Shown here: one piece after another, positions 1 to 64,000 of the stretch | Position numbering within the stretch: position 1 is the first letter of the stretch | Layout of the letters: each line of letters opens with the position of its first letter | Source of the DNA: Clostridiales bacterium | GTDB lineage: Bacteria > Bacillota > Clostridia > Oscillospirales > Oscillospiraceae | DNA: 64,000 nt | Direction: 5' to 3' | NCBI GenBank assembly: GCA_021205695.1 | Contig: JAJPXB010000047.1 | Coordinates: 62,001-126,000 of the forward strand | The notes under the pieces: generated by a model | What the model saw: the letters and a program-made list of their open reading frames with translations, nothing else | Told to the model about the DNA's origin: nothing | The model's database searches: none | Program-made: the position numbers and the translations under genes

Positions 1-34
1 GGCCCTGCGCCTGACACAGACAGCGCAGCGGGCG

Positions 35-547
35 ATGAATCAGAACTGCCTCCCCGACCCGAACGCCGGGCCGGATACGGCGGAGGCGGTACCCACCCGC
101 TGGCAGCCCGTCCTGGGGGCTCTGTTGGACGCCCATCTGGAGATGGAGGTGCTGGAGTCGGCGTGGGGCCGGGAACTGGCGGAGCTGCGGGAAAGTCTGG
201 AGACGCTGGACTGGGCGGGCTTTGCCGCCTGTCTGGGAGCGCGGAGCTATGAGTACGAGCACCTCACCGTTTACCTGATCTTCCGGTATTTTTTGAAGGC
301 GTCCTTTGACGGGGACGCGCTGGGAAAGCTGCGACAGGCGGTGGGAATGGTGCTGACCATCGCCGCCCTGGGCGCCTGGCACTGGCAGCGGACGGGGGTC
401 TTCACCCTGGCGGACCAGATTGAGGTGGCCCGCCAGTACTCCAAGGAGGTGGAGTACTCCGACGACAATATGGAGTCCCTGGCGGAGGCGTTCCTCTTTG
501 AGGAGGCACTGGATATGCCTCACCTTCTGGGACTGCTGGAGGGTTAA
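35..547 (+). CDS. hypothetical protein
   Basis: 170-aa ORF; family not recognised. Confidence 0.6.
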   Translation: MNQNCLPDPNAGPDTAEAVPTRWQPVLGALLDAHLEMEVLESAWGRELAELRESLETLDWAGFAACLGARSYEYEHLTVYLIFRYFLKASFDGDALGKLRQAVGMVLTIAALGAWHWQRTGVFTLADQIEVARQYSKEVEYSDDNMESLAEAFLFEEALDMPHLLGLLEG

Positions 548-1173
548 GCCCCCTTCACCCGGATGCCCACCGCCCGGACTTGTCCTCCAATGGTCTGGTT
601 ATAGTGGCGGTCTGCCGCCCTGCGCTGCTCGTCCATCCGGATGGCCAGAGTGACCCGCTCCCTGGCGGCGGAGCGCAGCGCCTCGTAGGACAGCTCCGTC
701 AGCCCTGCCGCTTCCACCGGGGGCAGCAGGCGGTGCTTTGCCCCGGCCTGGAGAAAGACAGCCCCCTTCCCGCAGACCCGCCAACGGCGGCGGCGGAAGG
801 TATACCGCTCCCCGGGGTCGCTCCGCACCTGGCGAAAGTCCCAGACGGTGAAGCCCCCGTCCTCCCACCGGGCAGCTGTCAGGCAGAAGGGCCCGGGGTC
901 AGGCCCCAGCCGGGTCAGCCGCTGCACCGACCCGGCCACCCGTTCCAGACTGTCCTCCATGGGGCGATCGCTGTCCAGAATGTGGCGGACGCTCCCCGGA
1001 AGATCGACCCCGAACCGGAGGGTGGGACCGCAGCAGGCCCAGATGAGCTTCCGCTCCGGAAGGGCGAAGCACTTCTGCCGCCGGTCCAGATGGATGTGGC
1101 CGGGGAAGGTCTCCCGGCTGTCGGCGGCGGCGACGGCGCCGTTTCGATTGACCATAAGACAGATGTAGGACAT
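544..1173 (-). CDS. hypothetical protein, possible Ntn-hydrolase/proteasome-subunit-like fold
   Basis: 209-aa ORF; N-terminus MSYICLMVNRNGAVAAADSRET resembles proteasome/HslV-like beta strands. Confidence 0.5.
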   Translation of the reverse strand: MSYICLMVNRNGAVAAADSRETFPGHIHLDRRQKCFALPERKLIWACCGPTLRFGVDLPGSVRHILDSDRPMEDSLERVAGSVQRLTRLGPDPGPFCLTAARWEDGGFTVWDFRQVRSDPGERYTFRRRRWRVCGKGAVFLQAGAKHRLLPPVEAAGLTELSYEALRSAARERVTLAIRMDEQRRAADRHYNQTIGGQVRAVGIRVKGA

Positions 1174-1336
1174 GGAGATGCCTCCTTTGAAGTGGGATTG
1201 CCCTTATTATAGCCGCTTTGCCGGACAGAGGCAAGGGCTGCACGGCTCCCCTGAAAGAGGGGCGCGGCTGCTCCTCCTCAAATTTCAACTGCCGCGTAAC
1301 GATCAACTTCCGACCACATGAAAAGAGGATAAATAT

Positions 1337-2065
1337 ATGAGAATGAGACGAAAGAAGAACCTGATCCCCCGAATGGAGCGGTGCGCGGATTGGCAGGTGC
1401 AGGAGCCGGAGACCCTTCGGGGCCGGTGGCGGAGCCTGTTCCCGGAGGCAGAGGCCCTGTGGCTGGAGATCGGCTGCGGCAAGGGAACCTTTACCGCCGA
1501 GACTGCCCGGAAAAATCCCAACGTCCTGCTCATCGCCGTGGAGCGGGTGCCGGACGCCCTGGTGATGGCCATGGAGAAGGCCAGGGCGCTGGAGCTGAAA
1601 AACGTGTTCTTCATCTGCGCCGACGCGGAGCGGCTGGGGGAGATCTTCGACGAAGGCGAGGTAGACCGTCTGTTCATCAATTTCTGCGATCCCTGGCCCT
1701 CCAAGCGCCACTGCAAGCGGCGGCTGACCAGCGGAGGATTCCTCGTCTCCTATCGGAGCATTCTCCGGGAGGGGGGAGAGATCCATTTCAAGACGGACAA
1801 CCGCCCCCTGTTTGACTTCTCTCTGACGCAGTTCCCCCAGGCGGGGTATGCGCTCAGCCAGGTGACCCGCGACCTTCACGCCGATGGGGTGCAGGGGGTT
1901 ATGACGGACTATGAGGCGAAATTCTCCGCCCAGGGCGTTCCCATCAACCGGTGCGTGGCCACCAAGCTGCCGGTGGAGCAACTCCCGGAGACGTGGGAGA
2001 GCGTGGGGCTGAAGGCCGGGACAGAAGCCCGTGACTCTACGCAATTTGACGAATACAGCGAGTAG
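1337..2065 (+). CDS. trmB: tRNA (guanine-N7-)-methyltransferase
   Basis: EIGCGKGTFTAETA SAM motif and FINFCDPWPSKRHCKRRLT TrmB signature. Confidence 0.93.
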   Translation: MRMRRKKNLIPRMERCADWQVQEPETLRGRWRSLFPEAEALWLEIGCGKGTFTAETARKNPNVLLIAVERVPDALVMAMEKARALELKNVFFICADAERLGEIFDEGEVDRLFINFCDPWPSKRHCKRRLTSGGFLVSYRSILREGGEIHFKTDNRPLFDFSLTQFPQAGYALSQVTRDLHADGVQGVMTDYEAKFSAQGVPINRCVATKLPVEQLPETWESVGLKAGTEARDSTQFDEYSE

Positions 2066-2307
2066 TGCAGGACGCTCTTTGCAGCTGTGGGGCGTTGCCT
2101 GAAAGGATTCCCGGCGAGCTGGCACCCTGCCTTTCCGGTTGGCGTGAGCAGCTTGACTGCACCACAGGTTTCTCCTGTTCGCGGCCTTTTTCTCCGCCCT
2201 GTTCACCCGTCTGTAAAGCACCATTGGTTGCCCTGTCCGTTATGCAGAAACCCTTTGCCAATGACGGCAAAATCGGCTATACTGTGGAAAACAGAGGAAG
2301 TGATCGC

Positions 2308-3429
2308 ATGGAACAGGTCGAATATATGGTCCCCTGCCTGTTGGGGCTGGAGCGTCTGGTGGCAGACGAGCTGATTCGCCTGAAGCTCCCGGAGGTGCGG
2401 GCGGAAAACGGGCGGGTGTTCTGTAAGGGAACTCTGGCAGATCTGCCCCGGATGAATATTCAGCTCCGCTGCGGGGCCAGGGTGCTGCTGGTGCTGGCGC
2501 GGTTCCATGCAGAGACCTTTGAAGAGCTGTTTCAGGGGACGCTGTCCGTTCCCTGGGAGGACATTATCCCCCGGGACGGGGAGAGCCCGGTAAAGGGCTA
2601 CTCCATCAACTCCCAGCTTCACTCCGTCCCCGCCTGCCAGTCTATCGTGAAAAAGGCGGTCTCCCAGCGCCTCAGCCGGGCCTATGGCCTGGAGTGGCTG
2701 CCGGAGACCGGGGAGCGGTATCAAATTCAGTTCTCCATAATGAAGGACGAGGTGCATCTGTGCCTGGACACCTCCGGCGCAGGGCTGTACAAGCGGGGCT
2801 ACCGGGCAGTGGGGGTGGAGGCCCCTCTCCGGGAGACCCTGGCCGCCGCTATGGTGCTGCTGTCCAAATACCGGGGATTAGACCCCTTCTGCGATCCCTT
2901 CTGCGGCTCCGGCACCATCTGCATCGAGGCGGCGCTCATCGCCAAAAACCGCGCGCCCGGCTTGAACCGTCACTTTGCCGCGCAAAAATGGAAGCTGGTG
3001 GACAGCCGTTTCTGGATGGACGCGGTGGAGGAAGCCCTGGCCCAGGAATACGACCGGACATACGACATCTGGGGCGGCGACATCGATGCAAACGCCGTCC
3101 GCATCGCTCAGGAGAACGCCGTCAAGGCCGAGGTGGACGACACCGTTCGCTTCGAGGTGGCGGATGCCGGACGGTTCTACGCTCACGAGCCCTACGGCCG
3201 AGTGGTGACCAATCCCCCCTATGGGGAGCGATTGCTGGAGAAGGAGGAGGCCGCACGCCTGTACCACACCTTTGGGGCCGCCGTCCGCCGTCTCCCGGAG
3301 GGCTGGCGGGTGAGTATCCTCTCCTCTCACACGGAATTTGAGGCGGCTTTCGGCCAACGGGCCAGGAAAAAGCGGAAGCTCTACAACGGGATGATCAAAT
3401 GCGACCTGTTCCAGTATGGGAAGGTCTGA
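2308..3429 (+). CDS. THUMP-domain class I SAM-dependent RNA methyltransferase (RlmL/YpsC-like)
   Basis: MEQVEYMVPCLLGLERLVADEL start, DPFCGSGTICIEAALIAKNRAPGLNR, VVTNPPYGERL. Confidence 0.9.
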   Translation: MEQVEYMVPCLLGLERLVADELIRLKLPEVRAENGRVFCKGTLADLPRMNIQLRCGARVLLVLARFHAETFEELFQGTLSVPWEDIIPRDGESPVKGYSINSQLHSVPACQSIVKKAVSQRLSRAYGLEWLPETGERYQIQFSIMKDEVHLCLDTSGAGLYKRGYRAVGVEAPLRETLAAAMVLLSKYRGLDPFCDPFCGSGTICIEAALIAKNRAPGLNRHFAAQKWKLVDSRFWMDAVEEALAQEYDRTYDIWGGDIDANAVRIAQENAVKAEVDDTVRFEVADAGRFYAHEPYGRVVTNPPYGERLLEKEEAARLYHTFGAAVRRLPEGWRVSILSSHTEFEAAFGQRARKKRKLYNGMIKCDLFQYGKV

Positions 3430-3569
3430 ATCCGGGCTGCTCTGTCTGACTTCGCCGGGTCGGGCTGAAACGGTGCGCCTTTGGGAAAATGAGTTGATTT
3501 TTCTCCCATGCCAGATTATAATAGGATGTGTTACGCTGTATTTAGCCAGAAAGGGAGAGAGAAAACGAT

Positions 3570-6500
3570 ATGCCAAAGCTTTCTATCATCATTCCGGTTT
3601 ACAACGCCTCCGCCTACCTGGAACAAGCCCTGGACAGCGTCCTGAACCAGTCTTTTAAGGATATCGAGGTCATCTGCGTGGACGACGGCTCAACTGACAG
3701 CTCCCCGGAAATACTCCAGCGATATGCCCGGCAGGACGCCCGGGTCAGGGTGCTACATCAGAAGAACCTCCATGCCGGGGTGGCACGGAACGCTGGTTTG
3801 GCTGTGGCCACGGGAGAATACGTTCATTTTTTGGACGCAGACGACTATGTGCTGGATTACGCCTACGAGGCGCTGTACGCCCGGGCGGTGAAATATGACC
3901 TGGATCTGCTCAAGTGCGCTACCGTGACTTGGGATGTCCAGCGGAATACGGCAGTGGACCGTCCCTCCTTCACGCTGAGCCACATGGAGGTCGGCAGCTT
4001 CCACCGGTTGCTGACGCTGAATGAGGGTAGCCCTATCTATAAGGTCAACGTCGCTCCCTGGAACGGACTGTACCGGCGTGCCTTCCTGGAGGAGCACAAG
4101 CTGCGCTTCAACGACCTGTTCTGTGTCAATGACCGCTCTTTTTTCGCCGCAGTCATCACCAACGCCAACCGGATGATGCTGGCCCGGGATCGGCTGGTGG
4201 TCCACCGTATCAACCTGGAGGATTCGCTGGTCGGCCTGCGGTCAAAGCACTTTGACTGCCACTTCCGCTCTATTCATATTGTGGAGGAACGGCTGGCGCA
4301 GGATCATGTGACGCCGGATGTAGCCGAGCGGATCATGGTGAAAGAGTTCACCGATCTCTTCAACTGGTTTCAGGATTTTGGCCAGGACGATGAGAACGGA
4401 CAGCAGATCCTGGAGACTACCCGCGAATTTGTCCACAGCTATCAGGGCGCATGTGCCACCCAGCTGAAAAGCCTCTACGCCGACAAACGCCAGGCAATCA
4501 GCGCTCCGCCAAAGAAAAAGACTCCTCCGGCAGCTGTTCAGCTCTTCCACGACGCAGTGGAAAAGCCCAAGGTCTCGGTGGTCCTGCCCATCTATAACGT
4601 GGAGGACTACCTGACCGAGGCGCTCTACAGCCTGTCTCAGCAGACGCTGGACGCGATGGAGTTCCTCTGCGTCAATGACGGCTCCACCGACAGCTCCATG
4701 GCCATTATGAAGGAATACGCCAGCCTGGACAGGCGTTTCCGTATCCTGGACGGCCCCAACGGGGGCTACGGCAAGGCCATGAACCGGGGCATCGACGCCG
4801 CTAAGGGAGAATATCTGGGCATCCTGGAGCCGGACGACTTCGTCCCGCCGGATATGTATGCCTCCCTGTACAAAATTGCCAGCGAAAACCAGCTGGACTT
4901 TGTCAAGGCGGACTTTTACCGCTTTATGGTCAATCCGGACGGTTCTCTTCGACAGGATCTCAACCGCCTGACATACGCACGGGGGTATTATGGCAGGGTA
5001 ATTTGCCCGGGCGATGAGCTGGAAACATTCAAGTTTGTGATGAATACCTGGAGCGGCATCTACAGCCTGGACTTCCTCAATCGCTGGCATATCCGGCACA
5101 ATGAGACTCCCGGCGCCTCCTATCAGGACAACGGCTTCTGGTTCCAAACCTTCTGTCGGGCAGAGCGGGCATGGTTTGTCAACAAGCCTTTCTATATGAA
5201 CCGGCGGGACAATCCCAATTCCTCCATGTTTAACCGGAAAAAGCTCTACTGTGTCACCGACGAGTATCGCTATATCTGGGACTGGATGAGCAAAGACCCG
5301 ACACTGCTGGAAAAGTTCACCCTCATTTTCTACGCCAAAAAGTTCAGCAACTTCATGGTTACCTACCGCCGCCTGGCTCCGGAATACCAGTTGGAATATC
5401 TGCACCATATCTGTGATGAGTTCCGCCCCGCCATGGAGCAGGGCCTGTTGGATGAGGAGCTGCTGGGCCCTGCCTATTGGAAGCAGATTCACGAGATACT
5501 GGCCGATCCGGACGCCTATTATGCCAAAATACGGGTATCCGTGATTATGCCCGTTTATAACGCAGAACAATACCTCTGTCAGACCTTGGACAGCCTATTG
5601 GTGCGCAACGAAACGCAGTTCGAGGTCATCTGTGTAGACGATGGCTCTACCGACGGCTCACTAAACATCCTGCGGGAATATGAGGCCCGGGACACACGGG
5701 TGCGGGTATTCACCCAAGTTAATGCCGGGGCCGGCGCTGCCCGGAACAACGGCATGCAGTATGCCAGAGGCGAATATCTCTCTTTCCTGGATGCGGACGA
5801 CTTTTTTGAGCCGGATATGCTCCGAATGGCCTATGACCGGGCCCATACTCTGGAAACTGACATCATCGTGTTCCGCTGTGACCAGTATTACGAGGCCACC
5901 GGCGAATATGCTCCCGCCCGCTACACCATCAACGAGGCGTTGCTGCCCATTCATCAGCCCTTTGCCGGAGAAGAGATTTTTCAGGACACTTTCAAGGCCT
6001 TTGTAGGATGGGCCTGGGACAAGCTGTTTCGGGCGGACTTTGTCCGGGAAAACGGCCTGAAATTCCAGGAGCAGCGTACCAGCAACGATATGCTGTTCGT
6101 CTTTTCTGCTATTGTCAGGGCTCAGCGCATCTCTACCATGAACAAGGTCCTGGCCCACCACCGCAGGGATGCCGGTTCTCTCTCGGTCACCCGGGAAAAG
6201 AGCTGGGATTGCTTCTACCATGCCCTGTGTGCTTTGCGTCAGCAGCTCAGAGATTGGAATGTCTATGACCGGTTGGAACAGGATTTTATCAACTACAGCC
6301 AGCACTTCTCACTCTGGAACGTGACGACTCTCCGAGGCCCCTCCTATCACAAGCTGTATAATAAGCTTTCTACCGAGTGGGCTGACGACTTGGGCATTAC
6401 CGGTCATAATGAATCCTATTTCTACAACAGAGGCGAATACAGGAAGATGCAGACGCTGCTCTCTTCCACCTCTGAGGAGTTCCTGTTCCTGGAATTGGAC

Positions 6501-6755
6501 AGCGCCAAGCTGGAGCTGGCCCCACTGCGGGCGGAAAACATCCGCCTGAAGGATTCCGTTCAGCGTTTGAGCCGCCGCTGCAATCGTCTGGAAGCCCGTA
6601 ACGAACGGCTGAAGACCCGAAACAGCACCCTGAAGGCCCAGAATAAGGCTCTGAAAGCGAAAAATCAGGAGATTAAGCGGTCCACCATCTGGAAGGTCGG
6701 ACGGATCGTCACCTGGCCCTTCCGCAAGCTGAAAAAGCTGCTGAGACGTAAGTAA
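3570..6755 (+). CDS. multidomain glycosyltransferase with three tandem GT2 domains and a C-terminal coiled coil
   Basis: Three GT2 starts (KLSIIIPVYNAS, KVSVVLPIYNVE, RVSVIMPVYNAE) each followed by a VDDGSTD or VNDGSTD motif and an acidic DxD-type motif (DADD in domains 1 and 3, EPDD in domain 2). Confidence 0.92.
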   Translation: MPKLSIIIPVYNASAYLEQALDSVLNQSFKDIEVICVDDGSTDSSPEILQRYARQDARVRVLHQKNLHAGVARNAGLAVATGEYVHFLDADDYVLDYAYEALYARAVKYDLDLLKCATVTWDVQRNTAVDRPSFTLSHMEVGSFHRLLTLNEGSPIYKVNVAPWNGLYRRAFLEEHKLRFNDLFCVNDRSFFAAVITNANRMMLARDRLVVHRINLEDSLVGLRSKHFDCHFRSIHIVEERLAQDHVTPDVAERIMVKEFTDLFNWFQDFGQDDENGQQILETTREFVHSYQGACATQLKSLYADKRQAISAPPKKKTPPAAVQLFHDAVEKPKVSVVLPIYNVEDYLTEALYSLSQQTLDAMEFLCVNDGSTDSSMAIMKEYASLDRRFRILDGPNGGYGKAMNRGIDAAKGEYLGILEPDDFVPPDMYASLYKIASENQLDFVKADFYRFMVNPDGSLRQDLNRLTYARGYYGRVICPGDELETFKFVMNTWSGIYSLDFLNRWHIRHNETPGASYQDNGFWFQTFCRAERAWFVNKPFYMNRRDNPNSSMFNRKKLYCVTDEYRYIWDWMSKDPTLLEKFTLIFYAKKFSNFMVTYRRLAPEYQLEYLHHICDEFRPAMEQGLLDEELLGPAYWKQIHEILADPDAYYAKIRVSVIMPVYNAEQYLCQTLDSLLVRNETQFEVICVDDGSTDGSLNILREYEARDTRVRVFTQVNAGAGAARNNGMQYARGEYLSFLDADDFFEPDMLRMAYDRAHTLETDIIVFRCDQYYEATGEYAPARYTINEALLPIHQPFAGEEIFQDTFKAFVGWAWDKLFRADFVRENGLKFQEQRTSNDMLFVFSAIVRAQRISTMNKVLAHHRRDAGSLSVTREKSWDCFYHALCALRQQLRDWNVYDRLEQDFINYSQHFSLWNVTTLRGPSYHKLYNKLSTEWADDLGITGHNESYFYNRGEYRKMQTLLSSTSEEFLFLELDSAKLELAPLRAENIRLKDSVQRLSRRCNRLEARNERLKTRNSTLKAQNKALKAKNQEIKRSTIWKVGRIVTWPFRKLKKLLRRK

Positions 6756-6770
6756 AAGGAGCGTTTATCG

Positions 6771-8069
6771 ATGAAAATTGCCATTGCCGGAACCGGCTAT
6801 GTGGGCCTGGTCACCGGCGTCGTGCTGGCCCATCTGGGACACAATGTCACCTGCGTAGATGTAGACGAAAAAAAGGTGGAAACCATGCGCCGGGGCATCT
6901 CCCCCATCTATGAACCGGGTCTGGAGGAGCTGATGGCCGCCAATATGGAGCGGCTCACCTTCACCACCGACTATGCTTCCGCCTACCGGGACGCCGAGGT
7001 CATCTATATCGGCGTGGGCACCCCGGAGAAACGGGACGGCTCCGCCAATCTGTCTTATGTGAACCAAGTCATCGATCAGATCGCCGCCACTCTGGAACGG
7101 GATTGCATCGTGGTGGTCAAGTCCACCGTCCCCATCGGCACCAACGACAAGCTGGAGCAGCGGCTCCGGGAAAAGCTGACCCATTCCGTGGAGGTGGAGC
7201 TGGCCTCCAACCCGGAGTTCCTGTCCCAGGGCACTGCGGTGAAGGACACTCTCCACGCTGCCAGGATCGTCATCGGTGTGGAGTCCAAGCACGCCGAAGA
7301 GGTCATGCGTGCGGTCTATGCCGGGCTGGATCAGCCGGTGGTGGTGACCAACCGCCGCAGCGCTGAGATGATCAAGTACGCCTCCAACGACTTCCTGGCG
7401 TTGAAAATCTCCTATATCAACGAGATCGCCAACCTGTGCGAGCTGCTGGGGGCGGATATCCAGGACGTGGCCCGGGGCATGGGCCTGGATCCCCGTATCG
7501 GCAACAAGTTCCTGAACGCCGGCATCGGCTACGGTGGCTCCTGCTTCCCCAAGGACACCAAGGCGCTCCACTGGGTCTCCAACTATTATGACCGGGAGCT
7601 GAAAACCATCAAGGCGGCCATCGAGGTCAACGACCGGCAGAAGCTGGTGCTGGTGAAGAAGGCCCGCAGCTATTACGATTCCCTGGAGGGCAAAAAGATA
7701 GCCGTCCTGGGTCTGACCTTCAAGCCGGAGACGGACGACCTGCGGGAGGCCCCCTCCCTGGTAAACATCCCCATCCTGCTGGACGACGGGGCGGAGATCA
7801 GCGCCTGGGATCCGGTAGGGGTGAATAACTTCAAGCGGTTTTATCCCGACGAGATCACCTACTGTGATACCATTCAGGAGGCCCTCCGGGGCGCAGACCT
7901 GTGCCTAATCTTCACCGAATGGGCGGACGTGAAGGCGCTGGAGCCGGAGATTTTCCGGAGCCTGATGAAGCAGCCCATCGTGCTGGACGGGCGCAACTGC
8001 TTCCCGGTGAGCAAATTTGTCGGCAGCGGCGTGGTCTATGATTCCATTGGCCGGGCGAAGGTGGAGTAA
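6771..8069 (+). CDS. ugd: UDP-glucose 6-dehydrogenase
   Basis: MKIAIAGTGYVGLVTGVVLAHLGHNVTCVDVDEKKV; GIGYGGSCFPKDTKAL catalytic Cys motif. Confidence 0.95.
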   Translation: MKIAIAGTGYVGLVTGVVLAHLGHNVTCVDVDEKKVETMRRGISPIYEPGLEELMAANMERLTFTTDYASAYRDAEVIYIGVGTPEKRDGSANLSYVNQVIDQIAATLERDCIVVVKSTVPIGTNDKLEQRLREKLTHSVEVELASNPEFLSQGTAVKDTLHAARIVIGVESKHAEEVMRAVYAGLDQPVVVTNRRSAEMIKYASNDFLALKISYINEIANLCELLGADIQDVARGMGLDPRIGNKFLNAGIGYGGSCFPKDTKALHWVSNYYDRELKTIKAAIEVNDRQKLVLVKKARSYYDSLEGKKIAVLGLTFKPETDDLREAPSLVNIPILLDDGAEISAWDPVGVNNFKRFYPDEITYCDTIQEALRGADLCLIFTEWADVKALEPEIFRSLMKQPIVLDGRNCFPVSKFVGSGVVYDSIGRAKVE

Positions 8070-8134
8070 AACCGGGCGGGAATGATAGTTTCTCCAGGAA
8101 TGTAGTGTAGCGCAAGATTGGCAGGGAATATGTT

Positions 8135-9451
8135 ATGAATCTCCTTTCAAGGTTTATCAGGAAAATCCCGCCCTTTCGGAATATCTACCGCCGGATAGAC
8201 GCTCTGAAAAAGGAAAATGCCACCATCAAAAAGGCAATGGCCGACAGGGAAAAGGATATCCATCGGCTTTCGAAACAGGTGGATATGTTGCTTTCCGCTC
8301 AACAGGAGGCGGAAAAAACTATGAGAGGCCTGAATAATGCGACAGCTGCAAATGAGAAGCGTTGGCAGACCGTTGCCGAGCAGGAGCGAAGGGATTACAG
8401 TGCATTGCAAAAGGCTGTCGCCGCCGCCAACGCAACAGCTGCCGACCGGGACAAGCGGAATTACGAGCAGCTCAGGGACTCCATCACCAAAGCCAACCAA
8501 ACCGCCGCCGAACGAGAACGGCAGGATTACAGCAAGCTGATGAGGCAAATTGGCGACAACCGGTACCAGCTGTCGCGCAAGGACGAGTACTACTATTTCA
8601 AGGGACTGGAGCCGTCACGGTATCCCGACGCTTTGAAGGAGTGGTATTACCAAAAGACGGGGCAGACCTTGAATTTGGAGCATCCCCGCACCTACACGGA
8701 AAAGATCCAGTGGTTGAAGCTGCATGACAGTACGCCGCTGAAGGGAGAGCTGTCGGACAAATATCTGGTTCGGAATTATGTAAAGCAAAAAATCGGAGAG
8801 GAATATCTGGTGCCCCTCCTGGGCGTCTGGGACAGAGCAGAGGATATCCCATTCGATGCGCTGCCGGTGCGGTTTGCCCTCAAAGCGACCCACGGCAGCG
8901 GCTGGAATATCATTGTCCATGACAAGAGCAGTCTGAACGTGGCCGACGCCCGACGAAAGCTGAACGAATGGCTTCAAACCAACTTTGCATTCTATGCCGG
9001 TTTGGAGCTGCACTACGGTTATATCAAGCCCCGGATTATCGCAGAGGAGTATATTGAAAATTCCGGCGGCGACATCGACGATTATAAGGTATTCTGCTTC
9101 GACGGAAAGCCCCGGTATATCCTGTTTATCACTGGACGGCACACCCATATGGAGAAGGCAGTCTATGACACGGATCGGAACCGGATGCCCTTCCTGGACG
9201 GGGGAAGGCCGCTGGAGCGGGACGTTTCAAAACCGGCCTTTCTGAGCAAGCTTCTCTCCCTGGCGGAAGCGCTTTCTCAGGGCTTCATCCATGTCCGTGT
9301 AGACTTCTACTGCCTGAACAGCGGCCAGCTCAAGTTCGGGGAGATGACCTTCACTCCCACTTCCGGGCGATCCCTCTGGGAGCCGGCGGAATACGAGAGG
9401 ATTCTGGGCGACCTGATCCACCTCCCCTGCGACGACCAGCCCCAGGAGTAA
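8135..9451 (+). CDS. TupA-like ATP-grasp protein with N-terminal coiled coil
   Basis: YYQKTGQTLNLEHPRTYTEKIQWLKLHDSTPLKGELSDKYLVRNYV and RFALKATHGSGWNIIV typical of the TupA-like ATPgrasp family. Confidence 0.82.
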   Translation: MNLLSRFIRKIPPFRNIYRRIDALKKENATIKKAMADREKDIHRLSKQVDMLLSAQQEAEKTMRGLNNATAANEKRWQTVAEQERRDYSALQKAVAAANATAADRDKRNYEQLRDSITKANQTAAERERQDYSKLMRQIGDNRYQLSRKDEYYYFKGLEPSRYPDALKEWYYQKTGQTLNLEHPRTYTEKIQWLKLHDSTPLKGELSDKYLVRNYVKQKIGEEYLVPLLGVWDRAEDIPFDALPVRFALKATHGSGWNIIVHDKSSLNVADARRKLNEWLQTNFAFYAGLELHYGYIKPRIIAEEYIENSGGDIDDYKVFCFDGKPRYILFITGRHTHMEKAVYDTDRNRMPFLDGGRPLERDVSKPAFLSKLLSLAEALSQGFIHVRVDFYCLNSGQLKFGEMTFTPTSGRSLWEPAEYERILGDLIHLPCDDQPQE

Positions 9452-9472
9452 TCTCCAAATCTCTCCTGGCAT

Positions 9473-9512
9473 AAAACGGCCCGGCGTTCTTTTGTAGACG
9501 CCGGGCCGTTTT
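9473..9512. terminator. bidirectional Rho-independent terminator
   Basis: 15-bp stem aaaacggcccggcgt / acgccgggccgtttt with A/T-rich flanks between convergent genes. Confidence 0.85.
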
Positions 9513-9513
9513 G

Positions 9514-9882
9514 TCATACCTCCCGCTCTCTGGGGCGCAGGCCAAAGCTGACCGCGATGGCGGAATCTACCTCCTCCATCCGCTCCTCGTCCAGGTGCCC
9601 CATCCGCTCCCGTAGACGGCGCTTATCCAGGGTCCTGATCTGCTCCAGCAGCACCACGGAATCCCGGGTCAGCCCACAGTGGGGGTCGATCAGCTCGATA
9701 TGGGTGGGCAGCTTCGCCTTGTTGAGCTGTGAGGTGATGGCCGCCGCGATCACCGTCGGGCTGTGCCGGTTGCCCATGTCGTTTTGAATGATCAGCACCG
9801 GCCGGACGCCTCCCTGTTCGCTGCCCACCACCGGACTCAGGTCGGCGTAAAAGATGTCTCCTCTTCTGATATTGGTATCCAC
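9514..9882 (-). CDS. MazF/PemK-family endoribonuclease toxin (NdoA-like)
   Basis: [46 protein letters not shown]. Confidence 0.93.
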
Positions 9883-10220
9883 AATTTCACACTCCGCCGA
9901 ATTCAGGCTCGTCGAAGCTGTGCCTTCGGCGATGCCCTCAAAATGCTCCCGTCACATCCTATGTAACGAGGTACTTCTCATTCTCCCCTGCAAGGGGGAA
10001 AATATACCCCTCTTCCGGGCGGGAGACAGCATCTCCCACCGTTCCCCCTCTTTCCAGCATATGCGACGGGTTTTCCCCTGTGCACAGCGAAATTGCGCAC
10101 TTGTGGAGTGAAACTTCATACAGATGACTTGCATTCCCCTGCGAATATTGCTATAATGTAGAAGTATTGTAAAATGTGGTTCAAAGCGTCTCTTTGAGCC
10201 GGTTTGAAGGAGTATGCTCA

Positions 10221-11738
10221 ATGGATTCTCTTCAGCAATTGGAACAGTACCGCCACGACCTGCTGAGCAGTGGCAATCCCGCCCGCCAGCACGACAAGGG
10301 CAAGCTGACTGCCGACGAACGGCTGAACATTCTGTTTGACACGGACACGTTCGTGGAGTACAACGTCTTTCAGAATCGGGGCCGGAGCCCGGAAAAGCCC
10401 TGCGCCCGTGACGGCGTGATCGCCGGCTGCGGCAAGATCAACGGCCGTTATGCCTATGCCTACGCCCAGGACTTCACCATCTCCGGCGGCGCGCTCTCCG
10501 CCTCCAACGCACGGAAGATCACCGAGGTGCAGAAAATGGCACTCAAGGCCAAGGTGCCCATCATCGCTCTGATGGACTCCGGCGGCGCGAAGATCCAGGA
10601 GGGTATCCAGGCCCTGGCCCAGTACGGCAATATCTTCTATCAGAACACCCAGGCCTCCGGCGTCATCCCCCAGATCACCGCCATTATGGGCCCCTGTGCC
10701 GGCGGAGCCAGCTACTCCCCCGCCCTCCAGGACTTCATCTTCTTTGTGGAGGGCACCGGCGAGATGTTCGTCACCGGTCCCGCCGTGGTGAAGGAGGTCA
10801 TCGGTGAGGACATCAGCATGCAGGAGCTGGGCGGCGCGGACGTGCATATGCGGAAAAACGGCGTGGCCCATGTCCGGGCCTCCGACGACCGGGACTGCCT
10901 GCTGAAGATCCGCAAGCTGCTCACCTATCTGCCCCAGAACTGCGACCAGCTCCCAGACATCCAGCCCAAGTTCAAGGCCCGCTGGCAACGGGGCATCGAG
11001 AACGTGGTGCCGGAGAACAAGCGCCGCATCTACGATGTAAAGCGGGTCATCGACTATCTGGCGGATACGGAGTCCTTCTTTGAGATCGAGCCGGAGTTTG
11101 CCGCCAACATCGTGGTGGGCTTCGGCCGGGTGAACGGAGCCACTGTGGGCTTTGTGGCCAACCAGCCCGCCGTCCTCAGCGGCTGCCTGGACGTGAACGC
11201 CTCCTGCAAGGCCGCCCGGTTCATCCGCACCTGCGACTGCTACAACATCCCCCTCATCAATCTGGTGGACGTGCCCGGCTTCTTTCCCGGTCGTGACCAG
11301 GAGAGCTCCGGTATCATCCGCCACGGGGCCAAGATGCTCTATGCCTACTCTGAGGCCAAGGTGCCCAAGATCACCCTCATCCTCCGGAAAGCCTATGGCG
11401 GGGCGTACATCGCCATGTGCTGCAAGGAGCTGGGGGCCGACGTGGTCTGGGCCTGGCCCTATGCGGAGATCGCCGTCATGGGCGCCGAGGGCGCTGTGAA
11501 GATCCTGAACAAGCGGGAGCTGAAGGCCGCCGGGGACAAGTATCAGGAGGTCCTGGACGAGAAGGTCCAGACCTACAAGGATACCTATCTGAACCCCTAT
11601 ATCGGGGCCAAGCTGGGCTATATCGACGACGTTATCCAGCCCCAGGACACCCGCCGTCTGCTGGAGAAGGTGCTGGACGCCCAGCTCACCTTCCAGTCCG
11701 GCCAGAAAAAGGTACGCCACGGGAATATCCCCCTGTGA
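10221..11738 (+). CDS. acyl-CoA carboxylase/decarboxylase carboxyltransferase subunit
   Basis: AYAYAQDFTISGGALSASNARKI, GGASYSPALQDF, DVPGFFPGRDQE; carboxyl_trans family. Confidence 0.9.
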   Translation: MDSLQQLEQYRHDLLSSGNPARQHDKGKLTADERLNILFDTDTFVEYNVFQNRGRSPEKPCARDGVIAGCGKINGRYAYAYAQDFTISGGALSASNARKITEVQKMALKAKVPIIALMDSGGAKIQEGIQALAQYGNIFYQNTQASGVIPQITAIMGPCAGGASYSPALQDFIFFVEGTGEMFVTGPAVVKEVIGEDISMQELGGADVHMRKNGVAHVRASDDRDCLLKIRKLLTYLPQNCDQLPDIQPKFKARWQRGIENVVPENKRRIYDVKRVIDYLADTESFFEIEPEFAANIVVGFGRVNGATVGFVANQPAVLSGCLDVNASCKAARFIRTCDCYNIPLINLVDVPGFFPGRDQESSGIIRHGAKMLYAYSEAKVPKITLILRKAYGGAYIAMCCKELGADVVWAWPYAEIAVMGAEGAVKILNKRELKAAGDKYQEVLDEKVQTYKDTYLNPYIGAKLGYIDDVIQPQDTRRLLEKVLDAQLTFQSGQKKVRHGNIPL

Positions 11739-11750
11739 CAGAAAAGTCTG

Positions 11751-11804
11751 CAAAAGCAAGCATCCCTCCGACGCTGGCAAGCCGGCGTCGGAGGGATGCT
11801 TTTG
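11751..11804. terminator. Rho-independent terminator
   Basis: 15-bp stem gcatccctccgacgc / gcgtcggagggatgc followed by tttt. Confidence 0.88.
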
Positions 11805-11841
11805 CCTTTCAAGTCATTTATACGTTGCACTGGGTCGTGGA

Positions 11842-12735
11842 TTATGCCTCCGCCTGTCTCCTGGCGGCCAGAAGCCCCTTTAGCTCCCCCTGGGAGAACC
11901 GGTAGGCCTTCCCGCAGAACTGGCATTTCAGCTCCGCTCCCTCCGGCTCCCGGCTCATCTCCTCCAGGTCTGAAACGGGCAGGCTGAGCAGCGCCCGCTG
12001 ATACCGGTCCCGGCTGCAATTACAGCGATATTCCACCGGGCTCTCGTCCAAAAACTCCACCTGGAAGTCGGAAAGGGCGCTGGAAATCAGCTCCTCCGGG
12101 GTCATTCCCTTTTGCAGATGCGGGGTGACGTTCCCCAGAGCGCGGACGCCCGCCTCCACCCGGTCGATGGTCTTGTCGTCCGCCCCGGGCAGCAGCTGGA
12201 TGAGATAGCCACCGGCAGCGGCCACCGACTGATCCCGCTCCACCAGCACCCCCAGGGCGCAGGCGGTGGGGAACTGCTCGCTGACGGCGAAATAGGCGGT
12301 GACATCCTCGGCGATCTCGCCGCTGACCAGAGGGACGGAGCCCACATACGGCTCTTTCAGGCCCAGGTCCTTGATGACGGTCAGGGTGCCGTCTGTACCC
12401 ACTGCCGCCCCCACGTCCAGCTTGCCCTGATACTTTTCCATGAGATGAAGGTGGGGGTTCTGGACATAGCCACGGACGTTGCCCTGGGCGTCGGAGACGC
12501 AGGTGATGCCCCCCAGAGGGCCGCCGCCCCGAATCTGGAGGGTCAGGCTGTCTCCCTCGCCCTTGAGCTGGTTGCCCATAAGAGAGGCGGCCATCAGACT
12601 GCGCCCCAGGGCGGCGGTGGCGGTGGGAAGGGCGGTGTGGAGCTGTCTCGCCTGTTCCACCAGCTCCCGGGCGGTGATGGCCGACGCCATGACGGCGCCG
12701 TCCGAGGTGATCGCCCGCACGATCTTATCTGACAT
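11842..12735 (-). CDS. hslO: Hsp33 family redox-regulated chaperone
   Basis: YRCNCSRDRYQRAL and CQFCGKAYRFS zinc motifs; GGGPLGGITCVSDAQGNVRGYVQNP. Confidence 0.95.
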   Translation of the reverse strand: MSDKIVRAITSDGAVMASAITARELVEQARQLHTALPTATAALGRSLMAASLMGNQLKGEGDSLTLQIRGGGPLGGITCVSDAQGNVRGYVQNPHLHLMEKYQGKLDVGAAVGTDGTLTVIKDLGLKEPYVGSVPLVSGEIAEDVTAYFAVSEQFPTACALGVLVERDQSVAAAGGYLIQLLPGADDKTIDRVEAGVRALGNVTPHLQKGMTPEELISSALSDFQVEFLDESPVEYRCNCSRDRYQRALLSLPVSDLEEMSREPEGAELKCQFCGKAYRFSQGELKGLLAARRQAEA

Positions 12736-12741
12736 ATGAGG

Positions 12742-13521
12742 TCAGTCCTCCTGTCGCTTCGTTTGATAGGCCCGCCGTCTCCGGCAGACAAAAAAGACCC
12801 GGTCGTCCTGCTCCTCCGGAGGCGAAACCATATCCGCCCCGCAGCAGAGCTCTACATCCAGCTCCGCCCGGGTGAGCAGCGTCTCCAGCCGGTTCAAATC
12901 CCAGCCCCGCTCCAGATGATCCTCCTGGACCCGCGTCCACAGCTCCCCCCGCTGGCGCTGGAACAGATCCAGCCCATAGGCGATGGTCTGATCAGAGGGG
13001 TCATAGTCCGCCCGCCAGAGACAGAGGGCGTCTCTGTCCTCGTCCACATAGATCGCCCCGTCCCGCCGGGCGAACTCCCAGACGGGGATGACGTCAAAGA
13101 GAAACAGCCCGCCCGGACGGAGCCACTTGGACACCGAGGCGAGGGCGGCCTCCAGGGCATCTTCCCCGGTGAGGTAATTCAGGCTGTCCAGAGAGCAGAC
13201 GCAGGCGTCCACCGGCTCCGCCAGCTCCAGCGCCTCCATCTCCTGACAGAGCAGAAGGGGACGGCGCTCCTCTTCCAGAGACAGGGCCTTGTCCATGGCC
13301 TGGGCCAGCATCTCCGGAGAGCCGTCTGCCCCGATCACGCCATAGCCCTCTTGGGCCAGCAGACAAGTCAGCGTCCCGGTGCCGCAGGCCAGATCCAGCA
13401 CCGTCTCCACCGGCATCCGCTCCTGCCGGAACCAGCGGAGGTACCACCGGAGCCAGCGATCGTAGTCCACATCCCCGGTGAAGCCGTCATAGCAGTCGGC
13501 CAGACCGGTATAGGCGTTCAC
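12742..13521 (-). CDS. class I SAM-dependent methyltransferase
   Basis: TVLDLACGTGTLTCLLAQEGYGVIGADGSPEML. Confidence 0.88.
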   Translation of the reverse strand: MNAYTGLADCYDGFTGDVDYDRWLRWYLRWFRQERMPVETVLDLACGTGTLTCLLAQEGYGVIGADGSPEMLAQAMDKALSLEEERRPLLLCQEMEALELAEPVDACVCSLDSLNYLTGEDALEAALASVSKWLRPGGLFLFDVIPVWEFARRDGAIYVDEDRDALCLWRADYDPSDQTIAYGLDLFQRQRGELWTRVQEDHLERGWDLNRLETLLTRAELDVELCCGADMVSPPEEQDDRVFFVCRRRRAYQTKRQED

Positions 13522-13829
13522 GCCTCCTCCGACGCAGCGGCGAGCTCTGCCTGGTGGGCAAAGACGTCCTTGTAGCCGTTTACCCCGTAGTTCAGGGAGC
13601 GGTTGACCCGGCTGATGGTGGCGCTGGAGGCTCCTGTTTTTTCCAGAATGTCGTTGTAGATCATGCCCTTTTCCAGCAGCAGAGCCACATCATACCGCTG
13701 CTCCATGGCCCGAAGCTCGGATACGGTGCAGAGATCATGGAAGAAGCGGTAGCACTCATCTACATCCCTGAGCTGCAAAATCGTCTCATAAAGGGCCTTG
13801 CTCGGCTCTTTCCCTGTCATTTTGGACAT
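13518..13829 (-). CDS. YerC/YecD family TrpR-related protein
   Basis: MSKMTGKEPSKALYETILQLRDVDECYRFFHDLCTVSELRAMEQR...ATISRVNRSLNYG; start chosen at the internal Met. Confidence 0.85.
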   Translation of the reverse strand: MSKMTGKEPSKALYETILQLRDVDECYRFFHDLCTVSELRAMEQRYDVALLLEKGMIYNDILEKTGASSATISRVNRSLNYGVNGYKDVFAHQAELAAASEEA

Positions 13830-13972
13830 TTCAGTCCCTCCTTTGTGGAGCATCTGCGGAGCCGCCGGGGCGCGCAGCTTTCGTTTGCTATCCCGTATTT
13901 TACCATTGTAGTGTGTGAAAGTAAACACCCTTTCACGAAAAACTTCCCCGGGCATAGGATGGAGCAAAGGCA

Positions 13973-14383
13973 ATGAAGGGAGTGCCGTCTGTGGAACATT
14001 TGGAGCCTGCCGCGGCCCATGTCCGGGAGCTGGTCTATGACTGGGAGGGGCTGCCTGTGCTGACCTGCCGTCTGGCGCTGCCGGAGGCGGCAGGGGAGGG
14101 AAAAGGGCCGGAGCGCATCCGGCGGTACTACCGTCATGTGGAGGACTGTATCTGTAAATGGCTGGAACGGGAGCATCTGCGGCTCTGCGCCCAGGCCCGG
14201 GCCGCGCTGGACGCCTCCAGGCCCATCCCCATGGAGAGCGTCCTGGTGGACGGCCAGGCGGAGGAGACTGAGGCGGGGCGGTTGACCGTCCGCTGGACGA
14301 TTTGCTGGGAGGACAGGAGCCGCACCTTTACTGACTGCTGGGAGACAGAGAGCGGGACGCCAGTGCGGCGGGGGAGGGAATAA
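13973..14383 (+). CDS. hypothetical protein
   Basis: 136-aa ORF, no family recognised. Confidence 0.5.
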   Translation: MKGVPSVEHLEPAAAHVRELVYDWEGLPVLTCRLALPEAAGEGKGPERIRRYYRHVEDCICKWLEREHLRLCAQARAALDASRPIPMESVLVDGQAEETEAGRLTVRWTICWEDRSRTFTDCWETESGTPVRRGRE

Positions 14384-14399
14384 AAGGCATCTCTTCGTG

Positions 14400-15149
14400 C
14401 GTTAGAAGAGGGCAGGGGAACACATGGCGTATTCTTTTGCCGATAGGGCAGGCGGGTCGATGATAATCACGCCGCTATATAGATTGGATGTAATCGTACC
14501 GCTGGTAACGGTGCCTCCGGCATAAATCCTCCCATCTCAATGTATGGCACTGCACCTGGTTTGACACGCAGACACACATCGGCACGACCTTGCCGTTTTT
14601 GAGCGCTTCTGTGACCGTGGCCTCATCTCTGGCAGGCTACCACCGGGACAATAGGTACGAGAGATGCCCTGCGCTGTCAAAGAAAGCGCCTATCCATTTC
14701 GGCTTTAGCGAATATAGCTTCATATATGACCAGTCGCTGTATCCCATGCTCGTTCCCACCGCATACGCCATATTGTCCAATGCCGTGTCATAACTCATGG
14801 AAGCCAGGTCAACTCTGTTTAACGAATAGCCGAGCAGATTATATGCAGTCGCAAGCGCGCAATAGCCGCATCCGCTTTCCTGGCCGTTACCATGGCCGTA
14901 TGTTGAGCCTGCTATAAAACCAGCGTGTTGATTGTAAATGTGGGACTTATAAACAGCTGCGCTACTGCCAGCTTTGACATATCGATACGCAACTGGCTCG
15001 CAGCCTGACGCAGAGGCACTAGCGTAATATGTTTTGGACAGCAAATTGATAGATTGTGCTGTGGCAGAGGCCAAGGAAGGAGAGCCAAGCCCAAGCAGTA
15101 GAAAGTCCAGCAGCGCGAGTGTCGAAATACCCACTTTCCGTTTTTTCAT
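14400..15149 (-). pseudogene. secreted papain/C39-like cysteine peptidase-like protein, disrupted
   Basis: Signal peptide MKKRKVGISTLALLDFLLLGLGSPSLASA and GCGYCALATAYNLLG; ORF stops at 14637 but same-frame (DEATVTEALKNGKVVPMCVCVSNQVQ) and shifted-frame (IYAGGTVTSGTITSNLYSGVIIIDPP) coding continues. Confidence 0.5.
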
Positions 15150-15379
15150 GAAAAGCTCCCTTCTGCCTCTCTGAAGGCGCATCTGTATATAAACAGAGTG
15201 TTTTACGGAAATGTACGTTTGAAAAGTGTGCCGCAACGGTTGATTTCCCAGTATATTGATTCGAGTCCTGTTTGGAAAAAGTTGCAAAGGGGGCGTTTTA
15301 GTGCCATAACAAACAAATTAATGAATTAGTTAATGAAATTTGCAAAGGTGTACATTTCCAAATTACCGCATGATTTTGC

Positions 15380-16054
<675 letters not shown>

Positions 16055-16139
16055 CTACCAAAAATGATATGATGCGGCAAACGCCCCTCCAGCGGCATAG
16101 AAAGATGCCGCTGGAGGAGCATTGTCTATTAAGCCAGCA

Positions 16140-16460
16140 TGAGCTCAGCGTTCATGATCTCTCTTGCACCAGACCGCGATGCTGTTCATACGCGAATCTA
16201 TTCCCATGGCGATTCTGGCGCTCCTGCAGTTGCCTGGCCAACAGGACATAACGGGATTGCACCTGCTCGTCAATGTCCGCCAGGTAACGTTCATCCCACC
16301 TACTGACAAAGGCTTGTTGCAGAAAATCGGCCTGGGTTCTTTCAGAAAGTGCTTATGCCCTGTCCCAAACAAAGCCCGATTGGGGCCGTTTCTTTTCCCA
16401 ATATTGCCAAATCGGGAATCAGGCAGCCGCATTCGTCCTCGTGGAAGATGCTGTCGGGCT
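16140..16460 (-). pseudogene. TnpV-like transposon protein remnant
   Basis: Broken frames on the minus strand read GCLIPDLAILGKETAPIGLCLGQ, HKHFLKEPRPIF and ERYLADIDEQVQSRYVLL, matching the intact TnpV at 46155. Confidence 0.65.
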
Positions 16461-16526
16461 GTTTGTCTTTGGCTTAGAAGCAAAGTACATATGTCAATAA
16501 AAAGATGACCATTCGATCATGAAAAT

Positions 16527-16555
16527 TTGACAAGCAGCGGCAGATAGTGTAGGAT
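16527..16555 (+). promoter_or_regulatory. candidate cas3 promoter
   Basis: TTGACA-17 bp-TAGGAT, about 90 bp upstream of the cas3 start. Confidence 0.5.
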
Positions 16556-16646
16556 TGTTTTGGTGAAATTGACAGCTCACTGCGGACGGCGCACAAAGGC
16601 GATCGTTCCGACTATTATTGCTGTAAATCCTAAACAGGAGGCAGTC

Positions 16647-18818
16647 ATGAAAACAGACGAATATATTGCTCATCGCGCCGAGGATGGCCGCACCCAGAGT
16701 GTAAAGGCCCATCTGGAGGGGACAGCCGCACTGGCAGAAAAGTTTGCCACCCCATTTGGTGCGGCGGCGTTGGGACGATGGGTGGGACTTGTCCACGATA
16801 TCGGCAAATACTCCGTGCCTTTCCAGCGGCGCATCAGTGACCCAGATCACGCACCACGCACTGACCACTCCACCGCAGGCGCCCAGGAGGCGTGGCAGCG
16901 ACGGCTGGCTCCAGCGGCCTTCGCTATTGCTGGACATCATACTGGTCTGCCGGACGGCGGTACCCGGCTGGATACAGCGGACGACCCCACCATGATAGGT
17001 CGATCTCGGAAGCAGGTGCCGGATTACAGCGCCTGGCGGCGGGACGTGACGCTTCCCCAGGTGTCCCTGCTGCCCTACCTGGGGCGGGACGGCTTCACTG
17101 ACAGCTTCTTCACCCGGATGCTCTATTCCTGCCTGGTGGATGCGGACTTTCTGGACACGGAGACCTTTATGCAGGGGCCACAGCCCCGCGGAGACTATGC
17201 CTCTCTGCCTGTGCTGCTGGACAGGCTCTCTGCCAAAACAGACCGCTGGTTAAACGGTGCGCCCGGCAACGCCCTGAACCGCTGCCGCAACGACATTCTC
17301 CGCGCCTGTATGGAGCACGGCGCACAATGGCCCCGGGGTCTTTACACCCTGACCGTCCCCACCGGTGGCGGCAAGACTACTGCATCCCTGGCCTTTGCCC
17401 TCCGCCACGCCGTAGCGCATGAGATGAAGCGGATTATCTACGTCATTCCGTATACCTCCATCATCGACCAGACGGTGGATGTGTTCCGGGACATTTTGGG
17501 GGAGGAGAACGTCCTGGCCCATTACGGCGAGGCCGCCTTCCGGCAAAAGGCCCCGGAGGATCTGACTCCGGAGGAATACCGCCAGCTGTTGGCCTCCGAG
17601 AACTGGGATGCGCCGCTGGTAGTCACCACCGCCGTCCAGTTCTTTGAATCCCTCTACGCAAACCGCAGCTCCCGCTGCCGGAAGCTCCACAACCTGGCGG
17701 ACAGCGTGATCATCTTCGACGAGGCGCAGACGCTCCCCCTGCCCTACCTCCGCCCCTGCTGCGCCGCCATCGCCCAGCTGGTGGAGCATTACGGCGCTAC
17801 CGCCGTGCTGTGTACCGCAACCCAGCCCGCTCTGGGGCCGCTGTTTGAGCAGCTGGCCCCGAACTTACAGCTGCGGGAGATTTGCCCCGGCGGGACGGCC
17901 CTCTATCAGACCCTACGGCGCTGCCACCTGGAGGATTTGGGCAGCCTCAGCCTGGAGGGGCTGGCCTCGCGTCTCCGGACACATCAACAGGTGCTCTGCG
18001 TCGTGAACCGCCGCAAAACGGCCCAGCAGCTCTATGCCGCCTTACCCAAGGACGGAGGCAGCTTTTGCCTGACCACTCTGCTGTGTGCCGCAGACCGCCG
18101 GGCCAAGCTGGCTGAGATTCGCCGTCGGCTCAGGGAGGGGCTGCCCTGCCGGGTGGTGTCCACCTCGCTGATCGAGGCGGGGGTGGACGTGGATTTTCCG
18201 GTCGCCTACCGGGAGGAGGCAGGGCTGGACTCTCTCTTGCAGACCGCAGGGCGGTGCAACCGGGAGGGGCGGGAAGCGAACCCCGCCCGATGCCCCGTGT
18301 ATCTGTTCAAGCTGGAGGACAGCCCGGCACCCAAAATGTTGGAGCTGCAAATCACCGCCCTGCGGGCGGCCCAACGGGAACAGGGCGAGCTGGATCTGCC
18401 GGAGGCTATCGCATATTACTTTAAAACCCTGTATGGAGTCAAAGGCCAGGAGGCCCTAGACCAGAAGCAGGTTATGGACGCATTTCTCAAGGGCAGGGGC
18501 GATGTGCAATGCCCCTTCGCTACAGTTGCCAAGGAATTTGCCCTGATTGAGAATCCGACCAAAACGATTTACCTTCCCATTGACAAGGGGGAAGAGCTCT
18601 GCCAGCTGCTCCAGGCCGGACAGACGAACCGGGCATTGTACCGGAAGCTGGGCCCTTACAGCGTGGAGGTCTATCAGGAGCAGTATCAAGCCCTTTATCA
18701 GGCGGGAGCGCTGGACCCTGTTGACGAGCGCTCCGCCGTGTTGACTTCCCCCATCTGGTATGACCGGGAGACGGGGCTGAAGTCTGATGCGCAGGGAGGG
18801 CAGGGACTGTTCCTGTAA
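16647..18818 (+). CDS. cas3: CRISPR-associated helicase/nuclease Cas3 (type I-C)
   Basis: HD motif VGLVHDIGKYSVPFQRRI, Walker A TVPTGGGKTTAS, IIFDEAQTLP, QTAGRCNREGR. Confidence 0.95.
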   Translation: MKTDEYIAHRAEDGRTQSVKAHLEGTAALAEKFATPFGAAALGRWVGLVHDIGKYSVPFQRRISDPDHAPRTDHSTAGAQEAWQRRLAPAAFAIAGHHTGLPDGGTRLDTADDPTMIGRSRKQVPDYSAWRRDVTLPQVSLLPYLGRDGFTDSFFTRMLYSCLVDADFLDTETFMQGPQPRGDYASLPVLLDRLSAKTDRWLNGAPGNALNRCRNDILRACMEHGAQWPRGLYTLTVPTGGGKTTASLAFALRHAVAHEMKRIIYVIPYTSIIDQTVDVFRDILGEENVLAHYGEAAFRQKAPEDLTPEEYRQLLASENWDAPLVVTTAVQFFESLYANRSSRCRKLHNLADSVIIFDEAQTLPLPYLRPCCAAIAQLVEHYGATAVLCTATQPALGPLFEQLAPNLQLREICPGGTALYQTLRRCHLEDLGSLSLEGLASRLRTHQQVLCVVNRRKTAQQLYAALPKDGGSFCLTTLLCAADRRAKLAEIRRRLREGLPCRVVSTSLIEAGVDVDFPVAYREEAGLDSLLQTAGRCNREGREANPARCPVYLFKLEDSPAPKMLELQITALRAAQREQGELDLPEAIAYYFKTLYGVKGQEALDQKQVMDAFLKGRGDVQCPFATVAKEFALIENPTKTIYLPIDKGEELCQLLQAGQTNRALYRKLGPYSVEVYQEQYQALYQAGALDPVDERSAVLTSPIWYDRETGLKSDAQGGQGLFL

Positions 18819-18824
18819 AGCAAA

Positions 18825-18856
18825 GGACACGGTAAAGAGAAACCTTCACCGTGCCC
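18825..18856 (-). terminator. hairpin, likely 3' end of the CreR-like RNA
   Basis: Minus strand GGGCACGGT...ACCGTGTCC stem (9 bp, one G-U) followed by TTTGCTTT. Confidence 0.5.
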
Positions 18857-18907
18857 CTATGTGGATACACCACTCAGCAAGTATTTCAATCCACAGCTTG
18901 TGCTGAC
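18857..18907 (-). ncRNA. CreR/CreA-like cas-regulating crRNA-like RNA (pseudo-repeat plus guide)
   Basis: Minus strand GTCAGCACAAGCTGTGGATTGAAAT (pseudo-repeat 18883-18907) followed by ACTTGCTGAGTGGTGTATCCACATAG; guide matches the cas promoter at 18965-18982 with a TTC PAM. Confidence 0.8.
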
Positions 18908-18913
18908 TTTTTT

Positions 18914-18942
18914 ATTATAAACGACCTTACAGCTATTGACAA
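18914..18942 (-). promoter_or_regulatory. promoter of the CreR-like RNA
   Basis: Minus strand TTGTCA-17-TATAAT; a +7 start is the G at 18907, the first base of the pseudo-repeat. Confidence 0.8.
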
Positions 18943-18964
18943 GCGGCAATTTTTGGCGTATACT
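18936..18964 (+). promoter_or_regulatory. promoter of the cas5-8c-7-4-1-2 operon
   Basis: TTGACA-17-TATACT. Confidence 0.85.
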
Positions 18965-18985
18965 ATACACAACTCATCAAGTGAA
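18965..18985 (-). promoter_or_regulatory. target site of the CreR-like guide with 5'-TTC PAM
   Basis: Minus strand TTC-ACTTGATGAGTTGTGTAT directly downstream of the -10 box of the cas operon promoter. Confidence 0.75.
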
Positions 18986-19035
18986 AGGAGGAAATATATG
19001 ATGCATCAATCGTACAGTGAAAGGAGTGAACGCGA

Positions 19036-19683
19036 TTGTCTATCAAAATCGAAGTATGGGGGCCTCATGCCTGCTTTTCTCGACCGGAGATGAAGACTGA
19101 AAGGGTGTCCTATGACATCATCACCCCCAGCGCAGCCAAGGGCCTGATCGAAAGCATTTTCTGGCACCCCGGCATGACCTGGGTCATTGACCGCATTTAT
19201 CTGCTCTCCCCCATCCAGTTCACCAACGTCCGCCGGAATGAGGTGAAGTCCGTCATCGTGGGGAGCAATGTCCTGTCCGTTATGAAGGGCGGCAAGGCGG
19301 ACCTGGCCCTCTATACATCCCAGGACATCCAGCAGCGGGCCGCCCTGATTTTGCAGGATGTCCACTATGTCATTGAGGCCCACTTTGACATGACGGAGAA
19401 GGCCGCCCCTGGGGACAATCCCGGAAAATTCCAGGAGATGACCCGTCGGCGGCTGGCCAAGGGGCAGAACTACAGTATGCCCTACCTGGGCTGTCGGGAG
19501 TTTCCCGCCAACTGCCGGGAGTGGCCCGGCGGGGAGATCCCCACCCAGCCGCTCACCCAGGACCTGGGCTATATGCTCCACTCCATGGATTATTCCGACC
19601 CTCAGGACATCCGCCCCCGGTTCTTCCGGGCAAAGCTGGTGAACGGGGTGCTGGACTTGCAGGATTGTGAGGTGGTCTCATGA
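19036..19683 (+). CDS. cas5c: type I-C CRISPR-associated protein Cas5
   Basis: SIKIEVWGPHACFSRPEMKTERVSYDIITPSAAKGLIESIFWHPGMTWVIDRI; TTG start with GAAAGGAG upstream. Confidence 0.94.
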   Translation: MSIKIEVWGPHACFSRPEMKTERVSYDIITPSAAKGLIESIFWHPGMTWVIDRIYLLSPIQFTNVRRNEVKSVIVGSNVLSVMKGGKADLALYTSQDIQQRAALILQDVHYVIEAHFDMTEKAAPGDNPGKFQEMTRRRLAKGQNYSMPYLGCREFPANCREWPGGEIPTQPLTQDLGYMLHSMDYSDPQDIRPRFFRAKLVNGVLDLQDCEVVS

Positions 19684-21431
19684 TTCTGCAGGCGCTGACC
19701 GAATATTATGACGCCCTGCTGGACCGGGGGGAAATCTCCCCGCCCGGCTGGGACGATGCCGCCAAGGTCAGCTTTGGCCTGGAGCTGGCAAAGGATGGGA
19801 CGCTGGTGCAGGTGATTCCCTATCAGCGAACGGTGCAGCAGGGAAAAAAGGAAAAGCTGCTGACCAATCGGCTGATGCGCGTCCCCGCCCATGTAAAGCG
19901 AACGGTAGGGATCGCCGCGAATTTTCTGTGTGATACCAGTTCTTATCTCCTGGGGGCGGATGCCAAAGGAAAGCCGAAACGCTCCATAGAATGTTTTCTG
20001 GACTGTAAAGAGCTGCATCAGCGTCTGCTGACGGGTGTAGACACCCCGGCGGCCCGGGCGATCCTGGCCTTTTTTGACTGCTGGCAGCCGGAACAGGCCG
20101 CCGCCCATCCACTGCTGTCGCCCATCTGGAAGGACCTCACCGGCGGAGCCAACCTGATTTTCTGCTTTGGTATGGAGCCGGTGACTGCGGACGCCGCCAT
20201 CTGCCGGGCATGGCAGCAGCATTATAGCGCCGGGGCGGAGGATGCCGAAACCGGCCAGTGCCTGGTTACCGGCGAAGTCAGCCCCATTGCCAAACTCCAT
20301 CCGTCCATCAAAGGGGTGCGGGGGGCCAGCACGATGGGGGCCTCGCTGGTCTCCTTCAACGCTCCGGCCTTTGAATCCTACGGCCACACCCAGGGCGGCA
20401 ACGCCCCCGTGGGGGAATACGCCGCCTTTGCCTACACCACCGCCCTGAACGCCCTGCTGGCGGACAACGAACACTGCCAGGTCATCGGTGATACCACCGT
20501 GGTCTGCTGGGCACAGCACGGGGAACCGGCCTATCAGTCTGTAGGCATGATGGGGCTGTTTGGCGCGGCTCCGGGCATTGATGACCGTGACCTGTCCGCC
20601 GCGCTGCACAAGCTGGCACAGGGAGAACCCATTTCCTGGGACAATGTGACCCTTTCTCCGGAGGAGCATTTCTACTTCCTGGGCCTTGCCCCCAATGCGG
20701 CCCGGCTGTCGGTGCGGTTCTTCCTCCGGGACAGCTTCGGCAGCTTCATGGAGCATCTGGAGCAGCACTACCGCGACATTGCCATCATTCGCCCCGCCTA
20801 TGACACCCGGGAAAATATTCCGCTGTGGCAGCTGCTCAACGAGACGGTGAACCAGAACAGCCGAACCAAGTCCGCCTCCCCCCAGTTGACCGGCGATGTG
20901 CTCCGGGCGATTCTCAGCGGCGCGCCCTATCCCGCCACCCTCCTCAACGGCGCGGAGCTGCGCATTCGGGCGGAGCGGGAGGTCGCCCGGGGCCGTGCGG
21001 CTATCATCAAGGCGTATTACCTGCGCTTTTCCCACCCAGACTGTCCAAAGGAGATTTTACAGATGGAACTGAACGAAACCAGCACCAACGTGGCCTATAC
21101 CCTGGGTCGGATGTTCTCCGTCTATGAGCAGATCCAGCAGGCGGCCAACCCCAACATCAACGCTACCATCAAAGATAAGTGTTTCAACGCCGCCTCCGCT
21201 ACCCCCGCCACGGTGTTCCCCCTGCTGGGCAATCTGGCGGCCAAGCACCAGCGGGTGCTGGCCCGGGACAGCAAGGGTGCGGCGGTCAATCTGGAGCGGA
21301 AGCTGCAATCCCTCTCCACCATTATCGGGGACGCATATCCCACCCGGCTGAACCTGCAGCAGCAGGGTTCCTTCCAGCTGGGCTACTACTTCGAGAATCA
21401 GGCCCGTTATCAGAAAAAGGAGGAAAAGTAA
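19680..21431 (+). CDS. cas8c: type I-C CRISPR-associated protein Cas8c/Csd1
   Basis: MILQALTEYYDALLDRGEISPPGWDDAAKVSFGLEL; position between cas5 and cas7. Confidence 0.95.
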   Translation: MILQALTEYYDALLDRGEISPPGWDDAAKVSFGLELAKDGTLVQVIPYQRTVQQGKKEKLLTNRLMRVPAHVKRTVGIAANFLCDTSSYLLGADAKGKPKRSIECFLDCKELHQRLLTGVDTPAARAILAFFDCWQPEQAAAHPLLSPIWKDLTGGANLIFCFGMEPVTADAAICRAWQQHYSAGAEDAETGQCLVTGEVSPIAKLHPSIKGVRGASTMGASLVSFNAPAFESYGHTQGGNAPVGEYAAFAYTTALNALLADNEHCQVIGDTTVVCWAQHGEPAYQSVGMMGLFGAAPGIDDRDLSAALHKLAQGEPISWDNVTLSPEEHFYFLGLAPNAARLSVRFFLRDSFGSFMEHLEQHYRDIAIIRPAYDTRENIPLWQLLNETVNQNSRTKSASPQLTGDVLRAILSGAPYPATLLNGAELRIRAEREVARGRAAIIKAYYLRFSHPDCPKEILQMELNETSTNVAYTLGRMFSVYEQIQQAANPNINATIKDKCFNAASATPATVFPLLGNLAAKHQRVLARDSKGAAVNLERKLQSLSTIIGDAYPTRLNLQQQGSFQLGYYFENQARYQKKEEK

Positions 21432-21432
21432 A

Positions 21433-22332
21433 ATGTCTGAATCCATCAAAAACCGCTATGAATTTGTCATCCTGTTCGACGTGGAGAACGGCAACCCCAA
21501 CGGCGACCCCGACGCTGGCAATATGCCCCGGGTAGACCCGGAGACCGGCTACGGCCTGGTCACCGACGTGTGCCTGAAGCGGAAGATTCGCAACTACGTG
21601 GAGACTGCCAAAGAGGACGTCCCTGGCTACCGCATCTACATTAAGGACAGCGTCCCTTTGAACCGTAGCGACGCTGAGGCTCTTGACAAGCTGGGCTACA
21701 AAGGCGTGGATGAAAAGGGACTAAAGGACGCCAAGAAGAAGGACCCCACCTTGGATATGAAAGTCCGTGACTTCATGTGTCAGAATTTCTACGATATTCG
21801 GACTTTCGGCGCAGTGATGACCACCTTCGTCAAGGGTAATCTGAACTGCGGACAGGTTCGCGGGCCGGTACAGTTAAGCTTTGCCCGTTCCGTGGACCCC
21901 ATCGTGCCCCAGGAGGTCACCATCACCCGTGTGGCCATCACCACCGAGGCCGACGCCGAGCGGAAGGGTACCGAGATGGGACGGAAATACATCGTCCCCT
22001 ACGCCCTCTACCGGGCGGAGGGTTATATCTCCGCAAACCTGGCTCGCAAGACCACCGGCTTCTCTGAGGAGGACCTGTCCCTGCTGTGGGAAGCTATCCT
22101 GAATATGTTTGAGACCGACCACTCCGCAGCACGGGGCAAAATGGCCGTCCGCAAGTTGATTATCTTCAAGCACGATACCGAGCTGGGCTGCGCCCCCGCC
22201 TACAAGCTGTTTGACACTGTCCAGGTCTGCCGCAAAAACCCCGATGCTCCCGCCCGGGCCTATGGAGATTACACTGTTGTGGTGGACGCTGCTGCCCTGC
22301 CTGCCGGAGTGACCTGCACGGAGTTGGCCTGA
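21433..22332 (+). CDS. cas7: type I-C CRISPR-associated protein Cas7/Csd2
   Basis: NRYEFVILFDVENGNPNGDPDAGNMPRVDPETGYGLVTDVCLKRKIRNYV. Confidence 0.96.
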   Translation: MSESIKNRYEFVILFDVENGNPNGDPDAGNMPRVDPETGYGLVTDVCLKRKIRNYVETAKEDVPGYRIYIKDSVPLNRSDAEALDKLGYKGVDEKGLKDAKKKDPTLDMKVRDFMCQNFYDIRTFGAVMTTFVKGNLNCGQVRGPVQLSFARSVDPIVPQEVTITRVAITTEADAERKGTEMGRKYIVPYALYRAEGYISANLARKTTGFSEEDLSLLWEAILNMFETDHSAARGKMAVRKLIIFKHDTELGCAPAYKLFDTVQVCRKNPDAPARAYGDYTVVVDAAALPAGVTCTELA

Positions 22333-22336
22333 TCTC

Positions 22337-22990
22337 ATGCGGGAGGAGGATTATCTGCCCCTCTCCGGCATCCAGCACTTCGTTTTCTGCCGCCGCCAGT
22401 GGGCACTCATCCACCTGGAGCAGCAGTGGGCGGAGAACCTCCGCACCACGGAAGGGGAGCTGCTCCACAAGAACGCCCACGACGCCGAGCAGCGCATCCT
22501 CCGGGGCGATCTGTTGACAGTGCGCGCCATGCGGGTTCATTCCGCCCGGCTGGGTCTCTCCGGGGAATGTGACGTGGTGGAGTTCCGGTGTTCGGAGGAA
22601 GGAGTACCGCTGGCGGATACCAAAGGGCTATGGCTTCCCTACCCCGTGGAGTACAAGCGGGGCCGGGCCAAGCCCACCGCCTGCGATGAGGCCCAGCTCT
22701 GTGCCCAGGCCATGTGCCTGGAGGAGATGCTGTGCTGCACCGTTTCGGAAGGTGCGCTGTTCTACGGGCAGCCCCGTCGGCGTCAAGAGGTGGCCTTCAC
22801 ACCGGAGCTGCGTGCCTTGGTGGAGAACGCCGCAGAGGAGATGCACCAGCTGTTTCAGCGGGGGTACACGCCCAGGAGCAAGCCCACCAAGGGATGCAAC
22901 GCCTGCTCACTGAAAGATCTGTGCCTGCCCGGCCTGACCAAAGGCCCCAGCGTGTCGGACTACCTGAGAGGGGGGCTGAATGAGCCGTGA
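22337..22990 (+). CDS. cas4: CRISPR-associated protein Cas4
   Basis: LSGIQHFVFCRRQWALIHLEQQW; C-terminal cysteine cluster CNACSLKDLCLP. Confidence 0.95.
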   Translation: MREEDYLPLSGIQHFVFCRRQWALIHLEQQWAENLRTTEGELLHKNAHDAEQRILRGDLLTVRAMRVHSARLGLSGECDVVEFRCSEEGVPLADTKGLWLPYPVEYKRGRAKPTACDEAQLCAQAMCLEEMLCCTVSEGALFYGQPRRRQEVAFTPELRALVENAAEEMHQLFQRGYTPRSKPTKGCNACSLKDLCLPGLTKGPSVSDYLRGGLNEP

Positions 22991-24018
22991 GACATCTGCT
23001 GAACACGCTGTTCGTCACAATTGAGGACGCCTACGCCAGCCTTGACGGGGAAAATGTGGTGATTCACCAGGGGGATGTGACTCTGGGCAGGTTCCCACTG
23101 CACATTTTGGAGGGCATTTTCCTGTTTACCTACCCAGGTGCCTCTCCTGCTCTGATGGGTAAATGTGCCAAAGAAAACGTAAACCTGGTTTTTCTGACCC
23201 CCAAGGGACGGTTTCTGGCCCGTACCTGCGGCATGAGCCAGGGCAACGTGCTGCTTCGCCGCACCCAGTACCGGGCGGCGGATGACCCGCTGCAAAGCTG
23301 CCGCATCGCCCGGAATATGATCTTCGGCAAGCTGAGCAATGCTCGGCAGGTGCTGGATCGCGCTCGCCGGGATCACAGTCCCAGACTTGACGCAAAGCGA
23401 TTCCAGGCCGTTTCCGATCAGATCCGGGGGCTGCTGCCCCAGGTACTGGAGGAAAGCTCCCTGGACTCCCTGCGGGGCTTAGAGGGGGCGGGGGCCAACG
23501 GGTATTTTGGCCTGTTCGACGACATGATTTTGCGTAGCAAGGACGTATTTTTCTTTCACGGACGGAGCCGCCGCCCGCCCCTGGATCGGGTCAACGCTCT
23601 GCTGTCATTTGTCTATACTATGTTGGGCAACGAGTGCGCCTCCGCGTTGGAAACGGTGGGCCTGGACGCCTATGTAGGGTTCCTCCACCGGGATCGCCCC
23701 GGTCGAACCTCTCTGGCGCAGGATCTGCTGGAGGAGCTACGGCCCTGCATGGCGGATCGCTTCGTGCTGACCCTCATCAATAATCAGGAGATCTCCGAGA
23801 AGGACTTTGAAGAGCAGGAAAACGGCGCCGTTTTTCTGACAGGTGAGGGCCGCAAGAAGGTTCAGCGGGCCTGGCAGGAGCGGAAGCAGGTGGTCATCGT
23901 TCACCCGTTCCTGAAGGAAAAGCTGCCCTGGGGCCTGGTGCCCTATGTGCAGGCGCTGTTACTGGCCCGGTATCTCCGCGGCGATTTGGACGGTTATCCG
24001 CCGTTTCTATGGAAGTGA
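22987..24018 (+). CDS. cas1: CRISPR-associated endonuclease Cas1 (type I-C)
   Basis: RHLLNTLFVTIEDAYASLDGENVVIHQGDVTLGRFPLHILEGIFLFTYPGASPALM; GTG start overlapping the cas4 stop. Confidence 0.95.
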   Translation: MRHLLNTLFVTIEDAYASLDGENVVIHQGDVTLGRFPLHILEGIFLFTYPGASPALMGKCAKENVNLVFLTPKGRFLARTCGMSQGNVLLRRTQYRAADDPLQSCRIARNMIFGKLSNARQVLDRARRDHSPRLDAKRFQAVSDQIRGLLPQVLEESSLDSLRGLEGAGANGYFGLFDDMILRSKDVFFFHGRSRRPPLDRVNALLSFVYTMLGNECASALETVGLDAYVGFLHRDRPGRTSLAQDLLEELRPCMADRFVLTLINNQEISEKDFEEQENGAVFLTGEGRKKVQRAWQERKQVVIVHPFLKEKLPWGLVPYVQALLLARYLRGDLDGYPPFLWK

Positions 24019-24025
24019 GGCCGTT

Positions 24026-24316
24026 ATGCTTGTCGTAATCGCCTATGACGTAAACACCGAAGATTCTGCTGGGCAGCGTCGTCTGCGCAAAGTGGCAAAG
24101 CAGTGCGTTAACTACGGCCAGCGGGTGCAAAACTCCGTGTTTGAGTGCTCGCTGGACGCTGCTCAGTATCGCTTGCTCAAGGCAAAGCTCTGTGATATCA
24201 TAGACACAGAGCGAGACAGCCTTCGGTTTTATAATCTTGGAAACAACTACCACAAACGGGTCGAGCATTTCGGAGCCAAGGGCGGTTATGACGCCGCCGG
24301 CCCGCTAATCCTCTGA
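24026..24316 (+). CDS. cas2: CRISPR-associated endonuclease Cas2
   Basis: MLVVIAYDVNTEDSAGQRRLRKVAKQCVNYGQRVQNSVFEC. Confidence 0.95.
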   Translation: MLVVIAYDVNTEDSAGQRRLRKVAKQCVNYGQRVQNSVFECSLDAAQYRLLKAKLCDIIDTERDSLRFYNLGNNYHKRVEHFGAKGGYDAAGPLIL

Positions 24317-24494
24317 TCCCCGGGCGCGAACGGCAAGCAAGCATAAAAATCCCGCTCTGTTCGCGCGGGTCAAACGGTCAAATTGCACCGGTTTCAGGAC
24401 TTTTTTACCTGTTGCCGTGTGCAGTGTCCCCGCTTGACTGTTTATTTGTCGCAAAAATACGCAATAAGACGAGTGCTTTTTGTGCATTTTTGCT

Positions 24495-27400
24495 GTCGCT
24501 CCCCGTGAGGGGAGCGTGGATTGAAATTCTTGTGGATAGATATCCTAAAGTACGGGTAATTAGGTCGCTCCCCGTGAGGGGAGCGTGGATTGAAATATGC
24601 GGGTTGCTTTTGGTGGTCGTTTATGGTTTGGTCGCTCCCCGTGAGGGGAGCGTGGATTGAAATCTGATTTCTCAGGTCGTGGAATACGGCCAGAGCGGTG
24701 TCGCTCCCCGTGAGGGGAGCGTGGATTGAAATTCCAGCTTCTACTTTATATAGTGGTTCTATTAGGTCGCTCCCCGTGAGGGGAGCGTGGATTGAAATAT
24801 GTTCTTTGGAATAGTCTGGAGTCGAAAAATATGTCGCTCCCCGTGAGGGGAGCGTGGATTGAAATTGTTTATTTTGGCTCTTCTGACACTACTTCTACGT
24901 CGCTCCCCGTGAGGGGAGCGTGGATTGAAATTCCAAGGTGGCTCTGATCTGCAACCTGTCCGACGTCGCTCCCCGTGAGGGGAGCGTGGATTGAAATAGA
25001 ACCTTGTTATCAAGGTAGAAACCCCTGAAAGTCGCTCCCCGTGAGGGGAGCGTGGATTGAAATAGAACGCTAAGACCGGATGAAATCAGCGTCAGAGTCG
25101 CTCCCCGTGAGGGGAGCGTGGATTGAAATATGGGGCGGCGGCAGAAAAGCCCCGGCACAGGCTCCGGTCGCTCCCCGTGAGGGGAGCGTGGATTGAAATC
25201 GGAATGAAGCTGGTGGCGGCTCTCTGGGGGTATCGTCGCTCCCCGTGAGGGGAGCGTGGATTGAAATACGGCATGGAGCCTTGATGAACGGATGATGTCC
25301 CCCAGTCGCTCCCCGTGAGGGGAGCGTGGATTGAAATAAGCTCCGTTTTGTTCACATTTCCATCTTGCCATGTCGCTCCCCGTGAGGGGAGCGTGGATTG
25401 AAATATGCCGATTAAAGAGACAGATTCGGTAAAAGGCCGTCGCTCCCCGTGAGGGGAGCGTGGATTGAAATAAAACCGGACACGCTATGTCCGGTCAAGT
25501 AGACCGGTCGCTCCCCGTGAGGGGAGCGTGGATTGAAATATTGGAGGTACAAACAAATGAAAAAGTCAACTGGTCGCTCCCCGTGAGGGGAGCGTGGATT
25601 GAAATCAGAACGCATATAAAGCACCGATGAAAAAGGAGGCGTCGCTCCCCGTGAGGGGAGCGTGGATTGAAATAATGAAAATCCAAAGGGACGCAATGTC
25701 GGGGACGTCGCTCCCCGTGAGGGGAGCGTGGATTGAAATAGGACGCTAAGACCGGATGAAATCAGCGTCAGAGTCGCTCCCCGTGAGGGGAGCGTGGATT
25801 GAAATAAAAGCAGAACGGACGGACGGCGCAACAGCCGGGGTCGCTCCCCGTGAGGGGAGCGTGGATTGAAATAGGGACGATTGACCAAAGACCCGGAGCT
25901 GAGACGTCGCTCCCCGTGAGGGGAGCGTGGATTGAAATAAAGTCACCCCCTCATAATATGAATATGAGTAATGTCGCTCCCCGTGAGGGGAGCGTGGATT
26001 GAAATCGTCTCGGTATAGATGATGTCGATGATTACCTTGGTCGCTCCCCGTGAGGGGAGCGTGGATTGAAATAACCCGTGTGGCCCGGAATTGCTGGGCC
26101 ACCTCCTGTCGCTCCCCGTGAGGGGAGCGTGGATTGAAATTATCCGGGTGATTGATAGCGGCTATTAGCATAATCGTCGCTCCCCGTGAGGGGAGCGTGG
26201 ATTGAAATTCCTTTGCGATAGTCCAGGTAAAGCAGAGCTTTGGTCGCTCCCCGTGAGGGGAGCGTGGATTGAAATATAGTCCATGCTCCCATAGATTTCA
26301 ACCGCCTCGTCGCTCCCCGTGAGGGGAGCGTGGATTGAAATTCTCCGTCTTTTCTTTTGCGATAGTCCAGGTAAAGCGTCGCTCCCCGTGAGGGGAGCGT
26401 GGATTGAAATTCCGGGCGCTGGAGCGGGACAAGCGCAGCGGCCAGGTCGCTCCCCGTGAGGGGAGCGTGGATTGAAATAATTTCAGGGCGGACTGCATCT
26501 CCCGCACCTGGGCGTCGCTCCCCGTGAGGGGAGCGTGGATTGAAATAGCGGGACGCCGGATGTTGTGTTGACTCCTCGGCGTCGCTCCCCGTGAGGGGAG
26601 CGTGGATTGAAATCGGAATCGTGCTTAAATGTTGCCAAAATGCAGAAGTCGCTCCCCGTGAGGGGAGCGTGGATTGAAATTCGGCCCGGAGGAGGCCCTG
26701 GAATGGGGCTTCGCGTCGCTCCCCGTGAGGGGAGCGTGGATTGAAATCCCCTGTCCGCCCAACGCTCCACCACGGCCCGGGTCGCTCCCCGTGAGGGGAG
26801 CGTGGATTGAAATAGCGTGCTGGCGCTCATTGCCCGATTTTGGTCAAGTCGCTCCCCGTGAGGGGAGCGTGGATTGAAATTGCGAGGCGGAGCGACGCGG
26901 GAACAAGTACACCGTCGCTCCCCGTGAGGGGAGCGTGGATTGAAATGTCCGTGGGGGCCTTGTTAAAGCGCTCCAGCGCGTCGCTCCCCGTGAGGGGAGC
27001 GTGGATTGAAATTGCGAGGCGGAGCGACGCGGGAACAAGTACACCGTCGCTCCCCGTGAGGGGAGCGTGGATTGAAATTGGATCAGCTGGGAATCCGCCC
27101 CGCTGACGCCACGTCGCTCCCCGTGAGGGGAGCGTGGATTGAAATCCTGGCGGACGATTCCAACGCCACCATATATGCGTCGCTCCCCGTGAGGGGAGCG
27201 TGGATTGAAATCTGGGATGAGCCCCAGAATGAGTACGACCAGAAGGCGTCGCTCCCCGTGAGGGGAGCGTGGATTGAAATTTATATGATGTGTACAATTC
27301 GCAAGGCATTAACGTCGCTCCCCGTGAGGGGAGCGTGGATTGAAATCTCTACCCCGCCCCTGGCGGCGCATGAACCGCCCGTCGCTCCCCGTGAGGGGAG

Positions 27401-27615
27401 CGTGGATTGAAATGTGCTATAATGGGGGGACTATAGGGGGGATTATATAGTCGCTCCCCGTGAGGGGAGCGTGGATTGAAATTTCCCGGCGTTTCCCGGC
27501 GGCGTGGGGGGTCGGCGTCGCTCCCCGTGAGGGGAGCGTGGATTGAAATATAGTCCATGCTCCCATAGATTTCAACCGCCTCGTCGCTCCCCGTGAGGGG
27601 AGCGTGGATTGAAAG
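24495..27615 (+). CRISPR. type I-C CRISPR array, 47 repeats and 46 spacers
   Basis: 33-bp repeat GTCGCTCCCCGTGAGGGGAGCGTGGATTGAAAT counted by eye at 47 positions; terminal repeat ends GAAAG; spacers about 33-37 nt. Confidence 0.98.
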
Positions 27616-27744
27616 TCAAAGCAACATCAGCAGTTCTGCGTTCGTCGCGTGAAGGCAAGGGAACCCGTGCCTGCCAGCACCATAGATGCTCTCCCTAAAT
27701 GATAGCAATCAACGTCCTTTCCACTTTTGCTTTATTTTCAAAAA

Positions 27745-28035
27745 ACGGGGGTATCGCACGTCATGACATCCCCATACCTGCGATAAAGCTGCCACACCCG
27801 AAGGACGTGCCTTGCGCTGTGGCAGATTTTTTACAGGTCGAATAGCAGACTGCCCACGGTAAGCAGACTGGTGTTCGACGCATCTAATGACAACAAGTCC
27901 ACATACTTGTGCTGTTGGGAGTAGGCTTCCACAGGAGCCGTATTCCCTCGGAGAGCGCACGAGCCTGACTATAGGAAAGGATACCGCCGCCGTTCCAACG
28001 GGATGGTGGTGAGTAAATTCGCCCTTCGGGATAAA
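27745..28035 (+). ncRNA. candidate structured RNA immediately downstream of the CRISPR array
   Basis: Stems TATCGCA/TGCGATA, CTGCCACA/TGTGGCAG, GTCGAA/TTCGAC, ACAAGT/ACTTGT, CCGTT/AACGG extended with G-U pairs, and CCTTCGGG. Confidence 0.45.
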
Positions 28036-28290
28036 AAGAAAAGCACTCCGATTTTCCGGAACGCTCTTGATTTCAAACGTGCTTCTGCCGTATAAGATAA
28101 TACAATGTCTCAAGCTCCATCACAGCGGCAATTCTAAAAGCTTTCTCCAAAACTCCTCCCTGAATGAGGCTTTACATCCTGAACCTCCGTCCCTTCACGC
28201 GATCTCTGTGCTGCACTTCCTCCATGCGGGGCTTTGCTTGTGATAGTTTCTTATCATCCTCAGATGCCCTGCCCCCAGCGCGATCTCTTC

Positions 28291-28319
28291 TTGATTTATT
28301 CACGCTCTTTTGCTATACT
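28291..28319 (+). promoter_or_regulatory. candidate promoter
   Basis: TTGATT-17-TATACT upstream of the 28371 ORF. Confidence 0.55.
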
Positions 28320-28370
28320 GCTGAGTAGAACCTGATACCTGACTCATGTACTGAGAGAGGAGCGTGCTCT

Positions 28371-28634
28371 ATGAATCGCAGAATGTACTCCCGAGGCAGA
28401 GGCGGCGGCTTTGGCGGCGGCCCTGGAGGTGGCCCCGGCGGCGGCCCGGGAAGAGGCCCGGGCGGCCCCATGGGAGGCCCCAGAGGCGGTTACCGCGGAG
28501 GACGTCGGGGCGGCTTCGGCGCACCGCCTCCGCCACCCCGGCGGCGGGGCTGCCTTGGAATGGGCTGTATGCTGCCTGTGCTGTCCCTGGCCGTGGTGAT
28601 CGGCCTGGTGCTGGCCCTGGTCATCCTGGCATGA
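28371..28634 (+). CDS. small Gly/Arg/Pro-rich protein with C-terminal transmembrane helix
   Basis: MNRRMYSRGRGGGFGGGPGGG...RRRGCLGMGCMLPVLSLAVVIGLVLALVILA. Confidence 0.7.
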   Translation: MNRRMYSRGRGGGFGGGPGGGPGGGPGRGPGGPMGGPRGGYRGGRRGGFGAPPPPPRRRGCLGMGCMLPVLSLAVVIGLVLALVILA

Positions 28635-28673
28635 CAGAGATTCTGTAAGCGCCCATACACGGAACATGACAGG

Positions 28674-28695
28674 CCCCCAGGCATTTGCCTGGGGG
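28674..28695. terminator. hairpin downstream of the Gly-rich gene
   Basis: cccccaggca/tgcctggggg perfect stem. Confidence 0.55.
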
Positions 28696-28706
28696 CGCAC
28701 TCTATC

Positions 28707-28742
28707 GAAAAAGCGCAGCCCCCTCCAGAACGGAGGGGGCTG
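28707..28742 (-). terminator. Rho-independent terminator of the etf operon
   Basis: cagccccctcc/ggagggggctg 11-bp stem; T-run on the minus strand. Confidence 0.8.
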
Positions 28743-28765
28743 TTCTGCATGTGTCGGCAAACTGC

Positions 28766-29758
28766 TCAGGCTTTCTTTGCCTTGATGGCGGCGGTCAGGG
28801 CGGGGACGACCTCGAACAGGTCGCCCACGATGCCGTAGTCCGCCACGGAGAAGATGGGGGCGTCCGGGTCCTTGTTGATGGCGATGACGGTGTCGGAGCC
28901 GCTCATGCCCGCCAGGTGCTGGATGGCGCCGGAGATGCCCACGGCCACATAGATCTTGGGGGCCACCGTCTTGCCGGTCTGGCCTACCTGATGGGCGTGG
29001 GGAATCCACCCTGCGTCCACGGCGGCACGGGAAGCGCCCACTACGCCGCCCATGGCGTCGGCCAGCTCCCGCACCAGAGCGAAGTTCTCCGCGCTCTTGA
29101 GCCCGCGTCCACCGGAGACGATGACCTCGGCCTCCTCCAGGTTGACCGCCTCGGCCACCTCCTTCACCCGCTCCAGAAGCCGGACCCGGATGTTGGCGGG
29201 GTCGATGTGGATGTCCTCCCGGACGATCTCACCGGTGCGGCTACTGTCGGCCTCCGGCTTTTTGAACACGCCGGGGCGAACGGTGGACATCTGAGGCCGG
29301 TGATCGGGGCAGGAGATGGTGGCCATCAGGTTGCCCCCGAAGGCGGGACGGGTGGAGGCCAGAAGGCCGTTCTCGTCGATGTCCAGCCCGGTGCAGTCGG
29401 CGGTCAGACCGGTGTGGGCGGCGCAGGCCACCCGGGGCCCCACGTCCCGGCCGTTGTTGGTAGCGCCGTATAGGACGATAAAGGGCTGATACTTCCGAAT
29501 GAGCGCCTCTACGGCGTAGGTCTGGGCGTCGGTGTTGTAGGTTTCATACTCGTCGCCCTCCACCAGGAGGACCTTGTCCGCGCCGTAGGCGATGGCCTGC
29601 TGAGCCACGGGCTCCACGCCCTTGCCCAGGACAACGGCCACCAGCTGGCTTCCCAGCTTGTCCGCCATCATGCGGCCGGGGTTCAGCAGCTCATAGCCCA
29701 CGTTCTTGGCTGCGCCGCTGTCTGTCTCGATATAGACCCAAAGATTCTTATTTTCCAT
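28766..29758 (-). CDS. etfA: electron transfer flavoprotein subunit alpha
   Basis: [74 protein letters not shown]. Confidence 0.95.
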
Positions 29759-29776
29759 AGCTGATCCCCTCCTAGC

Positions 29777-31831
29777 TTACAGCAGCCCGGCGTCGGACAG
29801 CAATCCGGTCAGCTTGTCCGCCGCCGCCTTGCCGTCCAGGCCCTCGATCTTCATGCCGTTCTTCTCGTGCCGGGGGGTGTAGGTCTTGAGTACCTTGGTG
29901 GGGGAGCCGGCCAGTCCCCGCTCCTCCGGGGCGACCACCACCTCGGCGGAGGTCAGCTCGCCGATCTCAGCCGTCCGGGAGAACCGCTGGCTCTTGAAGT
30001 TGGGATAGCGGAGATCGTAGGCGGTCTTGTTCATCGTGATAACGCAGGGGGCAGAGGCGGTGTAATAGTCGTAGCCCTCGTCGCTCTCCCGCTTGCACTT
30101 GATGCTCCCATCCTCCTGGAGAACGGCCTCCACAGCGTAGGAGATGAGGGCGCGATTCAGGTGCTGAGAGATCTCCGGCCCCACCTGGCCGGTGTCTCCG
30201 TCGATGGCCTGCTTGCCGCAGAAGATGAAGTCGAACGCCTTGCCCGCACGGTTCTCCAGCACCTGGATGGCAGTGGAGATGATTTTGGAGGTGGCCAGGG
30301 TGTCCGAGCCGCCGAAGGCCCGATCGGTGATCAGATACGCCTCGTCCGCACCGGCGGCCAGGCACTCCCGGAGAGCGTCCTTGGCCTTGGGGATGCCCAT
30401 GGTGAGGACAGTGACCTTGCCGCCCACCTGGTCTCTCAGGCGGAGGGCGGTCTCCAGGGCGTAGGTGTCAAAGGTGCTGACGATGGCGGGGACGCCCTCC
30501 CGGATGAGGGTGTGCTTTACCGGGTCGATCTTGATCTGGGTGGTGTCCGGCACCTGCTTGATGCAGACCAGGAGATTCAGCTCCTTACCGCTGGGGGCCT
30601 TTTTGGGGGCGGCTGCGGGAGCGGGAGCAGCGGTGGCCTTGGGTGCCTCCTCCCGCTTCGTGGGAGCGGTGGAGGGGGCGGCTTTGGGGCCGTTGTCGGT
30701 GTACTTCTTCTTTACCTGACCGGCGATGACGGTGCGCTGCACCTGGTTGGTGCCCTCATAGATCTGGAGGATTTTGGCGTCCCGCATGAGCTTCTCCATG
30801 GGGTATTCCTTCATATAGCCGTAGCCGCCCATGACCTGCACGCCGTCCTCGGCGCACTTCATGCCCGCGTCGGTGCCGTAGGTCTTGGCGATGGCGGCCT
30901 CCATGGTGAAGGGCTGGCCTGCGTCCATCAGCTCGGCGGCGTGGAGGTACATCTGGCGGCCCGTCTGCACCTGGATCTCCATGTTCGCCAGCATCTCCTC
31001 CACCAGCTGGAAGTTGGCCACCGGCTGACCGAACTGCTTGCGCTGCTTGGCGTACTTGGTGGCCTCCTCCACGGCCCGCTGGCCGATGCCGACGCCGAAG
31101 GCGCCTACGCCCGCCCGGGAGTGATCCAGGGTCTCCATGATATACTTGAAGCCCCGGTTCTTCTTGCCCAGCAGATGGTCCTTGGGGATGCGCACGTTGT
31201 CGAAGATGACCTCGCTGGTGCAGCTGAGGCGCATACCCATCTTATCCTCTTCCTTGCCGATGGAGACGCCGGGCCGATCCCGCTCCACGATGAAGGCGGA
31301 CAGACCCATGACCCCCGCCTTCTTCCGAGTAGAGGCCAGGACCGTATAGATGCCCGCGATGGGGCCGTTGGAGATGAAGCATTTGGTGCCGTTGATGATA
31401 TAGTCGTCCCCGTCCTCGACGGCGGTGGTCTGTACCCCGCCGGCGTCGGAGCCTGCGTTGGGCTCTGTCAGGCAGAAGGCGGCGTACTTTTTCTCCACCA
31501 TGGTGTCGAACCACAGCCGCTTCTGGGCGTCGGTACCTGCCAACAGGACGGGGAAGGACGCCAGAGCGTTGGCGATGAGGGTGGTGCCGATGCCGATGTC
31601 GCCCCGGGCGATCTCCTCGGCGATGGCAAAGACCTGCACATTGGTCAGGCCGGGACCGCCGTATTCAGCGGGAATACACAGCTGGTTCAGGCCCATGTCG
31701 CAGGCCATGTCCAGCAGCTTTTCCGGGAACTCGTTGTTCTTTTCGTAATCCCCCACCGTGGGGATCACCTCTTTATCCACGAACTCCCGAACCATGGTCA
31801 GCAGCTCCTGGGTCTCGTTGTCGAAGAGCAT
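29777..31831 (-). CDS. acyl-CoA (butyryl-CoA-like) dehydrogenase fused to electron transfer flavoprotein subunit beta
   Basis: N-terminal ACAD (CLTEPNAGSDAGG, EGTNQVQRTVIAGQV), Ala/Pro/Lys-rich linker, then EtfB (LLVCIKQVPDTTQIKIDPVKHTLIREGVPAIVSTFDTYALETALRL); no stop between. Confidence 0.93.
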   Translation of the reverse strand: MLFDNETQELLTMVREFVDKEVIPTVGDYEKNNEFPEKLLDMACDMGLNQLCIPAEYGGPGLTNVQVFAIAEEIARGDIGIGTTLIANALASFPVLLAGTDAQKRLWFDTMVEKKYAAFCLTEPNAGSDAGGVQTTAVEDGDDYIINGTKCFISNGPIAGIYTVLASTRKKAGVMGLSAFIVERDRPGVSIGKEEDKMGMRLSCTSEVIFDNVRIPKDHLLGKKNRGFKYIMETLDHSRAGVGAFGVGIGQRAVEEATKYAKQRKQFGQPVANFQLVEEMLANMEIQVQTGRQMYLHAAELMDAGQPFTMEAAIAKTYGTDAGMKCAEDGVQVMGGYGYMKEYPMEKLMRDAKILQIYEGTNQVQRTVIAGQVKKKYTDNGPKAAPSTAPTKREEAPKATAAPAPAAAPKKAPSGKELNLLVCIKQVPDTTQIKIDPVKHTLIREGVPAIVSTFDTYALETALRLRDQVGGKVTVLTMGIPKAKDALRECLAAGADEAYLITDRAFGGSDTLATSKIISTAIQVLENRAGKAFDFIFCGKQAIDGDTGQVGPEISQHLNRALISYAVEAVLQEDGSIKCKRESDEGYDYYTASAPCVITMNKTAYDLRYPNFKSQRFSRTAEIGELTSAEVVVAPEERGLAGSPTKVLKTYTPRHEKNGMKIEGLDGKAAADKLTGLLSDAGLL

Positions 31832-32222
31832 GGCGGAAAAACTCCTTTTCTGTAAAAGTCTGGAGAGCGGTAAAAGCTCAGTTTGTATTATAGCACGTTT
31901 CAATGGCATGGGCAACATTTTTTGCAGGCTTGTAGGGAAATCGTGGGGAGCGGACGGTTGCGGGATCGCCGGAAGGTCTGCGGCAGGTGATGGCGCGCGC
32001 GTCCCCCGCTCAACTGTTTTATGGCAGGCCTTCGTCTCAGAAAGAGCGTCGGCTGCCCGAGGGACAGACTGGGGAGCGCAGCATACGCCCACAGACAAAG
32101 CCAGATCCCCCAGGCGGATTCGCACAAGAGCAAATTCCTCTACCTATGCCCCGAAACCTGTGCTATAATCAAGGCAGCTCGGGAAAATTCGAGGAAATCA
32201 AAAGAACAGGGAGGAGCCCCAT

Positions 32223-32873
32223 ATGGAACACGAGATCGACCTCGCCGCTTGGAACCGGCGGGAGATATACGACTTCTTCTCCGGGATGCAAGACCCCATG
32301 TATATGGTGACCTTTACGGTGGATGTGACCGGCCTGCACCGGTATGTAAAGGAGCGGGGCCTGTCCTTTTACTATGCCATGATCTACCTCTGCACGCAGG
32401 CGGCAGACGAGGTGGAAAACTTCCGCTACACCGTCCGGGAGGGAAAGGTTTACCTGCTGGACGGCCGCTCCCCCAGCTTTACCGACATGAAACCGGGGAG
32501 CGAGCTGTTTCACATCGTTACCATGCCCTGCGAGGGCACGCTGGAGGACTTCTGCCGGGCGGCGGGAGAGCGGAGTCGGGCGCAGGACTGCTTCATCCGC
32601 TCCGAGCTGGAGTCGGACGGGCTGATCTTCTATTCCTGCCTTCCCTGGGTGCGGCTGACTGCCCTCTCCAACGAGCGTGACCCGAATCCGGACGACGCCA
32701 CCCCCCGCATTTCCTGGGGGAAATTTACCGAACGGGACGGACGACGTGAGCTGGGCCTCTCCGTGGAAGTGAACCATCGGTTTGTGGACGGCATCCACAT
32801 AGGGCAGTTCTCCGCCGCCCTGGAGCGGAAGATCGCAGCCATTGGCGCCGTAACACACAGACAGCCAGGCTGA
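32223..32873 (+). CDS. chloramphenicol acetyltransferase-like protein
   Basis: CAT fold sequence; VNHRFVDGIHIGQF retains HxxxDG. Confidence 0.85.
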   Translation: MEHEIDLAAWNRREIYDFFSGMQDPMYMVTFTVDVTGLHRYVKERGLSFYYAMIYLCTQAADEVENFRYTVREGKVYLLDGRSPSFTDMKPGSELFHIVTMPCEGTLEDFCRAAGERSRAQDCFIRSELESDGLIFYSCLPWVRLTALSNERDPNPDDATPRISWGKFTERDGRRELGLSVEVNHRFVDGIHIGQFSAALERKIAAIGAVTHRQPG

Positions 32874-32896
32874 GCCGCTCAGCCTGGCTGTTTTGA
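32861..32896. terminator. bidirectional terminator
   Basis: acagccaggctgag/ctcagcctggctgt 14-bp stem plus tttt. Confidence 0.88.
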
Positions 32897-32899
32897 CTG

Positions 32900-33361
32900 T
32901 TACTTTCCTGTCTGCGTGTCGTCGGCGGACTGCTCCATGCCGTCTCTCACATCGTCTGCTGCGTCGTCGACTCCGTCGATGGCGTCGTCGGTCACGTCTC
33001 TGGCCCCGTCGATGACACCGTCGGTCACGTCCTCTGCGGCGTCTGCCGCGTCGTCCACGGCGTCCTTCGCGTCGTCGGAGACGGTATCTCTGTCCTCTGC
33101 GCTGTCGTCGTCGGTGACGGTGTCCTCCGCCCTGTCGTCTGTGTCGGCACCGTCCTGGGCGGCGCGGTCGTCGGTGACGGCGCTGTCTGCGCCGTCCTCC
33201 TCTGTTACGCTGCCGTCCTCATCTGCGGAGTAGCTGCCGCTGCCCGTGGCGTCGTCTGCGGCGGTATCCTGTCGGGTGTTGCAGCCGGTGAGCAGCAGAG
33301 ACACTGTCAGGGCCAGCGCCAGGGCCAGCGTGCCCATGGCTCCCTTGGGTCGTTTCTTCAT
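32900..33361 (-). CDS. highly acidic Asp/Ala-repeat lipoprotein
   Basis: Lipobox LLLTGC then repeated DDAADAAEDVTD-type segments. Confidence 0.7.
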   Translation of the reverse strand: MKKRPKGAMGTLALALALTVSLLLTGCNTRQDTAADDATGSGSYSADEDGSVTEEDGADSAVTDDRAAQDGADTDDRAEDTVTDDDSAEDRDTVSDDAKDAVDDAADAAEDVTDGVIDGARDVTDDAIDGVDDAADDVRDGMEQSADDTQTGK

Positions 33362-33497
33362 CTCATAACCTCCCATGCGATAATCCTGAACCGAGAAATA
33401 TCATTTCATCGGTGCCCTTATTTTTTGCCCATCTCCGCAAATTACACCGGGAAGATTTTGACAGAAAAAACGCACGGCCGGGCGGCTCCGATCCGGG

Positions 33498-34001
33498 TCA
33501 CTTTTCCGGGAACAGTCTGCCGAACAGCCAGTGTGAGAAGGGGGCTGCGGCGAAGAAATTCCAGAAGAAGGCCATGGGAAAATTTTTCAGCACCGTCCCC
33601 ACCCAGATGGCGGGGAGCTGGGTCAGCGGCGCGCCCGCCAGCCAGACGTTGAACAGAAGCGAGGCGATCAAGCTCATGGAGGGGCACATGACCGCCACCG
33701 TCGCGCCCTGCCGGAGCAGCTGGCAGAAATACGGGTTGTCCCGTTTCGGGTCGCTGTGCCCTGCGGCGAAGGCCGCCCCAAAGCGGTTGCCGTACAGGTT
33801 GGAGACAATGAAAACGAACAGACCCATATAGGACGCCTCGATGAGCGCGTCCAGAAACACGCCGTTGGTCATATTGCTCAGTCCGCCGGCGGCCAGATCG
33901 ACCCCCTCCTTGATGGCCACGTTGTAAACCTCCATGCCATACGCCATAGCGTAGGACATAATAAGTCCAAAGATGATTCCCTGACCTCTTGTTTTCGGCA
34001 T
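33498..34001 (-). CDS. DUF2798-like membrane protein
   Basis: MPKTRGQGIIFGLIMSYAMAYGMEVYNVAI. Confidence 0.7.
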   Translation of the reverse strand: MPKTRGQGIIFGLIMSYAMAYGMEVYNVAIKEGVDLAAGGLSNMTNGVFLDALIEASYMGLFVFIVSNLYGNRFGAAFAAGHSDPKRDNPYFCQLLRQGATVAVMCPSMSLIASLLFNVWLAGAPLTQLPAIWVGTVLKNFPMAFFWNFFAAAPFSHWLFGRLFPEK

Positions 34002-34471
34002 AATACCCTCCTGATTTCACGATGGTGTGGCGTCAACGGCGCAGACCGCAGAAAAAGGCGTATTCCCCCTCTCTCAGATAGAAAAGGGTCATACGCCTTG
34101 CGAACATATCCTGTATGCTACACGCATTGACTGCCCGGTACGGCTGAGATTATACCACTTTGCTTTGGCGAATGTAAGAAAAATTTTCCCCTGTTATCCG
34201 AATGTATGCCGCGCCAGAGGGCTTTTCAGGCGTGCATTTATGGACAAAGGCGCAGCGCTGTTTTCCAACAGGCCCTCATAACAGCGGTAAAATAAAGAGA
34301 ACAGGCCAATCCTCCCGCCCATGGTTTCCTACAATGTTACCCCCTCTGTTGCACCTTTTGATTGTTGAGGCGGTTCTTGAATTTTTACCGTTTCCTGCAA
34401 ACAGACGTGAAGGCGCCAGAAACAAAAACAAACCGCCCGAATCACTATCAATTCGAGCGGTAAAGTTGAAA

Positions 34472-34542
34472 GCTAACGGTGGGAATCGAACCCACAACCT
34501 TCTCATTACGAGTGAGATGCTCTGCCATTGAGCCACGTTAGC
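34472..34542 (-). tRNA. tRNA-Thr (CGU)
   Basis: GCTAACG...TCTCA CTCGTAA TGAGA...GTGGGTTCGATTCCCACCGTTAGC cloverleaf. Confidence 0.95.
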
Positions 34543-34731
34543 ATTTGCAACGTTGTTACCTTATCACATTTTTCAGGTTCCGTCAATCCCTGAAATGGGA
34601 ATTTTAGTGGGCGGCGAACAAGCGGACCGGCAGCTGAGAAACAAAAAATCCCGGCGTCTGTGCAGCAAATCGCTCCCGTCGTGCGTATGAACAGTAGAAG
34701 CGAAAAACCCACCCGGAAAGGAGTGTTCACG

Positions 34732-35694
34732 ATGAAAAAGACCCTTGTCCTCCTGCTGGCGCTGGTCATGGCCCTGGCTCTGGCCGCCTGCGGGAGCGAG
34801 TCTGCAACGGACAGCCTGGAGGAGACGGACAACGGCAGAGCTGTCTCCGCCACAGTGGAGGAAACCGATACGGCGGAGGATGGGGACACGGCGGAGAACA
34901 ACGGCGTCTATTTGCTGGACGACGCCGACACGGCGAGCAGCGCGTTGATCCTCTACTACTACGACGGGGAGACGGTCATCTCCCGGACGTGCTATACCAC
35001 GGCCATGGAGAACGAGCTGCTGGAAACGCTCAACGTCGCCGTCACGTCGGTGGAGGACGCCGATCTCTCTCAGTGGCAGACCCCCTGCTATGGCCTGTGG
35101 ATTTGCGACGGGGACGGATACGACCTGACGCTGGCCTACTGGGATGGTCTGTGGCTGGACCGGGACGGCAGCGTCTGGGCGGGGGAGACGGACTTCGCCG
35201 CCTGCTGGGATGCGTTGGAGGGGGAGGATGAGGACGACAGCCTCTCTGCCCTCAGCTTTCCCAACGCCGGGTATCTGGCCCCGGTGAACGACCTGTTTCT
35301 GACCACATCCACAGCGGACGAGAGCGGCATCTCCACGATGCCCCTGGAGATGACCATGACCGTCCAGGGCATCGCCGACGGAGTCGTCACCGTCCTTATC
35401 GACAACCAGAGCGGCTATGAGATGGAGTACGGAGAATCCTTCTCTCTGGAGATGGAGCGGGACGGAGGATGGTATGTCCTGCCGCCCCAGGAGACGCTGG
35501 AATTCAACGACTTGGCCTACATCCTCCCGGATATGGAGCAGGCCACTGCGACCTGCGACCTGACCGCCTACGGCACGCTGGAGGCGGGCCACTACCGCAT
35601 CGTCAAGGACGACATGACGGCGGAGTTCTGGCTGGATGAAAACGGGGAACTGTCCGCCGCCGGGACGGAGCCCTCCGGCCAGGCGGGCGGATAG
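34732..35694 (+). CDS. putative lipoprotein
   Basis: MKKTLVLLLALVMALALAACGSES signal/lipobox. Confidence 0.75.
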   Translation: MKKTLVLLLALVMALALAACGSESATDSLEETDNGRAVSATVEETDTAEDGDTAENNGVYLLDDADTASSALILYYYDGETVISRTCYTTAMENELLETLNVAVTSVEDADLSQWQTPCYGLWICDGDGYDLTLAYWDGLWLDRDGSVWAGETDFAACWDALEGEDEDDSLSALSFPNAGYLAPVNDLFLTTSTADESGISTMPLEMTMTVQGIADGVVTVLIDNQSGYEMEYGESFSLEMERDGGWYVLPPQETLEFNDLAYILPDMEQATATCDLTAYGTLEAGHYRIVKDDMTAEFWLDENGELSAAGTEPSGQAGG

Positions 35695-35768
35695 GCGTTG
35701 ACACGAAAATATATAATGTGGGCGGCAGGGAGTGAAAAATCATTCTCTGCCGCCCTTTTTGATGTGTT

Positions 35769-37127
35769 TCAGACCTCTGCCAGATATTGCTCTACCGCCC
35801 GGCGGGCGTCGTGGGCCAGACGCTCCTCGTCCACCCCCACGAGCCGACCCATCGCAACGGTGATTTTGCCGTTGACAACCGTGTAGTCCACCGGCCCCTT
35901 CAGGCCCACGGTGGCCAGCATGGCGCCCGGGTCCCGATCCGCGCCCACCAGCTCCAGGCGGCGGCTGTCCACCAGGAAGAAGTCGGCGCACTTCCCCGGC
36001 TCCAGGCTGCCGATCTCATCCTCGCGGCCCAGGAGACGCGCACCGCCCATGGTGGCCATTTTAAGGACATCATACCCCGAGGGGGCTTTGTCGCTGGAGG
36101 TCAGCCGGTGAAGCAGGTAGCACACCCGAAGCTCTTCCAGCAGGTTGGAGCCGTCATTGCTGGCGCTGCCGTCTACCCCCAGACCCACAGGCACGCCCAG
36201 GGACAGCATCTCCGGCACCCGGGCCACTCCGGAGGACAGCTTCATATTGGAGACAGGGCAGTGGCAGACCCCCGTGCCCGTCTGCGCCAGCAGACGCAGC
36301 TCATCGTCATTTAAATGAATGCCGTGGGCATACCACACATCCGGCCCCAGCCAGCCCAGGGACTCCATATAGGCCAGCGGGCGCAGTCCGGTGGTCTCCA
36401 GCATAAACCGCTCCTCGTCCAGCGTCTCGCACAGATGGGTGTGCAGCCGGACGCCCCGGGAGCGGGCCAGGGCTGCACTCTCCCGGAGAAGGACCTCAGA
36501 GACAGAGAAGGGGGAGCAGGGGGCCAGGGCCACCCGGCACATGGAGCCGAAGGCGGGGTCGTGGTAGCGGGTGATGAGGGTGTCGCTGTCCCGCAGTATC
36601 TCGTCCACCGACTGCACCACAGAATCCGGGGGCAGCCCTCCGTCCTTGCGGGAACGATCCATGCTGCCCCGGGAGAGGTGGAGCCGGATACCCAGCCGTC
36701 GCCCCGCCTCCCGCTGCGCCCCCAGCAGGTCTCCCGCCCCGGCGGGGAAGACATAGTGGTGGTCAAAGACGGTGGTACAGCCGTTTTTCATTAGCTCCCC
36801 CATAGCGACCTGGGCGGAGAGAAAGACAGTTTCCTCGTCCAGCCCCTTCCAGATCTCGTACAGGGCGGTGAGCCAGTCGAACAGCTCCAGGTTCTGCACC
36901 TGGGGCAGATTGCGGGAGAAAGCCTGATAAAGATGATGGTGGGCGTTGACCAGACCGGGATAGCAGAACATCCCTGTGCCGTCGATCACCCGGTCGGCGG
37001 CGTCCGGCCCCGGGCCGATGGAGCGGATGACCCCGTCCTCTACATAGAGGTCAACGTTGTGGTAGATGTGCCCCTCCCCGTCACAGGAGACCAGGGCGCT
37101 CAGGTTTCTGACCAAAAGGCTGCTCAT
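35769..37127 (-). CDS. amidohydrolase, 8-oxoguanine deaminase-like
   Basis: PGLVNAHHHLYQAFSRNLP, SRGSMDRSRKDGGLPPDSVVQ, HLCETLDEE, GVDGSASNDGSNLLEELR. Confidence 0.87.
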   Translation of the reverse strand: MSSLLVRNLSALVSCDGEGHIYHNVDLYVEDGVIRSIGPGPDAADRVIDGTGMFCYPGLVNAHHHLYQAFSRNLPQVQNLELFDWLTALYEIWKGLDEETVFLSAQVAMGELMKNGCTTVFDHHYVFPAGAGDLLGAQREAGRRLGIRLHLSRGSMDRSRKDGGLPPDSVVQSVDEILRDSDTLITRYHDPAFGSMCRVALAPCSPFSVSEVLLRESAALARSRGVRLHTHLCETLDEERFMLETTGLRPLAYMESLGWLGPDVWYAHGIHLNDDELRLLAQTGTGVCHCPVSNMKLSSGVARVPEMLSLGVPVGLGVDGSASNDGSNLLEELRVCYLLHRLTSSDKAPSGYDVLKMATMGGARLLGREDEIGSLEPGKCADFFLVDSRRLELVGADRDPGAMLATVGLKGPVDYTVVNGKITVAMGRLVGVDEERLAHDARRAVEQYLAEV

Positions 37128-37160
37128 GAAGATGTACTCCCTTCCTGTGATCTGGGTCCA

Positions 37161-37862
37161 TTATAACCCGGAGACGGCTTCGGCGCAAGGCGGGAATAAA
37201 AAGGGGAAATTAACATAATACAATACTTCCCGCAACCATTCCTGTCCCTGCTGGATCACAAACGGCAGCGCATCCAGCGCGTCGTATCCGCGCCCCTGCC
37301 GCAGCGCGTCATCCGTACGCACCCACGAATCGCCATAGGTCTCTGCAAGGAGAGATTTGGCGGCCACGATACAGACCTCGTCCTTCATCAGCTCCATTGC
37401 CGTCAGGGAGCTGTCGAACGGCAGATTGCCGATCAGGAGATCCGCCTGTGCAGGGATGGATGTCAGCTCATTGTCGTTCGACGACGGCTGGATGACAGAT
37501 ACCGTGCAGGCAGGCCGGGCCTTTCGGAACGCAGCAATCAGCCTGGGGAGAAACGGCGGGATCCCCGCCATACCGGTGGAGATGACCAGCTTTTCAATAG
37601 ACGGCTCCCGCAGCTGAGAGATCTGCTGCTCCAGGCGGTTCATATCTGCCAGGACCTCTTTTGCGGTCTGATACACCAGCTCGCCCGCAGGTGTGAGCGT
37701 AAGCGGCGCAGTCCGGTTGAAAAGGGGCAGCTGAAAATGGGCCTCCAGCCGTTTGACCTGCTCGCTCACTGCCTGCTGCGAGGTGTAGCTTTTTCTGGCC
37801 GCTGCAGTTATGCTCCCGGCCTCCACGACGGAGACGAACCATGACAGATTGTTGAAATTCAT
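37161..37862 (-). CDS. LysR-family transcriptional regulator, apparently C-terminally truncated
   Basis: MNFNNLSWFVSVVEAGSITAAARKSYTSQQAVSEQVKRLE HTH; about 233 aa versus about 300 typical. Confidence 0.85.
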   Translation of the reverse strand: MNFNNLSWFVSVVEAGSITAAARKSYTSQQAVSEQVKRLEAHFQLPLFNRTAPLTLTPAGELVYQTAKEVLADMNRLEQQISQLREPSIEKLVISTGMAGIPPFLPRLIAAFRKARPACTVSVIQPSSNDNELTSIPAQADLLIGNLPFDSSLTAMELMKDEVCIVAAKSLLAETYGDSWVRTDDALRQGRGYDALDALPFVIQQGQEWLREVLYYVNFPFLFPPCAEAVSGL

Positions 37863-38055
37863 TGCGATGCGCCTCAATTTTGCCCCATAAAGGAAAGCCC
37901 GACTGCTGTCATTATAGCAGAAGGAGCCCGGCAAGTCACTACAGGCACAGGGATTTCCCTGTGTGGCAGGCAAATTTCCTGTTTGACATTACACGGCGGG
38001 GCCTTTAAAATCAAAGCACGATCCAATTATGATTTTTATGCACAGGAGGTACATT

Positions 38056-38568
38056 ATGGAATATTTAACGCTGGCAGAGGAGCGGTATTCAGTCCGGAAG
38101 TTCAAGCCGGAGCATATAAGGCAGTCTGACCTGGACATCATTCTGCGCGCCGGGCAGATTGCCCCGACGGCGGCAAATCTGCAGCCCCAGCGCGTTCTGG
38201 TCATCAATACGGACGAGAGCGCGGCAAAGCTAAAGCTCTGTTCGGCATCCCAGAGCCATGCGCCGACGGCGCTGCTGGTCTGCTATGACAGGACGAAATG
38301 CTGGAAAAGACGGTACGACGGAAAAGAGAGCGGAGAGGTGGACGCCGCCATCGTCACGACCTATATGATGCTTGCCGCCGCGGATATCGGGGTGGGCTCC
38401 GTCTGGGTCATGAGCTTTGACCCGGAAAAGACCAGAGCGGTCTTTGCGCTCCCGGAGGAATATATACCGGTTGCTTTTTTAATGATGGGATATCCTGCGG
38501 ATGGCGTATCGCCTGCGCCGCTGCACACAGAGAAGCTCCCGCTGTCGGAGACGGTATCTTACGAGTGA
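38056..38568 (+). CDS. nitroreductase family protein
   Basis: MEYLTLAEERYSVRKFKPEHIRQSDLDIILRAGQIAPTAANLQPQRV. Confidence 0.9.
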   Translation: MEYLTLAEERYSVRKFKPEHIRQSDLDIILRAGQIAPTAANLQPQRVLVINTDESAAKLKLCSASQSHAPTALLVCYDRTKCWKRRYDGKESGEVDAAIVTTYMMLAAADIGVGSVWVMSFDPEKTRAVFALPEEYIPVAFLMMGYPADGVSPAPLHTEKLPLSETVSYE

Positions 38569-38604
38569 TTTTTTACCTTCACCTGCGGAGGCGCTTATAA
38601 CAGG

Positions 38605-38652
38605 AGCGACGGCCCTGCCGGAGAACTTTGTCCTCTGGGCGGGGCCGTCGCT
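38605..38652 (+). terminator. terminator hairpin
   Basis: agcgacggccctgcc / ggcggggccgtcgct followed by gtgtttt. Confidence 0.7.
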
Positions 38653-38878
38653 GTGTTTTGCGCATGAGGCTGTCATCTGCGACGCCGCCTTACATAAATT
38701 TTTCATTTCCGATACACACATTTGAATCCCTGATGATAGTATCTTACACAGTCGGGTCTTACAATAGGGACTGTCAGACGAGCCGGTATAAGGCGTCGTC
38801 TGGCGGAAAATCCCTTCGGATGTGGCCGAAAAAGAAGAACGGCCGCACAAACATCGATTGTGAAAGGAAGCACTTTGT

Positions 38879-39862
38879 ATGAAAAGAATCAGCGCACTTG
38901 TGTTGGCTCTGATGATGGTTCTGTCGCTGGCAGCCTGCGGCAGCTCCACGGATTCCACTGCCGATACGACCGAAAGCTCCACCGAGAGCAGCACCGAAGA
39001 AACCGATACCACTGAAGAAGAGGCCGACGCCGTCGAGGAAGAGGCCGACACCGCCGAGGAGGCTGACGCCGCAGAGGAAGAGGCCGACGTCGTCGAGGAA
39101 GAGACTGACACCACCGAGACCAACGTCGATCTGAGTGGCACCGTCTCCACCAACGGCTCCACCTCCATGGAGAAGGTCATGTCCATCCTCATCGAGGCCT
39201 TTGAAGAGCAGTATCCCGACGTGACCGTCACCTATGACGCCACCGGCTCCGGCGCCGGCATCACCGCCGCCACCGAGGGCAGCGCAGACATCGGTCTGGC
39301 CAGCCGGAACCTGAAGGACGAAGAGACCGGTCTGACCGCCTATGTGGTCGCTATCGACGGCATCGCCGTCATCATCAACCCCTCCAACGGCGTGGAGGAT
39401 CTGACCCTGGAGCAGATCGCCGGTCTGTTCAACGGCACCATCACCAACTGGAGCGAGGTTGGCGGCGAGGACATGGAAGTCGCTGTCATCGGTCGTGAGG
39501 CCGGCTCCGGCACCCGTGACGGCTTCGAGAGCGTGGTCGGCGTAGAGGACGAGTGTGTCTACGACCAGGAGCTGACCTCCACCGGTTCCGTCATCACCGC
39601 AGTTGCCCAGAACCAGTACGCCATCGGCTATGCTTCCCTCTCCGAGGCCGCTGAGGACGACAGCGTGAAGGTGATCTCCGTGGACGGCGTGGAAGCCACC
39701 GAGGAGACTGTGAAGGACGGCTCTTACGCCATCCAGCGTAACTTCAACATGGTGGTCAGCGACTCCGCTACCCTCAGCGACGCGGCCCAGGCCTTCCTGG
39801 ACTTCTGCCTGAGTCCGGAGGTGGCAGACTACATCGCCCAGGCCGGCGCCATCCAGCCCTGA
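38879..39862 (+). CDS. pstS: phosphate ABC transporter substrate-binding protein
   Basis: Lipobox LAACGS, acidic T/E linker, STSMEKVMSIL...GSGAGITAATEGSADIGLASR. Confidence 0.92.
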   Translation: MKRISALVLALMMVLSLAACGSSTDSTADTTESSTESSTEETDTTEEEADAVEEEADTAEEADAAEEEADVVEEETDTTETNVDLSGTVSTNGSTSMEKVMSILIEAFEEQYPDVTVTYDATGSGAGITAATEGSADIGLASRNLKDEETGLTAYVVAIDGIAVIINPSNGVEDLTLEQIAGLFNGTITNWSEVGGEDMEVAVIGREAGSGTRDGFESVVGVEDECVYDQELTSTGSVITAVAQNQYAIGYASLSEAAEDDSVKVISVDGVEATEETVKDGSYAIQRNFNMVVSDSATLSDAAQAFLDFCLSPEVADYIAQAGAIQP

Positions 39863-39893
39863 TTGGCCTGACCGTACGTAACAGAACCCCAAG

Positions 39894-39924
39894 TGCCGGG
39901 GCGGGAGATGCTCCCGTCCCGGCA
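39894..39924 (+). promoter_or_regulatory. pstS-pstC intercistronic hairpin
   Basis: tgccggggcgggag atg ctcccgtcccggca. Confidence 0.7.
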
Positions 39925-39966
39925 TAATTATCAATCGACAACTGACAAAGAGAGGGTCGAAACATT

Positions 39967-40839
39967 GTGAAAGTCAGAGATACGATCGAAAAATTCATGA
40001 ACGGGCTGTTCTTTGTCTGCGGCATGGTCTCCATCGCCATGGTGGTACTCATCACTGCCTACATGGTGGTCAGCGGCCTGCCCGCCATCATCGAGATCGG
40101 CCCCATTGAGTTCCTGTTCGGAACCGAGTGGGCCAGCACGGCGGCAGACCCCAAGTACGGCATTCTGCCCTTCATCCTGGCATCGGTCTACGGCACCTTC
40201 GGGGCCTGTCTCATCGGCGTGCCGGTGGGGCTGATGACCGCCATCTTCCTGTCCAAGATCGCCGGTAAAAAGACGGCGGGGGTCGTCCGGACGGCGGTGG
40301 AGCTGCTCAGCGGTATCCCCTCCGTGGTCTACGGCCTGGTGGGCGCCATCATCCTGGTGCCCCTGATTATGAACCTGTTCGAGCTGAAAAACGGCACCTG
40401 TCTGCTGGCGGCCATCCTGGTGCTGGCGGTCATGATCCTCCCCTCCATCATCAGCGTCAGCGAGACCGCCCTCTCCGCTGTGCCTCCCGAGTATGAGGAG
40501 GGCAGCCTGGCTCTGGGGGCCACCGAGATGGAGACGTATTTCAAGGTGTCTCTCCCCGCTGCGCGGAGCGGCGTGGCCGCCGGCATCGTCCTGGGCATCG
40601 GCCGTGCTGTGGGCGAGGCCATGGCCGTGATGATGGTGGCAGGCAACGTTGCCAATATGCCCAGCCTGTTCAGCAGCGTCACCTTCCTGACCACTGCCAT
40701 CGCCAAGGAGATGAGCTACTCCTCCGGCCTCCAGCGTCAGGCCCTGTACTCCATCGGCCTGATCCTGTTCCTCTTCATCATGATTATCAACACGGTCATG
40801 GGCCGTCTGCTGAAGAAGGGGGACGGTGATAAGAAATGA
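39967..40839 (+). CDS. pstC: phosphate ABC transporter permease PstC
   Basis: FILASVYGTFGACLIGVPVGLMTAIFLSKIAGKK; GIPSVVYGLVGAIILVP. Confidence 0.93.
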   Translation: MKVRDTIEKFMNGLFFVCGMVSIAMVVLITAYMVVSGLPAIIEIGPIEFLFGTEWASTAADPKYGILPFILASVYGTFGACLIGVPVGLMTAIFLSKIAGKKTAGVVRTAVELLSGIPSVVYGLVGAIILVPLIMNLFELKNGTCLLAAILVLAVMILPSIISVSETALSAVPPEYEEGSLALGATEMETYFKVSLPAARSGVAAGIVLGIGRAVGEAMAVMMVAGNVANMPSLFSSVTFLTTAIAKEMSYSSGLQRQALYSIGLILFLFIMIINTVMGRLLKKGDGDKK

Positions 40840-41582
40840 GTGCTTCCCGTAGGGCGTGGAACAACGCCGTTAAAATTATTATCTGGGTCTGCGTGGTGCT
40901 CACCGTGGCCCTGCTGATCGGCCTGATCGGCTATATCCTGATCCGGGGCGTGCCGTACATCACGGTGGAGCTGCTGACCACCCAGCGCAGCGCCATCAAC
41001 GGCACCATCGGCATCCTCCCCAACATCATCTTTACCGTCTACCTGATCCTGACCACCCTGGTGGTCGCCCTGCCCATCGGCATCGGGGGCGCTATCTACC
41101 TGACGGAGTACGCCAAGAACCGGAGAGTGGTCTCGGTCATCGAGTTCGCCACCGAGAGCCTGGCGGGAATCCCCTCCATTATCTACGGCCTGGTGGGCAT
41201 GATGGTCTTTGTACAGGGAATGTCCATGGGCTCCGGCATCCTGGCCGGCTCCCTGACCCTGGCCATTATGATCCTCCCCAACATCCTGCGCACCACCCAG
41301 GAGGCGCTGAAAACCGTGCCCCAGTCCTACCGGGAGGGGGCCGTCGGCCTGGGCGCCACCAAGTGGCATACCATCTGGACCATCGTCCTCCCCTGCACCC
41401 TGGACGGTGTGGTGGGCGGCGCCATCCTCTCCGTGGGCAAGATCGTGGGAGAGAGCGCAGCCCTGCTGTACACCGCAGGCACAGGCTACAAGCTAGTGAC
41501 CAACTACATCCAGGCCCTGGGCACCAGCAGCGGGTCCCTGAGCGTTATGCTGTATGTCTACTACAGGAGTATGGCGAGGTAG
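40836..41582 (+). CDS. pstA: phosphate ABC transporter permease PstA, 3' end frameshifted
   Basis: GIPSIIYGLVGMMVFVQG; C-terminus EYGEVDLAFAIAAILMVIVLIINFLTKYVKKKLKRG continues in another frame to 41677. Confidence 0.9.
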   Translation: MSASRRAWNNAVKIIIWVCVVLTVALLIGLIGYILIRGVPYITVELLTTQRSAINGTIGILPNIIFTVYLILTTLVVALPIGIGGAIYLTEYAKNRRVVSVIEFATESLAGIPSIIYGLVGMMVFVQGMSMGSGILAGSLTLAIMILPNILRTTQEALKTVPQSYREGAVGLGATKWHTIWTIVLPCTLDGVVGGAILSVGKIVGESAALLYTAGTGYKLVTNYIQALGTSSGSLSVMLYVYYRSMAR

Positions 41583-41686
41583 ACCTGGCCTTTGCCATCG
41601 CCGCCATTCTGATGGTGATCGTCCTGATTATCAACTTCCTGACCAAATACGTCAAGAAAAAACTAAAGAGAGGGTAAGAGGCGTTT

Positions 41687-42466
41687 ATGAAAACAGAAGA
41701 GATCGTGGCGACCGAGCCGGTTATGACCTCCCGGAATCTGGAGCTGTACTATGGCTCCTTCCAGGCGCTCAAGGGCATCGACATGGATATCGGGGAGCGG
41801 GAGATTACCGCCCTCATCGGCCCCTCCGGCTGCGGAAAATCCACCTTTTTGAAGACCCTGAACCGGATGAACGACCTGGTGGAGGGCGTGAAGATCACCG
41901 GAGAGATCAGGCTCCACGGAAAGGACATCTTCTCCAAGGAGCAGGACGTGAACGAGCTGCGCCGCCAGGTGGGCATGGTGTTCCAGAAGGCCAACCCCTT
42001 CCCCATGTCCATCTATGACAACATCACCTACGGCCCGAGGATCCACGGCATCAAGAACCGGGCCAAGCTGGACGAGCTGGTGGAGGAGTCCCTCCGGGGC
42101 GCAGCCCTGTGGGACGAGGTGAAGGACCGCCTGAAAAAGAGCGCCCTGGGCCTCTCCGGCGGCCAGCAGCAGCGGCTGTGCATTGCCCGTGCCCTGGCAG
42201 TGAAGCCGGAGGTGCTGCTCATGGACGAGCCCACCTCCGCGCTGGACCCCGGCTCCACCATGAAGATCGAGGAGCTGATGAGCGAGCTGAAGAAAAATTA
42301 TACCGTGGTCATCGTCACCCACAATATGCAGCAGGCCGCCCGTATCTCGGACAAGACGGCGTTCTTCCTCCTGGGCGATCTGATCGAGATGGGAGACACC
42401 TCTCAGATCTTCTCCATGCCCCGGGACAAACGGACGGAAGACTACATCAGCGGCCGGTTCGGATAA
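41687..42466 (+). CDS. pstB: phosphate ABC transporter ATP-binding protein
   Basis: Walker [54 protein letters not shown]. Confidence 0.96.
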
Positions 42467-42498
42467 GCGCCGGCGGGAAAAAGGAGGAAAACGTTGCT

Positions 42499-43161
42499 AT
42501 GAGCACGAGAAAGCAGTACGATCTGGAACTGAAAAACCTGTCCTCTCATCTGGTTCAGATGTCTGTCCGGGCAGTGGAGGCGGTAGAGCACGCTGTGACC
42601 GCGCTAAAGACCTATGACAAGGGCCTGGCCCGGGCGGTCATCCAGGGGGACAATGAGATCAATGCCATGGAGCGGGACATCGAGCAGCGCTGCCTGAAGC
42701 TGCTGCTGATGCAGCAGCCGGTGGCCAGCGATCTGCGGCAGGTCAGCGCCACCATGAATATGATCGTGGATATCGAGCGTATCGGGGACGAGGCGGTGGA
42801 CGTCGCTGAACTGGCTCTCCGCCATGAGGAGTGCAGCATCCCCCAGATGCGGGATGATGTGGTGACCATGGCCTCCGTGGCCTGCGGGATGGTGGATTCC
42901 GCCGTCACCAGCTATGTCACCGACGACCGCTCCCTGGCGGAGGCCACCATGCGCCGGGACGACGTGGTGGACGACTGGTTTGTCCGGCTCCGCAGCGAGC
43001 TGGGCCAGTACCTCATCGACCACCCCGCCGACATCGACGAGGTGATCGACTATCTGATGATCATCAAGTACCTGGAGCGGGTGGGGGACCATTCGGTCAA
43101 CCTCTGCGAGTGGGTGGGCTTCAAGCTCACCGGAGAGCTGAAGAGCACCCGGATGTTCTGA
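42499..43161 (+). CDS. phoU: phosphate signalling complex protein PhoU
   Basis: MSTRKQYDLELKNLSSHLVQMSVRAVEAVEHAV; MNMIVDIERIGDEAVDVAEL. Confidence 0.94.
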   Translation: MSTRKQYDLELKNLSSHLVQMSVRAVEAVEHAVTALKTYDKGLARAVIQGDNEINAMERDIEQRCLKLLLMQQPVASDLRQVSATMNMIVDIERIGDEAVDVAELALRHEECSIPQMRDDVVTMASVACGMVDSAVTSYVTDDRSLAEATMRRDDVVDDWFVRLRSELGQYLIDHPADIDEVIDYLMIIKYLERVGDHSVNLCEWVGFKLTGELKSTRMF

Positions 43162-43192
43162 TCGCTTTGGGCAGACGGGATTTTGGACAGCG

Positions 43193-43227
43193 GTGCCGGA
43201 CAGAACCGGGGTGGTTCTGTCCGGCAC
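43193..43227 (+). terminator. hairpin downstream of phoU
   Basis: gtgccggacagaacc / ggttctgtccggcac 15-bp stem. Confidence 0.65.
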
Positions 43228-43400
43228 TCCGTCTGTCCGGCGGCCACTTTTTTCCTTGACAGGTCAGGGAAAAACGAATATACTATTCAGACAATGAATT
43301 ACTATGCCTGTGCCATTTCAGGTGTGGAGGGCGGACAGACCGACCTTCCGCTCCGGGAATGGGACATTTGATTGATTTCACAAGGAAAGGTGATTGGACA

Positions 43401-43880
43401 ATGGCAAACCCGGTCAAGCTGACTCCTGCCCGGCTGAAAGAGCTGCAGGACGAGATGGTATGGATGAAGACGGTGCGGGAGAAGGAGGTGGCCGACCAGA
43501 TCAAGGAGGCCCGCTCCTTCGGCGACCTGTCGGAGAACAGTGAGTACGACGAGGCGAAAAACGAGCAGGGCAAGCTGTACTCCCGGGAGGCCGAGGTACA
43601 GGCCATCCTGGACAACTATGTGCTCATCGAGGAGACCGCCTCTGACGACACCGTCATCGGCCTGGGCTGCACCGTCACCGTACGCGACCTGGACATGGAG
43701 GAAGAGGAGGAATACCACATCGTTGGCTCTCAGGAGGCCGACCCCATGAGTGGCTGTATCTCCGAGGAGTCCCCCTTCGGCAAGGCCCTGATGGGCAAGG
43801 AGGTAGGCGACGAGGTCACTGTGGAGGCCCCCATGGGCGAGCTGCGGTACAAGGTGCTGAATATCGCCGTCATTCACTGA
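43401..43880 (+). CDS. greA: transcription elongation factor GreA
   Basis: RSFGDLSENSEYDEAKNEQGKLYSREAEVQAIL. Confidence 0.96.
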   Translation: MANPVKLTPARLKELQDEMVWMKTVREKEVADQIKEARSFGDLSENSEYDEAKNEQGKLYSREAEVQAILDNYVLIEETASDDTVIGLGCTVTVRDLDMEEEEEYHIVGSQEADPMSGCISEESPFGKALMGKEVGDEVTVEAPMGELRYKVLNIAVIH

Positions 43881-43902
43881 TGATTTGAGGGAAACGGAAG
43901 AA

Positions 43903-45393
43903 ATGGGAAAGAAATACAACCCCGACGCGGGCAAGAGCGCCAGTGAGCTGCTCCAGATCCGCCGGGATAAGCTCACCGCCCTCCAGGAGGCGGGCCGGGA
44001 CCCCTTTCGGGAGACCCGGTATGATGTCGACACCCACGCTGCCGACATCACAGACCGCTATGACGAGATGGAGGGGAAGATCGTCTCTGTCGCCGGGCGT
44101 CTGATGAGCAAGCGGGGAATGGGCAAGGTATCCTTCTGCGACCTCCAGGATAAGTCCGGACGGGTGCAGCTCTATGTCCGCCGGGACCTGGTGGGGGAGG
44201 AGTCCTACGCCTGGTTCAAAAAGTACGACATCGGCGACATTGTGGGCGTCCGCGGTCAGGTGTTTAAGACCGAGATGGGGCAGATCTCTGTCCGCGCCCA
44301 CGAGGTCACCCTCCTGTCCAAGAGTCTGACGCCCCTGCCGGAGAAGTTCCATGGCCTTACGGACAAGGAGCTGCGTTACCGTCAGCGTTATGTGGATCTC
44401 ATCATGAATCCGGAGGTGAAGGACACCTTCGTCAAGCGCTCCCAGATCATCCGGGAGATCCGCAACTTCCTGGCGGAGCGGGACTTCATGGAGGTGGAGA
44501 CCCCTACCCTGGTGAGCAATGCAGGAGGAGCCGCCGCACGGCCCTTTGTGACCCACTACAACGCGCTGGACGTGGACGTGAAGCTGCGCATCTCCCTGGA
44601 ACTCTACCTGAAGCGGCTCATCGTGGGCGGCCTGGAGCGGGTATATGAGATCGGGCGGGTCTACCGCAACGAGGGCATGGACACCCGGCACAACCCAGAG
44701 TTCACTCTGATGGAGCTGTATCAGGCGTATACCGACTACAACGGCATGATGGAGCTGACTGAGAGTATGTTCCGCTATCTGGCGGAGCGGGTCTGCGGCT
44801 CTACCACCATCACCTATGCCGGTACCGAGATCGACCTGGGCAAGCCCTTTGCCCGGATGACCATGAACGAGGCGGTCCGGAAGTACGCCGGGGTGGACTT
44901 TGACCAGGTCAGCACCGACGAGGAGGCCAAGGCCATCGCCGACGCCCATGAGATCGCCTACGAGCCGCGGCACACCAAGGGGGACATCATCAACCTGTTC
45001 TTTGAGGAGTACTGCGAGAAGGAGCTGGTGCAGCCCACCTTTATCATGGATCACCCTCTGGCCATTTCCCCTCTGACGAAAAAGAAGCCGGACGACCCGG
45101 AGAAGGTGGAGCGGTTCGAGCTGTTCATCAACACCTGGGAGATGTGCAACGCCTACTCCGAGCTGAACGACCCCATCGACCAGCGGGCCCGCTTCGCCCA
45201 GCAGGACGCCAACGCGGCGGCAGGGGACGAGGAGGCGGAGCATACGGACGAGGATTTCCTGAACGCCCTGGAGCTGGGTATGCCCCCCACCGGCGGCATC
45301 GGCTACGGCATCGACCGCCTGGTCATGCTGCTGACAGACAGCGCGGGGATACGGGACGTGCTGCTGTTCCCCACGATGAAGCCATTGGAATAG
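43903..45393 (+). CDS. lysS: lysyl-tRNA synthetase, class II
   Basis: FRNEGMDTRHNPEFT-like motif (YRNEGMDTRHNPEFTLMELYQAY); GYGIDRLVMLLTDSAGIRDVLLFP. Confidence 0.97.
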   Translation: MGKKYNPDAGKSASELLQIRRDKLTALQEAGRDPFRETRYDVDTHAADITDRYDEMEGKIVSVAGRLMSKRGMGKVSFCDLQDKSGRVQLYVRRDLVGEESYAWFKKYDIGDIVGVRGQVFKTEMGQISVRAHEVTLLSKSLTPLPEKFHGLTDKELRYRQRYVDLIMNPEVKDTFVKRSQIIREIRNFLAERDFMEVETPTLVSNAGGAAARPFVTHYNALDVDVKLRISLELYLKRLIVGGLERVYEIGRVYRNEGMDTRHNPEFTLMELYQAYTDYNGMMELTESMFRYLAERVCGSTTITYAGTEIDLGKPFARMTMNEAVRKYAGVDFDQVSTDEEAKAIADAHEIAYEPRHTKGDIINLFFEEYCEKELVQPTFIMDHPLAISPLTKKKPDDPEKVERFELFINTWEMCNAYSELNDPIDQRARFAQQDANAAAGDEEAEHTDEDFLNALELGMPPTGGIGYGIDRLVMLLTDSAGIRDVLLFPTMKPLE

Positions 45394-45464
45394 TGAAAAC
45401 ACAATATATTGTATGCTATTTCAACAGAGATTACTATATATTGTGTTACAACTCTGGTGCCATC

Positions 45465-45795
45465 CCCGCATTGACAGCAATTTGACAGCAAATTTTTGAA
45501 GAATGACGCATCGCTGTGAAGCGTTGTGTATTTCAGACGAAACTGCATAAGGGTCAGGCAAGACCTGTGAGCACTTCTTGGAGTTATCTGAGGAGTGCTC
45601 TTTTTTCGTTCAGGCAGTCAGCTTCTGTCAGACAGTCAAATCAAAATCAGGAGGATACCACCATGAGTGACAACTACAAACCCATCAAAAGCATGAAGGA
45701 GATTCCCGACCAGCTTCGAAAGCTGCGGCGGGAGTACATCCGCTATCAGCAGGCGGAGCTGATCTACAGCCTGTCCTATAAGAAGCTGCTGGAGC
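45465..45795 (+). repeat. direct repeat copy 1 (mobile-element module)
   Basis: gacagcaatttgacagcaaa...gaagaatgacgcatcgct...MSDNYKPIKSMKE coding; near-copy at 49024-49345. Confidence 0.85.
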
Positions 45796-45926
45796 TGGCA
45801 AGCGAAGCCGGAGCCATTTACCGCTTTGACAGCACTGTCCTCATCAACAGAGAGATTTTTGACACCTATCTGGAACGGTTTCACGAACCGGCAACCAGGG
45901 ATGACAAGGACGGTGATGACGAGTGA
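45663..45926 (+). CDS. DUF6462-like small excisionase/HTH-type mobile-element protein
   Basis: MSDNYKPIKSMKEIPDQLRKLRREYIRYQQAELIYSLSYKKLLELASEAGAIYRFDSTVLINREIFDTYL. Confidence 0.7.
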   Translation: MSDNYKPIKSMKEIPDQLRKLRREYIRYQQAELIYSLSYKKLLELASEAGAIYRFDSTVLINREIFDTYLERFHEPATRDDKDGDDE

Positions 45927-46168
45927 GCGGCAACGTGTGGATGTTTTCCGACCAGATTGACGATGAGGACATGGAGTTTATGCAGCACGAATTTGTGACC
46001 TACAATATGGCCTGCAGTTACTATCGGCTGGGGCTAAAGCCCGTCACCCGTATGGCGCATGAATGTGGGGCAGTCTACAAAATCGGCAAGAAGGTGCTGA
46101 TACGGCGGAGTGTTTTTGAAGCGTATCTGCGGGAGCAGAGAAAGGTTGATGGTGAAAATGATGGCTGA
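45923..46168 (+). CDS. DUF6462-like small excisionase/HTH-type mobile-element protein
   Basis: FVTYNMACSYYRLGLKPVTRMAHECGAVYKIGKKVLIRRSVFEAYL. Confidence 0.7.
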   Translation: MSGNVWMFSDQIDDEDMEFMQHEFVTYNMACSYYRLGLKPVTRMAHECGAVYKIGKKVLIRRSVFEAYLREQRKVDGENDG

Positions 46169-46538
46169 ATGGGAGAAACGCATCTGCGAGAATGGAATTG
46201 ACTATGTACTTGTTGGGGACTACTACATCCCCGATCTGAAGCTGCCAGAGGAGCGCCGTCCCATTGGAAAATGGGGGCGGCTGCACCGGGAATACCTGAA
46301 GGAGAATCGGCCACTCCTCTATACCGACATGGTGATCTCCGGTGAGATATGGACGTACCTGGCTGACCTGAACGAACAGGCATAGGCAAGGCTGGAGCTT
46401 ATCATCGAACAGATGAAAGAGGCCGAGGGTGTGACCGAGGACTTGAAGCGCCGTGACCAGATGGGCTGGGTCGGTGCTATGAACAGTATCCGCAACCGGG
46501 CGGAGGAAATCATCAAGGCAGAGATGATTTACCGATAA
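46155..46538 (+). pseudogene. TnpV-like transposon-encoded protein interrupted by in-frame TAG
   Basis: GIDYVLVGDYYIPDLKLPEERRPIGKWGRLHREYLKENRPLLYTDMVISGEIWTYLADLNEQA-TAG(46383)-ARLELIIEQMKEAEGVTEDLKRRDQMGWVGAMNSIRNRAEEIIKAEMIYR. Confidence 0.8.
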
Positions 46539-46859
46539 GGCCATATGGAACAGCAAGAAGCCGTCTCTTTGGAGGCGGCTTCTTCTGCTTTTCCGGTGAA
46601 AAATATCAAAAGTTGCCCTATTGTGTCTAATGATAGCCCTGCCAGGGCCACTACAAGACCGCAAAGGTCTGTTAAAATGGAACATGAAAAGGCACCCGTG
46701 AAGGAGAATACAAGCCCGGCGAGAAAGCCATATGTCTGAAAAGTAATACTGCTGGTACCATTGAAGTAGTACCAACAGTATCACTACAGAAAAACGGATA
46801 ATTGATATAATTGGACTATAGAGGCTTACAGCAATAATCTAATATAACAAGAGCTTCCT

Positions 46860-47366
46860 TTGGCGTCGAAAAGGCCAAAAGTAGACCTATTGGTGACGCT
46901 GTCTGCTATCCTCTATTACATGCAGTATGTGATGAACATCAACCTGGGTGGGCCGATGCGCTATATTCGGGAGGCTCTAAAGTATTTCCTGCCAAAGAAC
47001 GACGGTGTGATCATCAACATCTCCTCTGTGAACGGCACCCGCCCATTCTGCGGCGCAAGCTACACCTCTACGAAGGGCGCGATCAACACCCTGACAAAAA
47101 ACGTGGCTATGCGGCTGATTGACACAAATATCCGCTGCAATGCGGTAGCACCTGGCGCAACAGTCACGCCTGCGCACCTTGCCAACAAAGCCGGGGAGCA
47201 GCCGGGTGGTGCAAAAATGCTGGAACACAGCGGTCACTTTGTATACTTCCCCGGCCCGGAGTGCGACCCTATCGATCAGGCGTATGCCTGCCTGTATCTC
47301 GCCAGCAAGATGGGGCGTCATGTAAAGGGCCAGGTTTTACAGGTGTGTAACGGAGCGTTCCTGTAA
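46860..47366 (+). pseudogene. SDR-family oxidoreductase, N-terminally truncated
   Basis: VIINISSVNGTRPFCGASYTSTKGAINTLTKNVAMRL; no TGxxxGIG Rossmann motif. Confidence 0.7.
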
Positions 47367-47414
47367 GAGACCATAATGTGCGGACATTATTGCCCGTCAT
47401 TGTAGGAGGCAAAT

Positions 47415-47807
47415 ATGGAGTATCGTACCTTGCCCCACGGGGGCGAAAAAATCAGCGTGATCGGAATGGGTTCTTCTGTGATCGGGGAACGTCCGGAGGA
47501 AGAAATCATTGAAACCGTCCGTTCCGCTATGGAAAGCGGCATCAACTATTTTGATATGGCAGGCGGTCATGCGACGATTTTTGATGCTTACGGCAAAGCC
47601 ATGGAAGGAAAACGGGGTCAGGTCTATTTGCAGGTTCACTTCGGTGCAGATTATACTTCTGGGGAATACGGCTGGACGACCAACCTGAAGAAAATAAAAG
47701 AATCTGTGCGGTGGCAGTTGGAAAAACTGCGGATGGACTACATTGACTTTGGCTTTATCCATTGCATGGACGAGGACAGAGACCTGAACACCTATATCGT
47801 CTTCTGA
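47415..47807 (+). pseudogene. aldo/keto reductase N-terminal fragment
   Basis: MEYRTLPHGGEKISVIGMGSSVIGERPEEEIIETVRSAMESGINYFDMAGG; ends at about 130 aa. Confidence 0.75.
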
Positions 47808-47917
47808 GCGGAGGCGTTTGAATAGGTGCTGCTTTATGCCGTAAACTGCGGCGTAAAGTCGTTCGCATTTTTTCCCTTCAGCGTACTAATTTTCGACATC
47901 AGGTACTTGATCTGGCT

Positions 47918-48724
47918 GTGGAGGACAACTACTTAAGGACGAACATCTCAGATAATGCCCTGAAGGAGTTGAAGCAGTCCCATGTATTTGAGGGGGAACA
48001 CCGCAAGGCACTGACGATGGATGAGCAACAACTGTTGATGTCGTATCTGCGAAACAGCGAGCAGTACCGGCATTGGCTTCCTATCATCACAGTAATGATC
48101 GAAGGCGGGCTTCGTGTTGGTGAGGCTACCGGCCTTAGATGGGAGGACGTTGATCTGGAGAATGGATTGATTGACATCAACCACACCCTGGTTTATTATA
48201 ATCACAGGGTTGGGGGATGTTACTTCGCTATCAACACTCCCAAAACAGCAGCCGGCTGCCGAAAGGTTCCAATGACCAAGGCAGTAAAAGAAGCGTTCAT
48301 TGAGGAACGGAACTATCAAATGCTGCATAGTATTTCCTGCAACGTTAGGATTGATGGGTATACGGATTTCGTGTTCGTCAATCGTTTTGGGAATGCGCAG
48401 CATCAGGGAAGCCTTAATAAAGCGATTCGCAGGATTATTCGGGACTGCAACCAAGAGGTTCTGGATCGGCTTGCCGCAGGCAGAATCAGAAAGAAGGACG
48501 TAGTGCTGCTGCCCAAGTTTAGCTGTCATTCACTTCGCCACACCTGTGCGACAAGACTGTGTGAGGCTGGTGTAAACATGAAAGTCGTGCAGGATATTCT
48601 GGGCCATGCAGATATTTCTACGACTATGAACATTTACACCGATGTGACGAAGGAGTTCAGGCAGCAAGAGTTTGGTCGTCTTGATGAGTTTCTGAAAGTC
48701 GAGGGTCATCTGGGCGAAGAATAA
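47918..48724 (+). CDS. tyrosine recombinase/integrase, N-terminally truncated
   Basis: LRVGEATGLRWEDVDL, FSCHSLRHTCATRLCEAGVNMKVVQDILGHADISTTMNIYTDV. Confidence 0.85.
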   Translation: MEDNYLRTNISDNALKELKQSHVFEGEHRKALTMDEQQLLMSYLRNSEQYRHWLPIITVMIEGGLRVGEATGLRWEDVDLENGLIDINHTLVYYNHRVGGCYFAINTPKTAAGCRKVPMTKAVKEAFIEERNYQMLHSISCNVRIDGYTDFVFVNRFGNAQHQGSLNKAIRRIIRDCNQEVLDRLAAGRIRKKDVVLLPKFSCHSLRHTCATRLCEAGVNMKVVQDILGHADISTTMNIYTDVTKEFRQQEFGRLDEFLKVEGHLGEE

Positions 48725-49023
48725 GGGATACCAAATTACACAATAAGATGTCTCTGAAATTGTGAAAAAGGGACTTACCACTCAACTTACCACCATCTTA
48801 CCACCAAAGCGCAACAGCCTGTAAAAAGATATGAGAACATATGTATTGAGCAGGTCAGAAACTCCCCCAAATATGAACTTATATCAAGGTGTGACAGGTT
48901 GAAAAAGGGATTTTGAAGCAGTCCCGACGATAAAGCCCGTCGACCAGTAAAACCACAATATGTTGTGTTTGTTATAGTAAGAATACACAATATGATGCGC
49001 CATAACTCTGGTGTCATCCCCGT

Positions 49024-49345
49024 ATTGACAGCAATTTGACAGCAAAATTTTGAAGAATGACGCATCGCTACGAAGCGTTGTGTATTTCAGACGAAACTGC
49101 ATAAGGGTCAGGCGAGACCTGGGAGCACTTCTTGGAGATGATCCGAGGGGTGCTCTTTTTTCGTCCAGGCGGTCAGCTCTCGTCAGACAGTCAAATCAAA
49201 ATCAGGAGGATACTACCATGAGCGACAACTACAAACCCATTAAAAGCATGAAAGAGGTTCCCGACCAACTGCGCAAGCTGCGACGGGAGTACATCCGCTA
49301 TCAGCAGGCAGAGCTGATCTACAGCCTGTCCCACAAGAAGCTGCA
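49024..49345 (+). repeat. direct repeat copy 2
   Basis: High-identity copy of 45465-45795. Confidence 0.85.
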
Positions 49346-49406
49346 AAATATTTTTGAGGCATGTCTGCGGTCGCAGAGAAAGGTTGAGGGTGAATACGAT
49401 GGCTGA
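49218..49406 (+). pseudogene. chimeric DUF6462-like remnant
   Basis: MSDNYKPIKSMKEVPDQLRKLRREYIRYQQAELIYSLSHKKLQNIFEACLRSQRKVEGEYDG joins the N-terminus of the 45663 gene to the C-terminus of the 45923 gene. Confidence 0.7.
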
Positions 49407-49469
49407 AAGGAAGAAAGGCATTCGTGAGAACGGGATTGATTATATGCTCGTTGGAGATTGCTGCATGTA

Positions 49470-49690
49470 TCACTAGAAAAGCGGGCGGAGCGTATCGTCA
49501 AGTTCTACGGAGAGAGCGATGTAAAGCCAGAAAAGAGCCTGCTGGATAAGGACAAGTGGAGAAAATCTACTATCAGTTTACACTGATACGGAATGGGGCG
49601 ACGCCACCCGCTATGACATCGCCCTGGATAGCGGTAGGTTCGGCATTGAGAAGTGCGTGGATATTATTGCAGACTTATACCAGCAGTAAT
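49470..49690 (+). pseudogene. cytidylate kinase-like fragment
   Basis: Broken frames KRAERIVKFYGESDVKPEKSLLDKDKWRK and YDIALDSGRFGIEKCVDIIADLYQQ. Confidence 0.5.
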
Positions 49691-50563
49691 AACGTTGAAA
49701 GCTCTATAAAATTACCGACGCATCTGGATGCTAAGAAAAGTATGAGACGGTGAACGGTATCGTTTTACCACCCTCGTTCCAGGTCATATTGTAGCAAGTA
49801 ATGCTTCAGTATATACCTCCGCTGCTTGTTGGTGGCCTGCTGCCCCCAAGCCCCTGCGAATCCCGACCTGTTTGAGTCGGGGGTTTAAGCCGCCTTCGGC
49901 GTCGCCCAGTTTGCGTTCAGTTTTTTCACCCGCTAACTGCTGAACGCAAAAAATCCAGGGTCTATGGTTCAGAATACCGTAGCCCTCGGAATAGGTCGTG
50001 CTGGTCATCACTGGCTTTCTTTCTGCTGCTCATTCCTATCGGACTGCTCGATCTTGATGTCCAAGAATCGCTCCACATTGCTTTTCGCTGTGAGCAGGCA
50101 AATCTTTTTTTGGCCGCTTTCTAGCCACAGTAGAGCTTTTTGCTTTCCGCAGCCAGTGTAGCGTATTCCTGTTTGTTTTGTAGAATCCTGTCAGATTATC
50201 TGTGCCAGACTCCACTGACTGACGCTTAACTTCTGGTTCGTATAAATGGCTTTTATGCGGAAAAAAGCTGTTTGTATCATCTATCCCATGTTTGCATACT
50301 CACTCACGGATTGCCTTTTATTCTATTCTGTTCCGCCCTGCCGTTTCGCTCATGCAGGCCTCGTCGACAGGATACATTCGAACGATCCTGCTCTTTTCCA
50401 CTGCGCTTAGCGCCTGCTTATGAGGTATCCCCATGCTCCCTCCACGGCTAACAGTGCTTTTGTTGTTTCACTGCCTCTCGTAGAGGGAGCATATCATATC
50501 ATATCAGCGTCGGCAGGTGCTCTCTTTTCCCAGTCGGGCGGGAGACGTAGCATGGCGGCCGTT

Positions 50564-52018
50564 CTACTCTGTTTTTTGCAGTCCCTGAATGCCCTCGTCC
50601 AGGCTGCGGAGAGTTTCCTCCTTAGAGTAGACCAGCTGACTGCCGGGCAGGGACTGGAAGAAGTCCAGAAAGGCGCGGCAGATCGACCGCTCGGTGATGT
50701 GGATGTTGCAGCAATACGCGCCATGGATAAAGTCCGCCGTAGTGTCCATCCAGGCATTGCCGTTCGTATCGATGTACAGGGTCAGATAGTCCGGAATACG
50801 CAGTGCGGACTGGCGCGCAATCCGTCCGATCACCCGATCGGCGGCGATATCCTCCCGTAGCTGGGAGAGAAACAGAAGGCGATCCGGCGGATCGATAGGG
50901 GCGACAAAGGTGGGCGGTATTTCCGTAATTTGCCCAGTCTCGATGAAACGCTGCAGTCCTTTTTCAGAGAAGATAGAACAGAAATCTTTTTCGATGGCCT
51001 GCACTTGTGTAAAGTAACTCACGATGGTGGGGTACATCCCTTCGGGCAGCACCTCAGTGCCACGGAGGTATTTGGCAATCTTCTCCGGAGTGGAGTAGCG
51101 GCCAAAGCAGGGCTGAGACATCACGCATAGGGAGCCGTTCCGGTCAAGCATGGTGGTGTTCACCTTCAGGATCTCCGGAAGGGTCGTGGCGAACGAAATG
51201 AACGGGTCGCAGTGATCCAGCAGACTATTAAAGTGATTGGAGAAATAGCCGACCAGCTGTTCCGACCGCTGGATCAGCGCCGTGGACTGATCCTGGGACA
51301 GCAGAATCAGGTAGTGAGGCGTGATGATGTAATAATTCAGCGGGTTCAGGAAACGGGCACCGGGATGCTCATAAAAATAGTACGGATGATAAAAGCCCCT
51401 GGCGAGCAGGCACAGTGGGATGATCTGCTGCAAAATTTTGATGCTCTGGGTACAGTTGGTGTTGGCACCGGAGGGGAAGCAGAAAAGCTGGTCCGCGGTG
51501 AATTGAGCGCCGCTGCGCCAGAAATGCATGAAGATGGACGCAAAATCCATGCCAAAGGGCAGAAACATCTGAAAATGCGCATCCGGCGCCTGCTCAAGCT
51601 CCCAGGACAGGACCGAGTAGAGCGCGCTCTGCACAGAGTACTCTCCCTCGATCAGCTTGTAATCATATGCGAGTGGTAATGCTCTGGCCGAAGCGCCGAT
51701 CATCTCCGTTTCCGTGACTTCGGGCAAAAACTGAATTGCGGACAGATGATTCAGCATTTCGCACACGGCGGTGCGGTTGCGCCAGTGATCCTCGCCCTGG
51801 AGCAGCATATCATAGAGCCGGAAAAATTCCTGCCGCTCCTCCAGGGAGAGCTGCAGGTGTGCGGCCAGGGCGTGGACAGTCTTGCTGGACAGAACCCGCT
51901 CATCCTTGAGCGCTTTGTGAATCGACGTGCGTTCTGCGCCGATGCTACGGGCGATGGAGGAGATCGGCTCGCCGCTGGCGTCGATCAGAGTTTTCAGATA
52001 TTCGCTGAATTTGGACAT
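50564..52018 (-). CDS. HTH (XRE-like) N-terminal protein with large uncharacterised C-terminal region
   Basis: MSKFSEYLKTLIDASGEPISSIARSIGAERTSIHKALKDERVLSSKTVHALAAHLQLS. Confidence 0.75.
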   Translation of the reverse strand: MSKFSEYLKTLIDASGEPISSIARSIGAERTSIHKALKDERVLSSKTVHALAAHLQLSLEERQEFFRLYDMLLQGEDHWRNRTAVCEMLNHLSAIQFLPEVTETEMIGASARALPLAYDYKLIEGEYSVQSALYSVLSWELEQAPDAHFQMFLPFGMDFASIFMHFWRSGAQFTADQLFCFPSGANTNCTQSIKILQQIIPLCLLARGFYHPYYFYEHPGARFLNPLNYYIITPHYLILLSQDQSTALIQRSEQLVGYFSNHFNSLLDHCDPFISFATTLPEILKVNTTMLDRNGSLCVMSQPCFGRYSTPEKIAKYLRGTEVLPEGMYPTIVSYFTQVQAIEKDFCSIFSEKGLQRFIETGQITEIPPTFVAPIDPPDRLLFLSQLREDIAADRVIGRIARQSALRIPDYLTLYIDTNGNAWMDTTADFIHGAYCCNIHITERSICRAFLDFFQSLPGSQLVYSKEETLRSLDEGIQGLQKTE

Positions 52019-52356
52019 GGATGTATTTCTCCCCGTTTTTCCTTCAGTATAACCAGTATAACATCTGTCCCAAACGGGATGCAAGTCGTGAAGCCGACCG
52101 AAGTGTGACAAAATTGCACGCAGAACGGGGCACACTTTTTGTCACACCTTGAATTGGGGGGGTGTTGCCGATATAATGAATATGTGGTAACCTTTTCAAT
52201 TTCAACATATGGTACTTTGTTGCCATCCTTTATGACCATTGGGCAGGTGCTATGCGCACTTCACCGCTGGCTTAGAATTAGAAAAGGAATAACCGATTTA
52301 GGAAATACTTGTACATTTAAATGCGACCCGAGAGAGAATAACAGGAGGAGGACAAA

Positions 52357-54228
52357 ATGGCGCATGTCAGGCTTTCATACAAATACAAGAATTTCCCTTT
52401 TTCTGAGGAGGCGACCAAATACAGCAAACAGGTAGCTTATATTCAGAGCGCTTTCTTTCGATTTTCTGTCGGAATAATGATGTTGTTAATCTATGCCAAT
52501 ACTATCTCTGCCCCTGATTGCCTTGATGCCAAGGAGGACGATGGTCGATCTCCACAGCTTGCCTCCTTGCTCACAAATTGTGAAGTCCGTCTGAGTCAAC
52601 TTCTCTCTGCACAGTACCAGAAAGGAGTCCCTTATTTCTGCGATTTTCTCTCTGACCTTTATTCTCGTTACCTTTCTGTGGCTCCAGATCAGGAGCGGGA
52701 GATTGTTAGTTCTCTACTGTGTGTTTTATCTGATTTGTTTTCTCATCGTTTTGGCTATCAGGTCAGAGTTTTACTCCATAAGTGTATTTCCAATTCGGAA
52801 TTCCAATCGACTGGTTGGCTCAACCATTCTGATGAATGGTACACTGCTGGTGGAATAAGGGCTCTTCAGAAATTGAGCAGTGTGAATTCTGCATTTGCAT
52901 TTGCAGACAGTCTTATATCAGATCCTCAGAAGAACGGTTGCACATTGATACACGACTGTATAGTACCTGATGCGAAATTCTCTGTTATTATTCCTGTATA
53001 CAATGTCGCTCCTTATCTTGCGGAATGTTTGGACAGTGTTCTCCAACAGACCATGTCTGGAATTGAAATTGTTTGTATTGATGATGGTTCTACCGATGAT
53101 AGCTTTTCTATTCTTATGGACTATGCATTGAAATTCCCCAACATCAAAGTCCTCAAGCAGAAAAATGCGGGTCTTTCTGCGGCTAGAAACAGATGTATTG
53201 AGGTCGCAACAGGAGAATATATTCATTTTCTTGACAGCGATGACTGGGTGGAGCCTGAAACATATCGGACTCTATATCAACAGATGAAAAACAAAAACCT
53301 GGATATGTTGTTTTTTAATGGTAATAGTTTCTATGAAGATGAACAGCTGCACGAGAAATATGAATGGTATGAAAAAGCATATTCCATACAAAAAACTTCT
53401 TCTTTAGTCCTAAATGGACCCGATTACTATACTCACGCTCTGTTAAAGGAAACTTTTTTTACAACGCCCTGTATGTTTGCACTACGCAGACAATTTTTGA
53501 TCGACCGTCACATCAGTTTTCCGGAAGGAATATTACATGAAGATAATCTTTTCACCAATGTCTGTGTCCTTTCAGCATCTCAGGTCAGTCATATTGCACA
53601 GCCGTTTTATTGTCGACGGGTGCGAGAGGGATCGCTGACCATACGGCCAAAAGAATTCCGGCATAGTTATGGATATTTTGCCTGTTTTCTGAATTTACTG
53701 GATTTCATATCTCATGCTAATCTGGATGAAAATACTCTGAGTGCGGTGAACGTCAGATTAGGCAGAATTTTATCGAATGCCCGTCAGTCATATCAGCAGA
53801 TTCAGGACAAGACGCAAAGACTCTATTATCTTGCTCTCCCTGACACGATTTCTATGCTGTTTTATCAAACGATTGTAGAGAGTGTTGAGAAGCAGGAATC
53901 TCTGAAGAAAGTCAGCGCCAAACTCCAACAGACCTACGCCGAAAAGTCTGAAATTAACCGAAAGCTCCAAATCACCTATGGTGAGAAGTTTGACCGGGGC
54001 GTTCAGATCAAAGAGCTGAACGCCCAGTTAAAAACGGCACGAAAGGCCCGGACCGATCTGAAAAAGCGGCTGAGTCAAACGAAGAAGGAACTCAAGGCGG
54101 CTAAAAAGCAGAACGCCGCCATCCAGCGCTCCCGTTCCTACCGCCTGGGCAGGGCGCTGACTGCACCAGTTCGCGTTTTAAGGCGGCTGTGGAGACGGGT
54201 TCGGAAGGGAAAAAAGAAGCAGAAATAA
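52357..54228 (+). CDS. GT2 glycosyltransferase with coiled-coil C-terminal tail
   Basis: AKFSVIIPVYNVAPYLAECLDSVLQQTMSGIEIVCIDDGSTDD; HFLDSDDWVEPE; RBS aggaggac. Confidence 0.9.
   Translation: MAHVRLSYKYKNFPFSEEATKYSKQVAYIQSAFFRFSVGIMMLLIYANTISAPDCLDAKEDDGRSPQLASLLTNCEVRLSQLLSAQYQKGVPYFCDFLSDLYSRYLSVAPDQEREIVSSLLCVLSDLFSHRFGYQVRVLLHKCISNSEFQSTGWLNHSDEWYTAGGIRALQKLSSVNSAFAFADSLISDPQKNGCTLIHDCIVPDAKFSVIIPVYNVAPYLAECLDSVLQQTMSGIEIVCIDDGSTDDSFSILMDYALKFPNIKVLKQKNAGLSAARNRCIEVATGEYIHFLDSDDWVEPETYRTLYQQMKNKNLDMLFFNGNSFYEDEQLHEKYEWYEKAYSIQKTSSLVLNGPDYYTHALLKETFFTTPCMFALRRQFLIDRHISFPEGILHEDNLFTNVCVLSASQVSHIAQPFYCRRVREGSLTIRPKEFRHSYGYFACFLNLLDFISHANLDENTLSAVNVRLGRILSNARQSYQQIQDKTQRLYYLALPDTISMLFYQTIVESVEKQESLKKVSAKLQQTYAEKSEINRKLQITYGEKFDRGVQIKELNAQLKTARKARTDLKKRLSQTKKELKAAKKQNAAIQRSRSYRLGRALTAPVRVLRRLWRRVRKGKKKQK
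53933..54207 (+). repeat. 275-bp direct repeat copy 1 (glycosyltransferase tail module)
   Basis: About 3 mismatches to 56743-57017. Confidence 0.93.
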
Positions 54229-54440
54229 GAGATACGACAGGTAGCGGTTAAACGCCGAATATCTGGAGATTTCCTGTTCCAGGCCATCCGACGCCTGTTT
54301 TCTCAGACAATCGGAACAATTATGTCAACTCATATCGCATGGTTTTGGTGCTGTATTGACAATACCGGGATTTCAAGATAAAATAGCACTGTCAGTACTT
54401 TTAAGTTCTAAAACAACGCGGGCGTGAGGGGAAGAAGAAA

Positions 54441-57026
54441 TTGGAGAGTCGAAAGAGAGAGAAAAAGGAAGAGGCGAACTGTAAGAACAGCAATCCGAAG
54501 GTTTCAGTCATCATTCCGGTTTACAATTCAGAGCGGTATTTGACCGAGTGTCTGGACAGCGTCCTGTCACAAACGCTCGGTGACATGGAGATCATCTGTG
54601 TAGACGACTGCTCCACCGACGGCTCTCAGGATATTCTCCGGGACTACGCCGCCCGGGACAGCCGTGTCCGCTGTATCTTCCACGATGCCCGTTGCTCCGC
54701 CTCCCAGAGCCGGAAAGACGGCGTGCTGGCCTCCGGCGGCAGCTATGTGCTCTTTATCGATGCTGACGACTGGGTAGAGCCGGAGACCTGCGAGACGGCG
54801 GTGAGAGAGATGGAGAGCCGTCAGGTGGATCTGCTCCAGTTTGGAACGGTGGTGGAAAACTGCGCGAATCTGCCTGAGGGTCGCATCCGCTCCAACCAGA
54901 GGGCGGTCAATCCCTACACGAAAGAGCCCCTTTCCGGCGACCTGCTCTCCGCCTGTATCCTGGAGAAAAGGTTTTCCTTTACCCTGTGGGGCAAGCTGTT
55001 CCGGGGGGACCTGTGCCGGGAGGCGTTCGCCTTGGTGGAGGACGGCTCCTTTCCCAAGGCCAACGATCTGTACGCCATGTTTTTCCTGCTGTATCTGTGC
55101 CGCTCCTATGCCGGCGTGGAGACGCCGCTGTATCACTACTGCTTTGGCCGGGGCATGACCGGTCAGAACGTGATGACCCTGGAGTCTTTTCGGCTCCATT
55201 GCCAGAGTCCCCTGGTGGCAAACGCCATCCGTCGATATCTGTCTACCCTCCCGCCGGAGGAGGAGCAGCGGCTGCTCCCTGTATGGGAGCGGATCCGCTC
55301 CAACCTGTTGGGCGAGCACTTCGGCCGTTGGCGGAGCAACCTGGATCCGGAGGATCAGCAGGAGGCGCTGCGCATCATCCGGGATGTCTGGGACATGGAT
55401 CAGACGGAATTTTTGGGGGAGCTTGCCAACAAAAACTATTATCACAGGGCGGAGGTCGCCCAGGTTCTCACCGGTGCGCCATTTCTCCGGTTCCGCCGCC
55501 GAAAGATTCGAACCGTTGCCCTTCACTATCGCTGCATCGCCAACGGCGGAGCGCAGCGGGTGGTGGCCATGCTATGCAACCTGTTTGCGCAGCAGACAGA
55601 GGACGGCGCGCCCAGATACAAGGTCATTCTCATCACGGATGAACCGGCTTATGAGGAGGATTATCCCCTCTCTCCTCTGGTGGAGCGGTGTTATCTCCCT
55701 GATCGGGTCCGGTTTCCAGGGGAGGACTTCACCCTTCGGGCCAGAGCCTGGGAAGAGATTTTGAACACCCATTCCATCGACGTGGTCATCAACTCCCTCT
55801 GGATCGACTCCACCAACTTCTGGGATATGCTCTGCGTCAAGAGCCATCCCTCCCATCCCGCCTACTGCATCCACAGCCACAATTGCTTCGGCATGATCTA
55901 TCGACTGCAGACGCACGCCGTACTGGAGACCAGTCGTACCTTCGCCATGGCGGACAGCCTGATCGTCCTCTCCCACTGCGATCAGCGCTATTGGCGGCAC
56001 TATACCCCCCGGGTCTATCAGATCGACAATCCCTGTCACATCAGGGCGGCCGCCTCCGCCCGGTCGGACGGTGTCGGCCACGACATTCTCTGGGTGGGTC
56101 GTCTCTCCAGGGAAAAACAGCCAATGGAAATCGTCCGCATTATGAGACACGTCCTCCGTCAGGTGCCGGACGCGGTCTGCACCGTGGTGGGCAGCGGCGA
56201 CGACGATTACACCCAGGCCCTTGTCGCTGCGGCAGAGGCCCCGGACATGGCGGGCCATCTCCAGTTGGCAGGCTTCCAGACCGACGTGGCGTCCTATTAC
56301 CGGCAGGCGTCCGTATTTCTGATGACCTCCACCTATGAGGGATTCCCCCTGACGCTCACGGAGAGCGCTGCCTCCGGTCTCCCCGCCGTCACCTATGACC
56401 TCCCCTGGCTGGAGTATTACTCCCGCATCCAGGGCTGGACAACGGTACCGCAGCTGGACGCAGAAGCGGCGGCGGACGCCATCATCCGTCTGCTCACCGA
56501 CCGGGACTACTGGCAGCAGCAGAGCGATTTGACCTATAACAGCTTTCTGGACTATGAGCAGCAGGATTTCTACGCTCCCTGGGCGGCGCTGTTCCAGGAT
56601 CTGGAGGAGGGCGCCTGCCCCGATACCCCAGACCCTGACCCCGGTGAAGAGCTGCTGCTCTATCAGATTCTCCGCTTTCACGACCAGGGCATGGGTGGGT
56701 CTATTGATCAGATTAACAAGCTGAACGCCAAGCTTCAGAAACCCTACGCCGAAAAGTCTGAAATTAACCGAAAGCTCCAAATCACCTATGGTGAGAAGTT
56801 TGACCGGGGCGTTCAGATCAAAGAGCTGAACGCCCAGTTAAAAACGGCACGAAAGGCCCGGACCGATCTGAAAAAGCGGCTGAGTCAAACGAAGAAGGAA
56901 CTCAAGGCGGCTAAAAAGCAGAACGCCGCCATCCGGCGCTCCCGTTCCTACCGCCTGGGCAGGGCGCTGACCGCACCAGTTCGCGTTTTAAGGCGGCTGT
57001 GGAGACGGATTCGGAAGCGGAAATAA
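54441..57026 (+). CDS. bifunctional GT2-GT4 glycosyltransferase with coiled-coil tail
   Basis: KVSVIIPVYNSERYLTECLDSVLSQTLGDMEIICVDDCSTD; second half HDILWVGRLSREKQPMEIVRIM...STYEGFPLTLTESAASGLPAVTYD; TTG start. Confidence 0.9.
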   Translation: MESRKREKKEEANCKNSNPKVSVIIPVYNSERYLTECLDSVLSQTLGDMEIICVDDCSTDGSQDILRDYAARDSRVRCIFHDARCSASQSRKDGVLASGGSYVLFIDADDWVEPETCETAVREMESRQVDLLQFGTVVENCANLPEGRIRSNQRAVNPYTKEPLSGDLLSACILEKRFSFTLWGKLFRGDLCREAFALVEDGSFPKANDLYAMFFLLYLCRSYAGVETPLYHYCFGRGMTGQNVMTLESFRLHCQSPLVANAIRRYLSTLPPEEEQRLLPVWERIRSNLLGEHFGRWRSNLDPEDQQEALRIIRDVWDMDQTEFLGELANKNYYHRAEVAQVLTGAPFLRFRRRKIRTVALHYRCIANGGAQRVVAMLCNLFAQQTEDGAPRYKVILITDEPAYEEDYPLSPLVERCYLPDRVRFPGEDFTLRARAWEEILNTHSIDVVINSLWIDSTNFWDMLCVKSHPSHPAYCIHSHNCFGMIYRLQTHAVLETSRTFAMADSLIVLSHCDQRYWRHYTPRVYQIDNPCHIRAAASARSDGVGHDILWVGRLSREKQPMEIVRIMRHVLRQVPDAVCTVVGSGDDDYTQALVAAAEAPDMAGHLQLAGFQTDVASYYRQASVFLMTSTYEGFPLTLTESAASGLPAVTYDLPWLEYYSRIQGWTTVPQLDAEAAADAIIRLLTDRDYWQQQSDLTYNSFLDYEQQDFYAPWAALFQDLEEGACPDTPDPDPGEELLLYQILRFHDQGMGGSIDQINKLNAKLQKPYAEKSEINRKLQITYGEKFDRGVQIKELNAQLKTARKARTDLKKRLSQTKKELKAAKKQNAAIRRSRSYRLGRALTAPVRVLRRLWRRIRKRK
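56743..57017 (+). repeat. 275-bp direct repeat copy 2
   Basis: See copy 1 at 53933. Confidence 0.93.
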
Positions 57027-57071
57027 GACAAAGATACGCCAGAAAGAGAGACTAAATTGGTTCTATAAAAG

Positions 57072-57106
57072 CTTTTGGGGTCAGGTAAAGCACCTGGCCC
57101 CAAAAG
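57072..57106 (+). terminator. Rho-independent terminator
   Basis: cttttggggtcaggt aaagc acctggccccaaaag then ttt. Confidence 0.8.
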
Positions 57107-57382
57107 TTTGTCAGACAGCCCCATCCCAGCCGGGCCCAAACGGGCCTTTTGCCATAAGAGGGCGCCAAAATGAGAAGAATAAAGGGAGAAAAGAAGCCCT
57201 TTCAGCTCCAGTCCGCCAGCTTTTTCAGGTTTGTGGCGGCAGATCTGCGCCCGGCCCGTCTCATGGCGGTTGCCGGGCCGCTGCGGTCTGAAGCTCCTCT
57301 GGCATCGCTGCTGTCGTATGATATTTTCTCTATGCCGACGCTTGGCATAGAACCGCCTTATCATAACGCCTGTTTTTCCGCA

Positions 57383-58480
57383 TTACGCCTCGCTGCCGCT
57401 CTGCCCGCCCTGGCCATGAGAGCGATGTCTGCGATAGTGGGGACGGCTGCGCCGGGGCTCCTCCTGCTCCGGGGAGACAGGGGGGACGTCCTCCTGGGGC
57501 TGCCTCTGGCCGGCGCTGCGGACAGGGCGGCGTTCCGACGCCTGAGACGGCTCGCGGGGGGCGGAGGACTCCCGCTCTCTGGGAGGGGCGGAGCGCTCCC
57601 TGCGCTGCTGAGGAGCGGGCCTGACTTCGTCCTCCTCCGGCTTTTCATAGCCGGCGGGACGGCGGCCCTTTCCGCTGCGGATCACCGTCAGGTCGCTGTT
57701 TGGATAGATCTTGGGGCTGTCCGGGTCGCTGTCCAGGATGACCTTGCTGCTCTCCCGAAGGAGATTGACCTGGCACACCGTGCCCACGCCGTCGGGAGTT
57801 TCCACCAGGGAATCCTGTTTGGGAGCGCGCTTGATGAGGTCCTGATAGGCGTCCTGCTCATATTTCAGGCAGCACATCAGCCGTCCGCAGGCCCCGGAGA
57901 TCTTGGTGGGGTTGAGGGAGAGGTTCTGGGTCTTGGCCATCTTGATGGACACGGGGTGGAAGTCGTCGAGGAAGGTGGAGCAGCAGTAGGCCCGCCCGCA
58001 GACGCCCAGGCCGCCCAGCATTTTCGCCTCGTCCCGGACGCCGATCTGCCGCAGCTCGATGCGGGTGCGGAACACGGAGGCCAGATCCTTCACTAGGGCC
58101 CGGAAGTCCACCCGGCCGTCAGCGGTGAAGAAGAAGAGGATCTTACTGCCGTCGAAGCTGTACTCGACCTCGATGAGCTTCATCTCCAGCCCGTGCTCGG
58201 CGATCTTCTGCTGGCAGATCTGGAAGGCCCGGGCCTCTTTTTTCCGGTTCTCCTCCAGCTGCCGGAGGTCGCCGGGGGTGGCGATGCGCACCACAGGACG
58301 CAGCGGGGAGATCAGCTCCTCCTCGTCGATCATGCTGTTGCCCTTGACGCAGGTGGCGCACTCCATGCCCTTGGCAGTCTCGATAATGACCTCCTGGCCC
58401 TCCTCCACCTGCAAGCCGTTGGGGTTGAAATAATAGTCCTTGCCGCCGCTCTTGAAGCGGACGCTGATGATCTCTGTCAC
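57383..58480 (-). CDS. ricT: PSP1 domain protein RicT/YaaT with Arg/Pro-rich disordered tail
   Basis: GGLGVCGRAYCCSTFLDDFHPVSIKMAKTQNLSLNPTKISGACGRLMCCLKYE. Confidence 0.93.
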   Translation of the reverse strand: MTEIISVRFKSGGKDYYFNPNGLQVEEGQEVIIETAKGMECATCVKGNSMIDEEELISPLRPVVRIATPGDLRQLEENRKKEARAFQICQQKIAEHGLEMKLIEVEYSFDGSKILFFFTADGRVDFRALVKDLASVFRTRIELRQIGVRDEAKMLGGLGVCGRAYCCSTFLDDFHPVSIKMAKTQNLSLNPTKISGACGRLMCCLKYEQDAYQDLIKRAPKQDSLVETPDGVGTVCQVNLLRESSKVILDSDPDSPKIYPNSDLTVIRSGKGRRPAGYEKPEEDEVRPAPQQRRERSAPPRERESSAPREPSQASERRPVRSAGQRQPQEDVPPVSPEQEEPRRSRPHYRRHRSHGQGGQSGSEA

Positions 58481-58532
58481 TGGGGTTTCCTCCTGTATGG
58501 TGGGGTGGCAAAGCCGCCCGGGTGTAAATTTA

Positions 58533-59510
58533 TCATTTGGCCACGAGCTTCCAGGCGGATACGGCGAACCACCCGGCGCTGTGGGCGGGGGAGACGTTGC
58601 GCTCCATGGCGTTCTCTCCCTCTCTGGCCAGATCAGTCAGAGCCAGGAGCTGGACGGGGGAGAGGGCCTGCCGCCAATCCAGGCCCTCCGGGGCGCCGGT
58701 GAGGGCGTTTCTGGCCCGGTCGACGACCCCCCGATAGAGGGCGGCCAGCTGCTCCCGGCTCCACCTGTCGTTCTGGATCTGGACAGACCACTCCATCAGG
58801 GCCAGCTCAGACCGCTGAGAGAGGGCGGAGATCAGAATAGCCAGGCTTTTTGTGATCTCCGGCGACTCCTGTCGGCCGGTTCCCTCCAGCAGGGCCACGG
58901 CCCCGCCGATGAGTCCATGGGCGGTCTGGAGGGCCTGGGTCAGCTCTCCGTCCGGGCGGCCGGGAAAACGGCCCCTCAGCGTGGGGAGGGCCTCCTCCGG
59001 GGAGACCGGCCCCAGCTCGTACAGGGCGCATCGGGAGCGGATGGTCTGAAGGAGCGTCATGGGATTTTCGGCGATGAGGAAAAAGACGGCATACTCCGGC
59101 CCGTCCTCCAGCACCTTCAGCAGGGCGTTCTGGGCGCTGACGTTCATGGAGTCCGCCCGGTCGATGAGGTAAATTTTCCGGTCAGCCTGGTTGGGACGGA
59201 CATAGGCGTCCGCCCGGAGCAGCCGAACGGTGCCCACGGAGAGATCCTTTGTCTGCTCCTCCTTCGTCTGGAACCGCCCCACGGGGATGACGTCCGGATG
59301 AATGCCCTCCGCCACCCGGCGGCAGGCCAGGCATTCGCCGCAGGGGGCCTGCTCCGGATGCTGACAGAGCATGGCCTGGGCCAGAAGGGTGGCCAGCGTG
59401 TGGCGTCCGCTCCCCTGGGGACCGCCGAAAATGGCGGCGTGGGGCAACAGCGACCGATGGGAGAGCTGCCCCCTGAGACGGGCGTTGCCCGCCAGCTTGG
59501 AAAGGTTCAT
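58533..59510 (-). CDS. holB: DNA polymerase III subunit delta'
   Basis: AIFGGPQGSGRHTLATLLAQAMLC, CRRVAEGIHPDV, IDRADSMNVSAQNALLKVLEDGPEYAVFFLIAENP. Confidence 0.92.
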   Translation of the reverse strand: MNLSKLAGNARLRGQLSHRSLLPHAAIFGGPQGSGRHTLATLLAQAMLCQHPEQAPCGECLACRRVAEGIHPDVIPVGRFQTKEEQTKDLSVGTVRLLRADAYVRPNQADRKIYLIDRADSMNVSAQNALLKVLEDGPEYAVFFLIAENPMTLLQTIRSRCALYELGPVSPEEALPTLRGRFPGRPDGELTQALQTAHGLIGGAVALLEGTGRQESPEITKSLAILISALSQRSELALMEWSVQIQNDRWSREQLAALYRGVVDRARNALTGAPEGLDWRQALSPVQLLALTDLAREGENAMERNVSPAHSAGWFAVSAWKLVAK

Positions 59511-59827
59511 ACCCGTAAAAACTGGTCTACGTCCAGGACAAAGACGGTAGCCCCGGCGATGGTGATCTCCGCGTCCTCTGAGACCATCATGGAGTTGGCG
59601 GGACTTTTTCCGGTGACGGAGCCATGCCGCCAGCGGACGGCGCTCCGGATGGTGGAGAGAACCTCCTTCACCCGGTCGTCGGCTACGCCCACCAGCAGAG
59701 TGCGGTTCTCCTGCTGAAGAAAGCTCCCCTGGGAGTGCATACAGGTGCTGCCATAGCCCTTCTGGGCCAGGCGCTCGACAATATTGGAGGCGTCGTCCAC
59801 ATGGACGACGGCAACGACCATCTTCAT
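59507..59827 (-). CDS. cyclic-di-AMP receptor (DarA/YaaQ family)
   Basis: MKMVVAVVHVDDASNIVERLAQKGYGSTCMHSQGSFLQQENRTLLVGV; next to holB. Confidence 0.85.
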   Translation of the reverse strand: MKMVVAVVHVDDASNIVERLAQKGYGSTCMHSQGSFLQQENRTLLVGVADDRVKEVLSTIRSAVRWRHGSVTGKSPANSMMVSEDAEITIAGATVFVLDVDQFLRV

Positions 59828-59857
59828 CTCAGCGACCTCATCTTTCTCCGCAAGGGA

Positions 59858-61210
59858 TCACAGCGGCTCTCTCAATACGGCAATGTCCTCTTGCAGCCCA
59901 TTATAACCGATTTGGGCCAAATAGACCAGATGATTTTTGGTGATCCGCTCTCCCGGAGCCACCACCGGCACGCCGGGGGGATAGGGGGCGATCTGGGCGG
60001 CGGCAATACGGCCCTCCGCCCGATACAGCGGGATGTGCGCCCGGGGGCCGAAAACTGCCTCCCGAGGGGTGCAGACCGTCTCCGTCGCAGGGAGCAGGAG
60101 AGGCTCCGGGACGATGGGCTCCTGATAGCTCAGCCCCAGGAGAGTGAGCACAGCGTCCAGCCGGTCCAGCTGCTCCTCGCCGTCCGCCCCGGTGAGGATG
60201 AAAACGACATGGTTTTTATCATGCATCTCCGGATAGACGCCCAGCTCCTCCAGGGAGCGGTTCAGGGCGGCTCCGTCCTCGGTGAGCAGGGTCAGCCGCA
60301 GGGGGTCCAGGGTCAGGCCCTCCCTCTCCCGGAGACAGGGATATTTCTCCCGCAGCTGGAGGGACGCCCCGGCGGTGAGGAAGGTCCGCTCCTCTCCGCC
60401 GCAGGCCAGCCAGGTCCGCAGCCGGTCCAGGGCGGCCATCATGGGATAGGAGGGGGAGGAGGTGGCGAAGAGCAGACTGCGCTCCCGCAGCTCGTCCATG
60501 GAAAAGCCGTTGGCAAACAGAAGGGCGGACTGCCCCGGGGCGGGAAGGGTCTTGTGGGCGGAGACGGTGACCAGGTCTGCCCCGGCGTAGGGATTTTGCG
60601 GATAAAAGATGGGCAGGTGCGCCCCGTGGGCGCCGTCCACCACCAGCCTGGCCCCCCGGTCGTGGCAGACCTTCGCAATGGCCTCCACATCGGAGCAGAC
60701 GCCGTAATAGGTGGGGGAGGTGACGCACACCGTCCGGCTGCCCGTCTCGTCCAGCAGGCGGGCGACACGCTCCGGAGACACCGGCCCCCACACGCCGCCC
60801 TCGGTCAGCCAGGGCCGCTCCAGCCAAACCGGGCGGAGGTCCAGCAGTTCCATCCCCGAGTGGAGGCACCGGTGGCTCACCCGATCCATGATGATTGTGT
60901 CGCCGGATGCCGCCGCCAGGGAGAGGGCGGTGTGAAGTCCCTGGGTGGAGCCGCCTGTGAGAAACAGACAGCCCTCGCTGCCCCAGTAATCCGCCCACAG
61001 CTGCTCGGCCCGGTCGATCAGTCCGTCCGCCCGGTAGAGATCGCCGGTGCGGTCGGTTTCGGTGAAGTCCAGGGCGGCATAGCCCCGCAGCTCCGGGACG
61101 GGCAGACCGATCCCCTTGTGCCCCGGCATATGCATCCGCAGGGGCTTTTCATCGGCAAACTGCCGCAGCGCGTCGTAGAGGGGGGCCTCCAGGGGAGTTT
61201 CGTTCATCAC
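59858..61210 (-). CDS. Orn/Lys/Arg decarboxylase family PLP enzyme (YaaO-like)
   Basis: RMHMPGHKGIGLP, LTGGSTQGLHTALSLAA, VVDGAHGAHLPF-like VVDGAHGAHLPIF, VSAHKTLPAPGQSALL. Confidence 0.92.
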   Translation of the reverse strand: MMNETPLEAPLYDALRQFADEKPLRMHMPGHKGIGLPVPELRGYAALDFTETDRTGDLYRADGLIDRAEQLWADYWGSEGCLFLTGGSTQGLHTALSLAAASGDTIIMDRVSHRCLHSGMELLDLRPVWLERPWLTEGGVWGPVSPERVARLLDETGSRTVCVTSPTYYGVCSDVEAIAKVCHDRGARLVVDGAHGAHLPIFYPQNPYAGADLVTVSAHKTLPAPGQSALLFANGFSMDELRERSLLFATSSPSYPMMAALDRLRTWLACGGEERTFLTAGASLQLREKYPCLREREGLTLDPLRLTLLTEDGAALNRSLEELGVYPEMHDKNHVVFILTGADGEEQLDRLDAVLTLLGLSYQEPIVPEPLLLPATETVCTPREAVFGPRAHIPLYRAEGRIAAAQIAPYPPGVPVVAPGERITKNHLVYLAQIGYNGLQEDIAVLREPL

Positions 61211-61355
61211 AGTACCTCGTCAGAAACGCCGGAAGGCGTTTTCTTTTATTCTATCACGATTCCGGCAAAAGGAAAGAGGAGCGAAAATGATAACGGCGAC
61301 AAGCTGCCTCCCCTTTCAGGGGAGCCAAAAGGAGCCTGAAATCAGCGTGTCCCCC

Positions 61356-63161
61356 TCACTGGCTGTCCAGCTTGAGCACTGCCATAAACGCTTCGGTAGG
61401 CATCTGTACCGTGCCCAGAGAGCGCATCTTCTTTTTGCCCCGCTTCTGCTTCTCCAGCAGCTTTTTCTTACGGGTGATGTCGCCGCCGTAGCACTTGGCC
61501 AGCACGTCCTTGCGCACCGCCTTGATGGTCTCCCGGGCGATAATCTTGCCGCCGATGGCCGCCTGGATGGGTACCTCGAACTGCTGGCGGGGGATGTTCT
61601 CCTTCAGCTTCTCGCAGATGCGCCGGGCCCGGCCGTAGGCCTTGTCCTTGTGGACGATAATGCTCAGGGCATCCACCTTGTCCCCGTTGAGCAGGAAATC
61701 CACCTTCACCAGGCTGCTGGTGCGGTAGTCTGCCAGCTCGTAGTCCAGGGAGGCGTAGCCTTTGGTGTGGGCCTTGAGGGTGTCAAAGAAGTCGAAGATA
61801 GTCTCATTCAGGGGCATGGAGTAGCGCAGCTCTACCAGGTTGGTGTCCAGATACTGCATATCCCGGTACTCTCCCCGCCGCTCCTGGCAGATGGGCATAA
61901 TGTCCCCCACGTAGTCGTTGGGGGTGATGATGGAGACGTTGACGTAGGGCTCCCGGGCCTCCCTGATGACGGCGGGGTCGGGATAGTTGTGGGGGTTGTC
62001 CACCCGGACGACGGAGCCGTCCGTCTTGATGATCTCATAGATGACGTTGGGCAGGGTGGTAACCAGATCCAGGTCAAACTCCCGCTCCAGCCGCTCCTGG
62101 ATGATCTCCATATGGAGCAGCCCCAAAAAGCCGCACCGGAAGCCGAAGCCCAGGGCCGCGGAGGACTCCGGCTCAAAGACCAGAGAGGCGTCGTTGAGCT
62201 GGAGCTTTTCCAGGGCGTCCCGCAGATCGGGATATTTGGAGCCGTCCTCGGTGTAGATGCCGCAGTAGACCATGGGCTGAGCGGGCCGATAGCCGGGGAG
62301 GGCCTCAGCCGTGGGACGGGTGGCCCCGGTGACGGTGTCGCCTACGCGGGTGTCCCGTACGTTTTTGATGCTGGCGGTGAAATAGCCCACCTCTCCGGCG
62401 GTGAGCTCATCCCTGGGCTCCATGCCGATGGGCAGCATATGGCCGCACTCCACCACCTTATAGACGGCTCCGGAGGCCATCATCTCCACGTCCATACCCA
62501 CGGACAGCCTGCCGTCCACCACCCGGACCAGCACCACCACGCCCCGGTAGGAGTCATACTGGCTGTCGAAGATCAGGGCCTTTAAGGGGGCGTCCGGGTC
62601 GCCCTCCGGGGCGGGGATGTTGTCCACCACGTCCTCCAGGACAGCGGGGATGTTGATGCCCGCCTTGGCGGAGATCTCCGGGGCGTCGGCGGCGGGAAGG
62701 CCGATGATGTTCTCGATCTCCTCCTTCACCCGCCTGGGATCGGCGGCGGGGAGGTCGATCTTGTTGATGACCGGCAGAATCTCCAGGTTGTGATCCAAGG
62801 CCAGATAGGTGTTGGCCAGGGTCTGGGCCTCCACGCCCTGGCTGGCATCTACCACCAGCACCGCCCCCTCGCAGGCGGCCAGGGAACGGCTGACCTCATA
62901 GTTGAAATCCACATGGCCCGGGGTGTCGATCAGGTTGAGAAGATACTCCTCCCCGTCCGGGGCGTGGTAGCGCAGGGTCACAGCCCTGGCCTTGATGGTG
63001 ATGCCCCGCTCCCGCTCCAGCTCCATGTTGTCCAGCAGCTGACTCTCCATGTCCCGCTCCGCCACCGCTCCGCACAGCTCGATGAGCCGGTCGGACAGCG
63101 TTGATTTGCCGTGGTCGATATGCGCGATGATGGAAAAATTACGAATATGATCCTGATTCAT
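61356..63161 (-). CDS. lepA: elongation factor 4
   Basis: [50 protein letters not shown]-terminal [24 protein letters not shown]. Confidence 0.97.
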
Positions 63162-63870
63162 GGCGATACTCCCAAATCAAAGTAGTTGACTGTTCATCCA
63201 TCCGAGCGGAGATCCGATCCTCCGCGTCCCGGACGATGGCCGTCATGTAGGGATAGGCGGCGGGGAACTCCCGGCGGAGGGTCTCCCGGTTGGGGAGGGT
63301 GAGGCCTGCCCCATTCCGGGCGCAGTCCCGGAGGGAGAGCAGGTACCGCCCCCGGCTCAGCTGCAGCTCAGCGTCCCCAAGGCCGGAGGAGATGGCGTCG
63401 TCGTCGGCGGAAAACTGCCCCAGGCTGGCGACAGGGTCCCACTGGTAGAGCTGCCGGAGAAGAAGGTAGACCGCCGTGGACAGATACCGGGCGGCGGCGG
63501 AGAGGACGGCGGCGTTTTCCAGCCGGGCCAGCAGGTCAAAGAGGAGGGAGATGGCGTTGATCACGGGCCTGGCGGCCTCGGTGGCCTGGCGGCGCTGGCG
63601 CTGTCGGCTACTCCTGACGCCGGAAACGGCGGCGGGGTGGATCATCGCGCCCTCCCGCTCCGTCGTCCGGCCCAGGAGATAGTCCGCAGACACCCGATAG
63701 TAATCGCAGGCCCGGATGACGAAGGCCAGCCCCGGCTCCCGGATGCCGTTTTCATAGTGGGACAGAAGGGCCTGGCTGATGCCCAGCGCCTCCGCCGCCG
63801 CGCGCTGGCTGATGCCGCGCTCCTTCCGCAGAGCGGAGAGGGTGTGAGAAAAATCCTGATTGGTCATCAT
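63139..63870 (-). CDS. XRE-family transcriptional regulator
   Basis: [56 protein letters not shown]. Confidence 0.9.
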
Positions 63871-64000
63871 ATAAAAACACTCCCAGTGTGAGAAAGGCAA
63901 AAGAAGAAAAACAGACAGTAATAATGATAACAGACCGTATTCAAAAAGTAAAGCGTCCTGAGGGGGAAATCTTTGTTAAAAACTTAGCAAAGGAAATTAG

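Follow-up and report, generated by a model that had tools for sequence, protein, structure and literature searches.

CreR RNAs are listed for subtypes I-B, I-E and V-A in reviews (PMC13131331, PMC12737573), and the initial annotation of the present DNA was right in stating that CreA and CreR RNAs are established in other type I subtypes (CreR in I-B and I-E, CreA in I-B and I-F). The CreA of I-B pairs at guide nucleotides 1-5 and 7-11 next to a TTC PAM, where mutation of nucleotide 6 or 12 is without effect and mutation of any other of nucleotides 1-11 is not (PMC8501985), and shortened guides in I-B give repression without interference (PMC10989794). In type I-C, the crRNA handle measures 11 nt (PMC3890593; PMC10810201), and reporter expression fell ~700-fold when I-C Cascade was directed to a TTC-flanked promoter (PMC10810201). 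No type I-C CreR is named in the literature searched, which excludes Shmakov 2023 and the original CreR paper. Shmakov 2023 is reportedly a broad survey of such elements, which may include I-C.

The window (i.e. the whole stretch of 64,000 nucleotides analysed here, contig JAJPXB010000047.1 of a Clostridiales bacterium, positions 62,001 to 126,000) carries a type I-C locus with a repeat-like element outside the array, whose partial guide is directed at the locus's own cas promoter next to the PAM of the effector, as is characteristic of CreR. Considering its anatomy, pairing, PAM, covariation and unique target, all of which are read directly from the DNA, the element is very probably a type I-C CreR gene, the RNA of which would let Cascade repress its own operon. 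The features are as follows.

16647 to 18818, plus strand: cas3 (TIGR01587, TIGR01596), upstream of the guide-RNA element; start codon provisional
18823 to 18907, minus strand: predicted CreR-like RNA gene (repeat-like hairpin, handle, guide, terminator-like hairpin)
18823 to 18858, minus strand: strong terminator-like hairpin 3' of the guide, by fold energy; counterparts in relatives
18861 to 18873, minus strand: hairpin in the guide region, GTGG/CCAC, guide nucleotides 10-13 with 19-22; recurs in the window's clade
18866 to 18882, minus strand: predicted functional guide, 17 nt, pairing at 1-5, 7-11 and 13-17
18883 to 18893, minus strand: 11-nt handle TGGATTGAAAT; the array repeat ends in the same 11 nt
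18894 to 18907, minus strand: 5' part of the degenerate repeat, GT plus 4-bp stem CAGC/GCTG with 4-nt loop; stem covaries in relatives
18914 to 18919, minus strand: -10 box TATAAT of the guide-RNA promoter, 17-nt spacer; predicted start 18907
18937 to 18942, minus strand: -35 box TTGTCA of the guide-RNA promoter, overlapping the -35 box of the cas promoter
18936 to 18941, plus strand: -35 box TTGACA of the cas5c operon promoter
18959 to 18964, plus strand: -10 box TATACT of the cas5c operon promoter
18966 to 18982, minus strand: target (protospacer), about -5 to +11 from the predicted cas start
18983 to 18985, minus strand: PAM TTC
19036 to 19683, plus strand: cas5c, crRNA-processing subunit of type I-C Cascade (TIGR01876)
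19680 to 21431, plus strand: cas8c (TIGR01863)
21433 to 22332, plus strand: cas7 (csd2; TIGR02589)
22337 to 22990, plus strand: cas4 (TIGR00372)
22987 to 24018, plus strand: cas1c (TIGR03640)
24026 to 24316, plus strand: cas2, from open reading frame and position alone; start picked by eye
24495 to 27615, plus strand: CRISPR array, 47 repeats GTCGCTCCCCGTGAGGGGAGCGTGGATTGAAAT

NCBIfam models confirm cas3, cas5c, cas8c, cas7, cas4 and cas1, those for cas5c, cas8c, cas7 and cas1 being type I-C models. The Cas5c sequence is near the solved I-C Cas5 structures 3vzi, 7kha and 8dex, and because of this closeness an 11-nt handle is to be expected. Behind the targeted promoter the gene order is cas5c-cas8c-cas7-cas4-cas1-cas2; cas3 lies upstream, ends at 18818 and is therefore not behind this promoter, which places it outside the predicted repressed operon. 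Elsewhere in the window, upstream of cas3, a 216-aa frame stands beside a serine resolvase (14637-15287 and 15380-16048, both minus strand); it has no Pfam match and a signal-like hydrophobic stretch close to its start. At 29777-32125 (minus strand), an acyl-CoA dehydrogenase and an electron-transfer flavoprotein domain share a single 782-aa frame, which, from the sequence, looks like a natural fusion, and an EtfA-like gene (28766-29758) adjoins it.

The minus strand from 18907 to 18883, when re-read, gave GT-CAGC-ACAA-GCTG-TGGATTGAAAT, so that the hairpin and handle had been annotated correctly to the base, and the guide ACTTGCTGAGTGGTGTATCCACATAG follows from 18882. The repeats of element and array have GT and the final 11 bases in common and differ in the stem. 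These 11 bases, annotated as the end of the array repeat, indeed match exactly at 18883 and in the array and nowhere else, and GTGGATTGAAAT has 47 copies in the genome of 2,236,337 bases, 46 in the array and one in the element. The stem of the element repeat is only 4 bp, the stability of the lone hairpin is unremarkable (z -0.7), and when the full-length RNA is folded, the repeat stem faces competition from the guide hairpin and from alternative pairings. No second handle was found 3' of the window guide; in its place there is a hairpin of -24 kcal/mol (z -6.6, 18815-18862 folded) with a U-rich tail, and terminator-like hairpins also follow nearly all other guides in relatives. Judged by its fold, the element ends in a terminator-like hairpin, not a second repeat, and does not have the two-repeat form of a mini-CRISPR; this form was not treated as defining, because one-repeat creA genes are known (PMC9458426, PMC8501985). 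An Rfam search of the element gave no match near the gathering score.

Opposite the guide, the minus strand from 18985 to 18965 reads TTC-ACTTGATGAGTTGTGTAT. The window sequence agrees with the annotated pattern (matches at 1-5, 7-11 and 13-18, mismatches at 6 and 12) and with the annotated TTC PAM. In the genome, PAM plus target pattern matched exactly once; allowing as many as three mismatches added the guide itself and nothing else. Among 20,000 shuffles of the intergenic sequence, two contained TTC with at least 12/15 matches, the observed value being 15/15. Array spacers were also considered as promoter-targeting guides and were ruled out, since 0/46 scored above 11/15 against the promoter region.

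Type I-C loci were gathered via Cas5c at four taxonomic levels (genus, family, order, phylum) and in a genome collection (many of the surveyed genomes being metagenome assemblies), which gave 196 oriented loci, with arrays detected in 126. For each handle-like site outside an array, a near-copy of the next 17 bases (6 and 12 ignored) was sought within 900 nt; array artefacts and duplicates were removed and PAMs starting with TT or CT kept. This resulted in 48 non-redundant cas-adjacent elements among the 196 loci, with guides matching their own cas promoter region, compared to 26 matches in 9195 trials with swapped guides. Conservation of guide and target in relatives, which had been set beforehand as a test, was thereby found (48 covarying guides, same PAM), and it also supports the annotated proposal that Cascade and this RNA may repress the cas operon. 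Elements were counted in 26/60 loci of the family sample, 13/53 of the order and 2/47 of the phylum, these being lower bounds from a strict rule in samples that share lineages. Under the same rule, roughly three in four of the sampled I-C loci have no detectable element. Eight I-C loci on plasmids of six phyla outside Bacillota gave array artefacts only, and a DNA-level search for plasmid relatives of the region returned none. Going by these counts, the element is widespread in clostridial I-C loci and not peculiar to this genome.

In one locus (L221), ~300-380 nt upstream of cas5c on the minus strand, the element's repeat is near-canonical, and a second repeat with a 34-nt spacer comes before it; it looks as though a genuine spacer had been integrated into the regulatory element by the adaptation machinery. 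If so read, it would show what the degeneration of the repeat prevents in other loci.

The PAM of the 48 elements is TTC in 37 and TTT in 9. To guard against circularity, the search was rerun selecting on nucleotides 1-11 only and requiring the repeat hairpin, which gave 43 matches, 4 of them array artefacts (PAM AAT). Positions 13-17 matched at 0.91, 0.95, 0.95, 0.91 and 0.72 in this search, compared to 0.26-0.28 for positions 6, 12, 18, 19 and 20, and the PAM, which had not been selected for, was TTC in 32/39 after removal of the artefacts; with swapped guides, 4828 trials yielded 5 TTC-flanked matches. Conservation extends over 17 nt (15 paired bases in three 5-nt segments), with 6, 12 and 18 onwards at chance. 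The 18-nt match of the initial annotation is true for the window sequence, but the conserved match is one base shorter: position 18 matches in 11/48 elements, and because this is chance level, its match in the window is probably luck. The pattern is as would be expected if Cascade reads three five-base segments and flips out every sixth base, and the assignment of both mismatches to flipped-out positions of type I is upheld by the relatives, where 6 and 12 are at chance and the flanking segments conserved. Selection for mismatching at 6 and 12 was rejected (14 matches versus 15.4 expected and 7 versus 10.5 expected, respectively, in the 48 elements); neutrality is enough for these positions, since matching there is about chance across the set. 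Within the window's clade, guide and target have both changed at nearly every paired position (compared to the close relative L071, bases 2 and 5 are altered in both copies), and the repeat stem covaries as well, with 26 stem sequences, a bottom pair that is always C-G, and GT nearly always preceding.

In the same clade (the window, L069-L075 and L258), guide nucleotides 19-25 are complementary to nucleotides 8-13; the latter are constrained by the target, and the two arms covary. The energy of this self-fold is below that of shuffled tails in most of the clade. As a general feature the guide hairpin was rejected, low p values (non-independent among relatives) being found chiefly in this clade and 10/48 elements lying below 0.1. 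The self-fold could mask the guide or weaken loading, and it may be speculated that short stem and guide hairpin together weaken the element, possibly so that array crRNAs win.

Two divergent sigma70-type promoters were called as consensus matches, 11/12 each (TTGTCA-17-TATAAT on the minus strand, TTGACA-17-TATACT on the plus strand), in a scan that gave four sites versus 0.3 expected from shuffles. G18907 lies 7 nt downstream of the end of TATAAT in the guide-RNA promoter, and the RNA should therefore begin with the repeat itself; a match of at least 5/6 to this box recurs at the same offset in 17/48 elements, compared to at most 5 at any other offset among those listed. The overlap of the two -35 boxes is also present in L070, L071 and L075 and, shifted by one base, in L073 and L074, and because of this overlap both promoters should exclude each other. 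In 26 elements a strong promoter was called within 200 nt. Of their targets, 19 cover the start region (-12 to +38) and 7 are placed just upstream of the -35 box (-64 to -39; L082, L084, L129, L140, L228, L232 and L261), with none between the two classes; for the window and most of its closest relatives the span is -5 to +11. Both positions would be compatible with steric repression, and a target in the second might also affect the divergent guide-RNA promoter.

The predicted cas start is 65 nt upstream of cas5c, and in the leader behind it (18988-19035) a short ATG frame (19000), with a strong ribosome-binding site, AAAGGAGG, ahead of it, comes before the ribosome site of cas5c itself. Such a frame, and the fact that known CreA RNAs look alike and adjoin cas genes (PMC8501985), would also fit a CreTA-type addiction module, where a CreA guide would keep silent a toxin RNA or mini-gene hidden in the cas5c leader, with cas control as a side effect. 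However, the targeted promoter reaches cas5c within ~65 nt, the leaders of relatives have a like layout with unrelated short frames, not conserved among close relatives (L071 reads ATG TGA), and in L113, L211, L236 and L261 the element is found upstream of cas3, where the operon promoter would be, i.e. it follows the promoter. A module with a conserved mini-gene in the leader was rejected, a toxic RNA without sequence conservation may remain, and on balance an addiction module is very improbable. Still less probable is a decoy of the Racr kind, whose repeat hairpin would bind and inhibit Cas5c or Cascade with the guide match being incidental: Racr RNAs are likewise lone repeat units behind a promoter, with a I-C example in RacrIC1 (PMC10651486), but here guide, PAM and target are conserved together, and the element sits in the cas locus, between cas3 and cas5c. 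A viral origin was ruled out, as the exact form of the element repeat had no match in viral contigs. Two copies of a protein's DNA-binding site, or a local intergenic duplication, would also leave a pair of similar 17-nt sequences, 100 nt from each other, in the same intergenic region without any RNA guide. Neither would account for a repeat hairpin and handle preserved ahead of one copy with TTC ahead of the other, the mismatches at 6 and 12, the end of the match at 17, the joint changes between relatives or copies lying on opposite strands (as in 7/48 elements), so that this reading is hardly credible at all, shared ancestry or duplication as the source of the match being ruled out by the mismatch pattern.

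Returning to the element as a CreR gene, we infer its transcription, processing, loading, repression and derepression as follows. The element's own promoter would give rise to a crRNA-like RNA; Cas5c would cleave it at the base of its degenerate hairpin, leaving the normal 11-nt handle, and the RNA would then be loaded into Cascade (Cas5c/8c/7). The complex would recognise TTC and, with flipped bases separating three paired segments of 5 nt each, span 17 nt across the start of the cas5c operon. RNA polymerase would be blocked there, while Cas3 would presumably not destroy the chromosome, the paired stretch being too short for this. In this way free Cascade would limit its own production and that of cas4, cas1 and cas2, and a shortage of Cascade, its occupation by array crRNAs or its blockage by an inhibitor would bring the operon back on. 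Relief by anti-CRISPRs is borrowed, by analogy, from CreR work on other subtypes and may apply here.

If the element works in this manner, RNA-guided self-repression would extend to type I-C, a compact subtype without Cas6, and would be common in Clostridia. The 48 covarying pairs would form a natural record of the pairing that is kept for Cascade binding, apparently without attack by Cas3 (15 bases in three segments), and also of where Cascade is placed on promoters, which could be of use in designing I-C repressors and in predicting how such systems respond to anti-CRISPRs. It is possible, if somewhat short of an even chance, that type I-C systems of Clostridia own a CreR class, which would be one-repeat and terminator-ended, with a 17-nt three-segment rule and two docking positions, and in the window's clade overlapping -35 boxes and a self-folding guide. 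If this holds, -35 coupling and guide self-fold would set how easily the RNA is displaced by array crRNAs.

Compared to known systems, the element shares with tracr-L of type II-A Cas9, as outlined in PMC8730458, that a CRISPR-derived RNA directs an effector to its own cas promoter, whereas tracr-L, in that outline, uses Cas9 and a tracrRNA and has no relation to the element in sequence or architecture. Racr RNAs, including RacrIC1, resemble it in having a single repeat, their own promoter and a type I-C example, but are virus-carried decoys, whereas the element is cas-linked with a conserved promoter target (PMC10651486). The CreA of CreTA (I-B haloarchaea, PMC8501985; I-F Acinetobacter, PMC10097628) also has a degenerate repeat, a partial guide with flipped positions and a promoter-adjacent PAM; the creA of H. 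hispanica likewise consists of one repeat and a terminator (PMC8501985), and the Acinetobacter I-F guide pairs at 17/20 nt (PMC10097628). CreA represses a toxin RNA, however, whereas the promoter targeted here drives cas5c, with no conserved toxin seen. CreR (I-B, I-E, V-A), which the element also resembles, is portrayed in the available accounts as an RNA like a crRNA, encoded by a repeat-like element of the cas locus, that pairs in part with the cas promoter and is proposed to serve autorepression by the effector (PMC13131331, PMC12737573, PMC12948488). Relative to CreR as portrayed there, the element belongs to subtype I-C, has Cas5c in place of Cas6 and is predicted from sequence; it nearly always consists of one degenerate repeat and a terminator-like hairpin rather than a mini-CRISPR, and its pairing is fixed at 17 nt.

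Follow-up and report, generated by a model that had tools for sequence, protein, structure and literature searches.

Two promoters lie back to back upstream of cas5 in a CRISPR-Cas locus and have a -35 core in common; one faces cas5 and the other faces a repeat-like element on the minus strand. What would the second promoter transcribe, and does the overlap add a layer of regulation? We analyzed the locus in a 64-kb stretch of DNA (the window) and compared it with the cas5 upstream regions of relatives.

A repeat-like module upstream of cas5c

The system is type I-C. It encodes Cas5c, Cas8c, Cas7, Cas3, Cas4, Cas1c and Cas2, and a long array follows. Between cas3 and cas5, on the minus strand, we observed a module consisting of a pseudo-repeat, a guide and a terminator hairpin, in that order. 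Its anatomy resembles that of the CreRs, which autorepress cas genes in types I-B, I-E and V-A (PMC13131331, PMC12737573), and we refer to its predicted product as a CreR-like RNA. The features are listed with their coordinates in the window.

16560..18818, plus strand: cas3, HD nuclease and helicase (TIGR01587, E 1.5e-33; TIGR01596, E 3.1e-24); longest open reading frame, true start uncertain
18823..18858, minus strand: terminator-like hairpin (16 pairs) and U-rich tail, predicted 3' end of the CreR-like RNA, in place of a second repeat (fold z -4.0)
18859..18882, minus strand: guide, ~24 nt; the first 17 nt match the cas promoter except at positions 6 and 12
18883..18907, minus strand: pseudo-repeat GTCAGCACAAGCTGTGGATTGAAAT, a shortened I-C repeat with a 4-bp hairpin and an intact 11-nt handle; predicted RNA start 18907
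18914..18919, minus strand: -10 box TATAAT of the putative CreR-like RNA promoter (promoter scan and relatives)
18936..18941, plus strand: -35 box TTGACA of the cas promoter; its sole private base is 18936
18937..18942, minus strand: -35 box TTGTCA of the putative CreR-like RNA promoter; its sole private base is 18942
18959..18964, plus strand: -10 box TATACT of the cas promoter, with transcription expected to begin around 18971
18966..18982, minus strand: protospacer of guide positions 1-17 (18982-18966), mismatched at 6 and 12
18983..18985, minus strand: PAM TTC
19036..19683, plus strand: cas5c, first cas gene behind the cas promoter, likely the pre-crRNA nuclease (TIGR01876, E 5.2e-43)
19680..21431, plus strand: cas8c (TIGR01863, E 1.9e-130)
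21433..22332, plus strand: cas7 (TIGR02589, E 4.1e-103)
22337..24316, plus strand: cas4, cas1 and cas2 (profile search)

The pseudo-repeat is a repeat-like element outside the array and derives from the cognate CRISPR repeat: the final 12 bases of the array repeat (GTGGATTGAAAT) are present in it unchanged, the hairpin is shortened and the total length is 25 nt. Two further observations were made at the locus. In the leader region (19000-19093), the motif AGTGAAAGGAG occurs twice, and a short ORF that has a good ribosome site, AAAGGAGG, overlaps the TTG start codon of cas5; one close relative, L095, has a deletion of the leader. Two array spacers (25064-25096 and 25740-25772), ten repeats apart, are nearly identical, and their repeat-spacer units are 99% alike over 100 bases.

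To place the module among relatives, we used 156 distinct cas5 upstream regions. A minus-strand pseudo-repeat with a guide matching its own upstream region at 13 or more of 15 scored positions was present in 52/156. One weak locus, L029 with a CTC PAM, was left out, which gave 51 loci with a TT-type PAM; the module thus occurs upstream of cas5 in ~50 type I-C loci of Clostridia. Among the 94 loci whose cas5 is at least 50% identical, 44 carried the module and 50 had none detectable, so the module is dispensable. A distant second I-C lineage of the same genus (L017-L021; Cas5c, identified by profile, ~29% identical) has the same design of pseudo-repeat, guide and terminator, with its own co-varying guide and target.

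Guide, target and predicted RNA

We observed that the guide matches the cas promoter at all 15 scored positions, with mismatches at the unscored positions 6 and 12, and that full guide matches in the 2.2-Mb genome are confined to the cas promoter. Across loci, the best scores of guides against their own locus were 13-15; guides placed on the regions of other loci, or shuffled, had a mode of 10. In 38 well-separated guides, match rates were 0.34 at position 6, 0.21 at position 12 and 0.16-0.32 beyond position 17, compared to 0.68-1.00 elsewhere. Free positions at 6, at 12 and beyond 17 are the pattern expected if the guide acts through a type I R-loop. The PAM of these guides, which was not scored, was TTC in 29 and TTT in 7, against a TTC background of 2%.

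Guides and targets also changed together. In the eight close relatives (L001-L006, L031 and L095; cas5 at least 91% identical), pairwise comparison gave 160 guide changes with a matching change in the target versus 19 without one, counts whose cells are not independent events. Variation occurs at 12 of the 15 positions that pair, and in nearly all of these the base in the guide tracks that in the target; no co-tracking was seen in these relatives at guide positions 6, 12 and 18-26. Because guides and targets change together, we read the module as a candidate CreR-like RNA-guided cas autorepressor, and these data are strong evidence, at the level of sequence, that Cascade uses the RNA on the cas promoter.

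We next considered where the RNA would start. Downstream of the minus-strand TATAAT come six A residues (18913-18908) and then G18907 of GTCAGC. In the 42 loci where both promoters were callable, with a 28-nt range allowed in the search, 25 had 6 nt and another 7 had 7 nt between the -10 box and the GTC of the repeat. A scripted spacing of 1 in L031 came from a chance GTC in the discriminator; its corrected value of 6 brings the total to 33/42 at 6-7 nt. Among close relatives the discriminator varies in sequence and hardly in length. This conserved spacing makes the first nucleotide of the pseudo-repeat (18907) the most likely start of the CreR-like RNA, as the earlier note had proposed in placing the start at +7 after the -10 box.

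The same note held that such an RNA would need no 5' trimming, which now looks doubtful. The 4-bp hairpin of the pseudo-repeat is kept and precedes TGGATTGAAAT, the 11-nt handle, and Cas5c is expected to cut after the stem. In type I-C Cascade, Cas5c processes the crRNA and holds the handle (PMC7684278). With hairpin and handle both kept, 5' processing by Cas5c is likely, whatever the start site.

The 3' end is predicted to be set by the terminator. Its hairpin shows compensatory changes across the eight relatives, and a terminator hairpin stands after the guide in all 51 loci, where no second handle-like sequence was found. The consensus fold retains both the repeat hairpin and the terminator. 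The single-sequence fold counts against the autorepressor reading: in it the handle pairs with the guide tail and the repeat hairpin does not form. That pairing is absent from the consensus fold.

In the eight close relatives, the guide (18859-18875 here) forms a hairpin of its own, in which positions 8-13 pair with ~19-24 with compensatory changes, so that the bases concerned must serve two partners, the target and the guide tail. In these relatives G always occupies guide position 12, which never matches the target. A guide-internal hairpin is not a general feature (guides, mean z -0.50; ordinary array spacers, -0.51). A search for an Rfam identity returned a single chance snoRNA match (E 0.33).

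The -35 core and its distribution among relatives

Both promoters are of the sigma-70 type, have 17-bp spacers and match the consensus at 11/12 positions, and all their coordinates in the earlier note proved exact. Their -35 boxes interlock within TTGACAA (offset -1), and their -10 boxes are separate, 40 bp apart. We observed 7 promoter-like sites in 17500-20500, compared to 0.8 expected from shuffles. Dinucleotide shuffling of 18819-19035 (20,000 rounds) never produced an overlapping back-to-back pair that scored 11/12 or better on each strand; 7 shuffles had one at 10/12 or better and 244 at 9/12 or better. This pair is the only overlapping one in the whole window, even at the 9/12 threshold. 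The overlap claimed for TTGACAA is thus real and better than chance.

Part of this symmetry comes cheaply. TTGACA followed by A reads TTGTCA on the opposite strand, which is 5/6 of a -35 box. A shared -35 therefore requires a single additional base, and what counts as independent evidence is that a consensus TATAAT sits at a distance of exactly 17 bp on the minus strand. In the six relatives that share the -35, both -10 boxes, TTGACAA and the pseudo-repeat are near-constant while the intervening sequence drifts, and this conservation upholds the presence of two promoters. Provided that both are active, binding must be exclusive, since one -35 cannot hold two polymerases at once. The earlier expectation that polymerase occupancy competes therefore stands as geometry; a regulatory role of exclusion is plausible and would be lineage-specific.

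The interlocked arrangement was found in six of the eight close relatives (L001, which is this window, L003, L005, L006, L031 and L095). In the other two, L002 (cas5 98% identical) and L004 (93%), the module is present and the -35 is not shared; the promoters are 36 and 27 bp further apart, the target keeps the position relative to the cas -10 box that it has in the sharers, and the CreR promoter scores 9/12. Exact sharing was seen in 0 of the 34 more distant loci with both promoters callable, where guide and target are kept. CreR promoters score 11/12 in the sharing lineage, compared to a median of 9/12 in other loci. In trees of cas3 and of cas5, whose inner branches have weak support, L002 and L004 fall in separate places, which suggests that the sharing state changes easily. 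On this distribution, sharing of the -35 is a local and labile refinement at the level of a lineage, associated with a stronger CreR promoter. In every one of these loci the module and cas are divergently oriented. Of the 36 non-sharing loci, 13 have -35 boxes 6-40 bp apart, where polymerase footprints could still clash.

These comparisons bear on the earlier idea that the overlap is a second regulatory layer beyond the guide. The guide layer acting on the cas promoter is borne out by the sequences, but the overlap is no general part of the system: it is missing from L002, L004 and all 34 distant callable loci, in which guide and target persist. We consider it an even call whether the overlap is a by-product of compactness, with the near-symmetric TTGACAA letting the CreR promoter reuse the cas -35 and with no regulatory consequence except a stronger promoter. 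The one-base price of sharing and the retention of the module without sharing in two close relatives and 34 distant loci fit this account; against it, two promoters this close to consensus must be mutually exclusive where they use a common -35, at least under high polymerase occupancy. We hold more tentatively that exclusion is a true second layer that sets the ratio of CreR-like RNA to cas mRNA. Cascade over the cas -10 box would then divert polymerase to the CreR promoter or, sitting directly against the upstream side of that promoter, would hold it back as well. The exact -1 offset in six relatives despite flanking drift, the 11/12 CreR promoters of the sharing lineage and a protospacer that ends ~6-23 bp from the CreR -35 (depending on Cascade coverage) favor it, whereas the intact guide and target of the ungrouped L002 and L004, and a 5/6 opposite-strand -35 that TTGACAA yields for free, speak against it.

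Two other accounts fare worse. If the pseudo-repeat were the decayed remains of a former array and its guide matched by chance, the shortening of the repeat to 25 nt and the partial mismatch of the guide would fit; the matched co-changes, the pattern at positions 6 and 12, the PAM, the start spacing and the terminator in ~50 loci contradict this, and we regard it as scarcely credible. It is also improbable, to a slightly lesser degree, that the module encodes a CreA-type antitoxin that keeps an intergenic toxin gene in check. The anatomy is alike, a pseudo-repeat and a spacer-like guide matching a promoter (PMC9458426), but the targeted promoter faces cas5, and the target in L095 lies only ~18 bases from cas5, which leaves no room for another gene. 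We saw no toxin gene in the intergenic region, although tiny RNA toxins are hard to exclude. A CreR-like autorepressor of cas remains our preferred reading.

Proposed mechanism and known systems

We consider it very probable that a type I-C CreR-like RNA guides Cascade onto its own cas promoter and represses cas, with promoters that share a -35 in this lineage. The minus-strand promoter would produce a short RNA from the first base of the degenerate repeat, and a Cas5c cut after the small hairpin would leave a normal 11-nt handle. Cascade (Cas5-Cas8c-Cas7) would assemble on the processed RNA and bind the cas promoter through limited complementarity of 17 nt beside the TTC PAM, over the -10/start region. 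Bound Cascade would block cas transcription and would not form the full R-loop for Cas3 cleavage. Ordinary crRNAs or anti-CRISPRs that draw Cascade away would raise cas transcription. In this lineage, polymerase at one promoter would also exclude the other via the common -35, a step that may be incidental, since the shared -35 is missing in two close and all distant relatives.

Because the target here covers the cas -10/start region, a direct block of polymerase binding is the simplest mechanism. By target class, 13 loci have this arrangement, 18 have targets just upstream of the -35 on either strand and 10 have targets downstream. Guides of L045, L047, L056, L068, L092, L108 and others target the stretch between the divergent promoters, on either strand; Cascade bound there might shut off transcription of cas and of the CreR-like RNA alike.

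If the reading holds, CreR-like autorepression extends to type I-C, which is among the commonest subtypes, in a one-repeat form across many Clostridia. Co-evolution lets the pairing rules be read from natural sequences: positions 6 and 12 free, ~17 nt used and a TTC or TTT PAM. The shared -35 would provide a natural circuit of minimal size, where single-base changes could separate RNA-guided repression from promoter exclusion. A one-site switch, in which every binding of polymerase leads to transcription of either the effector operon or the RNA that represses it, with the balance shifted by Cascade over the cas -10 box, seems to us rather doubtful; if true, it would pack RNA-guided repression and promoter exclusion into a single ~80 bp element. 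The primary CreR paper is reportedly Liu et al. 2023 in Cell Host Microbe, and a 2023 NAR survey is said to deal with crRNA-like elements; type I-C CreR cases may possibly have been noticed earlier, for example in the primary paper or in surveys.

The module shares with CreR a crRNA-like RNA built on a degenerate repeat, a guide with limited complementarity to a PAM-flanked site in the cas promoter (a co-evolving match over 17 nt, interrupted at 6 and 12, with a TTC PAM) and predicted Cascade-dependent autorepression. It differs in belonging to type I-C, in having a promoter of its own that stands back to back with the one it targets (with the -35 in common in one lineage) and in having one pseudo-repeat and a terminator hairpin; the two pseudo-repeats of a mini-CRISPR were found in none of the 51 loci. 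Because the testable sequence features are present except the second repeat, we class the module as CreR-like, a type I-C variant with one repeat, and not as a canonical mini-CRISPR. creA genes with one or two repeats have been described (PMC9458426). CreA of CreTA likewise has a pseudo-repeat and a spacer-like guide with a partial promoter match beside a TTC PAM (PMC9458426, PMC8501985), but the target here is the promoter of cas5-cas8c-cas7, and no toxin was found that it could repress.

As in Cas9 autorepression, the effector would silence its own promoter through a non-defence guide and anti-CRISPRs would relieve it; the difference is a class 1 Cascade with a crRNA-like guide. The guide of Cas9 autorepression is tracr-L. 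Cas9 autorepression is among the topics mentioned in PMC13131331. Bidirectional bacterial promoters with a symmetric -10 (Warman et al. 2021, as cited in passages of PMC11661796 and PMC10800924) also use a near-symmetric element for both strands; here the -35 is in common, the -10 boxes are separate and no single -10 element serves both. With an engineered type I-C Cascade, targeting a TTC-PAM protospacer over the -10 box repressed a Neisseria gene, and a single repeat-spacer unit was enough (PMC10865793), which makes the one-repeat anatomy plausible. The module has the same kind of site and a single repeat-spacer unit; unlike that engineered system, it is natural and aimed at its own cas promoter.
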